Origin: Solobacterium sp.
GTDB lineage: Bacteria; Bacillota_I; Bacilli_A; Erysipelotrichales; Erysipelotrichaceae
Direction: 5' to 3'
Length of the DNA: 64,000 nt
Assembly: GCA_017510405.1 (NCBI GenBank)
Contig: JAFWNG010000034.1
Location: 1 to 64,000 of the forward strand
Shown here: positions 1 through 64,000 of the stretch, in pieces
Layout: every line of letters starts with the position of its first letter
How positions within the stretch are numbered: the first letter of the stretch is position 1
The notes under the pieces: generated by a model
Database searches by the model: none
Seen by the model: the letters and a program-made list of their open reading frames with translations, nothing else
What the model was told of the DNA's origin: nothing
Made by a program: the position numbers and the translations under genes

Positions 1-61
1 CATGATAAAAACCTTCCTCTTATTCTTTCGTTGTAGTTTCGCAGACCACACACGAAATTAT

Positions 62-80
62 AAGCCAGGAGGCTTTTTTT
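62..80 (+). terminator. Terminator-like hairpin, plus strand
   Basis: AAGCC-agga-GGCTT is followed by a run of T. It would end a rightward transcript arriving from outside the window. Confidence 0.4.
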
Positions 81-109
81 CATCATCTCTCCGCTAAAGC
101 TTGGCTGGA

Positions 110-132
110 CCCCCGGACTATCCGGGGGTTTT
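110..132 (+). terminator. Second terminator-like hairpin, plus strand
   Basis: CCCCCGG and CCGGGGG pair around a five-base loop and are followed by TTTT. On the minus strand the same hairpin is the inner stem of the possible structured leader described for 1-143. Confidence 0.4.
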
Positions 133-143
133 AGTAGCCAAGA

Positions 144-173
144 AAAAAACATATCTGTCCTGATATGTTTTTT
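144..173 (-). terminator. Terminator of the MATE gene
   Basis: AAAACATATC and GATATGTTTT pair around a short loop just after the stop codon at 181, with T runs on both sides, so it could act in both directions. Confidence 0.7.
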
Positions 174-180
174 ACTGTTC

Positions 181-1542
181 TTATACTGCCATCGGCGCCA
201 CTTTTTCCTGGTACAGCCGGCGGAAGAAGTAGGTACTGAACACAGCAGATACCGATTCCGCGATCAGGAAGCACCACCATACATTTGTTACATTGCCGGT
301 CTGTGCCAGTAACCACGCGGCCGGGATCAGGACGACCAGCTGACGGGCAATGGAGACGATCAGGGAGTACTGACTCTTTGCAAATGCCTGGAAGATGGAT
401 CCCATGATGATGCATACCGCAGCGATTGGGAAGTGCAGAGAGATGATATGCAGAGCCGGAACGCCGATCCTGAGCATATCTTCCGACGCATTGAAGAAGC
501 CAAGCAGTGTGCCGGGGATCACATTCATAACGATCGTACCGATCGTCATGATCACGACAGCGATCACGACAGCGGATTTCAAAGCTTCGTCGATGCGGTC
601 TTTCTTGCGTGCGCCATAGTTGTACGCAAGGATCGGGATCAGGCCGCCGTTGAGACCGAATACCGGCATGAAGAAGAAACTCTGCAGTTTGAAATACACG
701 CCGAAGACAGCTGTTGCGGTCGTTGAGAACGCGATCAGGATCCGGTTCATCAAATAAGTCATGATGGAACCGATGGACATCATCAGGATCGACGGAATGC
801 CGACTTTATAGATCTGCTTAACGATGTCCCTGTCAGGATGCAGGATACTGTTCATGGAGTACGTGATCTCTTTGTTGAACTTCAGGTTCAGGATCAGGCC
901 GAGGATGGCAGCCACGATCTGTCCCAGTACGGTCGCATAGGCAGCGCCGGCAACACCGAGGCGCGGGAAACCGAACAGACCGAAGATCATGATCGGGTCA
1001 AAGATAATATTCATGATCGCGCCGGTCGCCTGGGAGACCATGGAATAGATGGTCAGTCCGGTCGACTGCAGCAGGCGTTCAAACATGACCTGGAAGAACA
1101 GACCGAAGGAGAACCCGGTTACGATCTGCAGATATTCTGTACCGTGTTTGATGATCTCCGCATCGGTCGTCTGTGTCGCAATAAACGGTGCCGCCGCAAA
1201 CAGGCTGATCAGTAAGAACAGCACATAGTTGAAGAATGTCAGCAGGATACCGGTATTGGCTGCTTTGTCCGAGCGGTCAAAGCGTTTCTGTCCAAGGGAT
1301 CTGGACAGCAGCGCGTTGACGCCGACACCGACGCCGGAGCCGAATGCGATCATAAGATTCTGCAGCGGGAATGCCAGCGTTACCGCAGTCAGTGCCCCTT
1401 CTCCGATCCTTGCGACAAAGATACTGTCCACAACATTGTATAAAGCCTGTACCAGCATGGAGATCATCATCGGCAGGGACATCGATACGATCAGTTTGCG
1501 TACAGGCATGACACCCATTTTATTTTCTTTGATTTCTGTCAT
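181..1542 (-). CDS. MATE family efflux transporter
   Basis: A 453-residue polytopic membrane protein of the multidrug and toxic compound extrusion family, which exports cationic drugs or metabolites using an ion gradient. The length is normal and the two six-helix halves are visible as repeated hydrophobic blocks. The N-terminal half carries the typical stretch with MLVQALYNVVDSIFVAR near residue 35. The ATG is preceded by GGAGGA at six bases, which fixes the start. It lies 94 bases downstream of an XRE regulator on the same strand and has its own terminator. Co-regulation is possible but not shown. The substrate cannot be told from sequence. Confidence 0.9.
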   Translation of the reverse strand: MTEIKENKMGVMPVRKLIVSMSLPMMISMLVQALYNVVDSIFVARIGEGALTAVTLAFPLQNLMIAFGSGVGVGVNALLSRSLGQKRFDRSDKAANTGILLTFFNYVLFLLISLFAAAPFIATQTTDAEIIKHGTEYLQIVTGFSFGLFFQVMFERLLQSTGLTIYSMVSQATGAIMNIIFDPIMIFGLFGFPRLGVAGAAYATVLGQIVAAILGLILNLKFNKEITYSMNSILHPDRDIVKQIYKVGIPSILMMSIGSIMTYLMNRILIAFSTTATAVFGVYFKLQSFFFMPVFGLNGGLIPILAYNYGARKKDRIDEALKSAVVIAVVIMTIGTIVMNVIPGTLLGFFNASEDMLRIGVPALHIISLHFPIAAVCIIMGSIFQAFAKSQYSLIVSIARQLVVLIPAAWLLAQTGNVTNVWWCFLIAESVSAVFSTYFFRRLYQEKVAPMAV

Positions 1543-1636
1543 AGTATTCCTCCGCGGCTGTCCTATTATATACGCTATTTCGGAAGAATCCTATGCATTT
1601 ACCTCTAAAAGAAAAAATAATGCTGTGAACAGTATC

Positions 1637-2800
1637 TTATCTGATTTCTCCGGTCTCCGGATCGACCGGAATATTGCGCATAAATCCAATATCGCTTTTA
1701 TGATCCAACTGAAGCATGGTAACATATCCGGCAAACTGTCTTCCGGTCTGATCTGTAACCTCTGCATATAAGAGATATTCTTCCGGATCTTCCAATGGTT
1801 CCGTACGATTCATTACTGCAGTCAGTATTCTCCGGTCCGGATCCACATAACTGGTATCCTGTACCAGATCGATCTCCTGAACGGTCTCTCCGTTACGGAT
1901 CACTTTCAGTTTCCCAGTCACTGCACCGGACAGTGTATCGGAAGAGTCTTTTACGACCGGCCGATTGACGGAAAAGTTCAGCGCTATATGTAATTTGTCC
2001 GTTCCGGTCATATCACTGTATCCCCAGCCGTAGAGATTGACACCTAATAATGTGAACTCATACAGATCCACACTGCGCACTGTTATATGCATCGTTTCTG
2101 TGCCGTTTGCGGCATAGAAACGTATGCCGCGTTCCAGCGGTACATCAACGGTTCCGCTGACTGTGCTGCTCTGTTCATCCAAAATATCGATCGATCCGGT
2201 ATAGATGGCATCTTTGCTGTCTCTGGCAAAAAAGCGCACAGAATCTGCAGGATTCCGCAAAACGCCGTTTACCCGGACCCTGAACGTACCGGCATCCCGG
2301 TCAATGGAATCCACTGCCAGAGAATATTCCGCAAAAACGGTATACTGGTTGACCAATAATCCTTCGATCGTATCCGCAAGATCAGAATTCATGCGGTCCA
2401 TCTGGTAACTGAGGTTCCCGTACATGCCCTGCAGGCTGTTCAGACTGTTCTGCAGATCCCGGATCTGAGCATTCTGGTGTGCGGTCACTCCGAATATGAC
2501 TGCAGCTGTCAGGATGCCGCCCAGCAGCCCGACCCATGATTTCTTCCGGGCTGACTTTTTCTGCGGCACTGGTGCGTTCTCCGTTATGACCGCTTCGGTT
2601 CTTTCTTCCGTTCCAAGCAGGACACCTGCGCTGACACCGAAAAGGCGGGATAATTCAACGATCTTTTCCGTCTCGGGAACTGCCTGGTCCGATTCCCAGC
2701 GGCTGACTGCCTGACGGGATACACCGACCTGACTGCCGAGATCTTCCTGGGACCATCCCTTCTCTTTCCGCAGCTGTATGATTCTTTCACCAAGTGTCAT
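1637..2800 (-). CDS. Membrane-anchored XRE-family regulator
   Basis: 387 residues. Residues 1-60 form a Cro/CI-type helix-turn-helix (LGERIIQLRKEKGWSQEDL, then VSRQAVSRWE). A basic linker follows and then one transmembrane helix at about 89-106. The remaining 280 residues should lie outside the membrane, starting with a short coiled-coil-like stretch and continuing as beta-rich sequence with no domain I can name. The layout is that of a one-component membrane sensor that binds DNA inside the cell. Its target is unknown; the MATE gene 94 bases downstream is the nearest candidate. The start is supported by AGAGAGG upstream of the ATG. A second protein of this architecture lies at 15839-18019. 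Confidence 0.8.
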   Translation of the reverse strand: MTLGERIIQLRKEKGWSQEDLGSQVGVSRQAVSRWESDQAVPETEKIVELSRLFGVSAGVLLGTEERTEAVITENAPVPQKKSARKKSWVGLLGGILTAAVIFGVTAHQNAQIRDLQNSLNSLQGMYGNLSYQMDRMNSDLADTIEGLLVNQYTVFAEYSLAVDSIDRDAGTFRVRVNGVLRNPADSVRFFARDSKDAIYTGSIDILDEQSSTVSGTVDVPLERGIRFYAANGTETMHITVRSVDLYEFTLLGVNLYGWGYSDMTGTDKLHIALNFSVNRPVVKDSSDTLSGAVTGKLKVIRNGETVQEIDLVQDTSYVDPDRRILTAVMNRTEPLEDPEEYLLYAEVTDQTGRQFAGYVTMLQLDHKSDIGFMRNIPVDPETGEIR

Positions 2801-2893
2801 AACTCTGCCTCTCTTTCTGTCTTCATCTTATCCGTTTACGGTCTCTGAATCCACCATCCCGGCCTTTCAGTTTGTCAATTGCCAATTGCATCC

Positions 2894-2920
2894 ACAAAAA
2901 ATCCCGCTGGGATGCGGGAT
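2894..2920 (-). terminator. Terminator of the ABC transporter gene
   Basis: On the minus strand ATCCCGC pairs with GCGGGAT and is followed by six T. The stem begins within the stop codon of the ABC gene. Confidence 0.75.
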
Positions 2921-4773
2921 CATGCCGGATCATCTTCCGGTTTCTTATCTTTTCGTTCCGGGACCTTGAACTGTGTCTCGTAGAGTTCCTTGTAGACACT
3001 GCTGGTCTCGATCAGTTCTTCGTGCTGTCCGTGTTCGACGATCTGGCCGTCCTTGATCACAAGGATCTCATCTGCCGCAAGGATCGTGGACAGACGGTGT
3101 GCGATCAGGATACTGGTGCGTTCATCGATGAGCGGATCGATCGCGTCCTGGATCGCTTTCTCGGAAATAGAATCCAGGGAAGCAGTCGCTTCGTCAAAGA
3201 TGATCACTGCCGGGTCTTTCAGCAGGACACGGGCAATGGAGATACGCTGTTTCTCTCCGCCGGACAGTTTCAGACCGCGGTTTCCGACGATCGTATTCAG
3301 TCCGTCCGGCTGGTTCTGGATGAACTCCCAGATGTTTGCTTTCTGACAGGCATCGATGATCTCTCCCTCGGTGGCGTCTGCTTTGGCATACAGCAGGTTG
3401 TCGCGGATCGTGCCGTTGAAAAGATACGTGTCCTGGGTAACGACGCCGACGTTGGAACGCAGATATGCAAGGTCCAGATCACGCACGTCGATGCCGTCAA
3501 ATGTGACCGATCCCTGTGTGACGTCGTAGAGACGCGGGATCAGGTTGATCGTGGTGGATTTGCCGGATCCGGACGGTCCGACGATCGCCACACAGTCGCC
3601 TTCTTTCAGGGTGAAGCTGATATCCTTCAGGATCATCCGTTCCGGATCGTACTGGAACCAGACATTCTTGAATTCAATGTTTCCGTGGGTCTCTGCCGGA
3701 ATGATCGCCTTGTCGTTGTTGTCGATCTCCACCGGCATGTCATAGTATTCAAAGATACGTGTGAACAGCGCCATGGAACGGATCCAGTCGACCTGGATAT
3801 TGAGCAGGGAATTGACCGGTCCGTACATTCGTCCAAGCAGCGCGACCAGCACGGTGATATCACCGACGGTGATGTCGGAGTTGTACTTCATCATCAGGAT
3901 ACCGCCGACAAGATACAGCGCCATCGGTCCGATGGAAGAGAATGTTGTAATGACGACGCGGAACCAGCGGCCGGCCATGTTCTCGCGGATATTCAGATCG
4001 ATCATCCGCCGGTTGGCTGTCTCATAGCGGTCGTATTCATACTTTTCCCGGCCGAACAGTTTTACCAGCATCTGCCCGCTGACGGACATGGTCTCATTCA
4101 GGATGCCGTTGATCTCATCGTTGCATTCCTGTGCTTCCCTGGTCAGCGTCCACCGCGTCTTGCCGGCTTTGCGCGTCGGCAGGGTGAACAGCGGAACGAT
4201 GAGGATGCCTACTGTCGCAAGGATCCAGTTCTTCTGGTACATCGCCACCAGGGCAACGACCAGAGTAATGGAATTGGACAGGATGCTTGTGAAAGTACTT
4301 GTTATGATCTGCTGGACACCGGCGATATCGCTGGTCATGCGCGTGATGATGTCACCCTGGTTATTCGTCGTGAAGAACCGCTGGGACATCTTCTGCAGAT
4401 GCGCGAACATCTTATTGCGCATATCGTAGGTGATATGCTGGGCGATCCACGTATTCAGATAGCTTTCCAGAACACCGATCAGATTGGAACCGAGCGTCAC
4501 TGCCAGCGACAGGATGATCAGTTTGATCAGGATATCCAGATTCCTTCCGATCAGACCTTCGTCAATGATCCGGCCGGTGAGTACCGAGGGCATCAGAGAC
4601 ATGATGGAACTGATGATGATGCATACCAGTACCAGTACAAACTGTTTCCAGTACGGCGCAAGATAGGAAAAGATGCGTACAAGAAGTTCTTTCGTGACCT
4701 TTGGAGCGTTGGCTTTTTCTTCTTCTGTCAGAAAGCCGCGGTTTCCTCTGGGTCCTCCCCGTCCCATTGACAT
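2920..4773 (-). CDS. ABC exporter, fused permease and ATPase
   Basis: 617 residues. An N-terminal type I exporter membrane domain has about six helices between residues 40 and 330. A C-terminal nucleotide-binding domain follows, with Walker A GPSGSGKST, the signature LSGGEKQR and Walker B VIIFDEAT. It works as a dimer, a homodimer or paired with another half transporter. No partner gene is adjacent, so a homodimer is likely. The substrate may be a lipid, peptide or drug and cannot be told. GGAGGT five bases before the first ATG sets the start. The gene starts 30 bases after the TIR-protein gene on the same strand, so the two may share a transcript. Confidence 0.9.
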   Translation of the reverse strand: MSMGRGGPRGNRGFLTEEEKANAPKVTKELLVRIFSYLAPYWKQFVLVLVCIIISSIMSLMPSVLTGRIIDEGLIGRNLDILIKLIILSLAVTLGSNLIGVLESYLNTWIAQHITYDMRNKMFAHLQKMSQRFFTTNNQGDIITRMTSDIAGVQQIITSTFTSILSNSITLVVALVAMYQKNWILATVGILIVPLFTLPTRKAGKTRWTLTREAQECNDEINGILNETMSVSGQMLVKLFGREKYEYDRYETANRRMIDLNIRENMAGRWFRVVITTFSSIGPMALYLVGGILMMKYNSDITVGDITVLVALLGRMYGPVNSLLNIQVDWIRSMALFTRIFEYYDMPVEIDNNDKAIIPAETHGNIEFKNVWFQYDPERMILKDISFTLKEGDCVAIVGPSGSGKSTTINLIPRLYDVTQGSVTFDGIDVRDLDLAYLRSNVGVVTQDTYLFNGTIRDNLLYAKADATEGEIIDACQKANIWEFIQNQPDGLNTIVGNRGLKLSGGEKQRISIARVLLKDPAVIIFDEATASLDSISEKAIQDAIDPLIDERTSILIAHRLSTILAADEILVIKDGQIVEHGQHEELIETSSVYKELYETQFKVPERKDKKPEDDPA

Positions 4774-4803
4774 AGCGTACCTCCGTTCGTTTCTGCTATT
4801 TTA

Positions 4804-7788
4804 TCATTCATGCAGGCCATAGCGAAGCCGGAGGCTTTCTTCCAGCTGTGCACCGCCGGTATAGAGCAGGCCTTTCGCCAGCAGTTCCGCCGCATTGTAC
4901 TTATGGAAGCGGCCGATGCGGGTGCGCGATTCTGCGGTGGTCATATCCATATACTGTACGTAGAATTCTCCGGTCTCCGGATCAAAGGCAATGCAGTTTT
5001 TCACTGCGGCATACTCGGTATACGAAGCCGGATCCAGAAGATACAGGGTACCTGCTGTATATACATACAAAGTATCCAGCGTACGGACCCATTCCGTTTT
5101 GCCGGCCGCATTGCCGGATAACCGGATCTGTTTGACCGTATGTCCGTCTTTCCGGTCTGTTATTGTCAGGATGCCGTCATTGGAAAGAAGATACAGAGTA
5201 TCGCCGCTGAGATACGCTGCGTGAGCATTCTTGACAGGCAGAGTCATCGTTTCACCGCTTTGCAGATCTTCGAATACTCCGTCCTGGACCGCATAGACGG
5301 TTTTGCCGTCTTCCGAGAATCCGATGAGCATATTCTCAGATTTCCCGGGCAATTCTTCGATCGTTCCTTTCTTCAGATCTATGATCCGATATCCTGAAAG
5401 ACCGTGTTCGAGGATCCGGTCAGAGCCGGGATCTTTCACATAGAACCCAAAGTATCCATCCATGATCTTTTCTTTCTTCCATGTGTCCGGATCGACCGTA
5501 TAGATACCGTCGGAAGTGATGTTATACAGCGTATCCGATGCGATCACAGGAAACTGTGCATCCGGAACCGGTATCAGGGAAGCGGTTCCGTCCGCTTTAA
5601 CGGTCAGCAGCACTGGTTCACCTGTGCCGGTATATCCTGCCTGGTAAAGGATGCGGTCCTTCATTACACCGATCTTCTGCACATATCCGACCGATTCCGG
5701 AATGGACGCAGCGGTGTGCGTTTCATCCGTGATCCTGCCGACATACAGCTTATCGTCTGTCAGGGATACATAGAGCAGGCTGTCTTCCATTTTTTCCGCG
5801 CCGGCAATATAGGTGATGCGTACATTATCCGGTGTGCCCAGATCTTCCATATCGGCATCGAAAACGCCCTGTGTATATCTCTGCAGGGAACGTCCTCCCT
5901 GTTCCAGTACGAAGATACTGCGGGCACCGTCTTTTGCGACAGCTGTTTTGGCACTCTTCATATTCTCCGGGAACTCCTGCTCTCCGAACAGGAACCACTT
6001 ATCTTCGTAGACATAACCGGACTGCTGTCCATGGGTGTTGAGATGAAGCTGGGATGCCGACGTCACATTCAGGAACGGCACAGCAATCGTTTCCGGAAAC
6101 AGGATCTGCCGGCGCAGTGTTCCGGAAACCGGATCCAACAGTATTTCCCGGTTGTCATAGATTACTGCCAGTCCCTTCTGTTCGATGCCGTCTTCGGTAT
6201 ACACGATTTCCTGAATGCCTTTGATCGAACGATTGAGACCGATTTCTTCCTCATAACTGCCGGTCAGGTTCATTGCTGTATCATAGATTTCCACCCGCAG
6301 GGTATCCGGCAGATTGTGCTCGTTGGCAGACAGTGTTCCTGCTGCGGCAAAGCCGTTTTCCAGAGCACACATAACGACCAGATCCTCACAGACTGTATTG
6401 ATTTGTGTAAAATTCCCGGTCTCCAGATCGACCTGCAGGATCCGGTTGTCGTTTTCCATATAATTCAGAGAGAACGAATAGATATACCGGTCATCCTGGG
6501 ACAGGATGGGATCGGTATAGCTGGCCACGGTATAAATCGTTTCATCCCCGTAGTCTTTATGCAGAAGAAGTTCGCCGGTACTGCTGTCAAAGACCAGGAT
6601 CGAATGCATTTCCAGCATGACAGTTTTCTCCGCATCTCCGCAGACATAAGGACTGAAATGGTACTTCATCGGATCATTGTATTCCCATGTGACTTTGGAG
6701 TCCGATACATCGTACATCTGTATGGTGTTTCCGTCCGAAATAAGAAGATGATCTTCTTTCACAAAGACCGCTGTATTTGCGGTATACATGCAGGTGAATG
6801 GGATCTCTTTATTTGTTTTCAGATCATACAGGGCAAACGTCATGGTTTCATCTGTCAGCGCCAGCAGTTCCCCGGTCTCATTTACGCTGTAGGAATAAAT
6901 CGGCGCCTGCATCGTATATTTCCCGTTATTGGTATAATCCGTGGACGGTGCCCGGTACGCGTTGACCGCACTGCTCAGCACGTTCAGCGCTTCCGGTACA
7001 AGCGGACGCGGTTTTTCCGGAGTCGGCAGTGCCTCGATGGCAATCTGTGCAGCAGTGAGATTATCATGATCGTTCAGGAATTCCCGTGCTTCGGAGACCA
7101 GATACTGGGATTCCCGGGTCTGTGCCTGGCGGAGATTGTTCTGGATCTGTCCTCTCGACCATGTCATGTATCCAGCCGCACCTGTCGTTAACATGGAAAA
7201 TGAACTCAGAAGAGCGGTCAGCCGCTTTGTCTTATACTGTTTCTGCCGCTGTACCAGTTCATCGTACGCGCATCCGATCAGTGCCGCTGCCAGACGCGGT
7301 ATCTCGGCATTGCGCGCTTCTTTTAAACCCTTGCGCATATCACAGGACAGCGGTTCCCGCGGCACCATTTCGATCCGCTCAGTACCGTCTTCCAGGATCC
7401 TCTTCACCGGTTCCGAAAGCAGCACATCCGGTATCACTTCCCCCGGTTCCCCGTTGACCAATATGGTCAGGACATTCCGCAGAGGATGTGTCTTCAGGAA
7501 CTCATCGATCTCTCTTGCCACCCAGCGGGAGGACGCTGTTTCGGTCGAACAGATCACGATCAGCCACTCGCTGTTCTTAAGGGCATCGGTAATGTTGTCA
7601 GATATATCACTTGTAATCGGAAGTTCATCCTGATCCCGGAAGAGTCTGCCGATCTCCTTTATCCCGTATTTCTTCCGGATCGAAGAAGGTATATGAAAAT
7701 GTTCCAGCCGTTTCTGTACTTCTTTTGCGGCTGCGATGTCCGCCGGCATATGCCGGTAACTGATAAATGCTTTATACTGCTCGCTCAT
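4804..7788 (-). CDS. TIR-domain protein with membrane helix and propeller-like region
   Basis: 994 residues from the ATG at 7788. Residues 4-115 are a TIR domain (YKAFISYRH at the start). WVAREI places Glu93 where the catalytic glutamate of NAD-cleaving TIR enzymes lies. A hydrophobic helix at about 190-209 follows. The remaining 780 residues are a string of beta-rich repeats with WD40/propeller-like spacing. Related TIR proteins in Bacillota are thought to be signalling or defence proteins, but the role of this one is unknown. A start further upstream is possible in frame, but the residues it would add are not TIR-like. There is no ribosome binding site before the ATG; instead an extended -10 box ends six bases upstream. 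Confidence 0.8.
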   Translation of the reverse strand: MSEQYKAFISYRHMPADIAAAKEVQKRLEHFHIPSSIRKKYGIKEIGRLFRDQDELPITSDISDNITDALKNSEWLIVICSTETASSRWVAREIDEFLKTHPLRNVLTILVNGEPGEVIPDVLLSEPVKRILEDGTERIEMVPREPLSCDMRKGLKEARNAEIPRLAAALIGCAYDELVQRQKQYKTKRLTALLSSFSMLTTGAAGYMTWSRGQIQNNLRQAQTRESQYLVSEAREFLNDHDNLTAAQIAIEALPTPEKPRPLVPEALNVLSSAVNAYRAPSTDYTNNGKYTMQAPIYSYSVNETGELLALTDETMTFALYDLKTNKEIPFTCMYTANTAVFVKEDHLLISDGNTIQMYDVSDSKVTWEYNDPMKYHFSPYVCGDAEKTVMLEMHSILVFDSSTGELLLHKDYGDETIYTVASYTDPILSQDDRYIYSFSLNYMENDNRILQVDLETGNFTQINTVCEDLVVMCALENGFAAAGTLSANEHNLPDTLRVEIYDTAMNLTGSYEEEIGLNRSIKGIQEIVYTEDGIEQKGLAVIYDNREILLDPVSGTLRRQILFPETIAVPFLNVTSASQLHLNTHGQQSGYVYEDKWFLFGEQEFPENMKSAKTAVAKDGARSIFVLEQGGRSLQRYTQGVFDADMEDLGTPDNVRITYIAGAEKMEDSLLYVSLTDDKLYVGRITDETHTAASIPESVGYVQKIGVMKDRILYQAGYTGTGEPVLLTVKADGTASLIPVPDAQFPVIASDTLYNITSDGIYTVDPDTWKKEKIMDGYFGFYVKDPGSDRILEHGLSGYRIIDLKKGTIEELPGKSENMLIGFSEDGKTVYAVQDGVFEDLQSGETMTLPVKNAHAAYLSGDTLYLLSNDGILTITDRKDGHTVKQIRLSGNAAGKTEWVRTLDTLYVYTAGTLYLLDPASYTEYAAVKNCIAFDPETGEFYVQYMDMTTAESRTRIGRFHKYNAAELLAKGLLYTGGAQLEESLRLRYGLHE

Positions 7789-7794
7789 GGCATC

Positions 7795-7803
7795 AGTATA
7801 CCA
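7795..7803 (-). promoter_or_regulatory. Extended -10 box abutting the TIR gene start
   Basis: TGGTATACT on the minus strand ends six bases before the ATG, which would place the transcription start at or within one base of the ATG. No good -35 is visible. This would make a leaderless mRNA. Confidence 0.5.
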
Positions 7804-7882
7804 TGTGCGTACCCCGGCATATAATGGATGTTTATTTCTTTGTTCTCCGGACAGCGGATGCAGAAACATGCCGGAAGACAGC

Positions 7883-7910
7883 AAAAAAAGAGGCTGATCT
7901 CTCAGCCTCT
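7883..7910 (-). terminator. Terminator of rplK-rplA
   Basis: AGAGGCTGA and TCAGCCTCT form a nine-pair stem with a four-base loop, followed on the minus strand by seven T. Confidence 0.9.
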
Positions 7911-7922
7911 CCTTCAGTTCAA

Positions 7923-8600
7923 TTACTCAACTGTTACCGGGATGCCCGGGCCCATTGTTGTGGACATTGTGACTTTCTTAATGTATGTTCCCTTAACAGT
8001 AGCCGGTTTAACCTTCTTCATCTGTTCGAGGATCGCTACATAGTTCTCAGCCAGAGCTTCATCTGTGAAGGAGCACTTACCGATCATGACGTTGATGTTT
8101 CCGTCTCTGTCAACACGGTATGTAACTTTACCTTTCTTGATCTCATCGATTGCCTGAGCAACGTTCATTGTAACTGTACCGGTCTTCGGGTTCGGCATTA
8201 AGCCTCTCGGTCCCAGCAGACGGCCCAGCTTACCAAGCTGACCCATCATATCCGGTGTAGCAACGATGACATCAAATCCGAGCCAGCCCTTCTGGATCTC
8301 GTCGATCATGTCCTTGCCGCCGACGAAGTCTGCGCCTGCAGCCTTTGCTTCTTCAAGCTTTGCACCCTGTGTGATGACCAGAACTTTGCGTGTTTTACCT
8401 GTGCCGTTCGGAAGAACCATAGCACCACGGATGTTCTGCTCAGCCTGACGCGGGTCAACGTTGAGGAAGAAACTTACTTCGACAGAAGAGTCGAATGTTG
8501 TTACTGCTGTCTTCTTTGCCAGAGCAACTGCATCTTTGTAATTGTAGGTAGTTGTGCGGTCTACCATAGCCTTAGCTGTTTTGTACTTTTTGCCTGCCAT
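7923..8600 (-). CDS. rplA: 50S ribosomal protein L1 (uL1)
   Basis: 225 residues, near the usual length for uL1. It begins MAGKKYK and carries the family stretch [15 protein letters not shown] near residue 125. It forms the L1 stalk of the large subunit and in many bacteria also binds its own mRNA to repress the rplK-rplA operon. It follows rplK after two bases and is closed by a strong terminator. The start has GGGAGG upstream. Confidence 0.98.
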
Positions 8601-8602
8601 GA

Positions 8603-9025
8603 TTACGCCTCCCAGCCTTCAATTGTGATGCCCATGTTGCGGGCTGTGCCGGCAATGATCTTCATTGCTGCGTCAACGTCATTCGCGTTGAGGTCCGGCA
8701 TCTTGTATTCAGCGATCTCACGAAGCTGAGCTTCTGTGATCTTGCCGGCCTTGACAGCCTTCGGGTTGCCGGAAGCTTTGTCAATGCCTGCAGCCTTCTT
8801 CAGAAGGTTCGCTGCCGGTGTTGTCTTGATGACGAAATCGAACGACTTATCTTCATAAGCTGTGATGATAACCGGAACGATGTCACCTCTGCGGTCTTTT
8901 GTCTTGTCGTTGAATTCTGTGCAGAATTTCGGCATGTTGATTCCTGCGGATGCCAGTGCAGGACCTGGTTTTGCTCCGCCTGCAGGGAACTGGAGCTTGC
9001 AGACTTTTGCGACTTTCTTTGCCAT
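8603..9025 (-). CDS. rplK: 50S ribosomal protein L11 (uL11)
   Basis: 140 residues, standard length. The N-terminal stretch [20 protein letters not shown] is the diagnostic uL11 sequence. The C-terminal rRNA-binding half, with the conserved lysine-rich loop, is complete. L11 sits at the GTPase-associated centre. The gene is transcribed from its own promoter after the nusG terminator, ahead of rplA. AAGGAGGAAG precedes the ATG. Confidence 0.98.
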
Positions 9026-9112
9026 GTGGCTTCCTCCTTATGATTTTTCCACATGCAGTGGTTCAGCGGATCTCTCCTCCCACGCATGGTGCGCACGAAA
9101 ACGTGCAGAATG
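9026..9112 (-). promoter_or_regulatory. rplK: rplK leader, possible L1-binding autoregulatory site
   Basis: The 5' untranslated leader of rplK contains GTGGGAGGAGAG and a downstream ATGTGG that can fold with flanking bases. Leaders of L11-L1 operons are often bound by L1 as a mimic of its rRNA site. I infer this from position and a loose resemblance only. Confidence 0.25.
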
Positions 9113-9141
9113 ATAGTACTATAACCAGCCTGCTTCGTCAA
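9113..9141 (-). promoter_or_regulatory. Promoter of rplK-rplA
   Basis: TTGACG, a 17-base spacer and TACTAT on the minus strand, directly after the nusG terminator. Confidence 0.7.
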
Positions 9142-9159
9142 GCGGAAAGTGCCTTATTT

Positions 9160-9190
9160 ACAGAAAGAAAATGCACTTTTCAGTGCATTT
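9160..9190 (-). terminator. Terminator after nusG
   Basis: AAATGCACT and AGTGCATTT pair around a four-base loop, followed on the minus strand by TTCTTTCT. Confidence 0.85.
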
Positions 9191-9197
9191 CCAAAGC

Positions 9198-9773
9198 TTA
9201 CTTTTCCGACTTTTCCAGATCGGTATATTCGATATCAGACGGGATCTCACGTCCTGCGAACATAGCGATGGAAACGCTGGCAATACGTGTCTGGTCGTTC
9301 ATGGCGATGACACGGCCGATCTTTCCGACGAACGGTCCGGACAGTACCTTGACGCGGTCGCCGATTTTGAAGTCGATCGCAGCGTTCTTATCGTTCTTGC
9401 CGATTCTGCGCAGGATGGATTCCATCTCTTCCGGTGCGACCGGGAACGGCTTTGCACCGCCGCCGGAGGAACCGATGAATCCTGTTACGCCCGGCGTGTT
9501 GCGGATAACGTACCACGCTTCGTTTGTCATCTTCATTTCTACGAAGAGATAACCGGGGAACAGGTTGTGCATCTTTTCGACCTGCTTGCCGCCTTTGATC
9601 TCGATCTCCGGTTCTTCGGCAACGACGATCCGGAACAGCGAGTCCTGGATACCCATGCTCTCGACACGCTTTTCGAGATTCTCCTTAACACGGTTCTCAT
9701 GTCCGGAGTAGGTATTGACGACATACCACTGTATTGGTTCTTCTTTTACTTCGGGCTCTTTCTTCTCTGTCAT
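9198..9773 (-). CDS. nusG: Transcription elongation/termination factor NusG
   Basis: 191 residues from ATG 9773. A TTG in frame at 9791 would add six residues, but the ATG directly after the secE stop is preferred. The N-terminal NGN domain has WYVVNTYSGHENRVKENL near residue 17. The C-terminal KOW domain has GDRVKVLSGPFVGKIGRV. NusG binds the RNA polymerase clamp, stabilises elongation and links it to Rho or the ribosome. It is co-transcribed with rpmG and secE and closed by a terminator. The gene order is the standard bacterial one. Confidence 0.97.
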   Translation of the reverse strand: MTEKKEPEVKEEPIQWYVVNTYSGHENRVKENLEKRVESMGIQDSLFRIVVAEEPEIEIKGGKQVEKMHNLFPGYLFVEMKMTNEAWYVIRNTPGVTGFIGSSGGGAKPFPVAPEEMESILRRIGKNDKNAAIDFKIGDRVKVLSGPFVGKIGRVIAMNDQTRIASVSIAMFAGREIPSDIEYTDLEKSEK

Positions 9774-9774
9774 C

Positions 9775-10011
9775 TTATGCACCAATTCCAATCACTTTCA
9801 GTAAGTACGTAATGATGAAATCACACAGTACAAAATACAGTGCGAAGAATGCTGTAAAGGTCAGAACTTCGCCGGTCGTTTTCGCGATTCCGTCTTTGTT
9901 TCCATCGGACTTCCACTGCGGCCATCTGACACGTTTTGCTTCTTTTTTAACGCCGCTCCAGGTCAGCCACGGATCTTTTGCAGGCGCGGTGTTTGTTGTT
10001 TTCTCTGCCAT
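9775..10011 (-). CDS. secE: Preprotein translocase subunit SecE
   Basis: 78 residues with a hydrophilic N-terminus and one transmembrane helix near the C-terminus (FTAFFALYFVLCDFIITYLL), preceded by the conserved WSGVKKEAKRVRWPQW stretch. It is the small essential subunit of SecYEG. It lies between rpmG and nusG as is typical. AGGAGGT-like sequence upstream of the ATG supports the start. Confidence 0.95.
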   Translation of the reverse strand: MAEKTTNTAPAKDPWLTWSGVKKEAKRVRWPQWKSDGNKDGIAKTTGEVLTFTAFFALYFVLCDFIITYLLKVIGIGA

Positions 10012-10020
10012 GAAAACCTC

Positions 10021-10176
10021 CTACTTCGTTTCTTTATGAAGTGTCTTCTTGTTGCATTTCGGACAGAACTTCATCAGTGCCAGCCGGGTATTGCTGCTGT
10101 TCTTTGAACGGTTCACTGAGTAGTTCCTGGAAAGGCAAACTTCACAGGCCAGAATCACTTTTGTGCTTTTTGCCAT
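10021..10176 (-). CDS. rpmG: 50S ribosomal protein L33 (bL33)
   Basis: 51 residues from ATG 10176, the usual length. It carries four cysteines in CEVC and CPKC pairs, so it is the zinc-binding form. It heads the rpmG-secE-nusG transcript behind a clear promoter. GGAG upstream supports the start. Confidence 0.95.
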
Positions 10177-10204
10177 TACGAAAAACTCCTTCAAATGCCA
10201 TATT

Positions 10205-10233
10205 AATGTACCACGCGATGCAATGTGCGTCAA
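10205..10233 (-). promoter_or_regulatory. Promoter of rpmG-secE-nusG
   Basis: TTGACG, a 17-base spacer and TACATT on the minus strand. The first two elements match those of the rplK promoter. Confidence 0.75.
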
Positions 10234-10262
10234 TCGGTTTCATTCCTCAAATATTGCCTGTT

Positions 10263-10838
10263 TTACACGCTTTTCAGCCTTCTGAGACGGCCGTCGTAGG
10301 CTTTTACGGTTATACCGGCAGTCCTGGCGCCTTCCGCATAGGTCATGCCCTCGTTGCTGCAGGCCAGGATCAGCCTCTCCAGGGGCGACATGTCCTTTAG
10401 AACGCCGCGCACTCTTCTTACCGCCGCGTAAAAATCGGTATAGTACTGCGGGTCCTGCAGCGACGCTGTATCACGGGGCTGTATCGAGTACCCTGTATGA
10501 TCTTCCATGACTTTATCAAGCGGCACCGATGCCCACATATCCGCGTATTCGTGTGTGCGGTAATAGCGGATCAGGTTCAGCAGTCTTCTGCGCATGACGA
10601 TCGTGAAAAATGTCTGCGGGGAAGCGTGCATATCCTCACGGTACATATCTTCCGCGGCGGTCATGGCAATGATGCCTTCCTGTACGATATCTTCGGCATA
10701 GAAACGCAAGCCCGGGTCTCTTGCACAGGCGGAAGCCATGATCGCGCGGGATACATTCCGGCACCAGAAAAAAAGAGCCTTACGGGCATATACATCACCC
10801 ATACGACTCATATAAAGCAGTTCATACATGTTTTCCAT
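10263..10838 (-). CDS. Sigma-70 family RNA polymerase sigma factor
   Basis: 191 residues. Region 2 is recognisable at about 45-95 (AEDIVQEGIIAM, then FFTIVMRRRLLNLIRYYR). Region 4 is at about 150-190 (MSPLERLILACSNEGMTYAEGARTAGI). The gene lies between rlmB and rpmG, where SigH lies in many Bacillota, so it is likely a SigH-position alternative sigma factor. With no spore genes in view, a role in competence or stress is as likely as sporulation. AGGAGGT precedes the ATG, and the rlmB stop lies upstream of it, so it ends the cysS operon. Confidence 0.85.
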   Translation of the reverse strand: MENMYELLYMSRMGDVYARKALFFWCRNVSRAIMASACARDPGLRFYAEDIVQEGIIAMTAAEDMYREDMHASPQTFFTIVMRRRLLNLIRYYRTHEYADMWASVPLDKVMEDHTGYSIQPRDTASLQDPQYYTDFYAAVRRVRGVLKDMSPLERLILACSNEGMTYAEGARTAGITVKAYDGRLRRLKSV

Positions 10839-10849
10839 GCTTGCACCTC

Positions 10850-11566
10850 CTACAGAGGGAAGCGTTTGCTGCAGATCTCATACATCAGGATACCGGCGCT
10901 TACCGAAGCATTCAGCGAAGTGATCTTGCCGCGCATCGGCAGGGATACGATATAATCGCATTTTTCCCGGACGAGGCGGGATATGCCGCTGCCTTCGTTG
11001 CCGATGACAAGCACGGTATTCATCGCGTAATCAAGACTCCGGTAGTCCTGTCCGTCCATGTCCGCGCCGACGATCCACCAGCCCGCCTTCTGCAGCTTTT
11101 CGATCGCGCGCGCCAGGTTAGTGACCGAGCAGCTCTTTACCGTCTCGATCGCACCGGCGGATACCTTTGCCACTGTAGGCGTCAGGCCGACTGCGTTGGT
11201 CTTCTTGAAGATCACTCCGTCCGCGCCGCACGCATCGGCAGTACGCAGGATCGCGCCGAGATTGTGCGGATCCTCCAGTTCATCCAGCAGGATGATCAGA
11301 CCGTTCCGGTCCGTCGGCACGGATGCCATCAGTTCATCCAGTGTATAGGTCTTGTACGGTTCCACGGAACAGACAACGCCCTGGTGGCGGTCGGTCTTGA
11401 CCATGTGCAGAAGCTCTTTCTTACTGACGATCTGCACCGGGACCTTGTTCCGGTTGGCCAGCTTTGTGATCTCCGGATCATTCGTATTCAGATAGACGCA
11501 CTTTGCCCGTTTGTTTTCGATCAGGATCTGCTTTACAACATTCTTCCCGTATACAAATTGTGTCAT
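10850..11566 (-). CDS. rlmB: 23S rRNA 2'-O-methyltransferase, TrmH/SpoU family
   Basis: 238 residues. An N-terminal substrate-binding domain (VYGKNVVKQIL) is followed by the SpoU knot domain with LDELEDPHNLGAILRTADACG near residue 97. The C-terminal knot motifs are VIGNEGSGISRLVREKCD and LNASVSAGILMYE. It methylates G2251 of 23S rRNA (E. coli numbering) in the P-loop. It overlaps mrnC by ATGA, so the two are translationally coupled. Confidence 0.93.
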   Translation of the reverse strand: MTQFVYGKNVVKQILIENKRAKCVYLNTNDPEITKLANRNKVPVQIVSKKELLHMVKTDRHQGVVCSVEPYKTYTLDELMASVPTDRNGLIILLDELEDPHNLGAILRTADACGADGVIFKKTNAVGLTPTVAKVSAGAIETVKSCSVTNLARAIEKLQKAGWWIVGADMDGQDYRSLDYAMNTVLVIGNEGSGISRLVREKCDYIVSLPMRGKITSLNASVSAGILMYEICSKRFPL

Positions 11567-11952
11567 ACTTCCTCCGCGGTCATGGTCCTGACCTTGTCCC
11601 AGATCTGTGCGATCCTGTCCCGTTTTCCTTCCAGATACAATGCCCCGATCAGAGCTTCAAAGCCGGTGGAAAACCGGTATGTACCCACGTCGGTATGTGC
11701 CGGCACGGTGCCGGTATGTCCGTTTCTTCCCCGGCGGAAGATATCTTCCTCTTCCTCCGTGAAGAACCCTTCTTCATGAAGCCGGCGGTAGAATTCCGCC
11801 TGCGCGTAGGCACTGACATAGTGCACGCTTTTCCTCTGCAGCTGGCTGCCCCGTGTTTCCCTGCGCAGGATCAGGTCTTCCCGTACCGTCAATGACCATA
11901 CGGCATCCCCGAGAAACGCCAGAGTACGTCCAGAACACTCGGAAGGAGACAT
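11563..11952 (-). CDS. mrnC: Mini-ribonuclease III
   Basis: 129 residues, a dimeric RNase III catalytic domain without an RNA-binding domain, which matures 23S rRNA ends in Bacillota. LAFLGDAVWSL near residue 11 and GFEALIGALYLEG near the C-terminus hold the acidic active-site residues. The first 64 bases lie inside the 3' end of cysS in another frame. The N-terminus before LAFLGD is short but within the family range. Confidence 0.93.
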   Translation of the reverse strand: MSPSECSGRTLAFLGDAVWSLTVREDLILRRETRGSQLQRKSVHYVSAYAQAEFYRRLHEEGFFTEEEEDIFRRGRNGHTGTVPAHTDVGTYRFSTGFEALIGALYLEGKRDRIAQIWDKVRTMTAEEV

Positions 11953-13292
11953 CGGAGAATGCCTCTCTCCGTCAGCTTTGCACGGTATTCATCTGCGGCT
12001 GCGAAGTCCTTCGCCTTCTTGGCTTCGTTCCACTTCGCATACAGTTCTTTGTCTTCTTCTGAGATCTGCGGCTTTTCCACCGTGATTCCCAGAACATTCA
12101 GCATTTTCTCCACAGCATTGCGGTATCTGTCCACTGTCACGTAGTCGATCTCTCTCTGGCGCAGGGCACCGTTGAGCTTCTTGACCGTGTCGAAGATCAC
12201 CGCATATGCGTTCGGCGTGTTCATATCATCGTCCAGGCAGTCAAGGAATGCGCGGTATTCCGCCTCATCGTAGTCCGCTGTGCCCTCGGCGCCGGCCATG
12301 GCCTGCTTGACGTCTGCCTGGCGGATCGGGTTCATGACGCGTTCGAGCTCCTTGCGTGCTGTCGCGATCGTTTCATCGGAGAAGTTCAGTTCCTTGCGGT
12401 AATGAACCGAGCTGATCAGCCAGCGGGTGAGATTAGTGCCGAGGTTCATGGCGACATCTTTTGCCCACAGCGTATTGCCGAGCGACTTGGACATCTTGAC
12501 GCCGTCCACGTTGACCATGGCATTGTGCACCCAGTAGTTTGCCAGGCTGTTGCCGTGCAGCGCTTCGTGCTGAGCGGCTTCGTTTTCGTGGTGCGGGAAC
12601 TTGAGGTCCATACCGCCGCCGTGAATGTCGATCTTTCCGCCGAGGTTGTTATTGATCATGACGACGCACTCGGTATGCCATCCCGGACGGCCTTCGCCCC
12701 ACGGGCTGTCCCATTTGATGCCCATGTCTGTCTTTTTCCACAGAGCAAAGTCATACGGATCTCTCTTCTGCGTGTTCTCATCCACGCGCTCGGAAGCACC
12801 GGCTTCCAGCTGGTCCAGCTTCTGGTGCGAGATCTCGCCGTACGTCGGCACGCTTTCGACAGCGAAGTACACATCGCCGTCTGCTTCGTAGGCATGTCCG
12901 CTCTTTACCAGTTCATCGATGAACGCAATGATCTCATCCATGGTCTCGGTAACACGCGGCGTGATATCCGGTTCCTCGGTATTGAGAAGACGGCGTACTT
13001 CGCGGTATGCGTCGATATAGCGCTCTGCGATCACCTGTTCCGTCGTTCCTTCTTCCCGTGCCTTATTGATGATCTTGTCATCGACATCGGTAAAGTTGGA
13101 AACATATGTAACAGTATAGCCTTCTGCTTCCAGCAGTCTCTTCAGTACGTCAAATACGACCATCGGACGGGCATTGCCGATATGGGCATAGTTATAGACC
13201 GTAGGACCGCAGACATACATGTTTACGTGTCCTTCCTGTATCGGTTTGAATTCTTCCACTTTCAGTGTTTTTGAGTTGTAAAGTCTGATCAT
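11889..13292 (-). CDS. cysS: Cysteinyl-tRNA synthetase
   Basis: 467 residues from ATG 13292, which has GGAGGG upstream; an earlier in-frame start would lie inside the T-box terminator. It has C28 of the zinc site, HIGN at 37-40 and VKMSKSLGN near residue 265. The zinc ligands WHTEC and HHENE are also present. It charges tRNA-Cys and is controlled by the T-box at 13304-13518. The last 20 or so residues after LTERGI do not match the usual EDTPxGxxW ending and overlap mrnC, so the 3' end is unusual. Confidence 0.96.
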   Translation of the reverse strand: MIRLYNSKTLKVEEFKPIQEGHVNMYVCGPTVYNYAHIGNARPMVVFDVLKRLLEAEGYTVTYVSNFTDVDDKIINKAREEGTTEQVIAERYIDAYREVRRLLNTEEPDITPRVTETMDEIIAFIDELVKSGHAYEADGDVYFAVESVPTYGEISHQKLDQLEAGASERVDENTQKRDPYDFALWKKTDMGIKWDSPWGEGRPGWHTECVVMINNNLGGKIDIHGGGMDLKFPHHENEAAQHEALHGNSLANYWVHNAMVNVDGVKMSKSLGNTLWAKDVAMNLGTNLTRWLISSVHYRKELNFSDETIATARKELERVMNPIRQADVKQAMAGAEGTADYDEAEYRAFLDCLDDDMNTPNAYAVIFDTVKKLNGALRQREIDYVTVDRYRNAVEKMLNVLGITVEKPQISEEDKELYAKWNEAKKAKDFAAADEYRAKLTERGILRCLLPSVLDVLWRFSGMPYGH

Positions 13293-13303
13293 ATTTCCCT
13301 CCA

Positions 13304-13518
13304 ATAAAAAACGTCTTCCCAAAAAGACGCCTGTGCGTGGTTCCACTTTTCTTGCTTCTCTTCAGCGTAACGTGCCCTATGCGTCTGTCCTACGTATCGG
13401 ATCAGCCCTCCCGGAGGCATTCGGATACGTTTCTGCAGGGACCTTTCACCGGCCGGTCCTTCTCTTATGCAGTGGATCCGTATCGTACTTGTTCCGTTCT
13501 GCGGTTTCTTAAAGTATA
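13304..13518 (-). promoter_or_regulatory. T-box leader controlling cysS
   Basis: The minus strand carries GTGGAACCAC at 13336-13347, the core of the T-box sequence that pairs with the tRNA acceptor end. After it comes a terminator hairpin CGTCTT/AAGACG with a T run (13304-13330). A TGC cysteine codon followed by A at 13469-13471 is a plausible specifier. A -10-like TATACT lies at 13513-13518. Uncharged tRNA-Cys would favour the antiterminator. The first bases of the T-box core differ from the consensus AGGGTGG. Confidence 0.8.
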
Positions 13519-13615
13519 TCCCAAATCCGTATTCCGTGGGCAGTATTTTCTCCTTACCCTCCCTTTTTTAAGGCAGTTCTGTGTATGATACACTGTATAC
13601 ACGAGGAGGTGCCCT

Positions 13616-14572
13616 ATGAAAAACGGTTTCTCATCCACATTTATGCATATTCTGCGCATCGTGCTTTCGGCAGGATGCGTCTGGTTCGGCATCCACGCGC
13701 CGTTCCCACTTGCCTTGCTGTATTACGCCGCCGCTGTATTTACATTCCCTTATTTCCAGTCCTTCTTTGACAGCTTCCTGAAACAGCGCATGATCCTGCC
13801 TCTGCTGAGCGCATGTCTGCTGCTGTCGGCAGTTGTCCTGCAGAACATGACGGACAATAAGGTAACCGGTCCTCTCTTTGAGAAGGACGACGTCATTCGG
13901 GTGGAATACAGACAGGGGAAGGCCGACCCGCTGGATTATGTAACGGTCTACTACCCCAATACGACTTCCGAGTGCAGTACGATGCTGGACCTTTCCCGCA
14001 CCGGCACCCAGAAGATCGGATGCCGATTCACTCTGGGCAGACGTACGGAAGAAGCGGAACTTGTATTCGAAGTCACCGATACGGTCTCTCCGCTCATCAC
14101 GTTCTTCGAAGACAGCGTGACGCTGTATGAACACAGTGACTACAATGAACGCTCCAATATCGCTTCCGTCATGGATCCGATCGACGGCACGCTGGAATAT
14201 CTTCCGGATGCGGACATGCCTTCCGCCGGCACCTATACCGTGCGTACTTCCGGTGACATTACCGTCCCCGGCACGTATACCGTCTATGTCACTGCCGCGG
14301 ACCGCAACGGCAACGTATCGTCCGCTTCCTGTGAATACATTATTATGGAAGACCGTGTGGTCGAAGAAACGGAGCCGCAGGATCCCGCTGAGGAATTCAC
14401 CGGCCTCGACCCCAATATGGAGATCGAGGAGCTGATCCGCTATATCCGCCTGCTCTATCTCCTGGAAGGAGAAGAGATCCCGGAAGAAGTCAATGTACTG
14501 CTGGAGCGCCTGCAGAGCGGCGACATTGACGCAGTGGATTTTCTTGAACTGCTCATCCGAATCACACAATGA
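13616..14572 (+). CDS. Membrane-anchored protein with Ig-like domain
   Basis: 318 residues. Three hydrophobic helices lie at about 10-28, 31-50 and 60-76. An extracytoplasmic part follows with an Ig-like/DUF5011-type domain near 160-250 (GTYTVRTSGDITVPGTYTVYV, then AADRNGNVSSAS). The acidic C-terminal tail may form helices. A surface or envelope role is likely, but no specific function can be assigned. GAGGAGGT six bases before the ATG fixes the start. It is divergent from cysS and followed at once by the DUF218 gene, which has its own promoter inside this gene's stop codon. Confidence 0.7.
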   Translation: MKNGFSSTFMHILRIVLSAGCVWFGIHAPFPLALLYYAAAVFTFPYFQSFFDSFLKQRMILPLLSACLLLSAVVLQNMTDNKVTGPLFEKDDVIRVEYRQGKADPLDYVTVYYPNTTSECSTMLDLSRTGTQKIGCRFTLGRRTEEAELVFEVTDTVSPLITFFEDSVTLYEHSDYNERSNIASVMDPIDGTLEYLPDADMPSAGTYTVRTSGDITVPGTYTVYVTAADRNGNVSSASCEYIIMEDRVVEETEPQDPAEEFTGLDPNMEIEELIRYIRLLYLLEGEEIPEEVNVLLERLQSGDIDAVDFLELLIRITQ

Positions 14573-14597
14573 CAATAAAGGACAGCCCACGTATAAT
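14569..14597 (+). promoter_or_regulatory. Promoter of the DUF218 gene, leaderless layout
   Basis: ATGACA, a 17-base spacer and a perfect TATAAT. The -10 ends seven bases before the ATG at 14605, so transcription should begin at or next to the start codon. The -35 overlaps the preceding gene's stop codon. Confidence 0.65.
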
Positions 14598-14604
14598 ATG
14601 ATGT

Positions 14605-15621
14605 ATGAGTACTTTCAAAATCATATTCAGCGTGATTACCGCTGTCCTTTTTATTACGTTTATAGTGAACTTTCTGAAAGACAGAAGACAGTTCCGCAAC
14701 GCTCTGGTGCTGCTGGCCTTCCTGTTCTTTCTGGCAGTGACGTTCTATCTGTTTCATATCTATGAACCGCTGGGCAATACGATCCTGATCTTCTATGCCC
14801 TGTTTACGATCTGTCTGGTCGTCATCATACCGTTCCTGCTGATCATCAACGGTTTCCTGATGATCAAACGGGAGGGCTTCTCGATCGCCAACCTGCTGTC
14901 CATGGCATTCGGCATCCTGATCTTTGCCGGTGAGTTCTACTTTATAACATCGCTTGGTGAAGCCGGCAGTGATTCCCTCGGCACCCCGACCGTCGCAGCG
15001 TTCTTCTTCGGCTGGTTCGTCTTCTATATATCCCTGCTGTTCCTCGCCTTCATGGTGTATACATGGTTCATACTGATCATGCCGGTCCGCAAGAATTATG
15101 ACTATGTCATTGCCCTGGGATGCGGTCTGCTGGGCGGTGAGCGTGTCTCCCGTCTGCTGTCCGGACGTCTTGATAAAGCCATCCGTGTATTTAACCGGTG
15201 CAAAAATCCGGCGATGATCATCGTTTCCGGCGGCCAGGGACCGGATGAAAAAATCTCCGAAGCCGAAGCGATGAAGCGCTATCTCCTGGAAAAAGGCATC
15301 CCGGACGCAAATATCCTGAAGGAAGACAAGTCCGTCAATACCTTCGAAAACCTGCGCAACTGCCGGGAAATGATCGAAGCACGGGGCGGCAGTAAGGGAA
15401 CTGCCGTATGTACCTCCAACTACCACGTTCTGAGAGCACTGATCTATTCCAAACAGAACCAGCTGGTCGCGGACGGCGTCGGTTCCCATACCGCATGGTA
15501 TTACTGGCCGAGCGCAATGATCCGGGAGTTTGCCGGTCTCTGCAAGATCTACTTCATGCCGGTCATGATCGGCTATCTTGTAACAGCTGTGCTGTTCATG
15601 GCAGTGCTGTTTACCGGTTAA
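14605..15621 (+). CDS. DUF218 (YdcF/SanA/ElyC-like) membrane protein
   Basis: 338 residues. Five or so N-terminal membrane helices (4-160) precede a DUF218 domain at about 165-305 (YDYVIALGCGLLGGERVSRL, then VSGGQGPDEKISEAEAM, then TSNYHVLRA). One more helix lies at the C-terminus. The family includes SanA and ElyC, which affect envelope integrity and lipid-carrier recycling, and the exact reaction is not established. No ribosome binding site is present; a near-consensus promoter abuts the ATG. A strong terminator follows. Confidence 0.8.
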   Translation: MSTFKIIFSVITAVLFITFIVNFLKDRRQFRNALVLLAFLFFLAVTFYLFHIYEPLGNTILIFYALFTICLVVIIPFLLIINGFLMIKREGFSIANLLSMAFGILIFAGEFYFITSLGEAGSDSLGTPTVAAFFFGWFVFYISLLFLAFMVYTWFILIMPVRKNYDYVIALGCGLLGGERVSRLLSGRLDKAIRVFNRCKNPAMIIVSGGQGPDEKISEAEAMKRYLLEKGIPDANILKEDKSVNTFENLRNCREMIEARGGSKGTAVCTSNYHVLRALIYSKQNQLVADGVGSHTAWYYWPSAMIREFAGLCKIYFMPVMIGYLVTAVLFMAVLFTG

Positions 15622-15622
15622 A

Positions 15623-15660
15623 AAAGACAACTGTGTGCATGCACAGCTGTCTTTCTTTTA
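15623..15660. terminator. Bidirectional terminator
   Basis: AAGACA-a-CTGTGTGC and its complement form a long stem flanked by A and T runs. It serves the DUF218 gene and the convergent small gene at 15658-15846. Confidence 0.85.
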
Positions 15661-15846
15661 CTTATTGCCGGGAATGTAGAACGAATAGATCGAATCCGAG
15701 AGCCGAAGCCAGTTTTCCATATAGGTATTCCAGATAAAATCTGACGGTTCAATGATCTCCTGACGGATCAGACGGATACATTCTTCTTCACTGAACGGGC
15801 CGCACTTCCGGCGGTCTTTTTTCATATAATACCAGTTCTTATTCAT
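15658..15846 (-). CDS. Small GYF-2/DUF4339-like protein
   Basis: 62 residues from ATG 15846. It contains a WYYMKKDRRKCGPFSEEEC stretch and a later FIWNTYMENWLRL, the pattern of GYF_2 (DUF4339) domains, W-Y-x-GP-S...W. Such domains are thought to bind proline-rich or membrane partners. Its start overlaps the 3' end of the XRE/RCC1 gene, so the two are probably translationally coupled and may act together. Confidence 0.65.
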   Translation of the reverse strand: MNKNWYYMKKDRRKCGPFSEEECIRLIRQEIIEPSDFIWNTYMENWLRLSDSIYSFYIPGNK

Positions 15847-18019
15847 GCGGCTCACCACCCGGTTCTTCCTGCGGACTCATCGTTATCACGCTGACATCCT
15901 TTTCCATCCTGCTGGATACTGTGATCTCGTAGTCTTCCTTCAGCGAATAATTCTGCGGCATTGCGTCCTGGATCAGAGCACTGAGCAGATAGGTGCCCGG
16001 TTCAACATTGACCGAGATACGCCCTACTTCTGTATTGGTCTCATCCTTGAACACCAGCGTTACCGCGTATTCGGTACGCTGATACAGTCTGGTGACCGCT
16101 TTGTCCGGCGCCGGAGAATACTTGGCGTCTTCCGAACATGCCTGTACATGGATCACATAGTTGTTTCCGCTGACAAGACCTGCCACAGAGGAATCCACAA
16201 CGAATTCCGTACCGTCGATGCGTACCTGCGGCTGTCCTTCCAGAGTGCACAGGTAGTAATCCGCATGTTCGACCGGCTGCCAGTTGAAGCACCAGTATTT
16301 GCCGTCGACACGGTCGGTAATGTTTGCGACCGGATCCAGTTCGATCGTAATCGCATTGTACTGATAGCGTACGCTTGCGGTCTCGCTGGTACCGTATTTC
16401 TTTTCGTCATTGGCATACGCGGTAACCGTAACGGTATACTCTGTGCCGCTGACAAGTGAGGATGACGGGATGCTTGTGCTGTTGCCTGCCGACTTGATCT
16501 TGGTCAGCGGCGAGGTGTTCACAGTGACTTCGTAATAGTCGGCGTGTTCGACTGTATTCCACTTAATGACGATGTTAGACGTCGTCTCACTGAATGTGAT
16601 ATCGGTCGGTTTGGCCAGTATCGTTTCCGGCGTCTCACTCGGAGCCGGTGTTTCTTCAGTCGTATCGTACTGGTTATAGGTGTTGTCACCGGCGCCGTGC
16701 ATCTTGCCGTTCTTATCCACAGCGATCACGGTGGAGCCGTTGGCTGCGATGTAACGCAGATCTCCCCATCCAAGTACTCTTTCTTTCAGTGCTTCATCTG
16801 TCGAAGCGATCACCGCACGGCCGTCTTTCAGGATACCTGCGACAAATCCGTCGCCGGCAGAGATCTCATCCATATTTGTCCAGACCAGTGTCTCCGCCGC
16901 GATATCCGCTGTACTCGGGAATACGCGCACGGTTCCATCCCGCAGGATGAATGCGTATGTGTTTTTGCCGACTGCCGCAGTACGTACATTTTCCAGCTGA
17001 CTGATGCCTTCCGGTACATTGCCGGAAACCGCAACACTGCCGTCCTCACGTATGCCGATGGTAACTTCGTCGCCGGCATAGATCTGTTCCATTTCCTTCC
17101 AGTCCGCTACCCGGCACGCTTCTGCGCTTCCGGAGCAGTAGACGCTTCCGTCTTTTTTCAGCGCTGCGGAATGATTCCGTCCGGCTGCGATCATCACGAC
17201 ATTTTTCCAGGTCTCGGTATTCGGATCCGATACGGAATTGACGACGGTGCCGTTACCGGTCAGTCCCAGCGCATGGCTGTCATAGGCGCTGACCTGTACG
17301 ACATTGTCAAACCTGGCTGCCGGTTCAAAGATACCGCGCACCTGGAGCTGGCCGCTCTTATCCACATACAGGGAATACCTGTCTCCCAGTGCAATGCGGT
17401 TGGTCTGAGAAAGACCGACCTTCCCGCCGCCGCTTCCCAGCAGTGCAAATACGAGCACACAGAGTATTCCGGCTAATGCGATCATTGCGGAAATAAAGAT
17501 CACTCTGCGCTTGCGGCCGCCGGTCGGATGTTCTGTGACCGGTTCTTCTTTTGGTTCTTCCCGCTTCGGCCGGATCGTTACGCTCTGCGTGAATGTCTGG
17601 GTCATTGTCGGCTGTTCGTCCGGACTCGGAGCCGGGCGGGTATTGAACCTGCCCATGTCGATCCGGATCGTTCCGTCGGATAATTCCTGTGTCGCATTCT
17701 GGTTTGCAGGTCTTACATAGTCCTCTGTATCATCCATGGGATTCACAGAAGTATGCGGTGTCATAAAGGGAATGTCGATCGTCTCAGCGTTCTTTTCCGG
17801 TTTCCCGGTGATTTCTTTCGTGTTGTCTGCCAGGGCATCCACGGTGACCCCGTACATGTCCGCAAGTACCTTTAACTGTTCGATCGTACATAACTTATTT
17901 CCGTTTTCCCAGTTCATGTAGTCTGTCACAGATATATTCAGTTTCTGTGCGACATCCGACTGGGTAAAACCGTATTCTTTACGTAATACTGCCAGTTTTT
18001 CAGGAAGTCGATTACTCAT
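15839..18019 (-). CDS. XRE regulator with membrane helix, RCC1-like and Fn3 repeats
   Basis: 726 residues. A helix-turn-helix lies at 8-60 (RKEYGFTQSDVAQKLNIS). A long polar linker follows, then a transmembrane helix at about 173-194. Outside the membrane are RCC1-like repeats (about 205-460, with AAGRNHSAALKKDG and ISAGDGFVAGILKDG). Two fibronectin-III-like domains (about 475-650) and a beta-rich tail complete it. This looks like a membrane sensor whose DNA-binding head faces the cytoplasm. Ligand and targets are unknown. GGAGGG precedes the ATG, and an inverted repeat upstream may be its own operator. Confidence 0.75.
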   Translation of the reverse strand: MSNRLPEKLAVLRKEYGFTQSDVAQKLNISVTDYMNWENGNKLCTIEQLKVLADMYGVTVDALADNTKEITGKPEKNAETIDIPFMTPHTSVNPMDDTEDYVRPANQNATQELSDGTIRIDMGRFNTRPAPSPDEQPTMTQTFTQSVTIRPKREEPKEEPVTEHPTGGRKRRVIFISAMIALAGILCVLVFALLGSGGGKVGLSQTNRIALGDRYSLYVDKSGQLQVRGIFEPAARFDNVVQVSAYDSHALGLTGNGTVVNSVSDPNTETWKNVVMIAAGRNHSAALKKDGSVYCSGSAEACRVADWKEMEQIYAGDEVTIGIREDGSVAVSGNVPEGISQLENVRTAAVGKNTYAFILRDGTVRVFPSTADIAAETLVWTNMDEISAGDGFVAGILKDGRAVIASTDEALKERVLGWGDLRYIAANGSTVIAVDKNGKMHGAGDNTYNQYDTTEETPAPSETPETILAKPTDITFSETTSNIVIKWNTVEHADYYEVTVNTSPLTKIKSAGNSTSIPSSSLVSGTEYTVTVTAYANDEKKYGTSETASVRYQYNAITIELDPVANITDRVDGKYWCFNWQPVEHADYYLCTLEGQPQVRIDGTEFVVDSSVAGLVSGNNYVIHVQACSEDAKYSPAPDKAVTRLYQRTEYAVTLVFKDETNTEVGRISVNVEPGTYLLSALIQDAMPQNYSLKEDYEITVSSRMEKDVSVITMSPQEEPGGEPHE

Positions 18020-18047
18020 AGTCTGCCCTCCTTCCTTTCATTTTAAG

Positions 18048-18070
18048 GGTTGAAAGTATGCATTTCAACC
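18048..18070. promoter_or_regulatory. Inverted repeat upstream of the XRE/RCC1 gene
   Basis: GGTTGAAA-gtatgca-TTTCAACC has eight-base perfect arms and lies 29 bases before the start codon. Its spacer contains CATACT on the minus strand, a possible -10. It is a plausible operator for autoregulation. Confidence 0.45.
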
Positions 18071-18101
18071 TTGGAATTTCACCTTTCTTTCACAATTGAC
18101 A

Positions 18102-18542
18102 TCATGTATCCATGCGCACGATTTCCGTCAGCGCAAGGTTTCTGTAATTGATATCGGTACGCAGTGTAAATCCCATTTTCTCCCAGAAGGCATTTCCGGC
18201 CTCATTACGGCCGAAGACGACCAGTGCAGTCTTTGATATGCCGATTTGTTTAAACGACTCAAGAACCGCCTTCACCAGTTCTGTTGCGATCCCTCTGCCG
18301 CGGCATTCTTCCCGTACGGCGGTATGGTAGATGTATCCGCGCCGTCCGTCATTGCCTGCCATGATCACGCCGACGATCCTTCCGTCTTCCTCCGCGACAA
18401 AATTCGTGTCCGGGTTTCGCTTCAGGAACCGTTCGATCCCTTCTCTTGTATCATCGGTATCGTTCAGACCCATACCCTTGCAGGAAAGCCAGAGTGCATA
18501 GATCTCATCATAGTCATCGATCGTCATAAGGCGTACAGTCAT
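18102..18542 (-). CDS. GNAT family N-acetyltransferase
   Basis: 146 residues from ATG 18542, which has AGGAGGT upstream. It has the acetyl-CoA-binding loop VREECRGRGIATELVKA near residue 88 and the C-terminal NEAGNAFWEKMGF motif. It acetylates an amine, with the substrate unknown. It lies just after the terminator of the MATE gene. Some read-through is possible, since its ribosome binding site begins within 60 bases of that hairpin. Confidence 0.88.
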   Translation of the reverse strand: MTVRLMTIDDYDEIYALWLSCKGMGLNDTDDTREGIERFLKRNPDTNFVAEEDGRIVGVIMAGNDGRRGYIYHTAVREECRGRGIATELVKAVLESFKQIGISKTALVVFGRNEAGNAFWEKMGFTLRTDINYRNLALTEIVRMDT

Positions 18543-18574
18543 ACGAAAAACCTCCTGTAATGCCAACAGTATAC

Positions 18575-18602
18575 AAAAAAAGAATCTGATGTAAACAGAT
18601 TC
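18575..18602 (-). terminator. Terminator of the second MATE gene
   Basis: GAATCTG and CAGATTC pair around a seven-base loop, followed on the minus strand by a T run. Confidence 0.75.
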
Positions 18603-18609
18603 CTTCTGG

Positions 18610-19941
18610 TTATTCACTGAGTTCGCCGGCAAGCATGATCCTGTACAGGAGTAGTGCCAGTCCCGCCGCGAGGATATCCGCGGCAGGCTGTGCCCAGATC
18701 ACTCCGGTATAGCCGAACAGTGCCGAAGCAGTGATCAGCACCGCTGCGTAGATATATCCCTGACGTCCCGCACTCAGCAGGAACGCTCCGCTGGCTTTGC
18801 CGGTCGACTGGAAGATGCACGTCGTTACCATAACGATACCGATGAAGAACATTCCTGTCAGTACAGCTCTGAGCATCGGCGTACCGACTGCGATCATTTC
18901 CGGGTCGTTCATGAATATGGCAATCATATGCGGTGCCAGAACGATCAGCACCAGCGACAGTACCAGACCAAGTCCGCATACCAGCGTATAGGCAAACCGG
19001 ATCGTTTCTTTCATGCGCTTCTTATTGCCGGCACCGTACAGATACCCGTACAGCGGCTGTCCGCCGAAGGAGAACGCCACCATGATCATGACAACGATCA
19101 TGACTACCTTGGACACAATGCCCATAGCCGCGATCTTATCGCTTCCGTACGGCAGCAGATACCGGTTCAGCAGCATCATTCCGATCGACTGCATGATATT
19201 GGTAATGGATGAAGGAATACCGATGCCGAGGATCTGCTTCAGTTCCCGCTTCTCGATATAGAAGCCTCGCGGATCCAGGGACAGTGCCTTCGACTTATGC
19301 GTGATGAACCAGATATAGAAGATATCCGCGCAGATATTACCGATGACCGTCGCCGCAGCGGCACCGCCCGCTCCCATCTTCAGCGTGAAGATGAAGATCG
19401 GATCCAGGATCATATTGACGATCGAACCGGTCACCGAACCGATCATCGCACCGGTCGCAAATCCCTCGGTACGCAGCAGATTCGTCGGTACGAGCGAAAA
19501 GATGATAAACGGTGCGCCGAGAGCGATCCACATATAATACTGTGACGCAAACTCCCACGTATCTTCCGCGGCGCCGAGCAGACCAAGCATACCGTCTTTC
19601 CCGACAGCCAGGATCACTGCGATCACCACGCCGAACAGCGCGGAACCAAGGAACGCGAACACGGACAGACGCTTTCCGTCTTCCTGTCTTCCCTGTCCGA
19701 ACAGACGGCTGATCAGGGAACTGCCGCCCAGTCCGAAGATATCACCGATGGCGACCATGAATGTGAATACCGGTGCGCACAGCGATACGCCGGCGACCAG
19801 CGATGTATTGCCGGTCTTTGCAATAAAGTACATGTCTACCATGTTGTATACAAGCATCAGGACGCTGCTCATCATGACCGGCAGCGCAAGTTTCATATAT
19901 GCCTTCGGGACAGGCATCATCTCAAACAGTTCGTTCTTCAT
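18610..19941 (-). CDS. MATE family efflux transporter
   Basis: 443 residues from ATG 19941, with GGGGTG upstream. It is a twelve-helix MATE protein with the N-terminal stretch MLVYNMVDMYFIAK and the repeated PxxFS-type loops. It is unlike the pump at 181-1542 in detail. It is divergent from a Crp/Fnr-type regulator across 71 bases that contain a CRP-like palindrome, the arrangement of a locally regulated pump. Confidence 0.9.
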   Translation of the reverse strand: MKNELFEMMPVPKAYMKLALPVMMSSVLMLVYNMVDMYFIAKTGNTSLVAGVSLCAPVFTFMVAIGDIFGLGGSSLISRLFGQGRQEDGKRLSVFAFLGSALFGVVIAVILAVGKDGMLGLLGAAEDTWEFASQYYMWIALGAPFIIFSLVPTNLLRTEGFATGAMIGSVTGSIVNMILDPIFIFTLKMGAGGAAAATVIGNICADIFYIWFITHKSKALSLDPRGFYIEKRELKQILGIGIPSSITNIMQSIGMMLLNRYLLPYGSDKIAAMGIVSKVVMIVVMIMVAFSFGGQPLYGYLYGAGNKKRMKETIRFAYTLVCGLGLVLSLVLIVLAPHMIAIFMNDPEMIAVGTPMLRAVLTGMFFIGIVMVTTCIFQSTGKASGAFLLSAGRQGYIYAAVLITASALFGYTGVIWAQPAADILAAGLALLLYRIMLAGELSE

Positions 19942-19988
19942 TTTTTCACCCCAACGCCGGAATTCTAGCACGCACACTTCCCGAACAA

Positions 19989-20004
19989 TGTGACATATGG
20001 CACA
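19989..20004. promoter_or_regulatory. CRP/FNR-like palindrome between divergent genes
   Basis: TGTGA-CATATG-GCACA differs by one base from a perfect TGTGA-N6-TCACA site. It lies 48 bases before the MATE start and 9 bases before the regulator start, so one dimer could control both. Confidence 0.5.
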
Positions 20005-20012
20005 ATAAATAT

Positions 20013-20654
20013 ATGAAAATACTGAATGATCCGGAACGTCTTTCGGCATACATCCGCAAATATCATATCGATTCTTTTTTCTCTTCCCCGCAGTTACCCT
20101 TCGCCCTGTATGTTTTCGAAAAAGGCGAGTTTCTGAACAATCTGATCGATCCCCGTGACTATCTCTGCTTCCCGGTGTCCGGCACGTACATGATCATGAA
20201 CATCCGCGATGACGGCAGTATGTCCGGTATTTACAGCGGCTCCCGGTTCACCTGTTTCGGTGACGTTGAATTTGCCCGCAATGTCACATCCCCGTTTCTG
20301 ATCGAGATCCTCCGCCGCACTGTATGCGTCGTACTGCCGCTGCGGGATGTTCGCAGTCAGCTGGAAAACGACCCGGTATTCCTGCGCTTTCTTCTTTCAT
20401 CCGCCGCACAGAAGCTGGAACAGATCACCCTGTCCATGACAGAGCCGAAAGACCTGACCGAGCGCCTTCTGCATTACATCGATACCCAGTGTGACAACGG
20501 TGTGCTGGACGGCGTCGGGATCGCCGCCGCTGCCCTGCAGTGCAGCAGAAGACAGCTTCAGCGCATCCTGAAACAGCTTTGTGACGACGGTATTCTGGAC
20601 AGATCCGCCAAGGGACGCTACATTCGTTCCGATTCCTTCCCCGCATCTTGTTAA
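20013..20654 (+). CDS. Crp/Fnr family transcriptional regulator
   Basis: 213 residues from ATG 20013. An N-terminal cyclic-nucleotide-fold barrel (about 1-125) is followed by a dimer helix (FLLSSAAQKLEQITLSM). The C-terminal winged helix-turn-helix has VGIAAAALQCSRRQLQRILKQL near residue 170. The FNR cysteine cluster is not seen, so it is not an oxygen-sensing FNR, and the ligand is unknown. There is no ribosome binding site. It is divergent from the MATE pump, which is the probable target. Confidence 0.82.
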   Translation: MKILNDPERLSAYIRKYHIDSFFSSPQLPFALYVFEKGEFLNNLIDPRDYLCFPVSGTYMIMNIRDDGSMSGIYSGSRFTCFGDVEFARNVTSPFLIEILRRTVCVVLPLRDVRSQLENDPVFLRFLLSSAAQKLEQITLSMTEPKDLTERLLHYIDTQCDNGVLDGVGIAAAALQCSRRQLQRILKQLCDDGILDRSAKGRYIRSDSFPASC

Positions 20655-20712
20655 TAAAATAACATTATCTCAAAAATGCCTTATTATAAGCACTTTTCCG
20701 AATGCAGTGTTC

Positions 20713-20741
20713 TTGTACGCAGTACAGTGAAATAGTATAAT
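20713..20741 (+). promoter_or_regulatory. Promoter of the dha operon
   Basis: TTGTAC, a 17-base spacer and a perfect TATAAT. The transcript would have a leader of about 140 bases. Confidence 0.7.
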
Positions 20742-20776
20742 AATAAGTGTAAAAAACTTAACAATAATTCGTTTCC

Positions 20777-20811
20777 TCCGGCCGGCAGACCGAAGTCTGT
20801 ACCCGGCCGGA
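20777..20811 (+). promoter_or_regulatory. Strong hairpin in the dha leader
   Basis: TCCGGCCGG pairs with CCGGCCGGA, and inside it CAGAC pairs with GTCTG around CGAA. A TTTC then AT-rich stretch follows, including TATAAT at 20818-20823. It may be an attenuator, an RNA-stability element or the terminator of the upstream regulator gene. Confidence 0.55.
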
Positions 20812-20888
20812 TTTCAGTATAATTATTTTTCTGTGTAATTAACGGCATTTGTGCCGCTTGTTCGAGCATATCAGAAGGAGGAATCAGA

Positions 20889-21509
20889 ATGTCGAGCAGA
20901 ATATACAATTGCATAGCCGGAATCAGTGCGAAGATCGAGGAAAACAAGGATTTCCTGACTGAACTGGACCGGGAGATCGGTGATGCGGACCATGGCGTCA
21001 ATATGGCCCGCGGCTTTCACGCTGTAACAGAGAAACTGCCGCAGGACAGCGACGATATCGGTGCAGCACTGAAAAAGACAGGCATGACGCTTCTTTCCAA
21101 GGTCGGCGGCGCATCCGGTCCGCTGTATGGAACCGCTTATATGGAAGCAGCGAAGATCGCAGCCGGCAAAAATGAGATCACAGCGGAAGAATTCGGTGAA
21201 ATGCTGGCAGCGGCGATCGCGGGCATCCAGAAACGCGGCAAGGCAGTCCGCGGCGAAAAGACGATGCTCGACGCCCTGATGCCTGCATATGACGCATATA
21301 TGGCTGCGATCGGTGAAGGCAAAGACATGGCAGCCGGACTGGACGCTGCTGTAGAAGCCGCAAAAGAAGGCATTGAGTTTACCAAGACGATCCGCGCCAC
21401 CAAGGGACGCGCAAGCTACCTGGGCGACCGCAGTATCGGCCATCAGGATCCCGGTGCGACATCCGCTACCCTGACACTGGAAACGATCCGCGATTTCATC
21501 CGTTCCTAA
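20889..21509 (+). CDS. dhaL: Dihydroxyacetone kinase ADP-binding subunit DhaL
   Basis: 206 residues. The N-terminal REIGDADHGVNMARGF holds the aspartates that bind magnesium-ADP. The late DRSIGHQDPGATSATL is also conserved. DhaL carries a tightly bound ADP that is rephosphorylated by DhaM and passes the phosphate to dihydroxyacetone on DhaK. AAGGAGG precedes the ATG. It is first in a dhaL-dhaM-dhaK operon. Confidence 0.95.
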   Translation: MSSRIYNCIAGISAKIEENKDFLTELDREIGDADHGVNMARGFHAVTEKLPQDSDDIGAALKKTGMTLLSKVGGASGPLYGTAYMEAAKIAAGKNEITAEEFGEMLAAAIAGIQKRGKAVRGEKTMLDALMPAYDAYMAAIGEGKDMAAGLDAAVEAAKEGIEFTKTIRATKGRASYLGDRSIGHQDPGATSATLTLETIRDFIRS

Positions 21510-21513
21510 GATC

Positions 21514-21900
21514 ATGGTAGGACTGGTCATCGTATCCCACAGCCCGAAGATCGCTGAGGGAATCAAAGAACTTGCCCTGGAAATGGCGCAGGGATACACC
21601 CAGCTGTATACAGCCGGCGGTCTGGAAGACGGCACGATCGGTACGGATGCCGTACGGATCATGGAAGCCATCGTCAGTGCGAATGCCGGTGACGGCGTCG
21701 TCATCCTCGCAGACCTCGGCAGCGGCATCATCAGTGCGGAAACTGCCATCGATCTGCTGGAAGAAGACATCGACGTACGCATCGCCGACGCCCCTGTTGT
21801 CGAAGGCGCAATTGTTGCGGCTGTTGAAGCAAACATCGGCAATTCCATCGATCAGGTCATTCAGGCAGCGGAAGCCATGCGGGAATTCCACAAACAGTAA
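21514..21900 (+). CDS. dhaM: PTS-dependent dihydroxyacetone kinase phosphoryl donor DhaM
   Basis: 128 residues, a single mannose-type EIIA domain. His9 in GLVIVSHSPK is the predicted phosphorylated residue and LADLGSG is the family loop. It receives phosphate from HPr and regenerates ATP on DhaL. It lacks the HPr and EI domains that DhaM of enterics carries, as is usual in Bacillota. It follows dhaL by four bases. Confidence 0.93.
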   Translation: MVGLVIVSHSPKIAEGIKELALEMAQGYTQLYTAGGLEDGTIGTDAVRIMEAIVSANAGDGVVILADLGSGIISAETAIDLLEEDIDVRIADAPVVEGAIVAAVEANIGNSIDQVIQAAEAMREFHKQ

Positions 21901-21970
21901 GCCTGTACCACTACGGAAGAAAGCCGCATGAAGCGGCTGACATAATATTTCTTCAAAGGAGGAACACATA

Positions 21971-22966
21971 ATGAAGAAACTGATCAATGAAGTCGACAAT
22001 ATCGTCGACGAAATGCTTGACGGCATGGTCGCGGCTTATCCGCAGTACGTTAAGCGTCTTGAAGGTCTGGAAGTACTGGTACGTGCCGGCGGATCCGACG
22101 GCAAGGTAGCACTGATCTCCGGCGGCGGAAGCGGACATGAACCAGCACACGGCGGCTTCGTCGGAAAAGGCATGCTGGACGCTGCTGTAGCAGGCGCAGT
22201 ATTCACATCCCCGACACCGGACCAGGTCTATGAAGCAATTATGGCGGCAAACGGCGGCAAGGGCGTTCTCTTAGTCATCAAGAACTACACCGGTGACGTC
22301 ATGAACTTCGAAATGGCTGCGGACATGGCTGCAGAAGAAGGCATCGAAGTTGAGAAAGTCGTAGTCGCAGACGACGTAGCAGTCGAAGACAGTACATGGA
22401 CGACCGGACGCCGCGGCATCGCCGGAACGATCTTCGTACACAAACTCGCAGGCGCCTGCGCAGAAGCAGGCGGAAGCCTCGCAGATGTCAAGCGTATTGC
22501 TGAGAAAGTCATCGCTAACGTACGTTCCATGGGTATGGCAGTTGACGCCTGCACCGTACCGGCAGTCGGCAAGCCAAGCTTTGACCTCGCAGAAGATGAG
22601 ATCGAGATCGGTATCGGTATCCACGGCGAACCGGGAACACATCGTGAAAAGATCAGCTCCGTCAACGAGATCAGTGACAAGCTCCTGACAAAGATCCTCG
22701 CCGAAGGCATCTATAATGAAGGCGACGAAGTAGCAGTCATGGTCAACGGCATGGGCGGCACACCGTTAATGGAACTGATGGTTGCCAACAAGCATATCCA
22801 CGAAGTACTTGCAGAAAAGGGCATCAAAGTATACCGCACAATTGCCGGCAACTACATGACCTCTCTGGATATGGAAGGCTTCTCCATCACCCTGCTCAAG
22901 CTGGATGATGAGCTGAAGGCCTGCCTCGATGCACCGGCAGACACACCGGCATTCGTACAGTTCTGA
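21971..22966 (+). CDS. dhaK: Dihydroxyacetone kinase substrate subunit DhaK
   Basis: 331 residues. GGGSGHEPAHGGFVG near residue 50 and GIGIHGEPGTHR near residue 215 are the substrate-binding sequences, the latter containing the histidine that binds dihydroxyacetone covalently. With DhaL and DhaM it makes dihydroxyacetone phosphate from PEP. AAAGGAGG precedes the ATG. It is the last gene of the operon, with hairpins after it. Confidence 0.95.
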   Translation: MKKLINEVDNIVDEMLDGMVAAYPQYVKRLEGLEVLVRAGGSDGKVALISGGGSGHEPAHGGFVGKGMLDAAVAGAVFTSPTPDQVYEAIMAANGGKGVLLVIKNYTGDVMNFEMAADMAAEEGIEVEKVVVADDVAVEDSTWTTGRRGIAGTIFVHKLAGACAEAGGSLADVKRIAEKVIANVRSMGMAVDACTVPAVGKPSFDLAEDEIEIGIGIHGEPGTHREKISSVNEISDKLLTKILAEGIYNEGDEVAVMVNGMGGTPLMELMVANKHIHEVLAEKGIKVYRTIAGNYMTSLDMEGFSITLLKLDDELKACLDAPADTPAFVQF

Positions 22967-22976
22967 TAAAAATAAC

Positions 22977-23045
22977 GGAGAGGCTCAGCTCTCTCCCTGA
23001 AAAATCTCTATGAGTATGAACGGCATGATGCGAACTCATGCCGTT
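22977..23045 (+). terminator. Tandem hairpins after the dha operon
   Basis: GGAGAG/CTCTCC at 22977-22996 is followed by AACGGCATG/CATGCCGTT at 23019-23045 with a T-rich tail. The second is the better terminator. Confidence 0.6.
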
Positions 23046-23110
23046 TATTATTTCCGTTTTATCGGAATGATCCTTTTACTCGGAAGGATGACTGCATTAT
23101 TCAAGCCGTT

Positions 23111-23224
23111 ATGACTCTCCCGATCGAAGAGGAAATCAATGTATGGGACTGGCCGAATATCGTTAACAGCATCACCTATAAACAGGGAAGATATGCAGGT
23201 CTGCCTTCTCCGGCACTGAAATAA
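23111..23224 (+). pseudogene. Short open frame, possible 3' gene remnant
   Basis: From the ATG at 23111 the frame reads 37 residues (MTLPIEEEINVWDWP at the start, LPSPALK at the end). The frame is open further upstream without a good start. It reads like the end of a soluble protein and has no ribosome binding site. It overlaps the convergent gene at 23176. A decayed gene is the likeliest reading, and chance is possible. Confidence 0.25.
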
Positions 23225-23514
23225 ATGTGCAGATCCTCCCAGGCATGTTTCAGAATCAGAAATTCCTCAGATTCTGACTCATCCAGAAGAACCAGTTCTG
23301 CCTGATACGCATGATATACCGGCCAGAACCATTCGTCTTCCAGTTCATCACGATCCGTACGCAAAGAATACTGCTTCAGTGCTTCACGCAGATCATCCAG
23401 CGTCATCGTATATGGTTCCGCGATCAGAAGGTTTCTGATATTTCCCCCTGTGAGCTCTGATACTGTACATTCACAGCGGCAGAGTTTTCGCAGTTCTTCT
23501 TTTGTCAGAATCAT
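23176..23514 (-). CDS. Hypothetical protein, 112 residues
   Basis: It begins MILTKEELRKLCRCECTVSE at ATG 23514 with GGAGGA upstream. It is a small soluble, acidic protein with a Cys-x-Cys pair early (CRCEC) and a Trp/Tyr-rich middle. I recognise no family. It is monocistronic and convergent with the dha operon. Confidence 0.55.
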   Translation of the reverse strand: MILTKEELRKLCRCECTVSELTGGNIRNLLIAEPYTMTLDDLREALKQYSLRTDRDELEDEWFWPVYHAYQAELVLLDESESEEFLILKHAWEDLHIYFSAGEGRPAYLPCL

Positions 23515-23629
23515 CGTGTTCCTCCATTTCCCGGGTAATCCCGTGCTTCTGTTCATACTATTGCACAGCATTCGTAAGAAATCATGAAGGGCGTAGAGCG
23601 TTACGGAGAAATAACCCTGTATCCTGTAC

Positions 23630-23635
23630 TATAGT
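23630..23635 (+). promoter_or_regulatory. -10 box abutting the acyltransferase start
   Basis: TATAGT ends six bases before the ATG at 23642. No ribosome binding site and no clear -35 are seen. This is the same leaderless layout as at 7788 and 14605. Confidence 0.4.
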
Positions 23636-23641
23636 AAAGAC

Positions 23642-24652
23642 ATGACAGGTATCCTGAACAGTATCATTGCACTGACCCCGCTGTTACTGCTGGTTATTCC
23701 TTCCGAAAGCACAGAGGATTTCTTCGATCCTGCGGAACGTTCCGTTACCTTACGTTACCGCGGCTTTTTTGCTGTACTGGTGATCCTGCATCACATGGCG
23801 CAGCGCGTTACAGAGGCTGGCCTGATCAGGATCTATATCGATATCGGATATCTGGCCGTGGCGGGTTTCTTCTTCTACTCCGGGTACGGATTAATGAAGA
23901 AGGGAATCGAACAGAAGAAAGGGTATTTTCGAAGAAGACTGCCGGGCATCATCCTGCCGTATATCCTGACACTGGTCATCTACTGGATCATCTATGCGCT
24001 GACCGGCGATGTGAAAAACTTCGGATCACTTATGGCGGAGCACCTGCATAATACAAGCGGTATCTCCTTCCTGTGGTTTATCTTTGTCTATGTGTTCTGG
24101 ATTGTATTTCTTGGAATCGCACTGAAGATGATCCGGAGTGATATCGGCATTCTGTATGCAGCGATCCTGTTCTCTGCCGGTTTCCTCGGTTTATTCCTGG
24201 TATTTATTCCGTCTCTTTACTGGATCTATGATTCGATCCTGTTACTGCCGCTGGGCTGTGCATGGGCGTATTACGAAAAAAATGTTCTCCGGTTTATCCG
24301 GGAACACTATGCATCTGTACTGCTCAGTTCGTTTCTCCTGTTCTGTGTGACGCTTTACCGTCCGGCGAGCAACGTTCTGCGCATAGCCAGCTACCTGGTG
24401 TCCGCCATCGTGTTTATGATCCTGCTGAATACCGTCACGATGAAACGCAGACCTCTCAGCAGGATTCTTTCCTTCCTTGGCAGTATCTCCTATGAGATCT
24501 ATCTGCTGCACGGCATCCCGATCACGTTTCTCCGCAATGTACTGCCGAATGAAGCACTGTGGACACTGTCCGTGCTTATCATCGCTGTGCTCAGCGCCTG
24601 GATGATGCACACACTCGGCAGATCCACCTGGAATCGAAGAAAAGCAAAATAA
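23642..24652 (+). CDS. Acyltransferase-3 family membrane protein
   Basis: 336 residues, about ten membrane helices. It has the family's N-terminal YRGFFAVLVILHHMAQR, whose His pair region (HH) is the catalytic signature, and later SISYEIYLLHGIPI near the C-terminus. Such enzymes O-acylate sugars or wall polymers using acyl-CoA. The target is unknown. The N-terminal extension before the acyltransferase core is short (about 35 residues) with one possible helix. A terminator follows. Confidence 0.85.
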   Translation: MTGILNSIIALTPLLLLVIPSESTEDFFDPAERSVTLRYRGFFAVLVILHHMAQRVTEAGLIRIYIDIGYLAVAGFFFYSGYGLMKKGIEQKKGYFRRRLPGIILPYILTLVIYWIIYALTGDVKNFGSLMAEHLHNTSGISFLWFIFVYVFWIVFLGIALKMIRSDIGILYAAILFSAGFLGLFLVFIPSLYWIYDSILLLPLGCAWAYYEKNVLRFIREHYASVLLSSFLLFCVTLYRPASNVLRIASYLVSAIVFMILLNTVTMKRRPLSRILSFLGSISYEIYLLHGIPITFLRNVLPNEALWTLSVLIIAVLSAWMMHTLGRSTWNRRKAK

Positions 24653-24664
24653 CCATTCTGTGAC

Positions 24665-24697
24665 AAAAACGGATCTGCCAACGCAGATCCGTTTTCA
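24665..24697. terminator. Bidirectional terminator
   Basis: AAAACGGATCTGC and GCAGATCCGTTTT pair perfectly around CAAC. It serves the acyltransferase gene and the convergent pgsA. Confidence 0.9.
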
Positions 24698-24720
24698 TTT
24701 GATCTTCAGTATGTGTGTTC

Positions 24721-25245
24721 TCAGTCAGCGTTCTTGAATACTTCGGCATTCTTGATGAAGTATTCAATGCCGGAATAGATCGTTGTCGCAAGGATCACTA
24801 CGATACACAGTGTGTTGAGGAATTCCGGAATATCCAGCATCATCAGACACAGGCATACCATTGTAGCGAACGTCTTGACTTTTCCGGACCACGCAGCGGC
24901 GATGACCTTGCCCTGCTCTACTGCGACAAGACGCATGCCGGAAACAGCAAACTCACGAAGCAGAACAACTGCCAGTGCCCAGCCCGGCATCTGTCCGCAT
25001 TCCACGAACCAGCACATTGCGGACATGACAAGTACCTTGTCCGCCAGCGGATCCATGAATTTACCAAAGTTCGTGATCTGGTTGTAATGTCTGGCAATAT
25101 AGCCGTCCAGCATATCTGTCAGACTGGCTACGATAAAGATTGCAAGTGCCCAGTAGCGGCATCCCGGGAAACCGGCATACAGTACGCCGAGGAATACAGG
25201 TATCAGCGCAATGCGCAGCATCGTTAACTTATTAGCAGTCGTCAT
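24721..25245 (-). CDS. pgsA: CDP-diacylglycerol-glycerol-3-phosphate phosphatidyltransferase
   Basis: 174 residues with four to five membrane helices. The CDP-alcohol phosphatidyltransferase motif DG-x2-AR-x8-G-x3-D-x3-D is present from DMLDGYIAR to MDPLADK (about residues 44-69). It makes phosphatidylglycerol phosphate at the membrane. AAGGAGATG lies upstream of the ATG. Monocistronic here. Confidence 0.93.
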   Translation of the reverse strand: MTTANKLTMLRIALIPVFLGVLYAGFPGCRYWALAIFIVASLTDMLDGYIARHYNQITNFGKFMDPLADKVLVMSAMCWFVECGQMPGWALAVVLLREFAVSGMRLVAVEQGKVIAAAWSGKVKTFATMVCLCLMMLDIPEFLNTLCIVVILATTIYSGIEYFIKNAEVFKNAD

Positions 25246-25338
25246 AATTCTTACATCTCCTTACGACCCATTATAGTAAAGTGCAGAAAAAATCACAACA
25301 TTCCCATGTTTTTGAAATATTCAGCATCTTACGGTATT

Positions 25339-26280
25339 TCAGTTCACCGAAACAACGATCACATGATGGTCCGGATACAGGTAAATATTTATATAATTCT
25401 CTTTGCCGTCATCTCCGGAAGAGTAAGTTGCGTCTATGATTTCCAAATTCGGGAAGATTTCCTTCATTGCTTCCGGGTACTTCTCTAAAGCCCCATCTCC
25501 AACATTATAGAATGCAGCAACATACCCGACTTTTCCATTATTATCCGACGGCATGATCGTATACACTTCTGTTCCTTCCGGAACGAGGGCAAGATCTTTG
25601 ACACTTTCCGGAATTTCATTGAGAAGCATGTCAGGATTACGGTCACTCACATTTTTCAGTTCCTTAACAGGAGAACCGATTGAGAGAACTTTCATAGTAT
25701 CGTCCACAATGATGGTTCCACCCAGATTCATCGGTACAAGAAGGTCCATTACTCCCCTGGTTGCCGGGCAAACTCCGCGCAAGTCAGCATACTTCCCGGA
25801 CATATCATAATTCGGTTCCAAATATATAGCGAGGTCTAACGGCTCAGAGGTCTCCCCCGGCTTCAGGCAGAAACGGGATGTCAGATCCGTTGCTATCATT
25901 CCATCATTCTTCATTAAGGTTTCTTCACTGAAGGTCAGCCCCTCCGGCATAGCAGCCTGAATATCCTCTGCCGTTACGTCTTTCTCCAGGAAGAAGTAAA
26001 TTCGCGGATTCAGCATAATGTAATCTGTTGTATTCGTGATCGTTACGGAACAGCTGTCATATCCGTACGGATTCGGATGCTCTACATATGACAGTTTTAA
26101 CCCGTCAAAAGTAATAATTTCCTGATCCGCAGTTGAAGAAGGCTGTTCCGGTTCGGTTTTGGCAGAATCTTCTTTTACAGAAGAACCGGCGGCACTGCTC
26201 TGCGGCGCGGAACTGCTGCAGGCACACAATAAAGCGGACAGCGCAAATAATGCAGATCCTCTCAGTAATGATTTTTTCAT
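25339..26280 (-). CDS. Putative lipoprotein, 313 residues
   Basis: A type II signal peptide MKKSLLRGSALFALSALLC ends at lipobox LCAC with Cys21. A Ser/Ala/Glu-rich linker follows, then a beta-rich region without a family I can name. It should be anchored on the outer face of the membrane. AGGGAGAAAG precedes the ATG. It stands alone between pgsA and the glycerol operon. Confidence 0.7.
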   Translation of the reverse strand: MKKSLLRGSALFALSALLCACSSSAPQSSAAGSSVKEDSAKTEPEQPSSTADQEIITFDGLKLSYVEHPNPYGYDSCSVTITNTTDYIMLNPRIYFFLEKDVTAEDIQAAMPEGLTFSEETLMKNDGMIATDLTSRFCLKPGETSEPLDLAIYLEPNYDMSGKYADLRGVCPATRGVMDLLVPMNLGGTIIVDDTMKVLSIGSPVKELKNVSDRNPDMLLNEIPESVKDLALVPEGTEVYTIMPSDNNGKVGYVAAFYNVGDGALEKYPEAMKEIFPNLEIIDATYSSGDDGKENYINIYLYPDHHVIVVSVN

Positions 26281-26350
26281 ATTCTTTCTCCCTTTATCGC
26301 GACTGAATACAGTCGATACATGAATATTATATCACCCTGTATTCAGGCAT

Positions 26351-26378
26351 AAAGAAAACTGCGCTTTCACGCAGCTTT
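26351..26378 (-). terminator. Terminator of the glycerol operon
   Basis: AGCTGCG and CGCAGTT pair around a short loop, followed on the minus strand by TTTTCTTT, directly after the DUF1667 gene. Confidence 0.65.
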
Positions 26379-26386
26379 CTTTCGTG

Positions 26387-26758
26387 TCAGAGAAGATGAA
26401 TATTTCTTGTAGCGACAACGTTGATGCCGGTGCCGCATACATTTTCTATGACAACGTCGCCGATCTTCACCGGTGCCTGTACACGCACGGCGTCGATCGC
26501 TTTCATGCATTCGAAGATCTTATCCTTCGGGATATTCCCGGATGTCTTGACGGACAGTCTCGGTTTATCGCCGCCGTCCACGGTCACGGTGGATGTCACG
26601 GTCCTTTCCGGATGAAGAACTTCATTTCTTGCATACTTGTCACCGATCATGCAGGTGTTTCCGGTTACGGAATACACTTCTTCTTTTTCCCTGTCAAATT
26701 CAACGGTGAGCTGGCAGCCCATCGGGCAGCCGATACAGGTCAGTTCTTTACGTTCCAT
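26387..26758 (-). CDS. DUF1667 domain protein, dehydrogenase partner
   Basis: 123 residues. CIGCPMGCQ near the N-terminus and GNTCMIGDKYARNE at about residue 33 give the Cys-x2-Cys-x3-Cys...Cys set of DUF1667 proteins, which probably bind an iron-sulfur cluster. The family is found beside glycerol-3-phosphate dehydrogenase homologs and FAD/NAD oxidoreductases, as here. It begins one base after the oxidoreductase stop. Likely the small electron-transfer subunit of the complex. Confidence 0.85.
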   Translation of the reverse strand: MERKELTCIGCPMGCQLTVEFDREKEEVYSVTGNTCMIGDKYARNEVLHPERTVTSTVTVDGGDKPRLSVKTSGNIPKDKIFECMKAIDAVRVQAPVKIGDVVIENVCGTGINVVATRNIHLL

Positions 26759-26759
26759 A

Positions 26760-28028
26760 TTATTCCGCCTCGATCTTGATCGTGATCGTCTTCAGGTCTT
26801 CTTCTTTCAGAAGACGGTTTCTCTGCAGCATGATCCGTTCCATTTCACCCGGAGCCATGATCTTCTTCTTGATATGCACCATCCGCTCGTCGTTGTAGTA
26901 TACGCTGACATAGCAGTTTGTATAGACTGCACCGACACGGAAGTGAACGGTCTGCAGTTCATCCATGTTGTTCAGGTCGATGGTGCACGGTACTGTGTAG
27001 CGTACGCCGTCGGTAGCGATCAGTTTGACAACATTTTCCGAACGCTCGATCTTTCCGTCTGCCTGTACGAAACGGGCAGCGGACGCGCCGGCACGCTCAG
27101 CTTCTTCGGAAACATAGTCTACCAGGTCATGTACATGCAGGACATTTCCGCATGCGAAGATACCCGGAATACTTGTTTCAAGGCCTTCGTTGACGATTGG
27201 TCCGTTGGTGACCGGATTCATCTTTACGCCTGCCTTGTTGGAAAGTTCGTTCTCAGGGATGAGTCCGCACGACAGCAGCAGCGTATCGCATGTGTAGCGC
27301 TCTTCTGTTCCCGGGATCGGTTTGTTATGGCTGTCCACCTGAGCGATCGTGACTGCTGTGATGTGGTCTTTTCCTTCAATATCCACAACAGTATGCGACA
27401 GCTTCAGCGGAATATGGAAGTCGTTCAGACACTGTACGATATTACGCTTCAGACCGCCGGAGTACGGCATGAGTTCCGCCACAACTTTGACGATCGCACC
27501 TTCCAGTGTCATACGTCTTGCCATGATCAGGCCGATATCACCGGAACCGAGAATGACAACTTCACGGCCGGGCATATAGCCTTCGATATTGACAAGTCTC
27601 TGCGCTGTACCGGCAGAGAAGATTCCTGCAGGACGATAGCCAGGAATGTTGAGAGCGCCTCTTGGACGTTCACGGCATCCCATTGCCAGAACCACGGCGC
27701 CTGCCTGGATCTGGTACATACCGTCTTCTCTGCTCATGGCAGTCACGACACGGTCTTCCGAAATATCCATGACCATGGTATTCAGTCTGTACTCAATGCC
27801 GAGATCCAGTACTTTCTGAATAAATCTGTCGGCGTATTCCGGTCCGGTCAGTTCTTCTTTGAATGTATGAAGTCCGAAGCCGTTATGAATGCACTGGTTC
27901 AGAATTCCGCCCAGTTCTTTGTCTCTTTCCAGAATCAGGATGTTTTCCACACCGCAGTTTCTGGCAGAGACCGCAGCCGCAAGACCCGCAGGTCCGCCGC
28001 CGATGATCACGATGTCATATGAAATCAT
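26760..28028 (-). CDS. FAD/NAD(P)-dependent oxidoreductase of the glycerol operon
   Basis: 422 residues. The N-terminal FAD fold has VIIGGGPAGLAAAVSARNCG. A second dinucleotide fold is near residue 155 (VILGSGDIGLIMARRM), and GIFACGNVLHVHDLVDYVS near 285 binds the flavin. It resembles pyridine-nucleotide disulfide oxidoreductases without the redox CxxxxC. It should pass electrons from the G3P dehydrogenase to NAD. It overlaps the upstream gene by ATGA. Confidence 0.88.
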   Translation of the reverse strand: MISYDIVIIGGGPAGLAAAVSARNCGVENILILERDKELGGILNQCIHNGFGLHTFKEELTGPEYADRFIQKVLDLGIEYRLNTMVMDISEDRVVTAMSREDGMYQIQAGAVVLAMGCRERPRGALNIPGYRPAGIFSAGTAQRLVNIEGYMPGREVVILGSGDIGLIMARRMTLEGAIVKVVAELMPYSGGLKRNIVQCLNDFHIPLKLSHTVVDIEGKDHITAVTIAQVDSHNKPIPGTEERYTCDTLLLSCGLIPENELSNKAGVKMNPVTNGPIVNEGLETSIPGIFACGNVLHVHDLVDYVSEEAERAGASAARFVQADGKIERSENVVKLIATDGVRYTVPCTIDLNNMDELQTVHFRVGAVYTNCYVSVYYNDERMVHIKKKIMAPGEMERIMLQRNRLLKEEDLKTITIKIEAE

Positions 28029-29476
28029 GCTTCGCCTCCGTTCGTGCCCTTGGTTCTTTCCAGGACAATCGTGCTGCGGCCGCCGCTCTTTGTGATCTCT
28101 TCCATCGGAAGTCCGAGCTCACGGTGCAGAATTTCCATGACACGCGGGGAACAGAAGCCGGCCTGGCATCTGCCCATGCCTGCGCGTGTACGCCGTTTCA
28201 CGCCGTCAAGCGAACGTGCACCAAGCGTTCTGTGGATCGCATCCAGGATCTCTCCTTCGGAAATGGATTCACAGCGGCAGATAATATTGCCGTAGGCAGG
28301 TTCTTTTTTGATCAGTTCATTGCGTTCTTCCAGGGTCAGTTCCTGCGGATTGAGAATGCCTTTGCGCTTGCTGATCCAGTTTTCCTTCTCAGTCAGCGAC
28401 ATCTTTTCCTTCAGCATTTCACCGACCATCTCACCGATCGCCGGACAGGATGTCAGACCCGGAGACTCGATACCGGCACAGTCAATAAAGTGCGGTGCGT
28501 CTTCGACTTCTTTGATAATGAACTCATGGTTTGCTTCATGCGCGCGCAGACCTGCGAAGGAAGTAATGACCTTGCGCATCGGGAGATTCTTGACATGGTC
28601 ATTCGCCTTGGCGATCAGATCACTGATGCCGGCAGCGGTCGTGTTGTTTCCTTCTTTGTCCTGCAGATCGACTGCAGTCGGTCCTACGATCAGGTTGCCG
28701 TGGATCGTCGGAGAAACGAGTACGCCTTTGCCGAGTTTTGTCGGCTGCGGGAATATCGTATGGCTGACATGGTTACCTACTTCCTTGTCGAGCAGGCAGT
28801 AGTCACCGCGTCTCGGTGTGATATGGATCTTATTCTCACTTACCATATTGTGGATCACATCGGCAGAGACGCCGGCTGCGTTGACCACATATCTGGCCTT
28901 GTATTCGCCATTGTTTGTACGAAGATGCCAGATGCCTTTATCATCCCGGCAGATATCTTCTACTTTTGTGTTGAAGCGGAAATCAACACCGTTGTCCGCT
29001 GCGTTTTCTGCCATTGCAATATTCAGAAGGAACGGGCAGATGATTCCGCTTGTCGGTGCATACAGTGCGCCCTCAACGTTGTCGGATAAGTTTGGTTCCA
29101 GTTCGAGCGCTTCTTCACGTGTCAGGATCCGCAGTTCTTTTACACCGTTCTTGATACCGCGGTCATACAGTGTCTTCAGTCCGTCCAGTGCTTCTTTGTG
29201 AATGCATACGACCATGGCGCCGTTTCTCTTGAACGGAATGTCCAGGTCTTCTGCCAGTTTGCCCATCATCTCATTTCCTCTGACATTCATCTTTGCCATG
29301 AGGGAGCCTTCTGCCGCATCGAAACCGGCATGGATGATGGCGGAATTAGCCTTGGATGTACCTTCACAGACATCTTCACATTTTTCCAGTACACAAACGC
29401 TCGCATTGTAGCGTGAGAGTTCCCGGGCTACAGCGCTTCCCGTAACTCCCGCACCTATTATGATTACGTCGTACAT
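28025..29476 (-). CDS. Glycerol-3-phosphate dehydrogenase-like FAD oxidoreductase
   Basis: 483 residues. A DAO-type FAD domain begins VIIGAGVTGSAVARELSRY. The C-terminal 85 residues form a BFD-like [2Fe-2S] domain with CRCES and CQAGFC (about 405-450). This is the anaerobic GlpA-like type that oxidises glycerol 3-phosphate to dihydroxyacetone phosphate. With the next two genes it forms a three-part complex. GAGAGGT precedes the ATG. A hairpin separates it from glpF. Confidence 0.88.
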   Translation of the reverse strand: MYDVIIIGAGVTGSAVARELSRYNASVCVLEKCEDVCEGTSKANSAIIHAGFDAAEGSLMAKMNVRGNEMMGKLAEDLDIPFKRNGAMVVCIHKEALDGLKTLYDRGIKNGVKELRILTREEALELEPNLSDNVEGALYAPTSGIICPFLLNIAMAENAADNGVDFRFNTKVEDICRDDKGIWHLRTNNGEYKARYVVNAAGVSADVIHNMVSENKIHITPRRGDYCLLDKEVGNHVSHTIFPQPTKLGKGVLVSPTIHGNLIVGPTAVDLQDKEGNNTTAAGISDLIAKANDHVKNLPMRKVITSFAGLRAHEANHEFIIKEVEDAPHFIDCAGIESPGLTSCPAIGEMVGEMLKEKMSLTEKENWISKRKGILNPQELTLEERNELIKKEPAYGNIICRCESISEGEILDAIHRTLGARSLDGVKRRTRAGMGRCQAGFCSPRVMEILHRELGLPMEEITKSGGRSTIVLERTKGTNGGEA

Positions 29477-29513
29477 TTGTTATTACCTCTCGTTTATCTG
29501 TTGATAAGAAACA

Positions 29514-29552
29514 GGAGCCGGCAGGTATTGCACATGTGCCGCTGCCGACTCC
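29514..29552 (-). promoter_or_regulatory. Hairpin between glpF and the G3P dehydrogenase
   Basis: On the minus strand GGAGTCGGCAG pairs with CTGCCGGCTCC (one G-T pair) around a loop holding the palindrome GCACATGTGC. A short T-rich stretch follows. It may be an attenuator. In B. subtilis GlpP acts at a comparable terminator before glpD; the parallel is inference. Confidence 0.5.
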
Positions 29553-29598
29553 TATAGCTTATGTGCTTATGATTCTTCTGATGGGTATATTCAGTGAA

Positions 29599-30309
29599 TT
29601 ATGCGAATACAGCCATGAAGACCAGCGAAGCGCAGATCGCGCCGCAGATCGGAGCAACTACCGGGATCCAGCCATAAGCCCAGTCAGGATCCTTCTTTCC
29701 TTTATTCGGAGCAAGGAGCTGATATGCAAGACGCGGGGAAGCATCTCTCGCTGCGTTCATTGCATAGCCTGTCAGACCGCCGAAGGAAGCACCGCACGCT
29801 ACGATGACGCCGTATACGAGACCCCAGTTCGCAGCATAGTCGCCTGCATTTGCCGGAATACCTGCAAGTGTGAATACGAGAACGAATGTTGCAACAAATT
29901 CAGACAGGAAGTTCAGAGTTGTGTTGCGGATCGACGGACCTGTAGAGAAGCAGCCGCGGATCGTAGCATCGTCGTCTGTAGCCTTGATGTGATCAGCATA
30001 GAGTACCATCAGAATTGCAGCACCGACGAAGCCGCCGAGCATCTGAGCGATGATGTAGCCAGGTACCTGACCCCATTCCATACCGCCGCGGATCGCAACA
30101 CCGATCGTAACTGCCGGGTTGAAGTGAGCACCGGACATTGCACCGAATGTGAATGCCGGAACCATAACTGCCATACCCCAGCCGATGAGAATGTGAACGG
30201 TGTTTCCACCCTTCATGCCTGATTTGTTAAGGCTGACATTGCAGCAAACGCCGTCGCCCAGAAGGACAAGGAGCAGCGTACCGATAAATTCGCCAATTAA
30301 CGGTTTCAT
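29599..30309 (-). CDS. glpF: Glycerol facilitator, aquaporin family
   Basis: 236 residues with six helices and two half helices. The first pore motif is SGAHFNPAVTIG (NPA). The second is GYAMNAARDASPR, where NAA replaces the usual NPA, and the arginine that narrows the glycerol pore is kept. It lets glycerol diffuse in for glpK. It lies 88 bases after glpK in the operon. AGGAGAT is about a dozen bases before the ATG, a long spacing. Confidence 0.94.
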   Translation of the reverse strand: MKPLIGEFIGTLLLVLLGDGVCCNVSLNKSGMKGGNTVHILIGWGMAVMVPAFTFGAMSGAHFNPAVTIGVAIRGGMEWGQVPGYIIAQMLGGFVGAAILMVLYADHIKATDDDATIRGCFSTGPSIRNTTLNFLSEFVATFVLVFTLAGIPANAGDYAANWGLVYGVIVACGASFGGLTGYAMNAARDASPRLAYQLLAPNKGKKDPDWAYGWIPVVAPICGAICASLVFMAVFA

Positions 30310-30396
30310 AATTCTTTTCTATCTCCTAAAACTTTTATTACCTGTTAATACTGTTTAATGCAATTATCAATGATGTTTCTGTAAAGTGATTCGGGA

Positions 30397-32543
<2,147 letters not shown>

Positions 32544-32598
32544 CAATAACTCCCGGATATATCCCGCACAAAACAAAGTGCGACGCAACATAGAAATA

Positions 32599-32618
32599 CC
32601 GGCCGCTCCAGCAGCCAG
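32599..32618 (-). promoter_or_regulatory. Hairpin in the glpP leader
   Basis: CTGGCTGC and GCGGCCGG on the minus strand form an eight-pair stem with two G-U pairs and a four-base loop, followed by TATTTCTATG. A candidate GlpP-responsive attenuator. The T run is poor. Confidence 0.35.
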
Positions 32619-32687
32619 GAATCATATGTTACATTGCCGCACTCTCAACTCTCATAGCAACAGGAACATCTATATCTGATTACTTAT

Positions 32688-32716
32688 AATATACCATTCA
32701 GTATATATAAAGACAA
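32688..32716 (-). promoter_or_regulatory. Promoter of the glpP operon
   Basis: TTGTCT, a 17-base spacer and TATATT on the minus strand. Confidence 0.6.
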
Positions 32717-32728
32717 TGACATCATTGT
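32713..32728. promoter_or_regulatory. Inverted repeat over the glpP -35 box
   Basis: ACAATG-acat-CATTGT overlaps the -35 by four bases, the position of a repressor site or an activator site. It does not match a catabolite-response element. Confidence 0.35.
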
Positions 32729-32885
32729 GACAGTTTCCTGCTTTTTCACAAAAAGATATTATCTGTATACTTCTTCGAAGCCCCTCGACAGTGACAGAAT
32801 TACGATCCTGACAGTTCTTCGGTCATGTATTATCCGTTCTTCCTGAATTCTTACAATTTCTTGATCTTTATATGTTATTAACGGC

Positions 32886-34532
32886 GTGTATTATACGCTT
32901 CTCCTTCTGATTACGCTGTTTCCGACAGCTGTCAGAGCAGAAGGAACGAAAACAGTATATCTGAACTTCGGAGACGTTCATGAAGCGACCGCCCAGCATT
33001 ACGCAGACATTCTGATGAAAGACTCTGATTACGTGCTCTCCGCTTCTCTCAGCGGAACAGTCATGACACTGACACTGGATGCGGACGCAGCACAGGACAA
33101 GACGGTCCAGAATATACAGTATGACCTGTACCGCCAGCTCGGAAACTTCAAAGAGGAAGACGGAAAACAGCTGTATGTATTTGTACAGAATTCCAATACA
33201 GATATGTACCTGGACAATGGTCCGGGCGCAGAAATGAGCAAAGAGACACCGCTTCCGGACACATTGACCCTCTATGGTTTCTACAGGCTCCCGATCTTAA
33301 CAAACGCAATCACTGTAAAAACTCCAAAATACGGTTCTGAAATCAAAGAAGGTGACGTCCCTTCCATCACTCTGGAAGGCGATACCGCCGATGCCTATCT
33401 GGTCACCTCTTCCAGGTGGGCAAAAGAAGGGACAACCCATTATTCAACTTTCACCGGTACAGTAAACACTTCGCGTATCATCGTAAATATTCAGCTCACG
33501 ATGAAGTACGGTTATTACAATGCGTCCGGACATTCTCCGACAGTCAATAGCGAAAAGCCGAGAGATATCACATCCGGTTTCGATCAGATCACCATCTACC
33601 ATCCGATCCTTGTAGAAGGATTCGATTGGGACAAACCAACATACACATGGGCAGAAGACAACAGCTATGTCCACGCTGAAATCATCGGAAAGTCTGATCC
33701 GTCATGCCGGGAAGAAGAGTACTCGATCGCTGAAAAGACAACCAGAAAGCCTTCCTGTGAAGAATGGGGAGAGATCACATATACAGCCGAGTTCAAGAAC
33801 CCTCTCTTTGAGACACAGACAAAGACCGTACAGGACGGAGAGCCGCTCGGTCATGACTGGAATGAGCCGGTATATACCTGGGCAGACGACAACAGCAGTG
33901 TGACTGCAGAACGTACCTGCAAACGTGATGAAAGCCACAATGAAACAGAAACAGTGAAGACCACTGCCAAAGTCACCAAAGCAGCGGCATGCGATGCCAA
34001 AGGCGAAACAACGTATACAGCTGAATTCACAAATGAGGCATTCAAGGCTCAGACAAAGACAGTTGAAGATATTGAAGCTCTTGGTCATGACTGGGTTGAA
34101 TGGGTCATTGTAAAAGAAGCAGAAGTCGGAAAAGAAGGTCTCAAAGAGAGAACCTGTAAGAATGATCCGTCCCATAAAGAAACAGAAGTGATTCCTGCCC
34201 TGGATCCTGTGATGTATACGATCACACTGGATCTCAGCGGCGGCACACTGGATGGAAAGAGCGGAAAGATCACGATCAGCGCCGAAGAAGGTTCTGTGAT
34301 CATTCTGCCGAAACCATCCCGTACAGGCTATGTATTCGACTATTGGAAAGGTTCCCGCTACGAAGCAGGTGCTTCCTACAAAGTGGAAGGAGACCACACA
34401 CTTACAGCGCAGTGGAAGAAAACAACTCCGAATACCGGTGACCGGAACCAGATCGTACTGTACAGCGCTATGCTGGCAGCCTGCCTGGCTGTGATCGCCT
34501 ATGCCGCAGGACGTCTGCTTAAACGCAGTTGA
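32886..34532 (+). CDS. Sorted surface protein with repeats
   Basis: 548 residues from a GTG. A hydrophobic N-terminal segment ending ...TAVRAEG looks like a signal peptide but has no basic residues before the core, and there is no ribosome binding site. Two or three related repeats of about 80 residues contain TYTWAxDNS and GHDW (about 250-440). A Listeria-Bacteroides-type repeat follows (LDLSGGTLDGKSGKI, then GYVFDYWKG). TPNTG at 514-518, a helix and a basic LLKRS tail form a sortase signal. Probably wall-bound; the 5' end may be truncated. A terminator follows. Confidence 0.7.
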   Translation: MYYTLLLLITLFPTAVRAEGTKTVYLNFGDVHEATAQHYADILMKDSDYVLSASLSGTVMTLTLDADAAQDKTVQNIQYDLYRQLGNFKEEDGKQLYVFVQNSNTDMYLDNGPGAEMSKETPLPDTLTLYGFYRLPILTNAITVKTPKYGSEIKEGDVPSITLEGDTADAYLVTSSRWAKEGTTHYSTFTGTVNTSRIIVNIQLTMKYGYYNASGHSPTVNSEKPRDITSGFDQITIYHPILVEGFDWDKPTYTWAEDNSYVHAEIIGKSDPSCREEEYSIAEKTTRKPSCEEWGEITYTAEFKNPLFETQTKTVQDGEPLGHDWNEPVYTWADDNSSVTAERTCKRDESHNETETVKTTAKVTKAAACDAKGETTYTAEFTNEAFKAQTKTVEDIEALGHDWVEWVIVKEAEVGKEGLKERTCKNDPSHKETEVIPALDPVMYTITLDLSGGTLDGKSGKITISAEEGSVIILPKPSRTGYVFDYWKGSRYEAGASYKVEGDHTLTAQWKKTTPNTGDRNQIVLYSAMLAACLAVIAYAAGRLLKRS

Positions 34533-34547
34533 TCCAGCATAACATAC

Positions 34548-34574
34548 AGGCAGCGGAATAACCGCTGCCTTTTC
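34548..34574 (+). terminator. Terminator of the surface-protein gene
   Basis: AGGCAGCGG and CCGCTGCCT around AATAA, followed by TTTTC. Confidence 0.8.
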
Positions 34575-34582
34575 ATATACGT

Positions 34583-34614
34583 AAAGAAAGCATCCTGTTT
34601 ATTTACCAGGATGC
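34583..34614 (-). terminator. Terminator of the 34643 gene
   Basis: GCATCCTG and CAGGATGC around a nine-base loop, then TTTCTTT on the minus strand. Confidence 0.7.
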
Positions 34615-34642
34615 CGGGGCCTTCATTACATTTTATTATTGA

Positions 34643-35032
34643 TCAGTCAAAGAACGACAGCACCTCAAAATCGATGTCGTACACTTTTCCGTCCTTATCA
34701 AGTTCAATACCAAAGATCTCACCATTGGTTTCGATCCGGGCAATTCCGGTGATCGCACCGACTGTCACTTCATATTCCATGACCTGCGGCTCTGTGATTT
34801 CTTTGGACGTATAGGACAGCGTATGTTCATCCAATACAGTGACCGCAATACCTTTCTTATTCGAGTAATCATACGTATTGCCGATCAGCTGGCTTCGGTA
34901 CTCCTCAATCTTTTCTTCCCGTTTCGTGATCATATTATTTACGACCATGTACAGCAGGCCTGCTGTGATCACCAGGAAAATGAAATCTTTGAAGTATATA
35001 CCCATTGCTGTCTTCTTTTTGGTTTCTGTCAT
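34643..35032 (-). CDS. Single-pass membrane protein, 129 residues
   Basis: One helix at about 15-35 (FIFLVITAGLLYMVVNN) and a charged beta-rich extracytoplasmic part with TYDYSNKKGIAV. No family recognised. GGGGAG precedes the ATG. It follows the multi-helix gene at 35065 by 32 bases, so the two form an operon. Confidence 0.6.
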   Translation of the reverse strand: MTETKKKTAMGIYFKDFIFLVITAGLLYMVVNNMITKREEKIEEYRSQLIGNTYDYSNKKGIAVTVLDEHTLSYTSKEITEPQVMEYEVTVGAITGIARIETNGEIFGIELDKDGKVYDIDFEVLSFFD

Positions 35033-35064
35033 AGTATTCTCCCCTTTCTGTCAGATCACCGCTG

Positions 35065-35595
35065 TCACATCAGACACATGCCTTCCGGAATGATGGACAG
35101 ATAACGGAATATTTCATTTCCGATATAGAAGAAGTCATTGCCGGGCCACTTGCAAAGCAGGACGACCCATATCAGCAGTATTCCGATCGATACAAGTTCT
35201 CCGAAGCACGTATGCAGCATCGAGCAGTAAAACAACGGAACATATACCGTGACCGCCATAATGACGGCAAGCGGGACAACAAACCATGCGCCGATAAAAA
35301 ATGTTCTGAGCAGTGTCACGAACATATTTACAAGGAACCAGACAACGATCGTACCGCGGATAAAATCCAGCGGAACAGCCAGAAGTTCAGACAAAGTCAC
35401 TTTCCTGTCACTCGGATGAAACAGGGCTACTGCCATGATCGATTTGATGGCCATCAGGATCCCGGCGATCGTCAGGATGATCGTCAGGTGTTCCATGAAC
35501 CATGCGCCTACGGCTACCGTGCCGTAAAAGACTACAGCAACGGCAATAAGCAGGAGAAAGCCGATAAAACCAAGGTCAAATAAGATTATGAACAT
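35065..35595 (-). CDS. Multi-pass membrane protein, 176 residues
   Basis: Four to five hydrophobic helices spread over the whole length, beginning MFIILFDLGFIGFLLLIAVA. No motif or family recognised. GGGAGGT fixes the start. First gene of a two-gene unit with the 129-residue membrane protein. Confidence 0.6.
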   Translation of the reverse strand: MFIILFDLGFIGFLLLIAVAVVFYGTVAVGAWFMEHLTIILTIAGILMAIKSIMAVALFHPSDRKVTLSELLAVPLDFIRGTIVVWFLVNMFVTLLRTFFIGAWFVVPLAVIMAVTVYVPLFYCSMLHTCFGELVSIGILLIWVVLLCKWPGNDFFYIGNEIFRYLSIIPEGMCLM

Positions 35596-35676
35596 CTGTA
35601 CCTCCCTTTCCCGTACACAGATATATTACATAACATGACCCGGTCATCAGGACAGGGGGTAGATATCGTATTCCAG

Positions 35677-35704
35677 CAAAAAAACAGGCAGCCGAAGCTG
35701 CCTG
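35677..35704 (-). terminator. Terminator of gap
   Basis: CAGGCAGC and GCTGCCTG around a four-base loop, followed on the minus strand by eight T. Confidence 0.9.
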
Positions 35705-35727
35705 CCTTTACATCAAGGTGCGATCAA

Positions 35728-36768
35728 TTACTTAACGTTGGAGAAGTACTTGATTGTACGAACCATCTGAGATGTGTAGGAGTTCTCGTTGTCATACCAA
35801 GCAACGACCTGTACCAGATATTCGCCATCTGCTACTTTGGAAACCATTGTCTGGTTAGCATCGAACAGGGAACCATACTTCATACCGATGATGTCGGAGG
35901 AAACGAGTTTTTCTGTTGTGTAACCGAAGGATTCGTTAGCCTGTGCTTTCATAGCTGCGTTGATTCCTTCAACTGTTACTTCGTCCTTCTTAACTACTGC
36001 GTGCAGGATTGTTGTGGATCCTGTAGGCGTCGGAACACGCTGTGCAGCGCCGATGAGCTTGCCGTTCAGTTCCGGAATTACCAGACCGATAGCCTTTGCA
36101 GCACCTGTGCTGTTCGGAACGATGTTAGCAGCACCAGCTCTTGCTCTCTGGACATCGCCTTTTCTCTGCGGTCCGTCGAGGATCATCTGGTCGCCTGTGT
36201 ATGCATGAACAGTTGTCATGATACCACTCTGGATCGGAGCATAGTCGTTCAGAGCCTTTGTCATCGGAGCCAGGCAGTTTGTTGTGCAGCTTGCTGCGGA
36301 GATAACTGTGTCTTCTGCTGTTAATGTTTCATGGTTAACGTTGTAAACGATTGTCGGCAGATCATTTCCTGCAGGAGCGGAGATGACAACTTTACGAGCA
36401 CCAGCCTTGATGTGTGCTTCAGCTTTTGCCTTGGATGTGTAGAAGCCTGTGCACTCAAGAACTACGTCGACCTGCAGTTCGCCCCACGGCAGTTCCTCTG
36501 CCTTCGGCATTGCATAGATCTTCAGAGTCTTGCCGTCAACTGTGATCGTGTTTGCTTCATCATCAGCTGTAACTGTGTGGAGGCATTCGCCGATCTTTCC
36601 AGCATAACCGCCCTGTGCTGTGTCATACTTCAGCAGGTGAGCCAGCATGGAAGGCTTTGTTAAATCGTTGATAGCTACAACTTCATAACCTTCAGCACCG
36701 AACATCTGTCTGAATGCTAAACGTCCGATACGACCGAAACCATTAATAGCAACTCTTACATCACTCAT
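35728..36768 (-). CDS. gap: Glyceraldehyde-3-phosphate dehydrogenase, type I
   Basis: 346 residues. The N-terminal NAD fold has [13 protein letters not shown]. The active site is [12 protein letters not shown] with Cys161, and His188 lies in TTVHAY. It oxidises GAP to 1,3-bisphosphoglycerate in glycolysis, downstream of the dihydroxyacetone phosphate made by the dha and glp operons. Asp35 in VAIND suggests NAD preference. AAGGAGG lies 13 bases before the ATG, a little far. Monocistronic. Confidence 0.97.
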
Positions 36769-36806
36769 ATTATCTATATATCCTCCTTATGATGTATATA
36801 AATTAT

Positions 36807-36860
36807 AAAACCCCGCATGCCATATAGTCAAATAAATAACGAATGGCAGGCAGGGTTTTT
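36807..36860 (-). terminator. Terminator between the GNAT gene and gap
   Basis: On the minus strand AAAAACCCTGCCTGCCAT pairs with ATGGCATGCGGGGTTTT with two mismatches, around a 19-base loop. Confidence 0.6.
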
Positions 36861-36884
36861 ACCGTATAAAACAGATGCTATTTG

Positions 36885-37799
36885 TCACTTTTTTTCGTTG
36901 AGATTCAAGGGCTTTCTGCTGATGCCGAACGCATCTTCCACCGTAGCGATCCGACGGCTGAACAGACGCATGAACAGGTCTTTGTCGTTAATGCGGGCAA
37001 GCGTCGTGTTATAGGTGCGGACTTTTGCCTCCGGAAAGAGAACGGAAAGATTCTCGGCTTCGGAGACGCGCAGTTTGATCACGCGCTTTTCCTGCAGACA
37101 TGCGTTGCAGAGCTTGAACAGCGACATGCTGTCGAGGTAAGTGATCTCTTCTACAAGCAGTTCATTGCCTTCCGGACGCATGACCGCGTAGCCCTGAATA
37201 TGGTTTTTGCCGTTGTAATAGGCGACGATCTTTCCGCCGGACGCAGTGATCTCTTTCTTGTACGCTACAAAGTAGGCAAGATCGCGGGCATAGAAGCCGT
37301 TGAAGCGCTTGATAAAGTTGCTGTAGACCTTCAGAAGATCGATCGGCGTCGGTTCATAGGCACAGCCGAAATTCGTAATGCGCTTTACGTCGGTGCGTTC
37401 CAGCGTGTATTCCGCGCGGCGGTAGATCCGGCGGAAACCGTACCGTTCAAACAGTTCTTCCTGGGAAGCGTCCGCCAGCGTGATCAGCTCCGTATGATCG
37501 CATGCGTCAAGAACGGTTTCCATGAGTTCATCCAGATAGCCGCTGCGACGGTCTTCCGAAACTCCGGGGATCGCTTTCAGCATGGATACCTGCAGGATCC
37601 TTCCGTTGAACATAAGATCGTGGATCTGACGGATCAGAACGGCTCTGATCTTTCCTTCATCCAGTGCAACGAAGGTATCTTCCGGACGATAATATGTCTT
37701 GAAATAGAATTCCACATACCGGGGATCATCTTTCGGGAAACATTCCTTCCAGAGTTCCCGTATCTCTGTTGTATCTTGTTCCAGTGCTTTTCTGATCAT
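36885..37799 (-). CDS. Eis-like GNAT acetyltransferase
   Basis: 304 residues. The N-terminal GNAT fold begins MIRKALEQDTTEIRELWKECFP, with LKAIPGVSEDRRSGYLDELME at about 73 where the acetyl-CoA loop lies. A second GNAT-like half follows. This resembles the Eis/DUF4111-type acetyltransferases without the C-terminal SCP domain. Substrate unknown. It starts within the whiA stop region and is the last gene of the rapZ-yvcK-whiA operon. Confidence 0.75.
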   Translation of the reverse strand: MIRKALEQDTTEIRELWKECFPKDDPRYVEFYFKTYYRPEDTFVALDEGKIRAVLIRQIHDLMFNGRILQVSMLKAIPGVSEDRRSGYLDELMETVLDACDHTELITLADASQEELFERYGFRRIYRRAEYTLERTDVKRITNFGCAYEPTPIDLLKVYSNFIKRFNGFYARDLAYFVAYKKEITASGGKIVAYYNGKNHIQGYAVMRPEGNELLVEEITYLDSMSLFKLCNACLQEKRVIKLRVSEAENLSVLFPEAKVRTYNTTLARINDKDLFMRLFSRRIATVEDAFGISRKPLNLNEKK

Positions 37800-37800
37800 A

Positions 37801-38754
37801 TTATTCCTGTTCCTTCCTCCGCAGGCGTTCTTTCTCTGCCAGTTCGTGGATCCGGATGAAGCGGTGTCTCAGTCCGGACTTACTGACCGACTCACCAGTT
37901 TCCTGCTGGTACAGCTTAGACAGTTCCGACAGCGTGGCATCCGGATATTTGGTCCGTACCTCTGCCAGCTGCTTGAGAGAACCGTTCATCTGTGAGTCGT
38001 AGCCGCTTTCCCTCAGGATCATGATGTCTGCGATCTGTTCTTCGGCGGCCTTCTGTGTTTTCTGCATATTTGCGACATCGATGTTATTGAGACGGACAAG
38101 GTTGTTGGTAAAGTCTCTCTCGATGCGTTCATCTTCAAATTTCATGAGAGCGTTGTGAGCTTCGATACAGCGCAGGAAGTCTCCGATCTTTTCCGCTGCC
38201 TTGACGTAAACGACGTGCTTGCCCCGGCGTTCGATCATTTTGGCGGGAATGCGGAACCGTGCCATCTGTTCGATCAGGAATGTGCCGTACTCCTCATTTC
38301 CGGCCGTGATCTCCAGATGATAATTCGGCGTTTCCGGCGGATTGACGCTGCCGGCTGCCATGAACGCGCCGGAGAGGAACGCCCTGGCATTCGCTTCCGT
38401 CTGCACGATCCGGCTGACCGGTTTTTCCCGCAGTCCTCTGGCTGTATACAATCCGACATCTTCCAGTATATCCCGCGCTCCCGTCAGGATCCGTATGCCG
38501 TAGATCCTGTTTTTCTTCAGGTTCATCTTCTTTTTGACGAACAATTCCATTTCGGAACCGTAGCGGTCCTTGACCATACTGAAGATCATGCGCGCCACCG
38601 CAGCGTTCTCCACAGTAACCAGCAGAGTCATGCCGCGGGAAGAAAACGAGATGACTGACGACATCTTCAGCAGCGCGGAAAGACATGCACGGCTGTCCGA
38701 GCGGCTCATCGTTTTCTGAGATATTTCGTTTTTGATATCGGATGAGAATGACAT
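37801..38754 (-). CDS. whiA: DNA-binding protein WhiA
   Basis: 317 residues. An N-terminal pair of LAGLIDADG-like lobes (ARAFLSGAFMAAGSVNPPE near 128) is followed by a C-terminal helix-turn-helix (LSELSKLYQQETGESVSKSGLRHRF). WhiA affects division and chromosome segregation in Bacillota. It follows yvcK by one base. Confidence 0.93.
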   Translation of the reverse strand: MSFSSDIKNEISQKTMSRSDSRACLSALLKMSSVISFSSRGMTLLVTVENAAVARMIFSMVKDRYGSEMELFVKKKMNLKKNRIYGIRILTGARDILEDVGLYTARGLREKPVSRIVQTEANARAFLSGAFMAAGSVNPPETPNYHLEITAGNEEYGTFLIEQMARFRIPAKMIERRGKHVVYVKAAEKIGDFLRCIEAHNALMKFEDERIERDFTNNLVRLNNIDVANMQKTQKAAEEQIADIMILRESGYDSQMNGSLKQLAEVRTKYPDATLSELSKLYQQETGESVSKSGLRHRFIRIHELAEKERLRRKEQE

Positions 38755-38755
38755 A

Positions 38756-39721
38756 TTACACCTGTTTCAGTAATTCCGAGACAGTCTGCGAGATCTTCGT
38801 AGCGTTATGACGGATCAGCTGCTTGTGGAAGTCCAGCAGTCCTGTCTCGATGATCCGGTAGTCATGTTCCTTCTGCCGGATCGTTACCGGTGTGCTTCCC
38901 TCCGCATAATAGCGCTTCAGGATGTTTTCCGGTATTTTATCATTTGCGAAAACAACGGCATCCACCGGTGCGCCATGGTCTGTCAGTGCCTTTACATGAT
39001 CCTCCAGGGAATACCGGTCGGTCTCTCCGGGCTGGGTCATGGCATTGCAGAAGTACACCTTCCGTGCCTCTGTTTCCCGCAGTGCATTCCGTATTTCGGG
39101 AATGATCACATTGGGAAGAATACTTGTATAGACAGAGCCGATCCCGTATATGATCAGATCTGCGGCTTTGATTGCTTCAACTGCCTCCGGCGTAGCGTGG
39201 ACAGGCACATCGTAGAATACTTCGCGGATGTGGTTGGACCGGTCCGGGATGTTCGCTTCGCCCTTGACGATGACGTCGTCTTCCATGCGGGCAAACAGCG
39301 TGATGACCTGGGTGGTCGCCGGTATGATCTTTCCTTTGACATTGAGGATCTTTCCGGCTGTCTGCACGGCTTCAAAGAAACTGCCGCACTGCTGCGTCAG
39401 TGCCGTCAGGATGAGATTGCCCAGATTGTGTCCGGCAATGTCTTTTTCTTCGCCGCGGGGATCCTCAAAGCGGTAATCCATCAGTGTTCCGAGAAGCGTT
39501 TCGCTTTCTGCCAGGGAGATCATGACGTTGCGGATATCTCCCATGGCAGGGATATGAAACTGCCGGCGCAGGCGTCCGGTGCTTCCGCCGTCATCCGCCA
39601 CCGTTACGATCGCGGAAATGTCCAGATCCGGGATCTTCTTGATGCCGCGGCAGATGGTCGACTGACCATGTCCGCCGCCGATGACGACGACCCTGCGAAG
39701 TTCACTGTTCCGCTCAGTCAT
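38756..39721 (-). CDS. yvcK: Gluconeogenesis factor YvcK/CofD-like
   Basis: 321 residues from ATG 39721. CofD-like fold with VVVIGGGHGQSTICRGIK at the N-terminus, AIVTVADDGGSTGRLR and GDIRNVMISLAE. YvcK binds UDP-sugars and is needed for wall shape on gluconeogenic carbon sources. It overlaps the end of rapZ. The nucleotide loop reads GGGHGQS rather than the common GGGTGLS. Confidence 0.93.
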   Translation of the reverse strand: MTERNSELRRVVVIGGGHGQSTICRGIKKIPDLDISAIVTVADDGGSTGRLRRQFHIPAMGDIRNVMISLAESETLLGTLMDYRFEDPRGEEKDIAGHNLGNLILTALTQQCGSFFEAVQTAGKILNVKGKIIPATTQVITLFARMEDDVIVKGEANIPDRSNHIREVFYDVPVHATPEAVEAIKAADLIIYGIGSVYTSILPNVIIPEIRNALRETEARKVYFCNAMTQPGETDRYSLEDHVKALTDHGAPVDAVVFANDKIPENILKRYYAEGSTPVTIRQKEHDYRIIETGLLDFHKQLIRHNATKISQTVSELLKQV

Positions 39722-40580
39722 TTTTGATCCACTCCTTCTGATCCCTGTGCTCTTTGTAGCAGTTGTAGGTATCGCGGTAATGGTCATACAGATAGTTTGT
39801 GATGGCTACCGAGCGGTGCTGTCCGCCGGTGCAGCCGACTGCCATGGTGAAGTGGTTCTTCCCTTCCTGTACATACTGGGCAAAGGCATAATCGGTAAAT
39901 GCCGTGAGTCTTTCCAGGAATTCCTGGGTCTCCGGCTTTTCCATGACATAGTCATAGACCGGCTTGTCATTGCCGGAGTACGGACGCAGTTCGAGTACCC
40001 AGAACGGATTCGGAAGGAAACGCACGTCGATCATCAGGTCCGCATCCATCGGTACACCGTATTTGTATCCGAATGACACGAAAGAGATGGAAAAAGACGG
40101 GATCGCCGACCGCGAGAAGAACTTGTTGATCTTACTGCGGAATTCCTTTTCCGACAGGAACGACGTGTCGATCGTGATGAACGTATTGGCAATTGCCTGC
40201 TTGAACATCTGCCGTTCCACGGCAATTGCTTCTTCCAGCGTGTTCACGGTATTGCTCAGAAGCAGCGGATGCATGCGCCGGGTGCTCTTGTAGCGGTGCA
40301 GAAGCACGCTGTCAGCCGCGTCCAGGAACAGTACCTGCAGCTCCATGTTCTGTCCCTTCAGACCGCGCAGAAAGTGCGGGAAGTCCTGCGCGTTCGTAGA
40401 AAGCGCAATATAGCTGTAGCGGGGATCGGTACTGGTATCGATCATATCCACCAGAAGGCTTACCAGCTGGACCGGGAAGTTATCGATAATGTGATATCCC
40501 ATATCCTCCAGGATCCGTGTGGCAGTACTCTTGCCCGCTCCGCTCATTCCGCTGATCAGGATAATTCTTTTATTACGCAT
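39714..40580 (-). CDS. rapZ: RNase adapter protein RapZ
   Basis: 288 residues from ATG 40580, with a GTG at 40589 as an alternative. Walker A GMSGAGKST lies near the N-terminus. The C-terminal domain has SFGYKYGVPMDADLMIDVRFLPNP and VAVGCTGGQHRSV. It binds nucleotides and metabolites. In E. coli it guides small RNA decay, and its role in Bacillota is less clear. It is followed by yvcK and whiA, the conserved trio. Confidence 0.93.
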   Translation of the reverse strand: MRNKRIILISGMSGAGKSTATRILEDMGYHIIDNFPVQLVSLLVDMIDTSTDPRYSYIALSTNAQDFPHFLRGLKGQNMELQVLFLDAADSVLLHRYKSTRRMHPLLLSNTVNTLEEAIAVERQMFKQAIANTFITIDTSFLSEKEFRSKINKFFSRSAIPSFSISFVSFGYKYGVPMDADLMIDVRFLPNPFWVLELRPYSGNDKPVYDYVMEKPETQEFLERLTAFTDYAFAQYVQEGKNHFTMAVGCTGGQHRSVAITNYLYDHYRDTYNCYKEHRDQKEWIKND

Positions 40581-40585
40581 AACAC

Positions 40586-40867
40586 TCACCCGAAAAGCTT
40601 TCTGCGGCTCTCATTCAGATTGTCGCAATAATAGCGGACAGCGAAATCCTCGCCGCGGTCATATTCATTTCCGACCAGGAACACGTCGCCCTCAAGCATG
40701 TTCTTCAGCATGCCTTCTATGCATGCATTCAGATTGTCTGTCCCGGGCTCTGTTTCTTCCACCAGGTCTTTTGCCGTTACATCAAATATGTTCCAGCCGT
40801 TGAGCTGGATCTCTTTCTTCTTCCATTTCAGAATCTCTGCATATTCCCATTCTGTTTTCTTTTCCAT
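40586..40867 (-). CDS. Hypothetical protein upstream of rapZ
   Basis: 93 residues from ATG 40867, with GGAGAT upstream. Soluble, acidic, with a Trp-rich N-terminus (EWEYAEILKW) and no cysteine motif. No family recognised. It ends at the start of rapZ, so it is the first gene of that operon. Confidence 0.6.
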   Translation of the reverse strand: MEKKTEWEYAEILKWKKKEIQLNGWNIFDVTAKDLVEETEPGTDNLNACIEGMLKNMLEGDVFLVGNEYDRGEDFAVRYYCDNLNESRRKLFG

Positions 40868-40974
40868 ATGTAGATCTCCGTTCCTATTCACTCATTATAC
40901 ATGTTTTCAACCCCCCGGAAAAACCAGAAGTTCTCACGCGGTACTCTATGCTCAGTAAAGGAAGGAAAACAGGT

Positions 40975-41991
40975 ATGAAATTATATCGAATCATTGCTTC
41001 ACTTCTGCTCAGTATGATACTGGGACTCAATGTATGCTTTGTGCCGGCCTCGGCGGAAAGCCGCTACGATGACGAGGTCAATGAAGAGAACGCGCTGGCA
41101 CTCCTGAGGGAGTATGACCCGGTCGGATGGGAAGTTGTCAGTTTCAATATTGATAACGGACATTCCTCGGTGGAAGACTGGCTGATCCACGCGGATTCCA
41201 ACGCCTACGGTCTCGGTACGGTCATGCACGAGGAATACCATATGTATACCTTCTACAGAAACGACTACTTTATCCGGGAAAACGGTGATTACATCGGCAG
41301 TGAGACCATCCGTCTCACAAACGGACTGGAATTCCGCATTCCGTACCGGAATCCCGGCAATACCATGTTCAAAACCGAAACATATGCGTGTACGATCCCG
41401 CAGGATCAGCGTACATTCCGCTTTGATACCTATGTTTCGAACGGAACAAACACCAGTGCCAATGTGAACGGCATCTACGGCCTGATCGATGAGTATGCCG
41501 CCTACAGCTGGGGCCTCCACACCGAACTGTGCCTGTATCCGTTCTATAGATCCAGTCAGATATTCATTGACTTATATAACTGCGGCATCAATGACTACCA
41601 GGCATATGCGGAGTTCCGCTTCTGGATCCTCGGCCTGCTGAACTACGAAAAGAAGTACGCTCCGGAGTACTATGAAGTGCACATGAACAATATTGAATGG
41701 ATCAACGCCTACTGCGGCATCACGATGCAGTTCCGCGAAATGATCCGTCAGTTTGAAGAATACTGCGCGGTCATGGAAGACTCCAAAACCTGGAAGCCGT
41801 ACAGCGAACGTCTTGCGGAAGACCGGGAAAGCCGCGGCATAATCATGCTGAATGAAGTCACTTCCGCCCCGGAGTATTCCGAGATCGAAGCTGAATTGTT
41901 CCGGAAATGCACGATCTCCTTCTCTCAGGAGGAGAATACCGGCAGAAAACTGGCAAGACGCGGTACTTCCTCCCGTCATTACAGACACTGA
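40975..41991 (+). CDS. Secreted protein with HExxH zinc-protease motif
   Basis: 338 residues from ATG 40975, with AGGAAGG upstream. A signal peptide of about 27 residues ends ...PASAES. HEEYH at 85-89 is a zincin motif, and GLIDEYAAY puts Glu173 84 residues after the second histidine as a possible third zinc ligand. The rest is Tyr/Trp-rich and helical, and the basic C-terminus (RHYRH) is unusual. I cannot place it in a named peptidase family. Probably a secreted metallopeptidase of unknown target. Its own terminator follows. Confidence 0.65.
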   Translation: MKLYRIIASLLLSMILGLNVCFVPASAESRYDDEVNEENALALLREYDPVGWEVVSFNIDNGHSSVEDWLIHADSNAYGLGTVMHEEYHMYTFYRNDYFIRENGDYIGSETIRLTNGLEFRIPYRNPGNTMFKTETYACTIPQDQRTFRFDTYVSNGTNTSANVNGIYGLIDEYAAYSWGLHTELCLYPFYRSSQIFIDLYNCGINDYQAYAEFRFWILGLLNYEKKYAPEYYEVHMNNIEWINAYCGITMQFREMIRQFEEYCAVMEDSKTWKPYSERLAEDRESRGIIMLNEVTSAPEYSEIEAELFRKCTISFSQEENTGRKLARRGTSSRHYRH

Positions 41992-42013
41992 GGATCATAC
42001 GCAGTCTGTTGAA

Positions 42014-42056
42014 AAAGATTCCAATGATGGAGCACATCATTGGAATCTTTCTTTTA
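42014..42056. terminator. Bidirectional terminator
   Basis: AAAGATTCCAATGATG pairs perfectly with CATCATTGGAATCTTT around five bases. It serves the secreted protein and the convergent phosphatase gene. Confidence 0.9.
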
Positions 42057-42695
42057 CTGCAGAACGATCGGAAGCAGATCCCGCAGATCATAGATCACAT
42101 GATCTGCTTCTGCGTCCAGTACTTCCTGTTCCTTTCCTTTTTCCGATACAAATCCCACGGAGATACAGCCGGCTCTCTGTGCCGCAAAGACATCCGAGGC
42201 ATTGTCGCCGATATATACCGTTTCTTTCGGATCCAGTCCCATGGCTTCACATGCTTTGAGGATGCCTTCGGGATCGGGTTTGGCCCGGGTGAACTGTTCC
42301 TGTCCCAGTATGCATTCGAAGTACTGTTCCAGTTCGAATTCTTTCATCCAAAGCCGGCATGACGCACTGAGCCGGGAAGATACCACTCCCATGCGCACAC
42401 CGCGTTCCGCCAGGCTTTTCAGCACGTCTTCCGCATGCGGGATCAGATGAACGATTCCCGTTCCCGGCAGACCTGCCTGGTAGTTTCTGTATTCTGCCAC
42501 CATGGCATCCGGATCCTGGTCCGGAAACAGTTTTTTCATCTCATCGTGCAGAGGAGGTCCGAAGACTTCCAGCTGCAGTTCACGGGTGAATTCCTCTTTG
42601 GTCCGGTACATCTCGAACACGTGCATATAGCACATGACGACCATTGCCTGAGAATCCAGCAATGTACCGTCAAAGTCAAACAGTACCGCCCGCAT
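42054..42695 (-). CDS. HAD phosphatase, PpaX-like
   Basis: 213 residues. HAD motifs are FDFDGTLLDS (5-14), VVSSRLS (about 104), the lysine of AKPDPEG and IGDNASDV (about 162). In Bacillota a PpaX pyrophosphatase often follows hprK and removes the pyrophosphate made by HPr-P dephosphorylation. The same placement here, with a 20-base overlap with hprK, supports that role. A phosphoglycolate phosphatase is the alternative. Confidence 0.85.
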   Translation of the reverse strand: MRAVLFDFDGTLLDSQAMVVMCYMHVFEMYRTKEEFTRELQLEVFGPPLHDEMKKLFPDQDPDAMVAEYRNYQAGLPGTGIVHLIPHAEDVLKSLAERGVRMGVVSSRLSASCRLWMKEFELEQYFECILGQEQFTRAKPDPEGILKACEAMGLDPKETVYIGDNASDVFAAQRAGCISVGFVSEKGKEQEVLDAEADHVIYDLRDLLPIVLQ

Positions 42696-43635
42696 TGCCT
42701 TCCTCTACGACTGTACGGAAACGCTTGTTGATCTCTTCGGTGCTGGAATATCCCGCTTCGAGAAGACGGAAGTGCGTCACGGCGGATTCTACCAGGACAC
42801 CGACGTTGCGGCCGGCAGACAGCGGCAGAACGATCGTCGGCAGCTGTACATCCAGGACCTGTGTATACTTCGGCTTGTCATCCCCGATCCGGTCATAATC
42901 TTTTTCCGGATCGTACGGTTCCAGACTGATGACAAGATCGATCTTGGTCGATTCACTCAGTGCGCTGGCACCAAACATTTTCTCGACATCAATGATGCCG
43001 ATACCGCGGATCTCCAGCAGTCCTTTCAGGAACTTCGGCGCATGACCGAAGATACTGTTGTGGATACGCTGTACGTCTACCCGGTCATCGGCGATGAGCA
43101 CGTGACCGTCACGGATCAGCTCCAGCGCGGTTTCTGACTTACCCATACCGCTCTCACCGACCAGCAGGACGCCTTTGTTGTATACAGACATCAGAACACC
43201 GGACATGGTGTCTTCCTTTGCCAGCTTTTCATCCAGATAGGCGATCAGATCGGTCGTTACACGGGATGTATCGAGCGGTGTGCGCACGATCGGGAAGTTC
43301 ACAGCCTCTGCCACTTCCTTCAGGATCGGCGGAAGCACGTTGTTTTTGGAAATGATGATCAGCGGTGTCAGTCCGTCCGTTAACATCGGGAAGCGTGCTC
43401 TCTGGTCTGCCTCCGACATTGTCAGGATGAATTCCGACTCCTTATTACCGATCAGAACGATTCTCCGCGGTTCTGTCATCTTATAGAATCCGCACAGTTC
43501 GAATCCCGGACGGTTGACATCCGGTACGACCGTCCACCGGTCCAGTGCCTGATCATTTCCGGTAAGCTGTTCAAAATGGAAAAACTCAACGATCTCTCGT
43601 ACTGTTACTTTTTTCTGAAACTTAAAGTCTTCCAT
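42676..43635 (-). CDS. hprK: HPr kinase/phosphorylase
   Basis: 319 residues. Walker A GESGMGKS at 160-167 and the family signature EIRGIGIIDVEKMFG near 208 are present. It phosphorylates HPr at serine in response to sugar phosphates and controls carbon catabolite repression. It ties to the PTS phosphate flow that also feeds DhaM. GGGG upstream of the ATG supports the start. It is followed by the PpaX-like gene. Confidence 0.96.
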   Translation of the reverse strand: MEDFKFQKKVTVREIVEFFHFEQLTGNDQALDRWTVVPDVNRPGFELCGFYKMTEPRRIVLIGNKESEFILTMSEADQRARFPMLTDGLTPLIIISKNNVLPPILKEVAEAVNFPIVRTPLDTSRVTTDLIAYLDEKLAKEDTMSGVLMSVYNKGVLLVGESGMGKSETALELIRDGHVLIADDRVDVQRIHNSIFGHAPKFLKGLLEIRGIGIIDVEKMFGASALSESTKIDLVISLEPYDPEKDYDRIGDDKPKYTQVLDVQLPTIVLPLSAGRNVGVLVESAVTHFRLLEAGYSSTEEINKRFRTVVEEGNAGGTV

Positions 43636-43670
43636 ATGCCCCTTCTTTCTATTTATATATGCAGGTTTGT

Positions 43671-45188
43671 TTAGTTATAGGATTCTCCTCCGGCCACATT
43701 GAAGTATTCCTCAAATGTCGTCTCCGGACCGCAGGACCAGATGGCCGCTGCGTAGTCTTTTCCGACATAGCGGAAATGCCATGGTTCATACATGTATCCT
43801 GTCACCGACTGCTTTGTCTTCGGATACCGCATGATGAAGCCGTATTTCCAGGCATTGTTCTTCAGCCACTTGCCTTCGCTCGTATTTTCAAAACTCTGTG
43901 ACAGATATGTTGCGCCGGAGCGGTCGGAAATATCCATTGCCAGACCTGTCTGGTGCTCGGAATAGCCCGGTCTTGCGCTGTAGGTGTCCGCCGCAGCCTT
44001 TCCGCTTCTTGCGACATAGTTGTTGTACAGGGTCGCCTGGTAGGACTGGGAACGGAAGCCGCTGCCCGCTACCAGATAGACGCCCTCTGCCCTGGCAGCC
44101 GCAAACATCTGTTCCAGCGCCGTGGCAGCTTCATCGCGCATCGGTGTGCTCATGCGTGCCGATACGTTCGGCTGTCTCATATCGGACGGTTCATAGTTAT
44201 TGGGAAGCTTGTGCTGCTTGTTTGCGACAAGAAGGATACTGTTCACATTGTTGAACAGAGGCGCCAGTTCCTTGTTGGATACTGCTTCCCATCCCGAATC
44301 ACTGATGATTTTCTGGAATTCCTTTGAATCGGCAAATCCGGCCATGACCGAATCTCTCGATGTTCCGCTGTTCAGGCTGCTCACCCAGTCATTCAGGCCG
44401 GGGACGTCATATTCTCTGCCCAGGAATGTACGGTACATTACTTTGACAAACTCGGTGTTGTTCAGATTCTTCTTCAGGAATTCCTGTGAATGGAAGAATC
44501 CTGATGTTGCGACCTGTTTCGGCGTACGCTTCTTCAGGATCAGAAGATCACACCAGTTGTTGATGCCGTTTGCGTCCGGCGTTCTGCCCAGACCCTTATT
44601 ATACAGTCTGCCGACGAAGGAGGTCAGACCGTAATTCTGATCCCGGCGTTCGGTCAGCGTGATATCACCTTTTACGACTCCGTATTTGGCACAGAGTCCG
44701 GCAAACTCCGAACTGCCGACAAAGCCCTTCAGTACAAAGTTCTGGCTGACGCCGTTGGTCAGACAGTCGACCCAGGTCTTCTTTCCCGGCGCATCGCTCT
44801 TTCTGTCCATGATCGCCTTATAGCAGATCTCTACCCAGTCCGAGATGGAATAGTTCTTCGCCTTCATTTCATTGGAAAGCATGAATCCCTGCACAGCTCC
44901 GGCAGCGCTCACCTTTCCGGATTTCAGCCAGTTGATCCAGTCCATATACCCTGTTTTATCCGGTTTGCGGCCAAGGCACACTTCATAGAGCCGCGTGACA
45001 AATCCATTCACATCGTCTGCGTACAGCAGTTCATTTTCTTCGCCGGCTTCTTCCGCGGCTGTTTCCGTTACTGTTTCTTCCTGCGGCTTTTCTTCATCTG
45101 CCCGGATCACGGTATGCATCCCGGTCCCCGTCAATGCTATTGCGCAGAACAGTGCAGTCATACGTTTCATCAGTCTGTTCTTATTCAT
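43671..45188 (-). CDS. VanY-type D-Ala-D-Ala carboxypeptidase with DUF4214 repeats
   Basis: 505 residues. Signal peptide of about 30 residues. Four DUF4214 units lie between about 55 and 300 (GRKPDKTGYMDWINWL and GRTPDANGINNW are two of them). The C-terminal M15 peptidase has GFRS (Arg379 next to it), SEHQTGLAMD with His412 and Asp419, and EPWHFRYVG with His471. It trims the D-Ala of wall peptides outside the cell, and the repeats probably bind the surface. GAGGT upstream of the ATG. It lies at the left edge of the cassette at 45.3-51 kb. Confidence 0.9.
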   Translation of the reverse strand: MNKNRLMKRMTALFCAIALTGTGMHTVIRADEEKPQEETVTETAAEEAGEENELLYADDVNGFVTRLYEVCLGRKPDKTGYMDWINWLKSGKVSAAGAVQGFMLSNEMKAKNYSISDWVEICYKAIMDRKSDAPGKKTWVDCLTNGVSQNFVLKGFVGSSEFAGLCAKYGVVKGDITLTERRDQNYGLTSFVGRLYNKGLGRTPDANGINNWCDLLILKKRTPKQVATSGFFHSQEFLKKNLNNTEFVKVMYRTFLGREYDVPGLNDWVSSLNSGTSRDSVMAGFADSKEFQKIISDSGWEAVSNKELAPLFNNVNSILLVANKQHKLPNNYEPSDMRQPNVSARMSTPMRDEAATALEQMFAAARAEGVYLVAGSGFRSQSYQATLYNNYVARSGKAAADTYSARPGYSEHQTGLAMDISDRSGATYLSQSFENTSEGKWLKNNAWKYGFIMRYPKTKQSVTGYMYEPWHFRYVGKDYAAAIWSCGPETTFEEYFNVAGGESYN

Positions 45189-45254
45189 TATTCAATACCT
45201 CACAATTAACCGTTAAAAGTATAGCAGATAGAAGATTCCTATTCTATGCACGAA

Positions 45255-45288
45255 CGGAAAAAGAACACCGTATGCAGCGATGTTCTTT
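45255..45288 (-). terminator. Terminator of the 549-residue protein gene
   Basis: AAAGAACA and TGTTCTTT around a 13-base loop, followed on the minus strand by TTCC. Confidence 0.6.
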
Positions 45289-45345
45289 AACGTACCCTTC
45301 TTTATGCGCTATATACTTCTGCAGATCTCTTTCTTTTGCTTATTC

Positions 45346-46995
45346 TCAGTATCCGTTGATTGCCGTGAATGCCGCAAACGCGATCAATATGTCGAAATAG
45401 TTCTTGATCGAAAATAACGGATAACCTGCTTTTTCCAGATATTCGTTTACCGTTCTTTCAAACTCGGCGCATACTGTCTGAAAGCTGTCTTTATTCTGCA
45501 GTTCACAGTTCGTTTCCACAAACAGATAGTAATGCAGACCCATGATCTTCAGTCTGCCGATATCTTCCGGCGAATCGACTTTTAAATACGGATACGAGAT
45601 GAACTGATGAAATTTGCCGATCAGCATCAGGAAGTCCTGCAGCTTTTCCTCGGTTATATCTTTATATTTCGAAAGAAACTTCTGCGGATTCGAACGTATA
45701 TCCGAATCAATGATAATGCTCATCCCGTAATCGCAGTCCCCGACCGATACTCCTTCTTTCTGCAATTCTTTCAGGATCGAGCCGTAAACACGAAAAGCCG
45801 TTTTCTGGGCGCTGACACTCTTCTCCGGATCATCCGTTTTATCATCTGTACAGTCGAAATCGTTCGGAATCCTTTTCAATAGAACATCTTCATTCAGTGC
45901 AAAATAAGAAGGCCATAATTGTTCAAACTTAAGTGTGCTGTAACGGATCGTATTATGACTGCCCGGATCTGCCGGCTTGCTGTTTCTCAGTTTTTCTATC
46001 ATTTCCGTAGATTTTTTAAGCTTTTCTGCCGGCGGCATTTCTCTGTTCAGATAATACAGCCATACAAGTTCACGGTAGTCTTTCTTATTGATTCCCTGAC
46101 CGGAAGGATCTTTTTCATAGCTGCCGTTATTGTCTGCTTTATATTCTTCAAGCAGAAAGCGGGTAATGTTATTCACGTAATACTGCTCAAATAAAACCGC
46201 TTCAATATCTTTCTCTTTTTCATATTTTTCCATAGGGTCTTCCGAATAGTATATCATTCCATATACGATACCGAAGTAATACAGATATCTTTTGGTGAAT
46301 CCGTTTTTATGGAACAGTCCTTTTGCCAGGTCGTCACAGATCGTAAGGAGTCCGTACGTGCCGTCCGCTTTTCTCTGGTTTGGCGTTGCTTTGACGGCCT
46401 TCGGATCATCCGTTTCTTTCGCATCCAGCGGTTTGAAAATTCCATCATCCAGATTTTCAAGAATCGTCCGGGTATCCAGTTGTTTGTTCTGAATATTTTT
46501 CAGTTTCGGATTCTTCTTTTTCACATATTTCCGGATGTATCCGTCCCCTTTGATGCCGGTGTCTTTCAGGGCATTCCCTTCTTTTACGAACTGCCTGAGT
46601 ATGCGAAGCCGGGTAGGTTCACTGCCCCATCCGAGTGAAGGGTCTTCCAGGTGATCCACGGTCCTCTTCATATACATCTCCGGAGAATAATATTCCTCCA
46701 TTTTACTCATGATGCTGTGGAGCATATGGTATTTCATCTGATCATAGGAGGGAAATGTATATTGAGACAGCAGCTTTATATAGTAATCAGCGTCGTCTGT
46801 TCTCCGTTCAAATGCTATATTCCGGGCATTCATAATGCTTTCCAGTCTGCTTAAGGTTTCGAGGTAGTCGCTCCGTCCTTCGCTTTCTTTCAGATCCCTC
46901 AGAAGATTATCAACGGTCTGCTGCGATGCAGCACTGCTCAGTTCTGCAACCAGAGCGTTGTATATGGTTTTCGCGCCCAGTGTTATCGTTCCCAT
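45346..46995 (-). CDS. Unrecognised protein of 549 residues
   Basis: Soluble, largely helical, rich in Lys, Tyr, Asp and Glu, without signal peptide or membrane helix. Segments such as FPSYDQMKYHMLHSIMSKM and KRYLYYFGIVYGMIYYSEDP suggest a helical repeat or globular enzyme-like core. I recognise no family or catalytic motif. GGGGGAT lies about ten bases before the ATG, with TATAAT at 47029-47034. It is divergent from the ClpP-like gene across 108 bases and shares that promoter region. It is the only minus-strand gene of the cassette. Confidence 0.6.
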   Translation of the reverse strand: MGTITLGAKTIYNALVAELSSAASQQTVDNLLRDLKESEGRSDYLETLSRLESIMNARNIAFERRTDDADYYIKLLSQYTFPSYDQMKYHMLHSIMSKMEEYYSPEMYMKRTVDHLEDPSLGWGSEPTRLRILRQFVKEGNALKDTGIKGDGYIRKYVKKKNPKLKNIQNKQLDTRTILENLDDGIFKPLDAKETDDPKAVKATPNQRKADGTYGLLTICDDLAKGLFHKNGFTKRYLYYFGIVYGMIYYSEDPMEKYEKEKDIEAVLFEQYYVNNITRFLLEEYKADNNGSYEKDPSGQGINKKDYRELVWLYYLNREMPPAEKLKKSTEMIEKLRNSKPADPGSHNTIRYSTLKFEQLWPSYFALNEDVLLKRIPNDFDCTDDKTDDPEKSVSAQKTAFRVYGSILKELQKEGVSVGDCDYGMSIIIDSDIRSNPQKFLSKYKDITEEKLQDFLMLIGKFHQFISYPYLKVDSPEDIGRLKIMGLHYYLFVETNCELQNKDSFQTVCAEFERTVNEYLEKAGYPLFSIKNYFDILIAFAAFTAINGY

Positions 46996-47033
46996 CCGAA
47001 CAGATCCCCCTTATCCAATTTCAGTACTATTAT

Positions 47034-47079
47034 AAAAAAATTTACCGTGTGCGGGAAAAATTTCAGCATCGCTATTTAT
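47034..47079 (+). promoter_or_regulatory. Twin upstream element, copy A, before clpP-like gene
   Basis: AAAAAAATTTA, exactly 27 bases, then CTATTTAT, followed by GTAAAGGAG. The same order and the same 27-base gap recur at 49023-49068. No canonical -35 is seen. Confidence 0.5.
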
Positions 47080-47103
47080 GTAAATGTAAAGGAGTGAAAT
47101 CAT

Positions 47104-47697
47104 ATGAACGTTGAAGTGAAAAGCAGCAGCGGAATCTCTCTCGTCCCAATGGAGACACGGAATCTTGCGAACCGCATCATCTTCCTTAAGGGAGAGATCG
47201 ACGGTGACAAAGCCTGTGAGTTCCTGGAACAGGTCCTGCACCTGAACCGGGAAGATGATTCGCTTCCGATCACAGTACTCATCCATTCACCAGGCGGTGA
47301 GATCGACGCAGGAATGTTAATATACGATGTCATGCGTTCCAGCAAAGCACCGATCAAAACCGTCTGCACCGGCAAAGCCTACAGCATGGCTGCAGTGCTC
47401 CTGGCAGCGGGAACCGGCGGAAGATACATCCTTCCCCACAGCAAATCGATGCTGCATGAACCGCTGATCCCCAACGGTGTCGGCGGGAACTGTTCTTCCA
47501 TCCGTTCTATCTCCGAGAGTCTCATTGAGACACGTAAAATGATGAATGACATCCTGGCAAAGCACACCGGAAAAAGCGCAGACGAGATCGAAAAGGCAAC
47601 TGCTTACGATCACTACTTCTCCGCTGAGGAAAGTGTGTCTTTTGGTCTTTGCGACAAAATAATCAGCTTTGATGAAATAGAGGAGGTGATGAAGTAA
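47104..47697 (+). CDS. ClpP-like serine protease paralog
   Basis: 197 residues. The ClpP fold is clear: FLKGEIDG, INSPGG-like IHSPGG at 61-65, the catalytic serine in KAYSMAAVLLAAG (Ser94), His118 in SMLHEPL and Asp169 in TAYDHYFSAEESVSFGLCDK. So the triad is complete and the length is normal. Distinct local features such as AYSMA for the usual AASMG suggest an accessory paralog. AAAGGAG lies before the ATG. It overlaps the ATPase gene by one base, so the two are translated together. No Clp ATPase is adjacent. Confidence 0.88.
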   Translation: MNVEVKSSSGISLVPMETRNLANRIIFLKGEIDGDKACEFLEQVLHLNREDDSLPITVLIHSPGGEIDAGMLIYDVMRSSKAPIKTVCTGKAYSMAAVLLAAGTGGRYILPHSKSMLHEPLIPNGVGGNCSSIRSISESLIETRKMMNDILAKHTGKSADEIEKATAYDHYFSAEESVSFGLCDKIISFDEIEEVMK

Positions 47698-48935
47698 TGA
47701 TGCGTGATCTTCAAATTCTTGGCAAAGGTGTTTCTTTCCCGGCTGACACTCATGTGACGGGGATCAACGGCAATACGCTGGTGATCGGCGGAACAGGCTC
47801 CGGCAAAACAATGAGTATTGTTGAGCCCGCACTCATCAACACGTATGACCGCAGTATTATCGTAACCATGACAAAGCGGAAGCTCGTGAAGCGTTACAGC
47901 GGGCTTCTCGCTTCGCGCGGATATGACATCCGCATCCTTGATTTTGCCGATCCTGACAGATCGACCTGTTCTTTTGATCCTCTGAAATATCTCAGATCCG
48001 AAAGCGATGTCCGGCAGCTGGCAACCGCCATTATTAAAGCGGAATCCGCTGTTAACAAAAACATAGATCCCTATTGGGACAACGCAGCGATCTCTCTTCT
48101 GACGTCTCTGATCGCATATGTTATCACAGAGTATGAGCATCCCACATTCGCTGACGTCCTCGATCTGTATCATGCGATCGAAACAAAAGACGGTGACAGC
48201 GTATTTCTGGAAACTAATGTTGACGAGAAGTTCAAACAGCTGGCCCGGAAAAACCCCAGGCACTTTGCTCTTCACGGCTGGAATGTTTTTCATAACGTCA
48301 GCAGCCGCACAGCCTCATGCATCTACTCCACCCTCGCAGCCGCAATGGAAACCGTGTTTAACCCGGAGCTCTCACGGCTGATGCGGATGCATCAGGACGT
48401 TGACTTTGAAAGTATCGCCAAAATACCCACAGCCGTTTTTGTGGTCACTTCTCCTTTCAATACGGCTTTGAACCGTTTTGTCAGTATCTTCTATTCAACC
48501 GCTTTCTCCGAATTATTCAGCTTTGCAGAAGAACTGGAAAGCGGCACTCTGCCGGTGCCGGTACATGTGTTCTGTGATGACCTTGCGACAGGAAGCCCGA
48601 TCACCCGCCTGGACGAATATATCAGTATATTCCGTGAAAAGGGAATTTCCATCGACCTGCTGCTGCAGTCCGAAAGCCAGCTTCAGCACATGTACGGTGA
48701 GCAGGCCGCAACCACTATCATTAATAACTGCGATACCTATGTATACCTGGGCGGGATGGACCTTCAGTCTGCCAAGTCCATAAGTCAGCGTATGAACATG
48801 CCGCTGGAAGATGTTCTTTACATGCCCGTCGGCCAGGTCTTTATCTGCCGGCGCGGCATTAAGCCGATCAAGACAGTGCGATACGATACATTGTCTGATG
48901 AGATCTATCGCTCTATTGTTGATGAGATCGGCTGA
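47697..48935 (+). CDS. VirD4/TraG-type ATPase without membrane domain
   Basis: 412 residues. Walker A GGTGSGKT at 31-38, Walker B-like VPVHVFCDDLA with Asp294-Asp295, and the coupling-protein stretch LLLQSESQLQHMYG near 321 followed by IINNCDTYVYLGG. These match the ATPase domain of type IV coupling proteins. The N-terminal membrane helices and the all-alpha domain boundary of classic VirD4 are missing or reduced, since the Walker A comes only 30 residues from the start. No relaxase or other transfer gene is in view. GGAGGTGATG before the ATG supports the start. Confidence 0.8.
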   Translation: MMRDLQILGKGVSFPADTHVTGINGNTLVIGGTGSGKTMSIVEPALINTYDRSIIVTMTKRKLVKRYSGLLASRGYDIRILDFADPDRSTCSFDPLKYLRSESDVRQLATAIIKAESAVNKNIDPYWDNAAISLLTSLIAYVITEYEHPTFADVLDLYHAIETKDGDSVFLETNVDEKFKQLARKNPRHFALHGWNVFHNVSSRTASCIYSTLAAAMETVFNPELSRLMRMHQDVDFESIAKIPTAVFVVTSPFNTALNRFVSIFYSTAFSELFSFAEELESGTLPVPVHVFCDDLATGSPITRLDEYISIFREKGISIDLLLQSESQLQHMYGEQAATTIINNCDTYVYLGGMDLQSAKSISQRMNMPLEDVLYMPVGQVFICRRGIKPIKTVRYDTLSDEIYRSIVDEIG

Positions 48936-48945
48936 TACTGTCAGT

Positions 48946-48979
48946 GAACGGGATACGGGCATACGTATCCCGTTCTTCC
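48946..48979 (+). terminator. Terminator of the clpP-like/ATPase unit
   Basis: GAACGGGATAC and GTATCCCGTTC around eight bases, followed by TTCC. Confidence 0.75.
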
Positions 48980-49022
48980 ATTACAGACAATGGAAATCGG
49001 ACTGTTTCAGAACACTTCCTAA

Positions 49023-49103
49023 AAAAAAATTTATCGCTGATCGGATATTTTATACCGCCACTATTTATTTAGTGAAAGGTAAAGGAGGTCATTCATGATG
49101 TAA
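49023..49103 (+). promoter_or_regulatory. Twin upstream element, copy B, with ATG-ATG-stop
   Basis: AAAAAAATTTA, 27 bases, CTATTTAT (49061-49068), then GTAAAGGAGGTC and ATGATGTAA at 49095-49103. A strong ribosome binding site thus leads to a two-codon frame. It may be a leader start-stop or the remains of a lost gene. Compare 47034-47079. Confidence 0.45.
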
Positions 49104-49138
49104 GCAGATCTGCTTCTCGCAGGTTCTGTATTTGAACC

Positions 49139-49208
49139 GCTTCGAATCTCCCTGTCATCCTGCGGCCATATGGGCAGAGTTCAAAACTCACTAAAGAAAA
49201 GGAGACAT
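49139..49208 (+). repeat. Cassette leader repeat, copy 1
   Basis: About 70 bases similar to 49559-49627, with a 24-base identical core at 49159-49182 that contains GGCCATATGGGC, then AACTCAC and AAAGAAAAGGA. It lies upstream of the 66-residue protein gene. Confidence 0.7.
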
Positions 49209-49278
49209 GGTTCAGATTCCCAGACGGCAATACAGAACAGTCATCCAGTTTCAAAACAATAAATATAAGGAGGACAAT

Positions 49279-49479
49279 ATGAAAGAAGTATTCAAAGTAA
49301 AGAAGGAAATGGTTCAGATCCCTGAAGGTACCTTCAATCAGTATATAGAATGCAAAAATTGCCCTGATACCGGGAAGCCGGAATGGAGGGGCAGCGACAA
49401 CGGATATATGTACTGGTGCAGCCGCCATAATCATTGGGAGGATGTACATTCCGGCTGTACTAACTCCTCCATCAGCTAA
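49279..49479 (+). CDS. 66-residue Cys/His protein
   Basis: Begins MKEVFKVKKEMVQIPEG at ATG 49279 with AAGGAGG upstream. Cys25, Cys28, Cys47 and Cys60 with His50 and His52 could bind one zinc ion. No family recognised. Its transcript starts behind leader repeat 1 and ends at a very strong terminator, so it is an independent unit. Confidence 0.6.
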   Translation: MKEVFKVKKEMVQIPEGTFNQYIECKNCPDTGKPEWRGSDNGYMYWCSRHNHWEDVHSGCTNSSIS

Positions 49480-49488
49480 AAGCCTGTA

Positions 49489-49526
49489 AGACCTGGGGGA
49501 TGCCCGGCATCCCTCAGGTCTTTTTT
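49489..49526 (+). terminator. Terminator of the 66-residue protein gene
   Basis: A stem of AGACCTG plus GGGATGCC pairs with GGCATCCC plus CAGGTCT, followed by six T. Confidence 0.95.
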
Positions 49527-49558
49527 ACTGCTTCCTGTGCAGTGACACTTATCGCTGC

Positions 49559-49627
49559 CCGTTTCAAATCTTCCTGTTTCCTGCGGCCATATGGGCAGAG
49601 TTAACTCACAAAGAAAAGGAAACATAC
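49559..49627 (+). repeat. Cassette leader repeat, copy 2
   Basis: Second copy of the repeat at 49139-49208, core at 49579-49602. It lies upstream of the JAB and beta-prime-like genes. Confidence 0.7.
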
Positions 49628-49688
49628 GTAAGGTTCGAAATCGGAAAAGAGAACTGTCAGTTCCCGAACAAAGAAAGAAGGACGCATT

Positions 49689-50051
49689 ATGAATATTTCC
49701 CCACACATATATAAACAATGCAGAGATACACTCCTGAAACCGGAAATGGGCGGTATTCTCGGATGTGACGAGAACGGCAATATCATTGCCTATCATTTTG
49801 ACGACACCGGATGTTCGGACAATCATAACGAGTATTCCCCGGATACGAAGCGCCTGAATGAAGTGATTAAGGAATGGTATGATCAGGGGATCTATTTTGC
49901 CGGTTTCATTCACTCGCACGGCATACGTCCGCGTCTGACATGCGGTGATCTTGCCTATGTCGATAAGATCAAGGAAGCCTGCGGGATGGAACAGCTTTTT
50001 ATGATGATCTATGTTCTTGCGGCTGACAAGTTCTATGAATATGTTGTCTGA
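49689..50051 (+). CDS. JAB/MPN-family protein
   Basis: 120 residues. Glu19 in EMGGILG, then GFIHSHG with His75 and His77, and TCGD with Asp87 form the metal site of JAMM proteins, which remove ubiquitin-like or other isopeptide or peptide groups. The spacing between the second histidine and the Ser/Asp part is one residue shorter than the usual H-x7-S-x2-D, and Thr84 stands for Ser. A GAAGG lies ahead of the ATG. It is followed after 17 bases by the beta-prime-like gene. Confidence 0.75.
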   Translation: MNISPHIYKQCRDTLLKPEMGGILGCDENGNIIAYHFDDTGCSDNHNEYSPDTKRLNEVIKEWYDQGIYFAGFIHSHGIRPRLTCGDLAYVDKIKEACGMEQLFMMIYVLAADKFYEYVV

Positions 50052-50068
50052 GAAAAGGAGGAAGGAAA

Positions 50069-51010
50069 ATGAAACTGCCGTTTATTGATGAATTGAATAC
50101 CGGGATCCTTGATCCGCAAAAAGTGCTGGAAGCTTCTTCCGGTGAAATCACAGAACCAGCGGATTTCTACGAGCGCTCTCACAGGCCGGTGCCCGGCGGA
50201 TTATGCGATGAGCAGATCTTTGGACCCATCGATGATTATACGTGCGCATGCGGCAAATACAGAGGCCGCCGGTATGAAGGCAGGACATGCGAGCACTGCG
50301 GTGTGACAATACTGCCCTCCTCCGTAAGAGAAACACGGATGGCGCACATACGGCTTACGGAGCCGGTTATTCCACCCTGTTATCTGAAAGAAGCTCCGTC
50401 CCTCCTCAGCCTTTTCCTTGGCATCGATCCGGAGGAATTGAAGCATATCGCTTATTCTGAAAAGTGGATCGTAACGGATCCCGGCGAACCGAAAGCCTCA
50501 AAAAAGCTCCGAGCCGGCAGTATCATCACAACAAGATCCCACTTAAACAATCTGGAAAAGCCGGATGTGAAAGGCTATGCTGCGCTATCCGGCGGTGAAG
50601 CAGTACAGATGCTGATCGAACAGATGCTGTCGACGGATCATCCCGACGGAAAGACGAATCTGCAGCTGGAATATGAGAGACTGCAGTCAGAAAGCAGCAC
50701 AGACGCAGACAAAGCGCGGCTTGAAGTACTTGAGTATTTCATCAGCGGCGATCATGATCCGCGGCATATGTTGATCACCGTTTTCCCGGTCGTACCGCCG
50801 TCATTCCGGCCGGCAGGTTCGATACTCGAATCCCGTTATCTGCATTTTGCTGCACTCAGCCTGCCTGAGAGCCGCTGTTCCAGGAGAACACGTTTCGGCA
50901 TTCCTGAGCGTCTGACAGCAGATCCGAAGAAAGCCATCCGCAGTAAAGGGCTGTATCAGGTCTGTGCCAGACGCCTGATCACGGAAATGGCCTTCCGATC
51001 CGAACCCTGA
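50069..51010 (+). CDS. Free-standing RNA polymerase beta-prime N-terminal-like protein
   Basis: 313 residues. Residues 26-250 follow the N-terminus of RpoC: ITEPADFYE, LCDEQIFGPIDDY, then a zinc site Cys59-x-Cys61-x12-Cys74-x2-Cys77 with the same spacing as Cys70/72/85/88 of E. coli beta-prime. RETRMAHIRLTEPV and ITVFPVVPPSFRP follow. After the PPSFRP segment, where the lid and sigma-binding clamp helices should begin, it diverges and ends. The catalytic DFDGD region is absent. It cannot polymerise RNA; it may bind RNA polymerase, sigma or DNA. GGAGGAAGG precedes the ATG. A terminator follows. Confidence 0.85.
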   Translation: MKLPFIDELNTGILDPQKVLEASSGEITEPADFYERSHRPVPGGLCDEQIFGPIDDYTCACGKYRGRRYEGRTCEHCGVTILPSSVRETRMAHIRLTEPVIPPCYLKEAPSLLSLFLGIDPEELKHIAYSEKWIVTDPGEPKASKKLRAGSIITTRSHLNNLEKPDVKGYAALSGGEAVQMLIEQMLSTDHPDGKTNLQLEYERLQSESSTDADKARLEVLEYFISGDHDPRHMLITVFPVVPPSFRPAGSILESRYLHFAALSLPESRCSRRTRFGIPERLTADPKKAIRSKGLYQVCARRLITEMAFRSEP

Positions 51011-51028
51011 TCCTCTCGAAATACTATG

Positions 51029-51064
51029 ACCGGCATCCAGAAATGGATGCCGGTCCTTTTTTTT
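51029..51064 (+). terminator. Terminator at the right end of the cassette
   Basis: ACCGGCATCC and GGATGCCGGT around six bases, followed by CC and a run of eight T. Confidence 0.95.
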
Positions 51065-51087
51065 GTCTTTATGCCCGAAAATCACAA

Positions 51088-51110
51088 AGAAAAGCACCCG
51101 GAGGTGCTTT
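51088..51110 (-). terminator. Terminator of uvrA
   Basis: AAAGCACC and GGTGCTTT around four bases, then TTCTTTG on the minus strand. Confidence 0.85.
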
Positions 51111-51113
51111 GGT

Positions 51114-53954
51114 CTATTCACTGTGGGCAAGTGTATGGGCAAGTGCTTTCTTCAGATACTGGCCTGTCCAGCTCTTTTCGTTTGCCGCCACGGTCTCCGG
51201 CGTTCCTTCGGCGATGATGGTTCCGCCGCCGTCGCCGCCTTCCGGACCAAGGTCAATGATCCAGTCCGCACACTTGATCACATCCAGATTGTGCTCGATG
51301 ACAACGACTGTATCGCCGTTGTCCACGATCCGCTGCAGAACACTGATGAGGCGCTTGACGTCGTCGGTATGCAGACCGGTCGTCGGTTCATCCAGGATAT
51401 ACACGGTTTTTCCGGTCGCTTTCTTCTGCAGTTCACTGGCAAGCTTGACGCGCTGTGCTTCGCCGCCGGACAGTGTCGTGGACGACTGTCCGAGCTTGAT
51501 ATAGCCGAGACCGACATCATACAGCGTCTGAAGCTTGTTGCGGATCTTCATGTGATTGGCAAAGAATGTCAGGGCTTCTTCCACCGGCATTTCCAGCACA
51601 TCGTAGATATTCTTGCCTTTGTACGTGCACTGCAGCGTTTCATCGTTATACCGCTTTCCGTGGCAGATCTCGCACGGTACATAGACGTCCGGCAGGAAGT
51701 TCATGGATATGACCTTGACGCCGTCGCCCTGACAGGCTTCGCATCGACCGCCTTTGACATTGAAGGAGAAACGTCCTTTGTCATAGCCGCGCAGACGGGC
51801 TTCCGGACTGTTGGCGAACACGTCGCGGATGTCATCGAAGACACCGGTGTACGTTGCCGGGTTGGAACGCGGTGTACGGCCGATCGGGTTCTGGTCGATC
51901 TGTACGAGTTTATCGATGTTCTCCAGTCCCTTGATACTGCGGTATTTGCCGGGCTTCACCTTCTGACGCCCGAGATTCTGCAGGATCGCCTTCATGAAGA
52001 CTTCGTTGACCAGTGTGGACTTGCCGGAGCCGGATACGCCGGTCACCAGCACCAGTTTGCCGAGCGGGAATTTCACGTTGATATCTTTCAGGTTATGCTG
52101 GGCAGCGCCGCGGATCTCAACGTATTTGCCGCTGCCTTTGCGCCGTTCTGCCGGCAGCGGGATGATCTTCCTGCCGGACAGATAGGAACCGGTGATGGAT
52201 GCCTCGCAGTCACAGATCTGCTGCGGCGTACCGGCCGCGATCACTTCGCCGCCGTGCACACCCGCACCCGGACCGATATCCACGATATAATCCGCACTCA
52301 TCATCGTCTCTTCATCATGTTCGACAACGATCAGCGAATTGCCGAGGTCGCGCATGCTCTTCAGCGTCGCGATCAGCTTGGAGTTGTCGCGCTGGTGCAG
52401 GCCGATGCTCGGTTCATCCAGCACATACAGCACACCGGTCAGATGGGAGCCGATCTGCGTGGCCAGGCGGATCCGCTGTGCTTCGCCGCCGGACAGTGTA
52501 CCGGCAAGGCGGTCCAGAGTCAGATATTCCAGACCGACATCCTTGAGGAACTGCAGACGGCTGCGGATCTCCTTCAGGACCATGTCCGCGATCTTTGCGT
52601 CCGTCTCGCTGAGTTCCAGCGATTCGATCCACTCCAGCGCCTTGATGACGGAAAGAGAGGTAAAGTCACGGATATTCTTATCACTGACGCGTACGCTCAG
52701 CGCCTGTTCGTTCAGACGGCTTCCGGCGCACTTCGGGCAGATGGATTCCACCATGAACGTGTGATACCAGTCTTTGGACATCGAGGAACTTGTTTCCACA
52801 TAGCGGCGTTCGATCAGCCGTTTGACGCCCTCGATATAGTCGTTGCGGGAATATTTGTTTCCGCTGGACGATACAAGCGTATATTTGATCGGTTTATCGG
52901 AGCCGTACAGGATCATTTCCAGCTGTTTCTTTGTCAGATCTCTGATCGGTTTGTCCAGATCCACGCGGTATGCGCGGCACAGAGTCGCAAATGTCTGCCA
53001 CTCAATGTTGTCCGTATCCACAATGTTCTTATAATAGCGGATGCCGCCCTCACGGATAGATTTGTTCCGATCCGGGATGAGGTTGTCCACATCCACTTCC
53101 TCCGTGAAACCGAGGCCGTGGCATACGTCGCACGCACCAAGCGGCGCGTTGAACGAGAACAGGCGCGGTTCCAGGACCGGTACGGAGAAGCCGCAGATCT
53201 TGCAGGCATAGTTGCTGGAGAACAGCATTTCTTCACTGCCGTTCATGACGACGCACATGCCGTCCGCGAGGTTCAGCGCGGTTTCCACAGAGTCGTGGAG
53301 ACGGCTTCGGCTGTCCGTTGTCTTGATCACGCGGTCGACGATGACATCGATCTCATGACGCTTGTTTTTATCCAGGACGATCTCTTCCTCCAGCATGCGC
53401 ACTTCGCCGTCCACACGCACGCGGATATACCCGTCCTTCATCAGCTTCTCAAACGTATCTTTGAACGTACCCTTACGGTTGCGGACGATCGGCGCCATAA
53501 TCGTGAGACGGCTTCTGTCGTCCAGATTCATGAGCTGTTCCACGATCTCGGGGATCGTCTGTCCGGTGATCGGAATATTGTGATTCGGACAGTACGGAAT
53601 GCCGACACGGGCAAACAGAAGACGCAGGTAGTCGTAGATCTCCGTGACTGTGCCCACCGTGGAGCGCGGGTTGTTCGATGTTGTTTTCTGGTCAATGGAG
53701 ATCGACGGGGACAGTCCTTCGATCAGTTCCACATCCGGTTTTTCCACACCTCCCAGAAACATTCTGGCATAGGCGCTGAGGGATTCCACATAGCGTCTCT
53801 GTCCCTCGGCATAGATCGTATCAAATGCCAGGCTGGTCTTTCCCGATCCGGACAGACCGGTCATGACCACAAGCTTGTTGCGGGGGATGTCCAGTGATAT
53901 ATTCTTCAGGTTATTTTCCTTCGCACCGCGAATAATAATCTTATCAAGTTCCAT
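51114..53954 (-). CDS. uvrA: Excinuclease ABC subunit A
   Basis: 946 residues, full length. Two ABC ATPase halves have Walker A GLSGSGKTS near 34 and GVSGSGKSTL near 640, and LSGGEAQR signatures in both. Zinc-finger CxxC pairs lie in CKICGF and CDVCHG, and in CEACQGDG and CEICHGKRY. It finds bulky DNA lesions with UvrB. It follows mutS by 12 bases with GGAGGT before its ATG, so mutS-uvrA form an operon. UvrB is not in the window. Confidence 0.98.
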   Translation of the reverse strand: MELDKIIIRGAKENNLKNISLDIPRNKLVVMTGLSGSGKTSLAFDTIYAEGQRRYVESLSAYARMFLGGVEKPDVELIEGLSPSISIDQKTTSNNPRSTVGTVTEIYDYLRLLFARVGIPYCPNHNIPITGQTIPEIVEQLMNLDDRSRLTIMAPIVRNRKGTFKDTFEKLMKDGYIRVRVDGEVRMLEEEIVLDKNKRHEIDVIVDRVIKTTDSRSRLHDSVETALNLADGMCVVMNGSEEMLFSSNYACKICGFSVPVLEPRLFSFNAPLGACDVCHGLGFTEEVDVDNLIPDRNKSIREGGIRYYKNIVDTDNIEWQTFATLCRAYRVDLDKPIRDLTKKQLEMILYGSDKPIKYTLVSSSGNKYSRNDYIEGVKRLIERRYVETSSSMSKDWYHTFMVESICPKCAGSRLNEQALSVRVSDKNIRDFTSLSVIKALEWIESLELSETDAKIADMVLKEIRSRLQFLKDVGLEYLTLDRLAGTLSGGEAQRIRLATQIGSHLTGVLYVLDEPSIGLHQRDNSKLIATLKSMRDLGNSLIVVEHDEETMMSADYIVDIGPGAGVHGGEVIAAGTPQQICDCEASITGSYLSGRKIIPLPAERRKGSGKYVEIRGAAQHNLKDINVKFPLGKLVLVTGVSGSGKSTLVNEVFMKAILQNLGRQKVKPGKYRSIKGLENIDKLVQIDQNPIGRTPRSNPATYTGVFDDIRDVFANSPEARLRGYDKGRFSFNVKGGRCEACQGDGVKVISMNFLPDVYVPCEICHGKRYNDETLQCTYKGKNIYDVLEMPVEEALTFFANHMKIRNKLQTLYDVGLGYIKLGQSSTTLSGGEAQRVKLASELQKKATGKTVYILDEPTTGLHTDDVKRLISVLQRIVDNGDTVVVIEHNLDVIKCADWIIDLGPEGGDGGGTIIAEGTPETVAANEKSWTGQYLKKALAHTLAHSE

Positions 53955-53966
53955 AGCACCTCCGTT

Positions 53967-56498
53967 TTACGACTTCGGCAGTTTACTGGCTTCCTCGATC
54001 AGGTCGCTTAACATGACCCAGGCTTCCCGCGGCGATAATTCATCCGGGTCTGCCTGGCGCAGTTTCTCGATCAGTCTGTCCGCTTCCGGATTTTCTTTCT
54101 GCATCTCGATCAGCTGGAAGCTCTGCTGGACGACCCTCTTCTTGGACTCCAGTTCTTTCTGTATTCCTTCCGCCCGCTTCAGCACGCTGTCCGGAAGACC
54201 GGCCAGACGCGCCACGTTGATGCCGTAGGATGCCCCGGCAGCGCCGTCCTTGATGCGGTACAGGAATGTAACATTGTCATTTTCTTCTTTGACTACGACG
54301 TGTACATTGCGCACACAGTCCACGCTTTCCGTGATCGCTGTCAGTTCGTGATAGTGCGTGGAGAACATGGTCTTGGCATGTACACACGCCGCAATGTATT
54401 CGATCATTGACTGGGCCAGCGCCATGCCGTCATATGTGGATGTTCCGCGGCCGATCTCATCGAACAGAATGAGCGAGTGCTCCGTGGCTTCCTGCAGGGC
54501 GCGGTTCGCTTCTATCATTTCCACCATGAAAGTCGACTGTCCTGAAAGGATATCGTCACTGGCGCCGATCCGCGTAAAGATCCGGTCAAATACCGGCAGT
54601 ATGCATTTGCGGGCAGGCACGAAACAGCCCATCTGCGCCATGATGATGATCAGTGCCGTCTGACGCATATACGTCGATTTACCGCCCATGTTAGGTCCTG
54701 TGATCAGCAGGATGCTCTTATCGTCCGTCATGACCGTGTTGTTGGATACATACCGGGGATCTTTCATCATGACATCCAGGATCGGATGCTTTCCGGCAGT
54801 GATATTCAGTTCGCTCTCGCTGAACTCGGGACGTACATATCCATTTGCGGCAGACACTTCCGCCAGCGCACCGTAACAGTCCAGTTCCGCCAGTGCCTTC
54901 GCCAGTTTCTGCAGACGCGGCAGATAACTGCGGATCTCATCAATAATACTCTGGAAGATCTCTTTCTCGATCGCGGCGGCGTGTTCTTCCGCATGCAGGA
55001 TGGCATCTTCCTTTTCTTTCAGTTCGGAAGTAATAAAGCGCTCGCTGTTGGTCAGCGTCTGCTTGCGCACATATCCCCATTCATCCTGCACCTGCTGGGC
55101 AGCCGCCTTGGAGATCTCAATATAATAGCCGAATACTTTGTTATAGCCGATACGCAGTGTTTTCAGTCCGGTGCGCTCTTTTTCCTTCGCTTCCAGACCG
55201 GCAATGAACGCACGGCCGTTGCGCTGGATACTGCGCGCTTCGTCCAGTTCCCTGCTGTAGCCGTCTTTGATCATTCCGCCTTCGGAGATCAGTACCGGCG
55301 GATCCTCCACAAAAGCGGCATCCAGGTGCCGGTACAGTTCATCCAGCGGATCCATATGACGGTAGCGGTCAAATTCCTCGCACTGCACTGCCTGCAGGAT
55401 CACCGGCACCTGTGCCAGTGTCCGCGACAGACGGATGCAGTCCACTGCGTTGGCGTGGTTCATCGCACAGCGCGCAATCAGCCGCTGCAGATCATAGATC
55501 TGTCCGAACGCTTCCCGCAGTTTTCTTCTCTGCATGAAATGCTTCATCAGCCAGGCGACGCGGTCATAGCGCGCTTCGATCTCTTTCCGGTCTACCAGCG
55601 GCTTTTCGATCCACCGGCGCAGTTCTCTTGAACCCATCGCCGATCTGCAAGTATCCAGGAACGACCACAGGGTGATCGCCTTGCCGGAAGTACGCATCGG
55701 CACCGTCAGTTCCAGATTCTGCTGGGTGGAAAAGTCCATATACAGGCGGTCATCCTCGTTCTCGATGACAGCGCTCTGCAGATGACTCAGCAGGTGTTTC
55801 TGCGTTTCTTCCAGATAATGCACCATGCGTCCGTAGGCACAGCGCTCATAATCTTTCTGTATTTCTTCCGCCAGCGGTTCATACTGAGCCGGTATGGAGT
55901 CTTCGTCGCAGTAGGATATGACGACCTGCATCTCCCGCAGTGTCTGAATGATCTTCAGACGGAAGTCTTTCGGCACGACCACTTCCCGTACATTGTTCTT
56001 CATGATCGTCTGTACGAGGGCATTGTCTCTGTGGGCAATGTCTTCCACAAAGTTCTCACCCGTACTCATTTCCGCAAATGCCACGGAATAGCCGTATTTA
56101 TAGTCATGCACTGCCGCCAGGAACACACTGGCTTTCTCATCCGTGATCTCATCCATGACCGTTCCCGGCGTGATGACGCGGATGACATCCCGTTCCACCA
56201 GACCGACAGCTTCTTTCGGATCCTGCAGCTGCTCGCATATAGCGACTTTGTAGCCGCGCTGCACCAGTCTCTGCACATAACCCGAAACAGCATGATGGGG
56301 AACACCGCACATCGGTACGCGTTCTTCCGGTCCGCCTGCTTTCCCGGTCAGTACAAGATCCAGTTCCCGCGATGCGGTCTTCGCATCGTCAAAAAACATC
56401 TCATAGAAGTCTCCGACACGATAAAACAGCAGTGTTGAGGGATACTGCTCTTTCATCTTCAGATAGTGCTGCATCATCGGTGTATATTTCTCTGCCAT
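53967..56498 (-). CDS. mutS: DNA mismatch repair protein MutS
   Basis: 843 residues. Domain I begins KYTPMMQHYLKMKEQYPSTLLFYRVGDFYEMF with the Phe-x-Glu mismatch-binding motif. The ATPase has GPNMGGKSTYMRQTAL, FDEIGRGTSTYDG and STHYHEL. It recognises mismatches and starts repair with MutL, whose gene is not in view. It is followed by uvrA rather than mutL, a less common neighbour. Confidence 0.98.
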   Translation of the reverse strand: MAEKYTPMMQHYLKMKEQYPSTLLFYRVGDFYEMFFDDAKTASRELDLVLTGKAGGPEERVPMCGVPHHAVSGYVQRLVQRGYKVAICEQLQDPKEAVGLVERDVIRVITPGTVMDEITDEKASVFLAAVHDYKYGYSVAFAEMSTGENFVEDIAHRDNALVQTIMKNNVREVVVPKDFRLKIIQTLREMQVVISYCDEDSIPAQYEPLAEEIQKDYERCAYGRMVHYLEETQKHLLSHLQSAVIENEDDRLYMDFSTQQNLELTVPMRTSGKAITLWSFLDTCRSAMGSRELRRWIEKPLVDRKEIEARYDRVAWLMKHFMQRRKLREAFGQIYDLQRLIARCAMNHANAVDCIRLSRTLAQVPVILQAVQCEEFDRYRHMDPLDELYRHLDAAFVEDPPVLISEGGMIKDGYSRELDEARSIQRNGRAFIAGLEAKEKERTGLKTLRIGYNKVFGYYIEISKAAAQQVQDEWGYVRKQTLTNSERFITSELKEKEDAILHAEEHAAAIEKEIFQSIIDEIRSYLPRLQKLAKALAELDCYGALAEVSAANGYVRPEFSESELNITAGKHPILDVMMKDPRYVSNNTVMTDDKSILLITGPNMGGKSTYMRQTALIIIMAQMGCFVPARKCILPVFDRIFTRIGASDDILSGQSTFMVEMIEANRALQEATEHSLILFDEIGRGTSTYDGMALAQSMIEYIAACVHAKTMFSTHYHELTAITESVDCVRNVHVVVKEENDNVTFLYRIKDGAAGASYGINVARLAGLPDSVLKRAEGIQKELESKKRVVQQSFQLIEMQKENPEADRLIEKLRQADPDELSPREAWVMLSDLIEEASKLPKS

Positions 56499-56572
56499 AG
56501 TATCACTTCCAAAAGCCTGTACATTATAGCACGAAGACTGTATTTCCTTGTGAAAGACACAGTGATTTCCGC

Positions 56573-56617
56573 AAAAAAGATCCGTACTTTCCCAATCTGT
56601 GAGAAAGTACGGATCTT
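56573..56617 (-). terminator. Terminator of the 56647 gene
   Basis: AAGATCCGTACTTTC and GAAAGTACGGATCTT form a 15-pair stem, followed on the minus strand by TTTT. Confidence 0.9.
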
Positions 56618-56646
56618 ACTTCTTTTTCCGGCACATATCTGAGTTC

Positions 56647-57831
56647 TCAGGCAAGCAGAGAGAACAGTACGAACAGCCAGTGCGCCGCAATTCCCGCACA
56701 CAGTCCGCCGATCGTATGACTCAGGATCGCCTTGCCGATCAGGGGCTTGCAGTTGAGAGAATCCATCATGGATGCGTGTGTGCTCAGATAACCGCTCCAG
56801 CACATGCACATGGCAGTAAATACAGCGATATCATTCGGCTGCGCCAGTCCCTGCTTCACCAGGCTTGCCGTCAGAGACAGCGCCGCTCCGGCAGCGCCAA
56901 GGGACGTGACAGGTACACCGATGGCTTCCGGAGATGTGAAACCGAACATCGGTTTCAGGATGAAATCGATCTTTGACGCCAGCATCGGCAGAAGGCGTAT
57001 GCCTTCGTACGCTGCCCCGGTATATTCCCCGCTCGCCGACGGACCGTCGATCAGCATCATCACGATCGTACAGATGACCAGTACGCCCGGCACGATACTG
57101 ATGCCCATTTTTACGCCGGACTTACCGCCGTCCAGCACCGCTGCCATCATCCGGCTGCCGATGCCGCCGTGGCGGATCTGCCGCATATTCTCCGGAACCG
57201 CGGAACTTCCTTCCGCCAGGCACATCTCCTCAGCTTCTTCCCCGTAGTATTTCCCGGTAAATACAAGCATGAGGCGCGTACTGACGATACTGCCGATAAC
57301 TGCTCCGAGCAGACCGGTGCCGACAGCGGCGCCAAGCGGCTTCCCCATCGCCGGGGACAGACTGTACATATACGTGCAGACTATCATCCCCATGCCGAAC
57401 GCCGTGCCGAGATTGGTAAGCGCAGGAAACTGGTATCTGCGGAAATACCTGCGGAAACGCGTATCTTCCGTTAATGTCAGGATGGCTGGGTTATCCGACA
57501 GAAATGTCGTGACAACACCAAGCGCAGCTGCCCCGGGCATCCGGAACACCGGCTTCATCAGCGGCTGCAGGACCCTGTTTGCCAGTGATACAAAGCCGAA
57601 TTCCGATAACAGCGACGACACCGCGCCCATGATCACGCACACCGCTGTAATATACAGCACTGTGTCGATCAGCAGGCGGTACGCCGTATTCATGATCGTA
57701 TTCAGCGTATTTGCCAGGCCCATCTGCACTGCAAACAAAGCAAAAAAACCGGCAAAGAAAAGCGGAAAGATAAATGTTTCCGGGCACAGTTCTTTTACAA
57801 ACGAACCGCCCTCTTTCTCCTGTGGATCCAT
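56647..57831 (-). CDS. Nucleoside-recognition (Gate) domain membrane protein
   Basis: 394 residues from ATG 57831, which has GGAGGA upstream. A TTG start 36 bases earlier is less likely. Eight or so membrane helices with Gate-domain stretches (AALGVVTTFLSDNPAILTLT and SLGAAGAALSLTASLVKQG). Related proteins include SpmA/SpmB and nucleoside-transporter relatives. Transport of a small solute is likely, and the substrate is unknown. Its own terminator follows. Confidence 0.75.
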   Translation of the reverse strand: MDPQEKEGGSFVKELCPETFIFPLFFAGFFALFAVQMGLANTLNTIMNTAYRLLIDTVLYITAVCVIMGAVSSLLSEFGFVSLANRVLQPLMKPVFRMPGAAALGVVTTFLSDNPAILTLTEDTRFRRYFRRYQFPALTNLGTAFGMGMIVCTYMYSLSPAMGKPLGAAVGTGLLGAVIGSIVSTRLMLVFTGKYYGEEAEEMCLAEGSSAVPENMRQIRHGGIGSRMMAAVLDGGKSGVKMGISIVPGVLVICTIVMMLIDGPSASGEYTGAAYEGIRLLPMLASKIDFILKPMFGFTSPEAIGVPVTSLGAAGAALSLTASLVKQGLAQPNDIAVFTAMCMCWSGYLSTHASMMDSLNCKPLIGKAILSHTIGGLCAGIAAHWLFVLFSLLA

Positions 57832-57920
57832 TCTGTATGTCCTCCGGACCCTTCCCCAGGCGTCCAAAGGTAATCATACCTTACCGGGCAGAGAAAATAA
57901 ACACATGATTCATTTTGTCG

Positions 57921-57956
57921 AAAAAAGACAGTATCTGTTTCTGCAGATACTGTCTT
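57921..57956 (-). terminator. Terminator of the hydrolase gene
   Basis: AAGACAGTATCTG and CAGATACTGTCTT around six bases, followed on the minus strand by TTTT. Confidence 0.9.
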
Positions 57957-57977
57957 CCTGTCCTGTTTTTGCGCTGC

Positions 57978-58766
57978 TTACCGGATAAATGCGTCCAGGA
58001 ATTCGGCGGTCAGCTCCATTGCTTTCGCGTCGTCTTCCCCGGTAAATCCATGTCCCGCGCCTTCCAGCAGATCGATCATGCACGGTGTACGCACTCTGTC
58101 ATAGGCACGCTTGGCGTCCTTCGAATAGTTGTAATCCACAATGGTGTCGCCGGTTCCGTGAATGATGAGTACCGGACGGTTGTAGAGCGTGATCTCTTCG
58201 TAGACATTCATGTTAATGACGGAGCGGGCATAGTCACCGCTGAGCTGCCATTTGCCTTCACCGATCACATCCGGGATATTCTCAGGATCGAATTTGATCC
58301 CGCGCATATCGCCTCTGCGGGCATGATCCGGAATGCACAGCGCCGGATAGAACATGACCAGCGCATGTACACGGTCATCGTATTCCGCCGCTGTCAGTGC
58401 CGATACGAAGCCGCCCTGTGAGCAGCCCATCAGCACCAGCTGGTCCGGGTCGATGGAATTGTCTTTCCGTACATAATTCATGACTGCCACAAGGTCCTCA
58501 ACTTCTGTCAGAGGCGTCATATCCTTATGGAAGTCGCCGTCACTGGTGGTATTCCAGCCGCCGCCGCAGAAATCAAAGATATACGCATGATATCCGCGTC
58601 CGGCAAGGAATTCCGCATATTTCGCAACTGAAGTCATATCGGCAGTAAATCCGTGCGAGATGATGACCGGTGCGAGCCTTCTTTCCGCATTCTCCGGGAA
58701 ATACTCTTTTCCCCGGATCGTCAGTTCGTCTCTTTTGCATTCAAACGGACGTACAATTATTGTCAT
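57978..58766 (-). CDS. Alpha/beta hydrolase
   Basis: 262 residues. Oxyanion region ISHGFTADM near 36, nucleophile elbow GCSQGG near 114, acid in HGTGDTIV near 204 and the catalytic histidine in GAGHGF near 240. The fold is that of the esterase/acylaminoacyl peptidase-like group with a lid at about 150-175. Cinnamoyl-esterase-like enzymes share this pattern, but the substrate is not settled. AGGAGAA lies 11 bases before the ATG. Confidence 0.85.
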   Translation of the reverse strand: MTIIVRPFECKRDELTIRGKEYFPENAERRLAPVIISHGFTADMTSVAKYAEFLAGRGYHAYIFDFCGGGWNTTSDGDFHKDMTPLTEVEDLVAVMNYVRKDNSIDPDQLVLMGCSQGGFVSALTAAEYDDRVHALVMFYPALCIPDHARRGDMRGIKFDPENIPDVIGEGKWQLSGDYARSVINMNVYEEITLYNRPVLIIHGTGDTIVDYNYSKDAKRAYDRVRTPCMIDLLEGAGHGFTGEDDAKAMELTAEFLDAFIR

Positions 58767-58821
58767 AGTTTTGAATTCTCCTGTTCGTTGTCCTATATTA
58801 TAGCAAAGTCGCTATCATACG

Positions 58822-58862
58822 AAAAGACACGATGCATGGTTCTGGTGCACCGTGTCTTTTTC
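58822..58862. terminator. Bidirectional terminator
   Basis: AAAAGACACG-a-TGCA and TGCA-c-CGTGTCTTTT pair around nine bases, placed just after the 529-residue protein gene. Confidence 0.85.
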
Positions 58863-58866
58863 TGTT

Positions 58867-60456
58867 TTAATCCCAGCGGTCGATATATACGTCGGTAACG
58901 CCGTACTTCGTCGTTACGCGCAGGATCATATCGATCTCTTTATCGCCGGTGATCAGACCGCAGGCGTTCGGCTCGCTCACTCTGTCGATATAGCCGCGTT
59001 TCGAATACGCTTCAATCGTGGAACGGACTTCCCGCAGTTCTTTCTTCAGGCATTCCGGGAATAATGCCAGGCCGCTCGGACGGTTGACATCATGGCAGTC
59101 TTTCAGGATCAGACATACTCCGATACCCTGGTACTCAAATCCCGGCTGCCAGCAGCACGGCTTCAGGGTAACTGCCTCCACCTCTGTGAATGTGTTTGCC
59201 TTCAGATTCCAGTCAGCCGGCAGAGATCCGTTCACATACAGATACCAGGAGAACGGGTTGCGGTGTTCTCTGGAGTCCCACTGCAGAATCGGTTCGGAGT
59301 CCGGAACCGCTGCCGTGACCAGAGCGCCGTAGCTTGTCCGTTTCGACGGTACATAGTATTCGATCTTCGTTGCCTCTTTCAGCATTGTACGCGCGAACTT
59401 TTCCCATGTCATAACGACATCTTTCACCGGGGTTTTCGACGGTTCGGAACGCTTTTCACGGTATGGAACATCTTTGAACACGCCTTCGGAAGCTTCCTTC
59501 TGCTTTTCCGGTTTCCAGATCGTTTCGATCTCATCCAGACGGGCGAAGCGGCGCTTCAGGCTGTCTTCCAGATTCAGTCTGCGGATGATCTCTTCCGCAC
59601 GTTCCACATTCTGCTTCTTCGGCAGCTCTGTCGGACGCTGGTACTTCAGCGGGTGCATCTTTTCCATGAAGCGGCGCTCGATCGCTCTCTGCGAATATCC
59701 GGCATGGATGTCCGCCAGCAGAGTGCCGATCATATTGTTGGAGAAGTGGCAGTAGCCGGTCTTCGCTGTCGCAGCGGCATACCACAGCACCTCGTTACGA
59801 CGCTTTGCTTTCTCTGCTTTCTGCTGCAGATCCAGCAGCCATTCCGCATTGTCGAGGAATTTCTTCTCGTGCGACAGCCGTCCGGATTTGAGCATATTGA
59901 TGGCCTGCAGGATCTCGTCCTTCGTATACTTCGTGATCGTATCCTTCAGCATGCGGTACTCTTCGTTCTTCTCCGCAGCTGCCTGTTTTGCCGTATACAG
60001 GCAGGAAGAATAACGAAGTTCAGCCGGGACACGGACTGCCATATGTTTCCATTCACCGGTCTCTTCTGTACCGAGCATGTCTTCACCGGTATAGAAAATA
60101 CCTTTGATCTCTGCGTGACGGATCCGGTCGATGATCATCTCTGTACCTTTCCGGTACAGTTCCGGAACATCTTCCGACCACATCACCGGCGTGCGCTTTC
60201 CGTGTTCATCCAGTGTTACAAGGCCGCCGTAACGGTTCACGAACGAACGGCAGTGCGAACAGTTGTAGATCTGGCGCAGCGGCGCCGGAAGGCCTTCAAG
60301 AAACAGATCGTACAGATCAGCAGCGTCAGTCATAAACAGCGGTGTCTGTGAGTTGTCTTCGTAGTTATGACGGATCCGTTTCAGAAGATGCGGATACTGA
60401 GCTCTTTCTTCTGTGAGAAGCTCCGTGTTTTCATTTGTCATTGTCAGGTCTGTCAT
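58867..60456 (-). CDS. Unrecognised protein of 529 residues
   Basis: Soluble. A CxxC-like NCSHCRSFVNRYGGL lies near residue 65, and a central helical part is rich in charged residues (about 165-330). The C-terminal part is beta-rich, ending VTTKYGVTDVYIDRWD. The early Cys-x2-Cys-x-x-x-Val-x-Arg stretch resembles zinc-binding nucleic-acid proteins, but I recognise no family. CAAGGAGGT fixes the start. It stands alone, with terminators on both sides. Confidence 0.65.
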   Translation of the reverse strand: MTDLTMTNENTELLTEERAQYPHLLKRIRHNYEDNSQTPLFMTDAADLYDLFLEGLPAPLRQIYNCSHCRSFVNRYGGLVTLDEHGKRTPVMWSEDVPELYRKGTEMIIDRIRHAEIKGIFYTGEDMLGTEETGEWKHMAVRVPAELRYSSCLYTAKQAAAEKNEEYRMLKDTITKYTKDEILQAINMLKSGRLSHEKKFLDNAEWLLDLQQKAEKAKRRNEVLWYAAATAKTGYCHFSNNMIGTLLADIHAGYSQRAIERRFMEKMHPLKYQRPTELPKKQNVERAEEIIRRLNLEDSLKRRFARLDEIETIWKPEKQKEASEGVFKDVPYREKRSEPSKTPVKDVVMTWEKFARTMLKEATKIEYYVPSKRTSYGALVTAAVPDSEPILQWDSREHRNPFSWYLYVNGSLPADWNLKANTFTEVEAVTLKPCCWQPGFEYQGIGVCLILKDCHDVNRPSGLALFPECLKKELREVRSTIEAYSKRGYIDRVSEPNACGLITGDKEIDMILRVTTKYGVTDVYIDRWD

Positions 60457-60551
60457 TTGATACCTCCTTGTAAGTATCAGTATACAGACCGGTAATTACA
60501 GTCCCGTACAGGGGGATGAAAAGCAGCTCCGGTGCATAGTACCGTTTCACA

Positions 60552-60589
60552 TAAAACTCCCCAAAAGCCCTGTTCAGCTTTCCGGGGAG
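60552..60589 (-). terminator. Terminator of the CapA-like gene
   Basis: CTCCCC and GGGGAG enclose an inner AGC/GCT pair, followed on the minus strand by TTTTAT. Confidence 0.7.
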
Positions 60590-60615
60590 CGATTGAAACT
60601 GTATCGGTTTTGTAA

Positions 60616-61755
60616 TCAGAATCCTCCGAACTGGATCGTCGGATCATATTCCGTGATCTTTCCGGCGAATCTCTCGTAGATCTCCTGGTGATTGCTGAGC
60701 TGGCTGTCATCGATCAGAGCCAGCGGGATGACCTGGAAGTTCTTGAAGTTTCCGTCATAGTACGTATAGATCAGATCTGCCTTGACGTCGGAGATCCGGA
60801 TATCTGTCGCTTCGCCCTGTACGGTCTTGGTGATCTTCAGAGCACCGATCATGCCAATCAGATTCTCCAGATTGAGCTGGGCGCTGATCACGTTGCCCAT
60901 CGCATAGAAGCAGATAGCATTGCCGATATGTTCGATCGGCTGAATGACATGCGGATGGTTTCCGATAATGATATCGGCTCCGGCATCCACCATCTGCTGT
61001 GCCAGTTCTCTCTGTTCATCGCTGGCTTCCATGCTGTATTCCACGCCCCAGTGGATCGCCATGATGACAACGTCGGACTTGGCGTCCGCCTGGCGGATCT
61101 GGTCGAGCATCTCGTCGATTCTTCCTTCGTAATGGTTGACCAAGTACTCTTCACCTTCCGGCAGATCCATGCCGTTGAGGCTGAATGTCCAGGAAAGGAA
61201 TGTATAGGTGATGCCGTTGACCTCATAGACCGGGATCTCCCGCTGTTCTTCCCAGGAGTCGTATGTACCGGCCATGTGCACATTCGGTTTCGAATGCCAG
61301 AACGCGTTGGATCCGTGAATACCGGCGGCGAAGCGGTCAAAGGAATGGTTGTTTGCCGTGGATACCAGGTTGAAGCCGTATGTATCCGCCATCACATCGC
61401 CGAATGCCTGCGGACTGTTGAACATCGGATAGCCGGAATACCCGAACTCTTCACCGGCCAGGATCGTCTCCTGGTTGTAATAGCGCAGATCATACGAGGA
61501 TGCCAGCGCTCCGATATAGGACATCTGGTCCGCAAACCGGTAGTTTCCGTTTGCGTCCAGATCTTTCCACACCGTTCCGTGCAGAAGCGCGTCCCCTGTC
61601 AGAAACAGCGAAGCTTCATATACGACCGGCGGCTCCGGCGTGGGTTCCGGCGTCGGTTCCGCAGCGGCGGAAGAACTCGTTCCGGTTCCGCTGCATCCGC
61701 CGAGCGTCATCACGCACAGTGCTGCGCATATAGCTTTGATCCATGTTCTGCTCAT
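60616..61755 (-). CDS. CapA-family lipoprotein
   Basis: 379 residues from ATG 61755 with GGGGAG upstream. Lipobox LGGC with Cys21, then a Ser/Ala/Pro/Glu linker with PTPEPTPEP. The metallophosphatase-like CapA domain has LFLTGDALLH, STANNHSFDR and IIIGNHPHVIQP. CapA homologs act in poly-gamma-glutamate export or as surface metallophosphatases; the exact role is open. It is the last gene of a four-gene envelope operon. Confidence 0.88.
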   Translation of the reverse strand: MSRTWIKAICAALCVMTLGGCSGTGTSSSAAAEPTPEPTPEPPVVYEASLFLTGDALLHGTVWKDLDANGNYRFADQMSYIGALASSYDLRYYNQETILAGEEFGYSGYPMFNSPQAFGDVMADTYGFNLVSTANNHSFDRFAAGIHGSNAFWHSKPNVHMAGTYDSWEEQREIPVYEVNGITYTFLSWTFSLNGMDLPEGEEYLVNHYEGRIDEMLDQIRQADAKSDVVIMAIHWGVEYSMEASDEQRELAQQMVDAGADIIIGNHPHVIQPIEHIGNAICFYAMGNVISAQLNLENLIGMIGALKITKTVQGEATDIRISDVKADLIYTYYDGNFKNFQVIPLALIDDSQLSNHQEIYERFAGKITEYDPTIQFGGF

Positions 61756-61756
61756 G

Positions 61757-62995
61757 TTACTCCCCTTTGTTCTTTTTCGCGTACAGCGCATGTACGACTT
61801 TCCGCCGGACCTTATTTACGCCCCGGCGTTCCAGGTCAAACCGTCTGTATCTGTTTGCCTTGAATACGGCATCGAACTGTCCCAGACGTTCGATATATTC
61901 CGGTCCGAAGGAACTCTTGTAGAAATAGAGTCCGTACTCCGGATCGTCTTTTGTTGTCACGCCGCTGAAGCCAACCATATCATAGTGCAGCACGCCGTGT
62001 TTCTTCATGTCTTCCATCGCCAGCGCATGGATCGCGTCCACGGAGTTCAGGAAATTGAAATCCTTATGGTTATAGGTATAAAGATCCCAGGAATTGGCGC
62101 CGAAGCGAATAAACAGGCCGGCTGCGATATCCACTTTCGAACCGTAGAGCACCCGCAGTTCCTTTGCCTTTTCCATCGTCTTTTCCACACCCTGTCTTGC
62201 CTCCGGATCTTTCCGGTATTTCTTTCCGGTCAGTTCCCTGGCGGTGTTTTCCAGCATGCGGTCCAGGTCCACCGAAGCGACATAGATGACTGCGTCTTTT
62301 CCGAACGCATCCAGCAGACTCTGGAAGAATTCGCGCTTATGCGGACAGAAGCCGTCCTGTTCCGACAGCTGCTTTTCAAAGTCCATCAGTACCGGCAGAT
62401 CCGAGGCATCTCCGATTCGTGACGTGACCGCCCACAGCTCATGCCGGTTGATCGCACGCCGTCTCGGTGCGCTGAAACGCTTCTTGATCGTTTCCATGTC
62501 CGGACTCAGATCGACCATGAGCGTATACCGGTTCGTCCAGCTGCCGTCGTAGGCATACCCGTATCCCTTATGCCGGTACCCTGTCTCTTTCAGGATCTCC
62601 GTGACATATTCATGATTAAAGCCTTCCAGTACATTGCCCTGGATATCATGCGGTACACGTACGACATTCGGATCCGTGCGCAGGAATACCGCACCTTCCG
62701 ACTGTGCGTAGTCTTTCAGGAGCGCGAACGCTTCTTTGACTGTCTCCGCGTTTTCGTAATCAATGCACGGTCCCCACGGCACATAGATATATTTATGTGT
62801 CATCCATCTGCCGATGAGTACCATGGCTGTGCCGCATATGCCGTCATCCCCGGTATATACGAGCATCTTCCAGTCGGTATGTTCTGTCTTCTTTTTATAT
62901 TCTCCCCACATAGGCGTCTTCATATAGTGCCCGTACGGGTGGTTTCTGACAAAGGCAGTAAACTGTTCTCTGTCCTGTGTTTCAATCAGCCGCAT
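61757..62995 (-). CDS. FemAB-family peptidoglycan aminoacyltransferase
   Basis: 412 residues. N-terminal GNAT-like half (HPYGHYMKTPMWGEYKK, then YIYVPWGPCIDY), a second half with RRRAINRHELW, a helical arm at about 240-280 and HYDMVGFSG near the C-terminus. FemX/MurM-like enzymes add amino acids from aminoacyl-tRNA to lipid II, forming the cross-bridge. It overlaps the ribosome binding site of the upstream phosphoesterase end and precedes capA. Confidence 0.9.
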   Translation of the reverse strand: MRLIETQDREQFTAFVRNHPYGHYMKTPMWGEYKKKTEHTDWKMLVYTGDDGICGTAMVLIGRWMTHKYIYVPWGPCIDYENAETVKEAFALLKDYAQSEGAVFLRTDPNVVRVPHDIQGNVLEGFNHEYVTEILKETGYRHKGYGYAYDGSWTNRYTLMVDLSPDMETIKKRFSAPRRRAINRHELWAVTSRIGDASDLPVLMDFEKQLSEQDGFCPHKREFFQSLLDAFGKDAVIYVASVDLDRMLENTARELTGKKYRKDPEARQGVEKTMEKAKELRVLYGSKVDIAAGLFIRFGANSWDLYTYNHKDFNFLNSVDAIHALAMEDMKKHGVLHYDMVGFSGVTTKDDPEYGLYFYKSSFGPEYIERLGQFDAVFKANRYRRFDLERRGVNKVRRKVVHALYAKKNKGE

Positions 62996-62998
62996 ATC

Positions 62999-63487
62999 TT
63001 ATAATTCTCCTAAAGCCATCGCCATATTGAAGTTGATCCGCTTCGCTGTAACGGCGTCTTCTGTGATCTCCACTTCCATGAAGCAGCGCGGACTCTCGTC
63101 CCGGTTCCGGTAAATGGAACCCGGATTCAGCATTCTTACGCCGTTCACTGTACCATCATAATACAGATGCGTGTGTCCGTAAAACACTGCGTCGCATCCC
63201 TGCTGCTTCGCCGCCGCAGCCAGCAGATCATGATCGGCACGGTAGGAAGGAAACAGCATATGTCCATGCAGGACCAGGATCCTGTGCCCTTCGATCTCCA
63301 GTACGATCTCCGGCGGATAGTCCCAGAAGTCCATATTGCCTGCCACAGCCGTAAATCCCTCCATCTGTTCCGGAAGAAGACCGTTGTCGCCGCAGTGCAC
63401 GCGGTACGGCAGATCCGCATATTTCTTCTGAATATAATGAATGCTGTAAAGATCCCGGTGATTGTCGCTTAACAGTACGATTTTCAT
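62999..63487 (-). CDS. YfcE/MJ0936-type metallophosphoesterase
   Basis: 162 residues. Metal motifs are LLSDNHRD (6-13), HCGDNGL (near 36), GNMDFWD (near 51), LHGH (near 74) and YGHTHLYYDG (near 103). It hydrolyses phosphodiesters or phosphomonoesters, substrate unknown. Its ATG overlaps the stop of the HD hydrolase by ATGA. GGGGGAAG lies before the start. Confidence 0.92.
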   Translation of the reverse strand: MKIVLLSDNHRDLYSIHYIQKKYADLPYRVHCGDNGLLPEQMEGFTAVAGNMDFWDYPPEIVLEIEGHRILVLHGHMLFPSYRADHDLLAAAAKQQGCDAVFYGHTHLYYDGTVNGVRMLNPGSIYRNRDESPRCFMEVEITEDAVTAKRINFNMAMALGEL

Positions 63488-64000
63488 TCTTCCCCCTGCT
63501 TTCTTCCCGTCTTTTCATATGTCCAGGCATCGACTTCCTGCCGCAGTTCCTGCATGAACGCAGAGTACTTCATGTTTTCCTGTCCGTAGGTATACTGCAG
63601 ATCGTATTCCAGCGGCAGCCATGTGGACAGATCGGATTCGTTGTGGGATATGAGTGCTTCCAGCTTATCCAGCGCCTTATACGTTTTCGCTTCTTTTGTT
63701 TCCTGCGCGTTCATTTCCGCCAGCAGATCCTGCCAGTCCGTGCGCATGTCTTCGGGAAACGATGCGGTCCATTCCGCAAACAGCCGGTCTTCCGTACTGG
63801 TGTCACTGCCGGTCTTTTCAAATGTCGGTATGTCACCGGTGAACGACTCGCCGAGATCATGGATCAGACACATGCGGATGACTTTGTCCATGTCGGTATC
63901 GCGGAATTCCTCCACCCCTCTCAGCATCATTGCCATGAGAGCGGTACGCCAGCTGTGGTCCGCCACGCTTTCCCGGCGGTCTTCGTCTGTCCAGCAGTGA
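63484..64000 (-). CDS. HD-domain hydrolase, YfbR-like, 5' end outside the window
   Basis: The frame is open to the right edge, so the N-terminus lies outside. SVADHSWRTALM holds the first metal histidine and CLIHDLGESFTGDIPTFEK holds the His-Asp pair and the following acidic residue. YfbR-type proteins are 5'-deoxynucleotidases. A GTG at 63966 lies inside the conserved domain and is not the true start. It heads the visible part of the phosphoesterase-FemAB-CapA operon. Confidence 0.85.
   Translation of the reverse strand, partial: HCWTDEDRRESVADHSWRTALMAMMLRGVEEFRDTDMDKVIRMCLIHDLGESFTGDIPTFEKTGSDTSTEDRLFAEWTASFPEDMRTDWQDLLAEMNAQETKEAKTYKALDKLEALISHNESDLSTWLPLEYDLQYTYGQENMKYSAFMQELRQEVDAWTYEKTGRKQGEE

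What the first reader, a model, noticed from the sequence alone, without database searches (positions are those of the whole stretch)
50069..51010. Free-standing N-terminal half of an RNA polymerase beta-prime subunit
The 313-residue protein follows RpoC from the N-terminus through the zinc-binding domain (Cys59/61/74/77, same spacing as Cys70/72/85/88 in E. coli) and the ITVFPVVPPSFRP segment. It then diverges where the lid and sigma-contacting clamp helices should be and ends before the catalytic core. It has its own ribosome binding site and terminator and no neighbouring rpoB or rest of rpoC, so it is not the cellular subunit. A protein of this kind could bind core polymerase, compete for sigma or DNA, or recruit the JAB or ClpP-like proteins encoded beside it.
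Basis: partly seen in the sequence, partly recalled or inferred. Interest (0 to 1): 0.88.

Follow-up and report, generated by a model that had tools for sequence, protein, structure and literature searches.

The report
Free-standing RNA polymerase clamp fragment
A gut-type Solobacterium relative carries, beside its normal RNA polymerase genes, a maintained mini-gene that copies only the zinc-binding and clamp front end of the polymerase's largest subunit, sitting in a horizontally exchanged island next to protease-like genes; it may be a natural decoy of the polymerase surface, which would be new, but its function is untested.

Summary
ORF 50069-51010 is a 313-aa relative of RpoC residues 1-250 (PF04997 1e-20; rpoC TIGR02386 9e-48 but 163 of 963 bits), with four zinc cysteines, strong RBS, own terminator and no rpoB. 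The true rpoBC operon lies elsewhere (39% identity). It covers about a quarter of RpoC, not half. The last 63 residues have no significant similarity to lid/clamp helices. It is not unique: Solobacterium sp. RGIG7085 has the same island at the same site (between hprK and uvrA): ClpP, VirD4-like ATPase, small Cys protein, JAB-like protein, RpoC fragment, at 48-74% identity against 93-96% for the flanks. dN/dS about 0.2 at saturated dS points to a selected, exchanged gene, not decay. No other of 273 family genomes has it. New here: the fragments share a 16-residue insert (GKTNLQ) only with this host's own RpoC, so they arose from this lineage's rpoC; this RpoC changed 10 of 23 otherwise invariant zinc-domain positions, against 0-1 in ten congeners; RGIG7085 carries a second fragment, without the zinc domain but with clamp helices, next to a TIR-tubulin gene. 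Best guess: a decoy/adaptor mimicking the RNAP zinc/clamp face, co-expressed with the JAB-like protein. Mechanism unproven.

The parts
50069..51010 (+). Stand-alone RpoC-N (beta' clamp/zinc-domain fragment), 313 aa
   Evidence: homologue L083:12706-13632 with 48% identity
50243..50302 (+). Zinc-binding domain core, residues 59-78 (C59, C61, C74, C77)
   Evidence: four Cys invariant in the window fragment, G257 fragment and host RpoC
50636..50677 (+). Insert motif DHPDGKTNLQLEYE (residues 190-203), shared only with host RpoC and the G257 fragment
50819..51007 (+). Divergent 63-residue C-terminal tail in place of lid and clamp helices
   Evidence: no significant similarity to RpoC clamp helices; coding-like codon usage
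50055..50061 (+). Shine-Dalgarno AAGGAGG of RpoC-N
   Evidence: read
51028..51063 (+). Intrinsic terminator after RpoC-N
49689..50051 (+). JAB/JAMM-like protein (120 aa), 18 bp upstream of RpoC-N; HSH-x6-TxxD motif and Glu19 kept
   Evidence: Prok-JAB E=0.03, PADLOC JAB E=0.01; 71% identical in G257; weak MPN-fold hits
49568..49630 (+). Leader element copy 2 (structured 5' leader of JAB-RpoC-N)
49279..49479 (+). Small Cys/His-rich protein (66 aa)
   Evidence: 74% and 64% identical to two tandem copies in G257
49146..49213 (+). Leader element copy 1 (before the small gene)
49488..49522 (+). Intrinsic terminator after the small gene
47697..48935 (+). Soluble VirD4-like ATPase (CD1115 family), no N-terminal membrane part
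   Evidence: NF045973 1.8e-75, 254.5 bits against a cut-off of 250; 65% in G257
47104..47697 (+). ClpP-like peptidase with an apparent Ser94/His118/Asp169 triad, overlapping VirD4
   Evidence: PF00574 7e-50; 65% in G257
45346..46995 (-). 549-aa protein of unknown family, flanks the island in both species
   Evidence: 58% in G257; no Pfam match

Best explanation
The gene is a maintained partial paralogue of this lineage's own rpoC. It encodes only the N-terminal clamp and zinc-binding module of beta' (about residues 1-250 plus a new tail) and is probably made together with a JAB-like protein inside an accessory island that is exchanged between relatives. It most likely works as a soluble mimic of the zinc/clamp face of RNA polymerase. 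It would bind a protein or RNA that normally docks there, for instance a phage or mobile-element transcription factor, and titrate it or pass it to the JAB-like or VirD4/ClpP proteins. Shown: homology, domain limits, conserved gene order, purifying selection, shared lineage-specific insert, and hypervariable zinc domain of the host RpoC. Inferred: expression, folding, what it binds, and any link to proteolysis or phage defence.
For: Beta' match over residues 1-250 with four Zn ligands. Same truncation and same neighbours in Solobacterium sp. RGIG7085. dN/dS 0.18-0.22 with saturated dS, third codon positions changing most, ORF intact. Island genes 48-74% identical against 93-96% for HprK, MutS and UvrA, and congeners can have hprK next to uvrA without the island, which indicates an exchanged accessory island. 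The insert GKTNLQ is found only in the host RpoC and the two fragments, so the copied surface is the host's own. Host RpoC changed 10/23 otherwise invariant ZBD columns against 0-1 in ten congeners, and 10/46 in 151-250 against 3/92 in lid/clamp helices, as expected if this surface is under antagonistic selection. A second, differently trimmed clamp fragment in RGIG7085 lies beside HTH and tubulin-TIR genes. Precedents that this surface is a docking site: HK022 put RNA binds beta' ZBD, and host mutations that block it lie only there (PMC9378689); phage Xp10 P7 binds the beta' N-terminus (PMC3985653).
Against: No partner, expression or binding data. No PADLOC model matches the fragment, and the JAB call is weak. 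The fragment is only 39% identical to host RpoC, which is low for a decoy that must look like the target. ZBD changes private to the host RpoC are mostly not shared by the fragments (3 and 2 shared private states). Only two genomes have it. AlphaFold with three sequences gave no usable model (pLDDT 44). G257's own rpoC was not recovered from its MAG, so the insert cannot be checked there.
Confidence: 0.38

Rival explanations
1. RNAP-directed regulator: the fragment binds host RNAP parts that normally contact the beta' clamp (beta C-terminus, sigma, NusG or nucleic acid) and acts as a negative or dominant-negative transcription regulator.
For: Beta' 1-314 with part of sigma is enough for promoter melting (Young et al. 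2004, cited in PMC4057154), so such fragments can be active. A catalytically deficient alternate beta' was proposed as a negative regulator in Beggiatoaceae (PMC4679880). The second G257 fragment keeps the clamp helices.
Against: The window protein has no recognisable clamp helices, the main sigma/NusG site, and shows fast island-like divergence unlike a core regulator.
Confidence: 0.27
2. Decaying partial duplication of rpoC carried along by the island, with no function.
For: Tail has lost similarity, residues 111-190 diverge strongly, tail dN/dS 0.35-0.5; known from only two genomes.
Against: Whole-gene dN/dS about 0.2, four Cys kept, ORF and operon position intact through saturated dS, coding-like codon usage in the tail.
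Confidence: 0.15
3. Part of a mobilisation or translocation module: a VirD4 coupling ATPase with ClpP and accessory proteins, the fragment being a translocated or tethering factor that ties transcription of the element or of incoming DNA to the module.
For: VirD4 belongs to the conjugative CD1115 family; the ClpP-VirD4 pair recurs elsewhere, once with a Mob_Pre relaxase and a resolvase-like recombinase (L085).
Against: No relaxase, integrase or T4SS gene seen in the window island; the VirD4 lacks its membrane part; JAB and RpoC-N are absent from the other ClpP-VirD4 pairs.
Confidence: 0.12

Closest known systems
Cellular RpoC (beta'), N-terminal domain, PF04997
   Same: Fold by homology, zinc ligands, IFGP and PV-PP-RP motifs, residues 1-250; shares the lineage insert with the host RpoC
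   Different: Free-standing, 313 aa, 39% identity, no lid/clamp helices, rudder, active site or rest of the subunit
Engineered beta' 1-314 fragment (minimal promoter-melting machinery, Young et al. 2004; cited in PMC4057154)
   Same: Nearly the same length and domain limits
   Different: Laboratory construct that includes the clamp helices for sigma; these are not recognisable in the window protein (kept in G257 C15)
Alternate beta' of Beggiatoaceae (PMC4679880)
   Same: Second, non-catalytic beta'-like gene in a genome, N-terminal part best conserved, in two related species
   Different: That one is described as having N- and C-terminal domains with catalytic-site losses, next to sensor kinases; this one is the N-terminal module alone in a protease-like island
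Split beta' (RpoC1/gamma of cyanobacteria; jumbo-phage beta' pieces)
   Same: N-terminal part of beta' on its own polypeptide
   Different: Those are catalytic subunits of about 620 aa or more with the remainder encoded elsewhere; here no complementing part is encoded nearby

Membership tests
RpoC equivalog (TIGR02386) | Score above curated cut-off 963.5 bits over 1147 positions | tested here: not met
   162.8 bits, positions 4-234 only
RNA_pol_Rpb1_1 domain (PF04997) | Score above gathering cut-off 39.7 | tested here: met
   74.6 bits, residues 6-249
RNA_pol_Rpb1_1 domain (PF04997) | Complete domain including clamp helices (to position about 312) | tested here: not met
   match ends at profile position 221; tail not similar to clamp helices
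Sigma-binding beta' N-terminal module (beta' 1-314 type) | Clamp helices with sigma-contact residues | tested here: not met
   for the window protein; the C15 fragment of G257 does retain clamp helices
Sigma-binding beta' N-terminal module (beta' 1-314 type) | Binds sigma or melts promoters | not testable with these tools
   needs biochemistry
Known anti-phage defence system (PADLOC) | Matches to a catalogued system | tested here: not met
   no match for RpoC-N; weak JAB and ATPase matches only
JAMM/JAB metalloprotease (upstream gene) | Profile match and E...HxH...D motif | tested here: inconclusive
   motif present and 71% conserved, but Pfam E=0.03 below cut-off and low-confidence model with weak MPN hits
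VirD4-like CD1115 family | NF045973 above cut-off 250 | tested here: met
   254.5 bits

The most novel reading that the evidence does not exclude
Bacteria of this clade evolve free-standing RNA polymerase clamp modules from their own rpoC, at least twice and with complementary parts (zinc domain kept in one type, clamp helices in the other), as decoys or sensors in an arms race over the RNAP zinc/clamp surface. The island's structured leader RNA, ClpP-VirD4 and JAB proteins would form the rest of a new defence or counter-defence system.
Probability: 0.2. Interest if true: 0.9.

Novelty: new variant of a known kind. Interest (0 to 1): 0.62.

Why it matters
Cellular RNA polymerase subunits are normally single-copy and whole. 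A natural, selected, stand-alone copy of just the beta' zinc/clamp module, made from the host's own rpoC, would be a new way to regulate or protect transcription. It would also make the beta' N-terminal module, so far studied mainly as laboratory fragments, testable in its own biology. The coincident hypervariability of the host's zinc domain points to a selective pressure on RNAP that I could not find described for these gut bacteria.

Tried and rejected
Plasmid rpoC hits: the C. difficile record inspected is an ordinary rpoB-rpoC segment, and the phage contig MT836236 is a bacterial ribosomal-protein/rpoBC segment. Frameshift at the tail: other frames have poorer codon usage and the second species also has a tail. 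Tail as diverged clamp helices: not significant for the window (p 0.3-0.5), only suggestive for G257 (p 0.09 against host, 0.43 against consensus). Gene conversion between fragment and host RpoC: few shared private states. Tree of fragments: long branches, attachment unresolved. Searches for close relatives in viral contigs and genome contigs found none beyond RGIG7085. Leader element: no Rfam family at its gathering score, none in viral contigs. Literature: no report of a stand-alone RpoC-N found. The acceleration of RpoC 51-250 as a whole is not unique (G031, without the island fragment, also shows it); only the ZBD part is.

Full report
Observation. The ORF at 50069-51010 encodes 313 aa with a clear Shine-Dalgarno sequence and a downstream intrinsic terminator. 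It matches PF04997 over residues 6-249 (E 1.2e-20) and the rpoC model TIGR02386 over residues 11-249 (E 9.2e-48), but with 163 of the 963.5 bits needed. Solved bacterial beta' chains align over residues 5-257 (E 2e-40). Cys59, 61, 74 and 77 are conserved. The genome's real rpoB-rpoC operon is on another contig (1321-aa RpoC, 39% identity to the fragment over residues 7-253). The protein therefore represents roughly the first quarter of beta' (zinc domain and outer clamp), not half.

Boundary. After the PVVPPSFRP motif, residues 251-313 no longer resemble the lid and clamp helices, which are nearly invariant in congeneric RpoCs. Shuffle tests give p 0.3-0.5 for the window tail. For the second-species tail p is 0.09 against the host RpoC, where EMSRLQGSVNHLIN lines up with NEMRMLQEAVDALID, but 0.43 against the consensus. 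Codon usage in the tail looks coding in frame 0. The sigma/NusG-contacting helices are therefore lost or replaced in this protein.

Recurrence. Two of 70 genus genomes, and no other of 273 family genomes searched with residues 1-250 nor of 316 order genomes searched with residues 101-313, have a relative closer than cellular RpoC. The second is Solobacterium sp. RGIG7085, a sheep-rumen MAG (L083/L077). There the island has the same order at the same chromosomal place: 549-aa protein, ClpP, VirD4-like ATPase, small Cys-rich protein (two tandem copies), JAB-like protein, RpoC fragment (308 aa), uvrA. Identities are 58, 65, 65, 74/64, 71 and 48%, against 93% for HprK, 93% for MutS and 96% for UvrA. 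In other congeners hprK and uvrA can be about 150 bp apart (for example G207), so the island is an insertion.

Selection. Between the two species dS is 0.7-0.9 (NG86 and ML) in hprK, uvrA and mutS but above 1.6, mostly saturated, in the genes from the 549-aa protein to the fragment. The island alleles are thus older than the species split or were exchanged horizontally (inference). For the fragment NG86 gives omega 0.22 and ML 0.18, and position-3 changes exceed positions 1 and 2. This argues against neutral decay, with the caveat that two sequences at saturated dS give only a rough estimate.

Origin. The host RpoC carries a roughly 16-residue insert in the clamp (TRNIYGEENPEGKTNLQVEFE) that other aligned RpoCs of genus and family lack. 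The two fragments carry it too (window DHPDGKTNLQLEYE, G257 ENPDGKTNLQIEFE). This shared indel indicates that the fragments descend from rpoC of this lineage; the sequence tree cannot place them because of long branches. G257's own rpoC was not found in its assembly.

Unusual host RpoC. Compared with ten congeneric RpoCs, the host RpoC changed 10 of 23 otherwise invariant columns in the zinc domain (0-1 in each of the others) and 10 of 46 in columns 151-250, but 3 of 92 in lid/clamp helices. Elevated change in 51-250 as a whole is also seen in G031, which lacks the island fragment, so only the zinc-domain part is specific. The coincidence of a copied surface and a hypervariable original suggests selection on that surface. 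This link is inference from one genome.

A second kind. RGIG7085 has another stand-alone beta' fragment (L130:7103-7873, 256 aa, PF04997 9.5e-26). It lacks the zinc domain but keeps lid and clamp helices and ends right after them. It lies divergent from an HTH protein and a tubulin-like/TIR fusion with PADLOC TIR matches. It shares a 3-residue insertion with the host RpoC. Two differently trimmed clamp modules in one small clade make a chance duplication less likely.

Neighbourhood. ClpP and VirD4 overlap and recur as a pair in other genomes of the genus and in Ruminococcus/Clostridia MAGs, once with a Mob_Pre relaxase, without JAB or RpoC-N. JAB and RpoC-N are 18 bp apart. A conserved leader of about 48 nt, three-way-junction-like, precedes the small-protein unit and the JAB-RpoC-N unit and both small genes of G257. 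One pair in its outer stem changes on both sides (C-G to U-A); it has no Rfam match at gathering score and is confined to these islands among the loci searched. The JAB assignment rests on motif and sub-threshold matches.

Mechanism. I favour a decoy/adaptor that displays the zinc/clamp face of RNAP. That face is a known docking site: HK022 put RNA binds the beta' ZBD and host mutations that block it lie only there (PMC9378689), and phage Xp10 P7 binds the beta' N-terminus (PMC3985653). Beta' 1-314 is active as a fragment with sigma (Young et al. 2004, cited in PMC4057154), but the window protein lacks recognisable clamp helices, so anti-sigma action is less likely here than for the C15 fragment. 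A non-catalytic alternate beta' has been proposed as a negative regulator in Beggiatoaceae (PMC4679880). No report of a free-standing beta' N-terminal module was found in the library searched.

Limits. No expression or binding data, two genomes, poor structure models, no metagenome scan available.

Noticed in passing
L118:4644-8609 (host RpoC, G000:C39): Chromosomal RpoC has a hypervariable zinc domain (10/23 otherwise invariant columns changed, GVVCDRCGV to GKTCPNCHV) and a 16-aa clamp insert not seen in congeners.
   Followed up: partly
L130:7103-7873 (-) and 8083-9766 (+), G257:C15: Second stand-alone beta' fragment (256 aa, zinc domain deleted, clamp helices kept) beside an HTH gene and a tubulin-like/TIR fusion.
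   Followed up: partly
window 49146-49213 and 49568-49630; L077:9777-9841 and 10332-10396: Near-identical structured leader element (TCCTGCGGCCATATGGGCAGAGTT..AACTCACAAAGAAAAGG) repeated before island genes, more conserved than the genes; possible cis-regulatory RNA with a two-hairpin core.
   Followed up: partly
window 47104-48935; L080, L081, L082, L084, L085: A ClpP-like peptidase gene paired with a soluble VirD4-like ATPase recurs in several islands with different cargo; could be a protease-translocase pair.
   Followed up: partly
window 45346-46995; G000:C15 and G257:C18: 549-aa protein of no known family with diverged paralogues in both genomes.
   Followed up: no
window 43671-45188: DUF4214 repeats fused to a VanY D-Ala-D-Ala carboxypeptidase beside hprK.
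   Followed up: no
L092:4902-7721 (IMGVR_UViG_3300028886_000036): 275-kb viral contig encodes a 939-aa beta'-like protein; probably a phage multisubunit RNAP.
   Followed up: no
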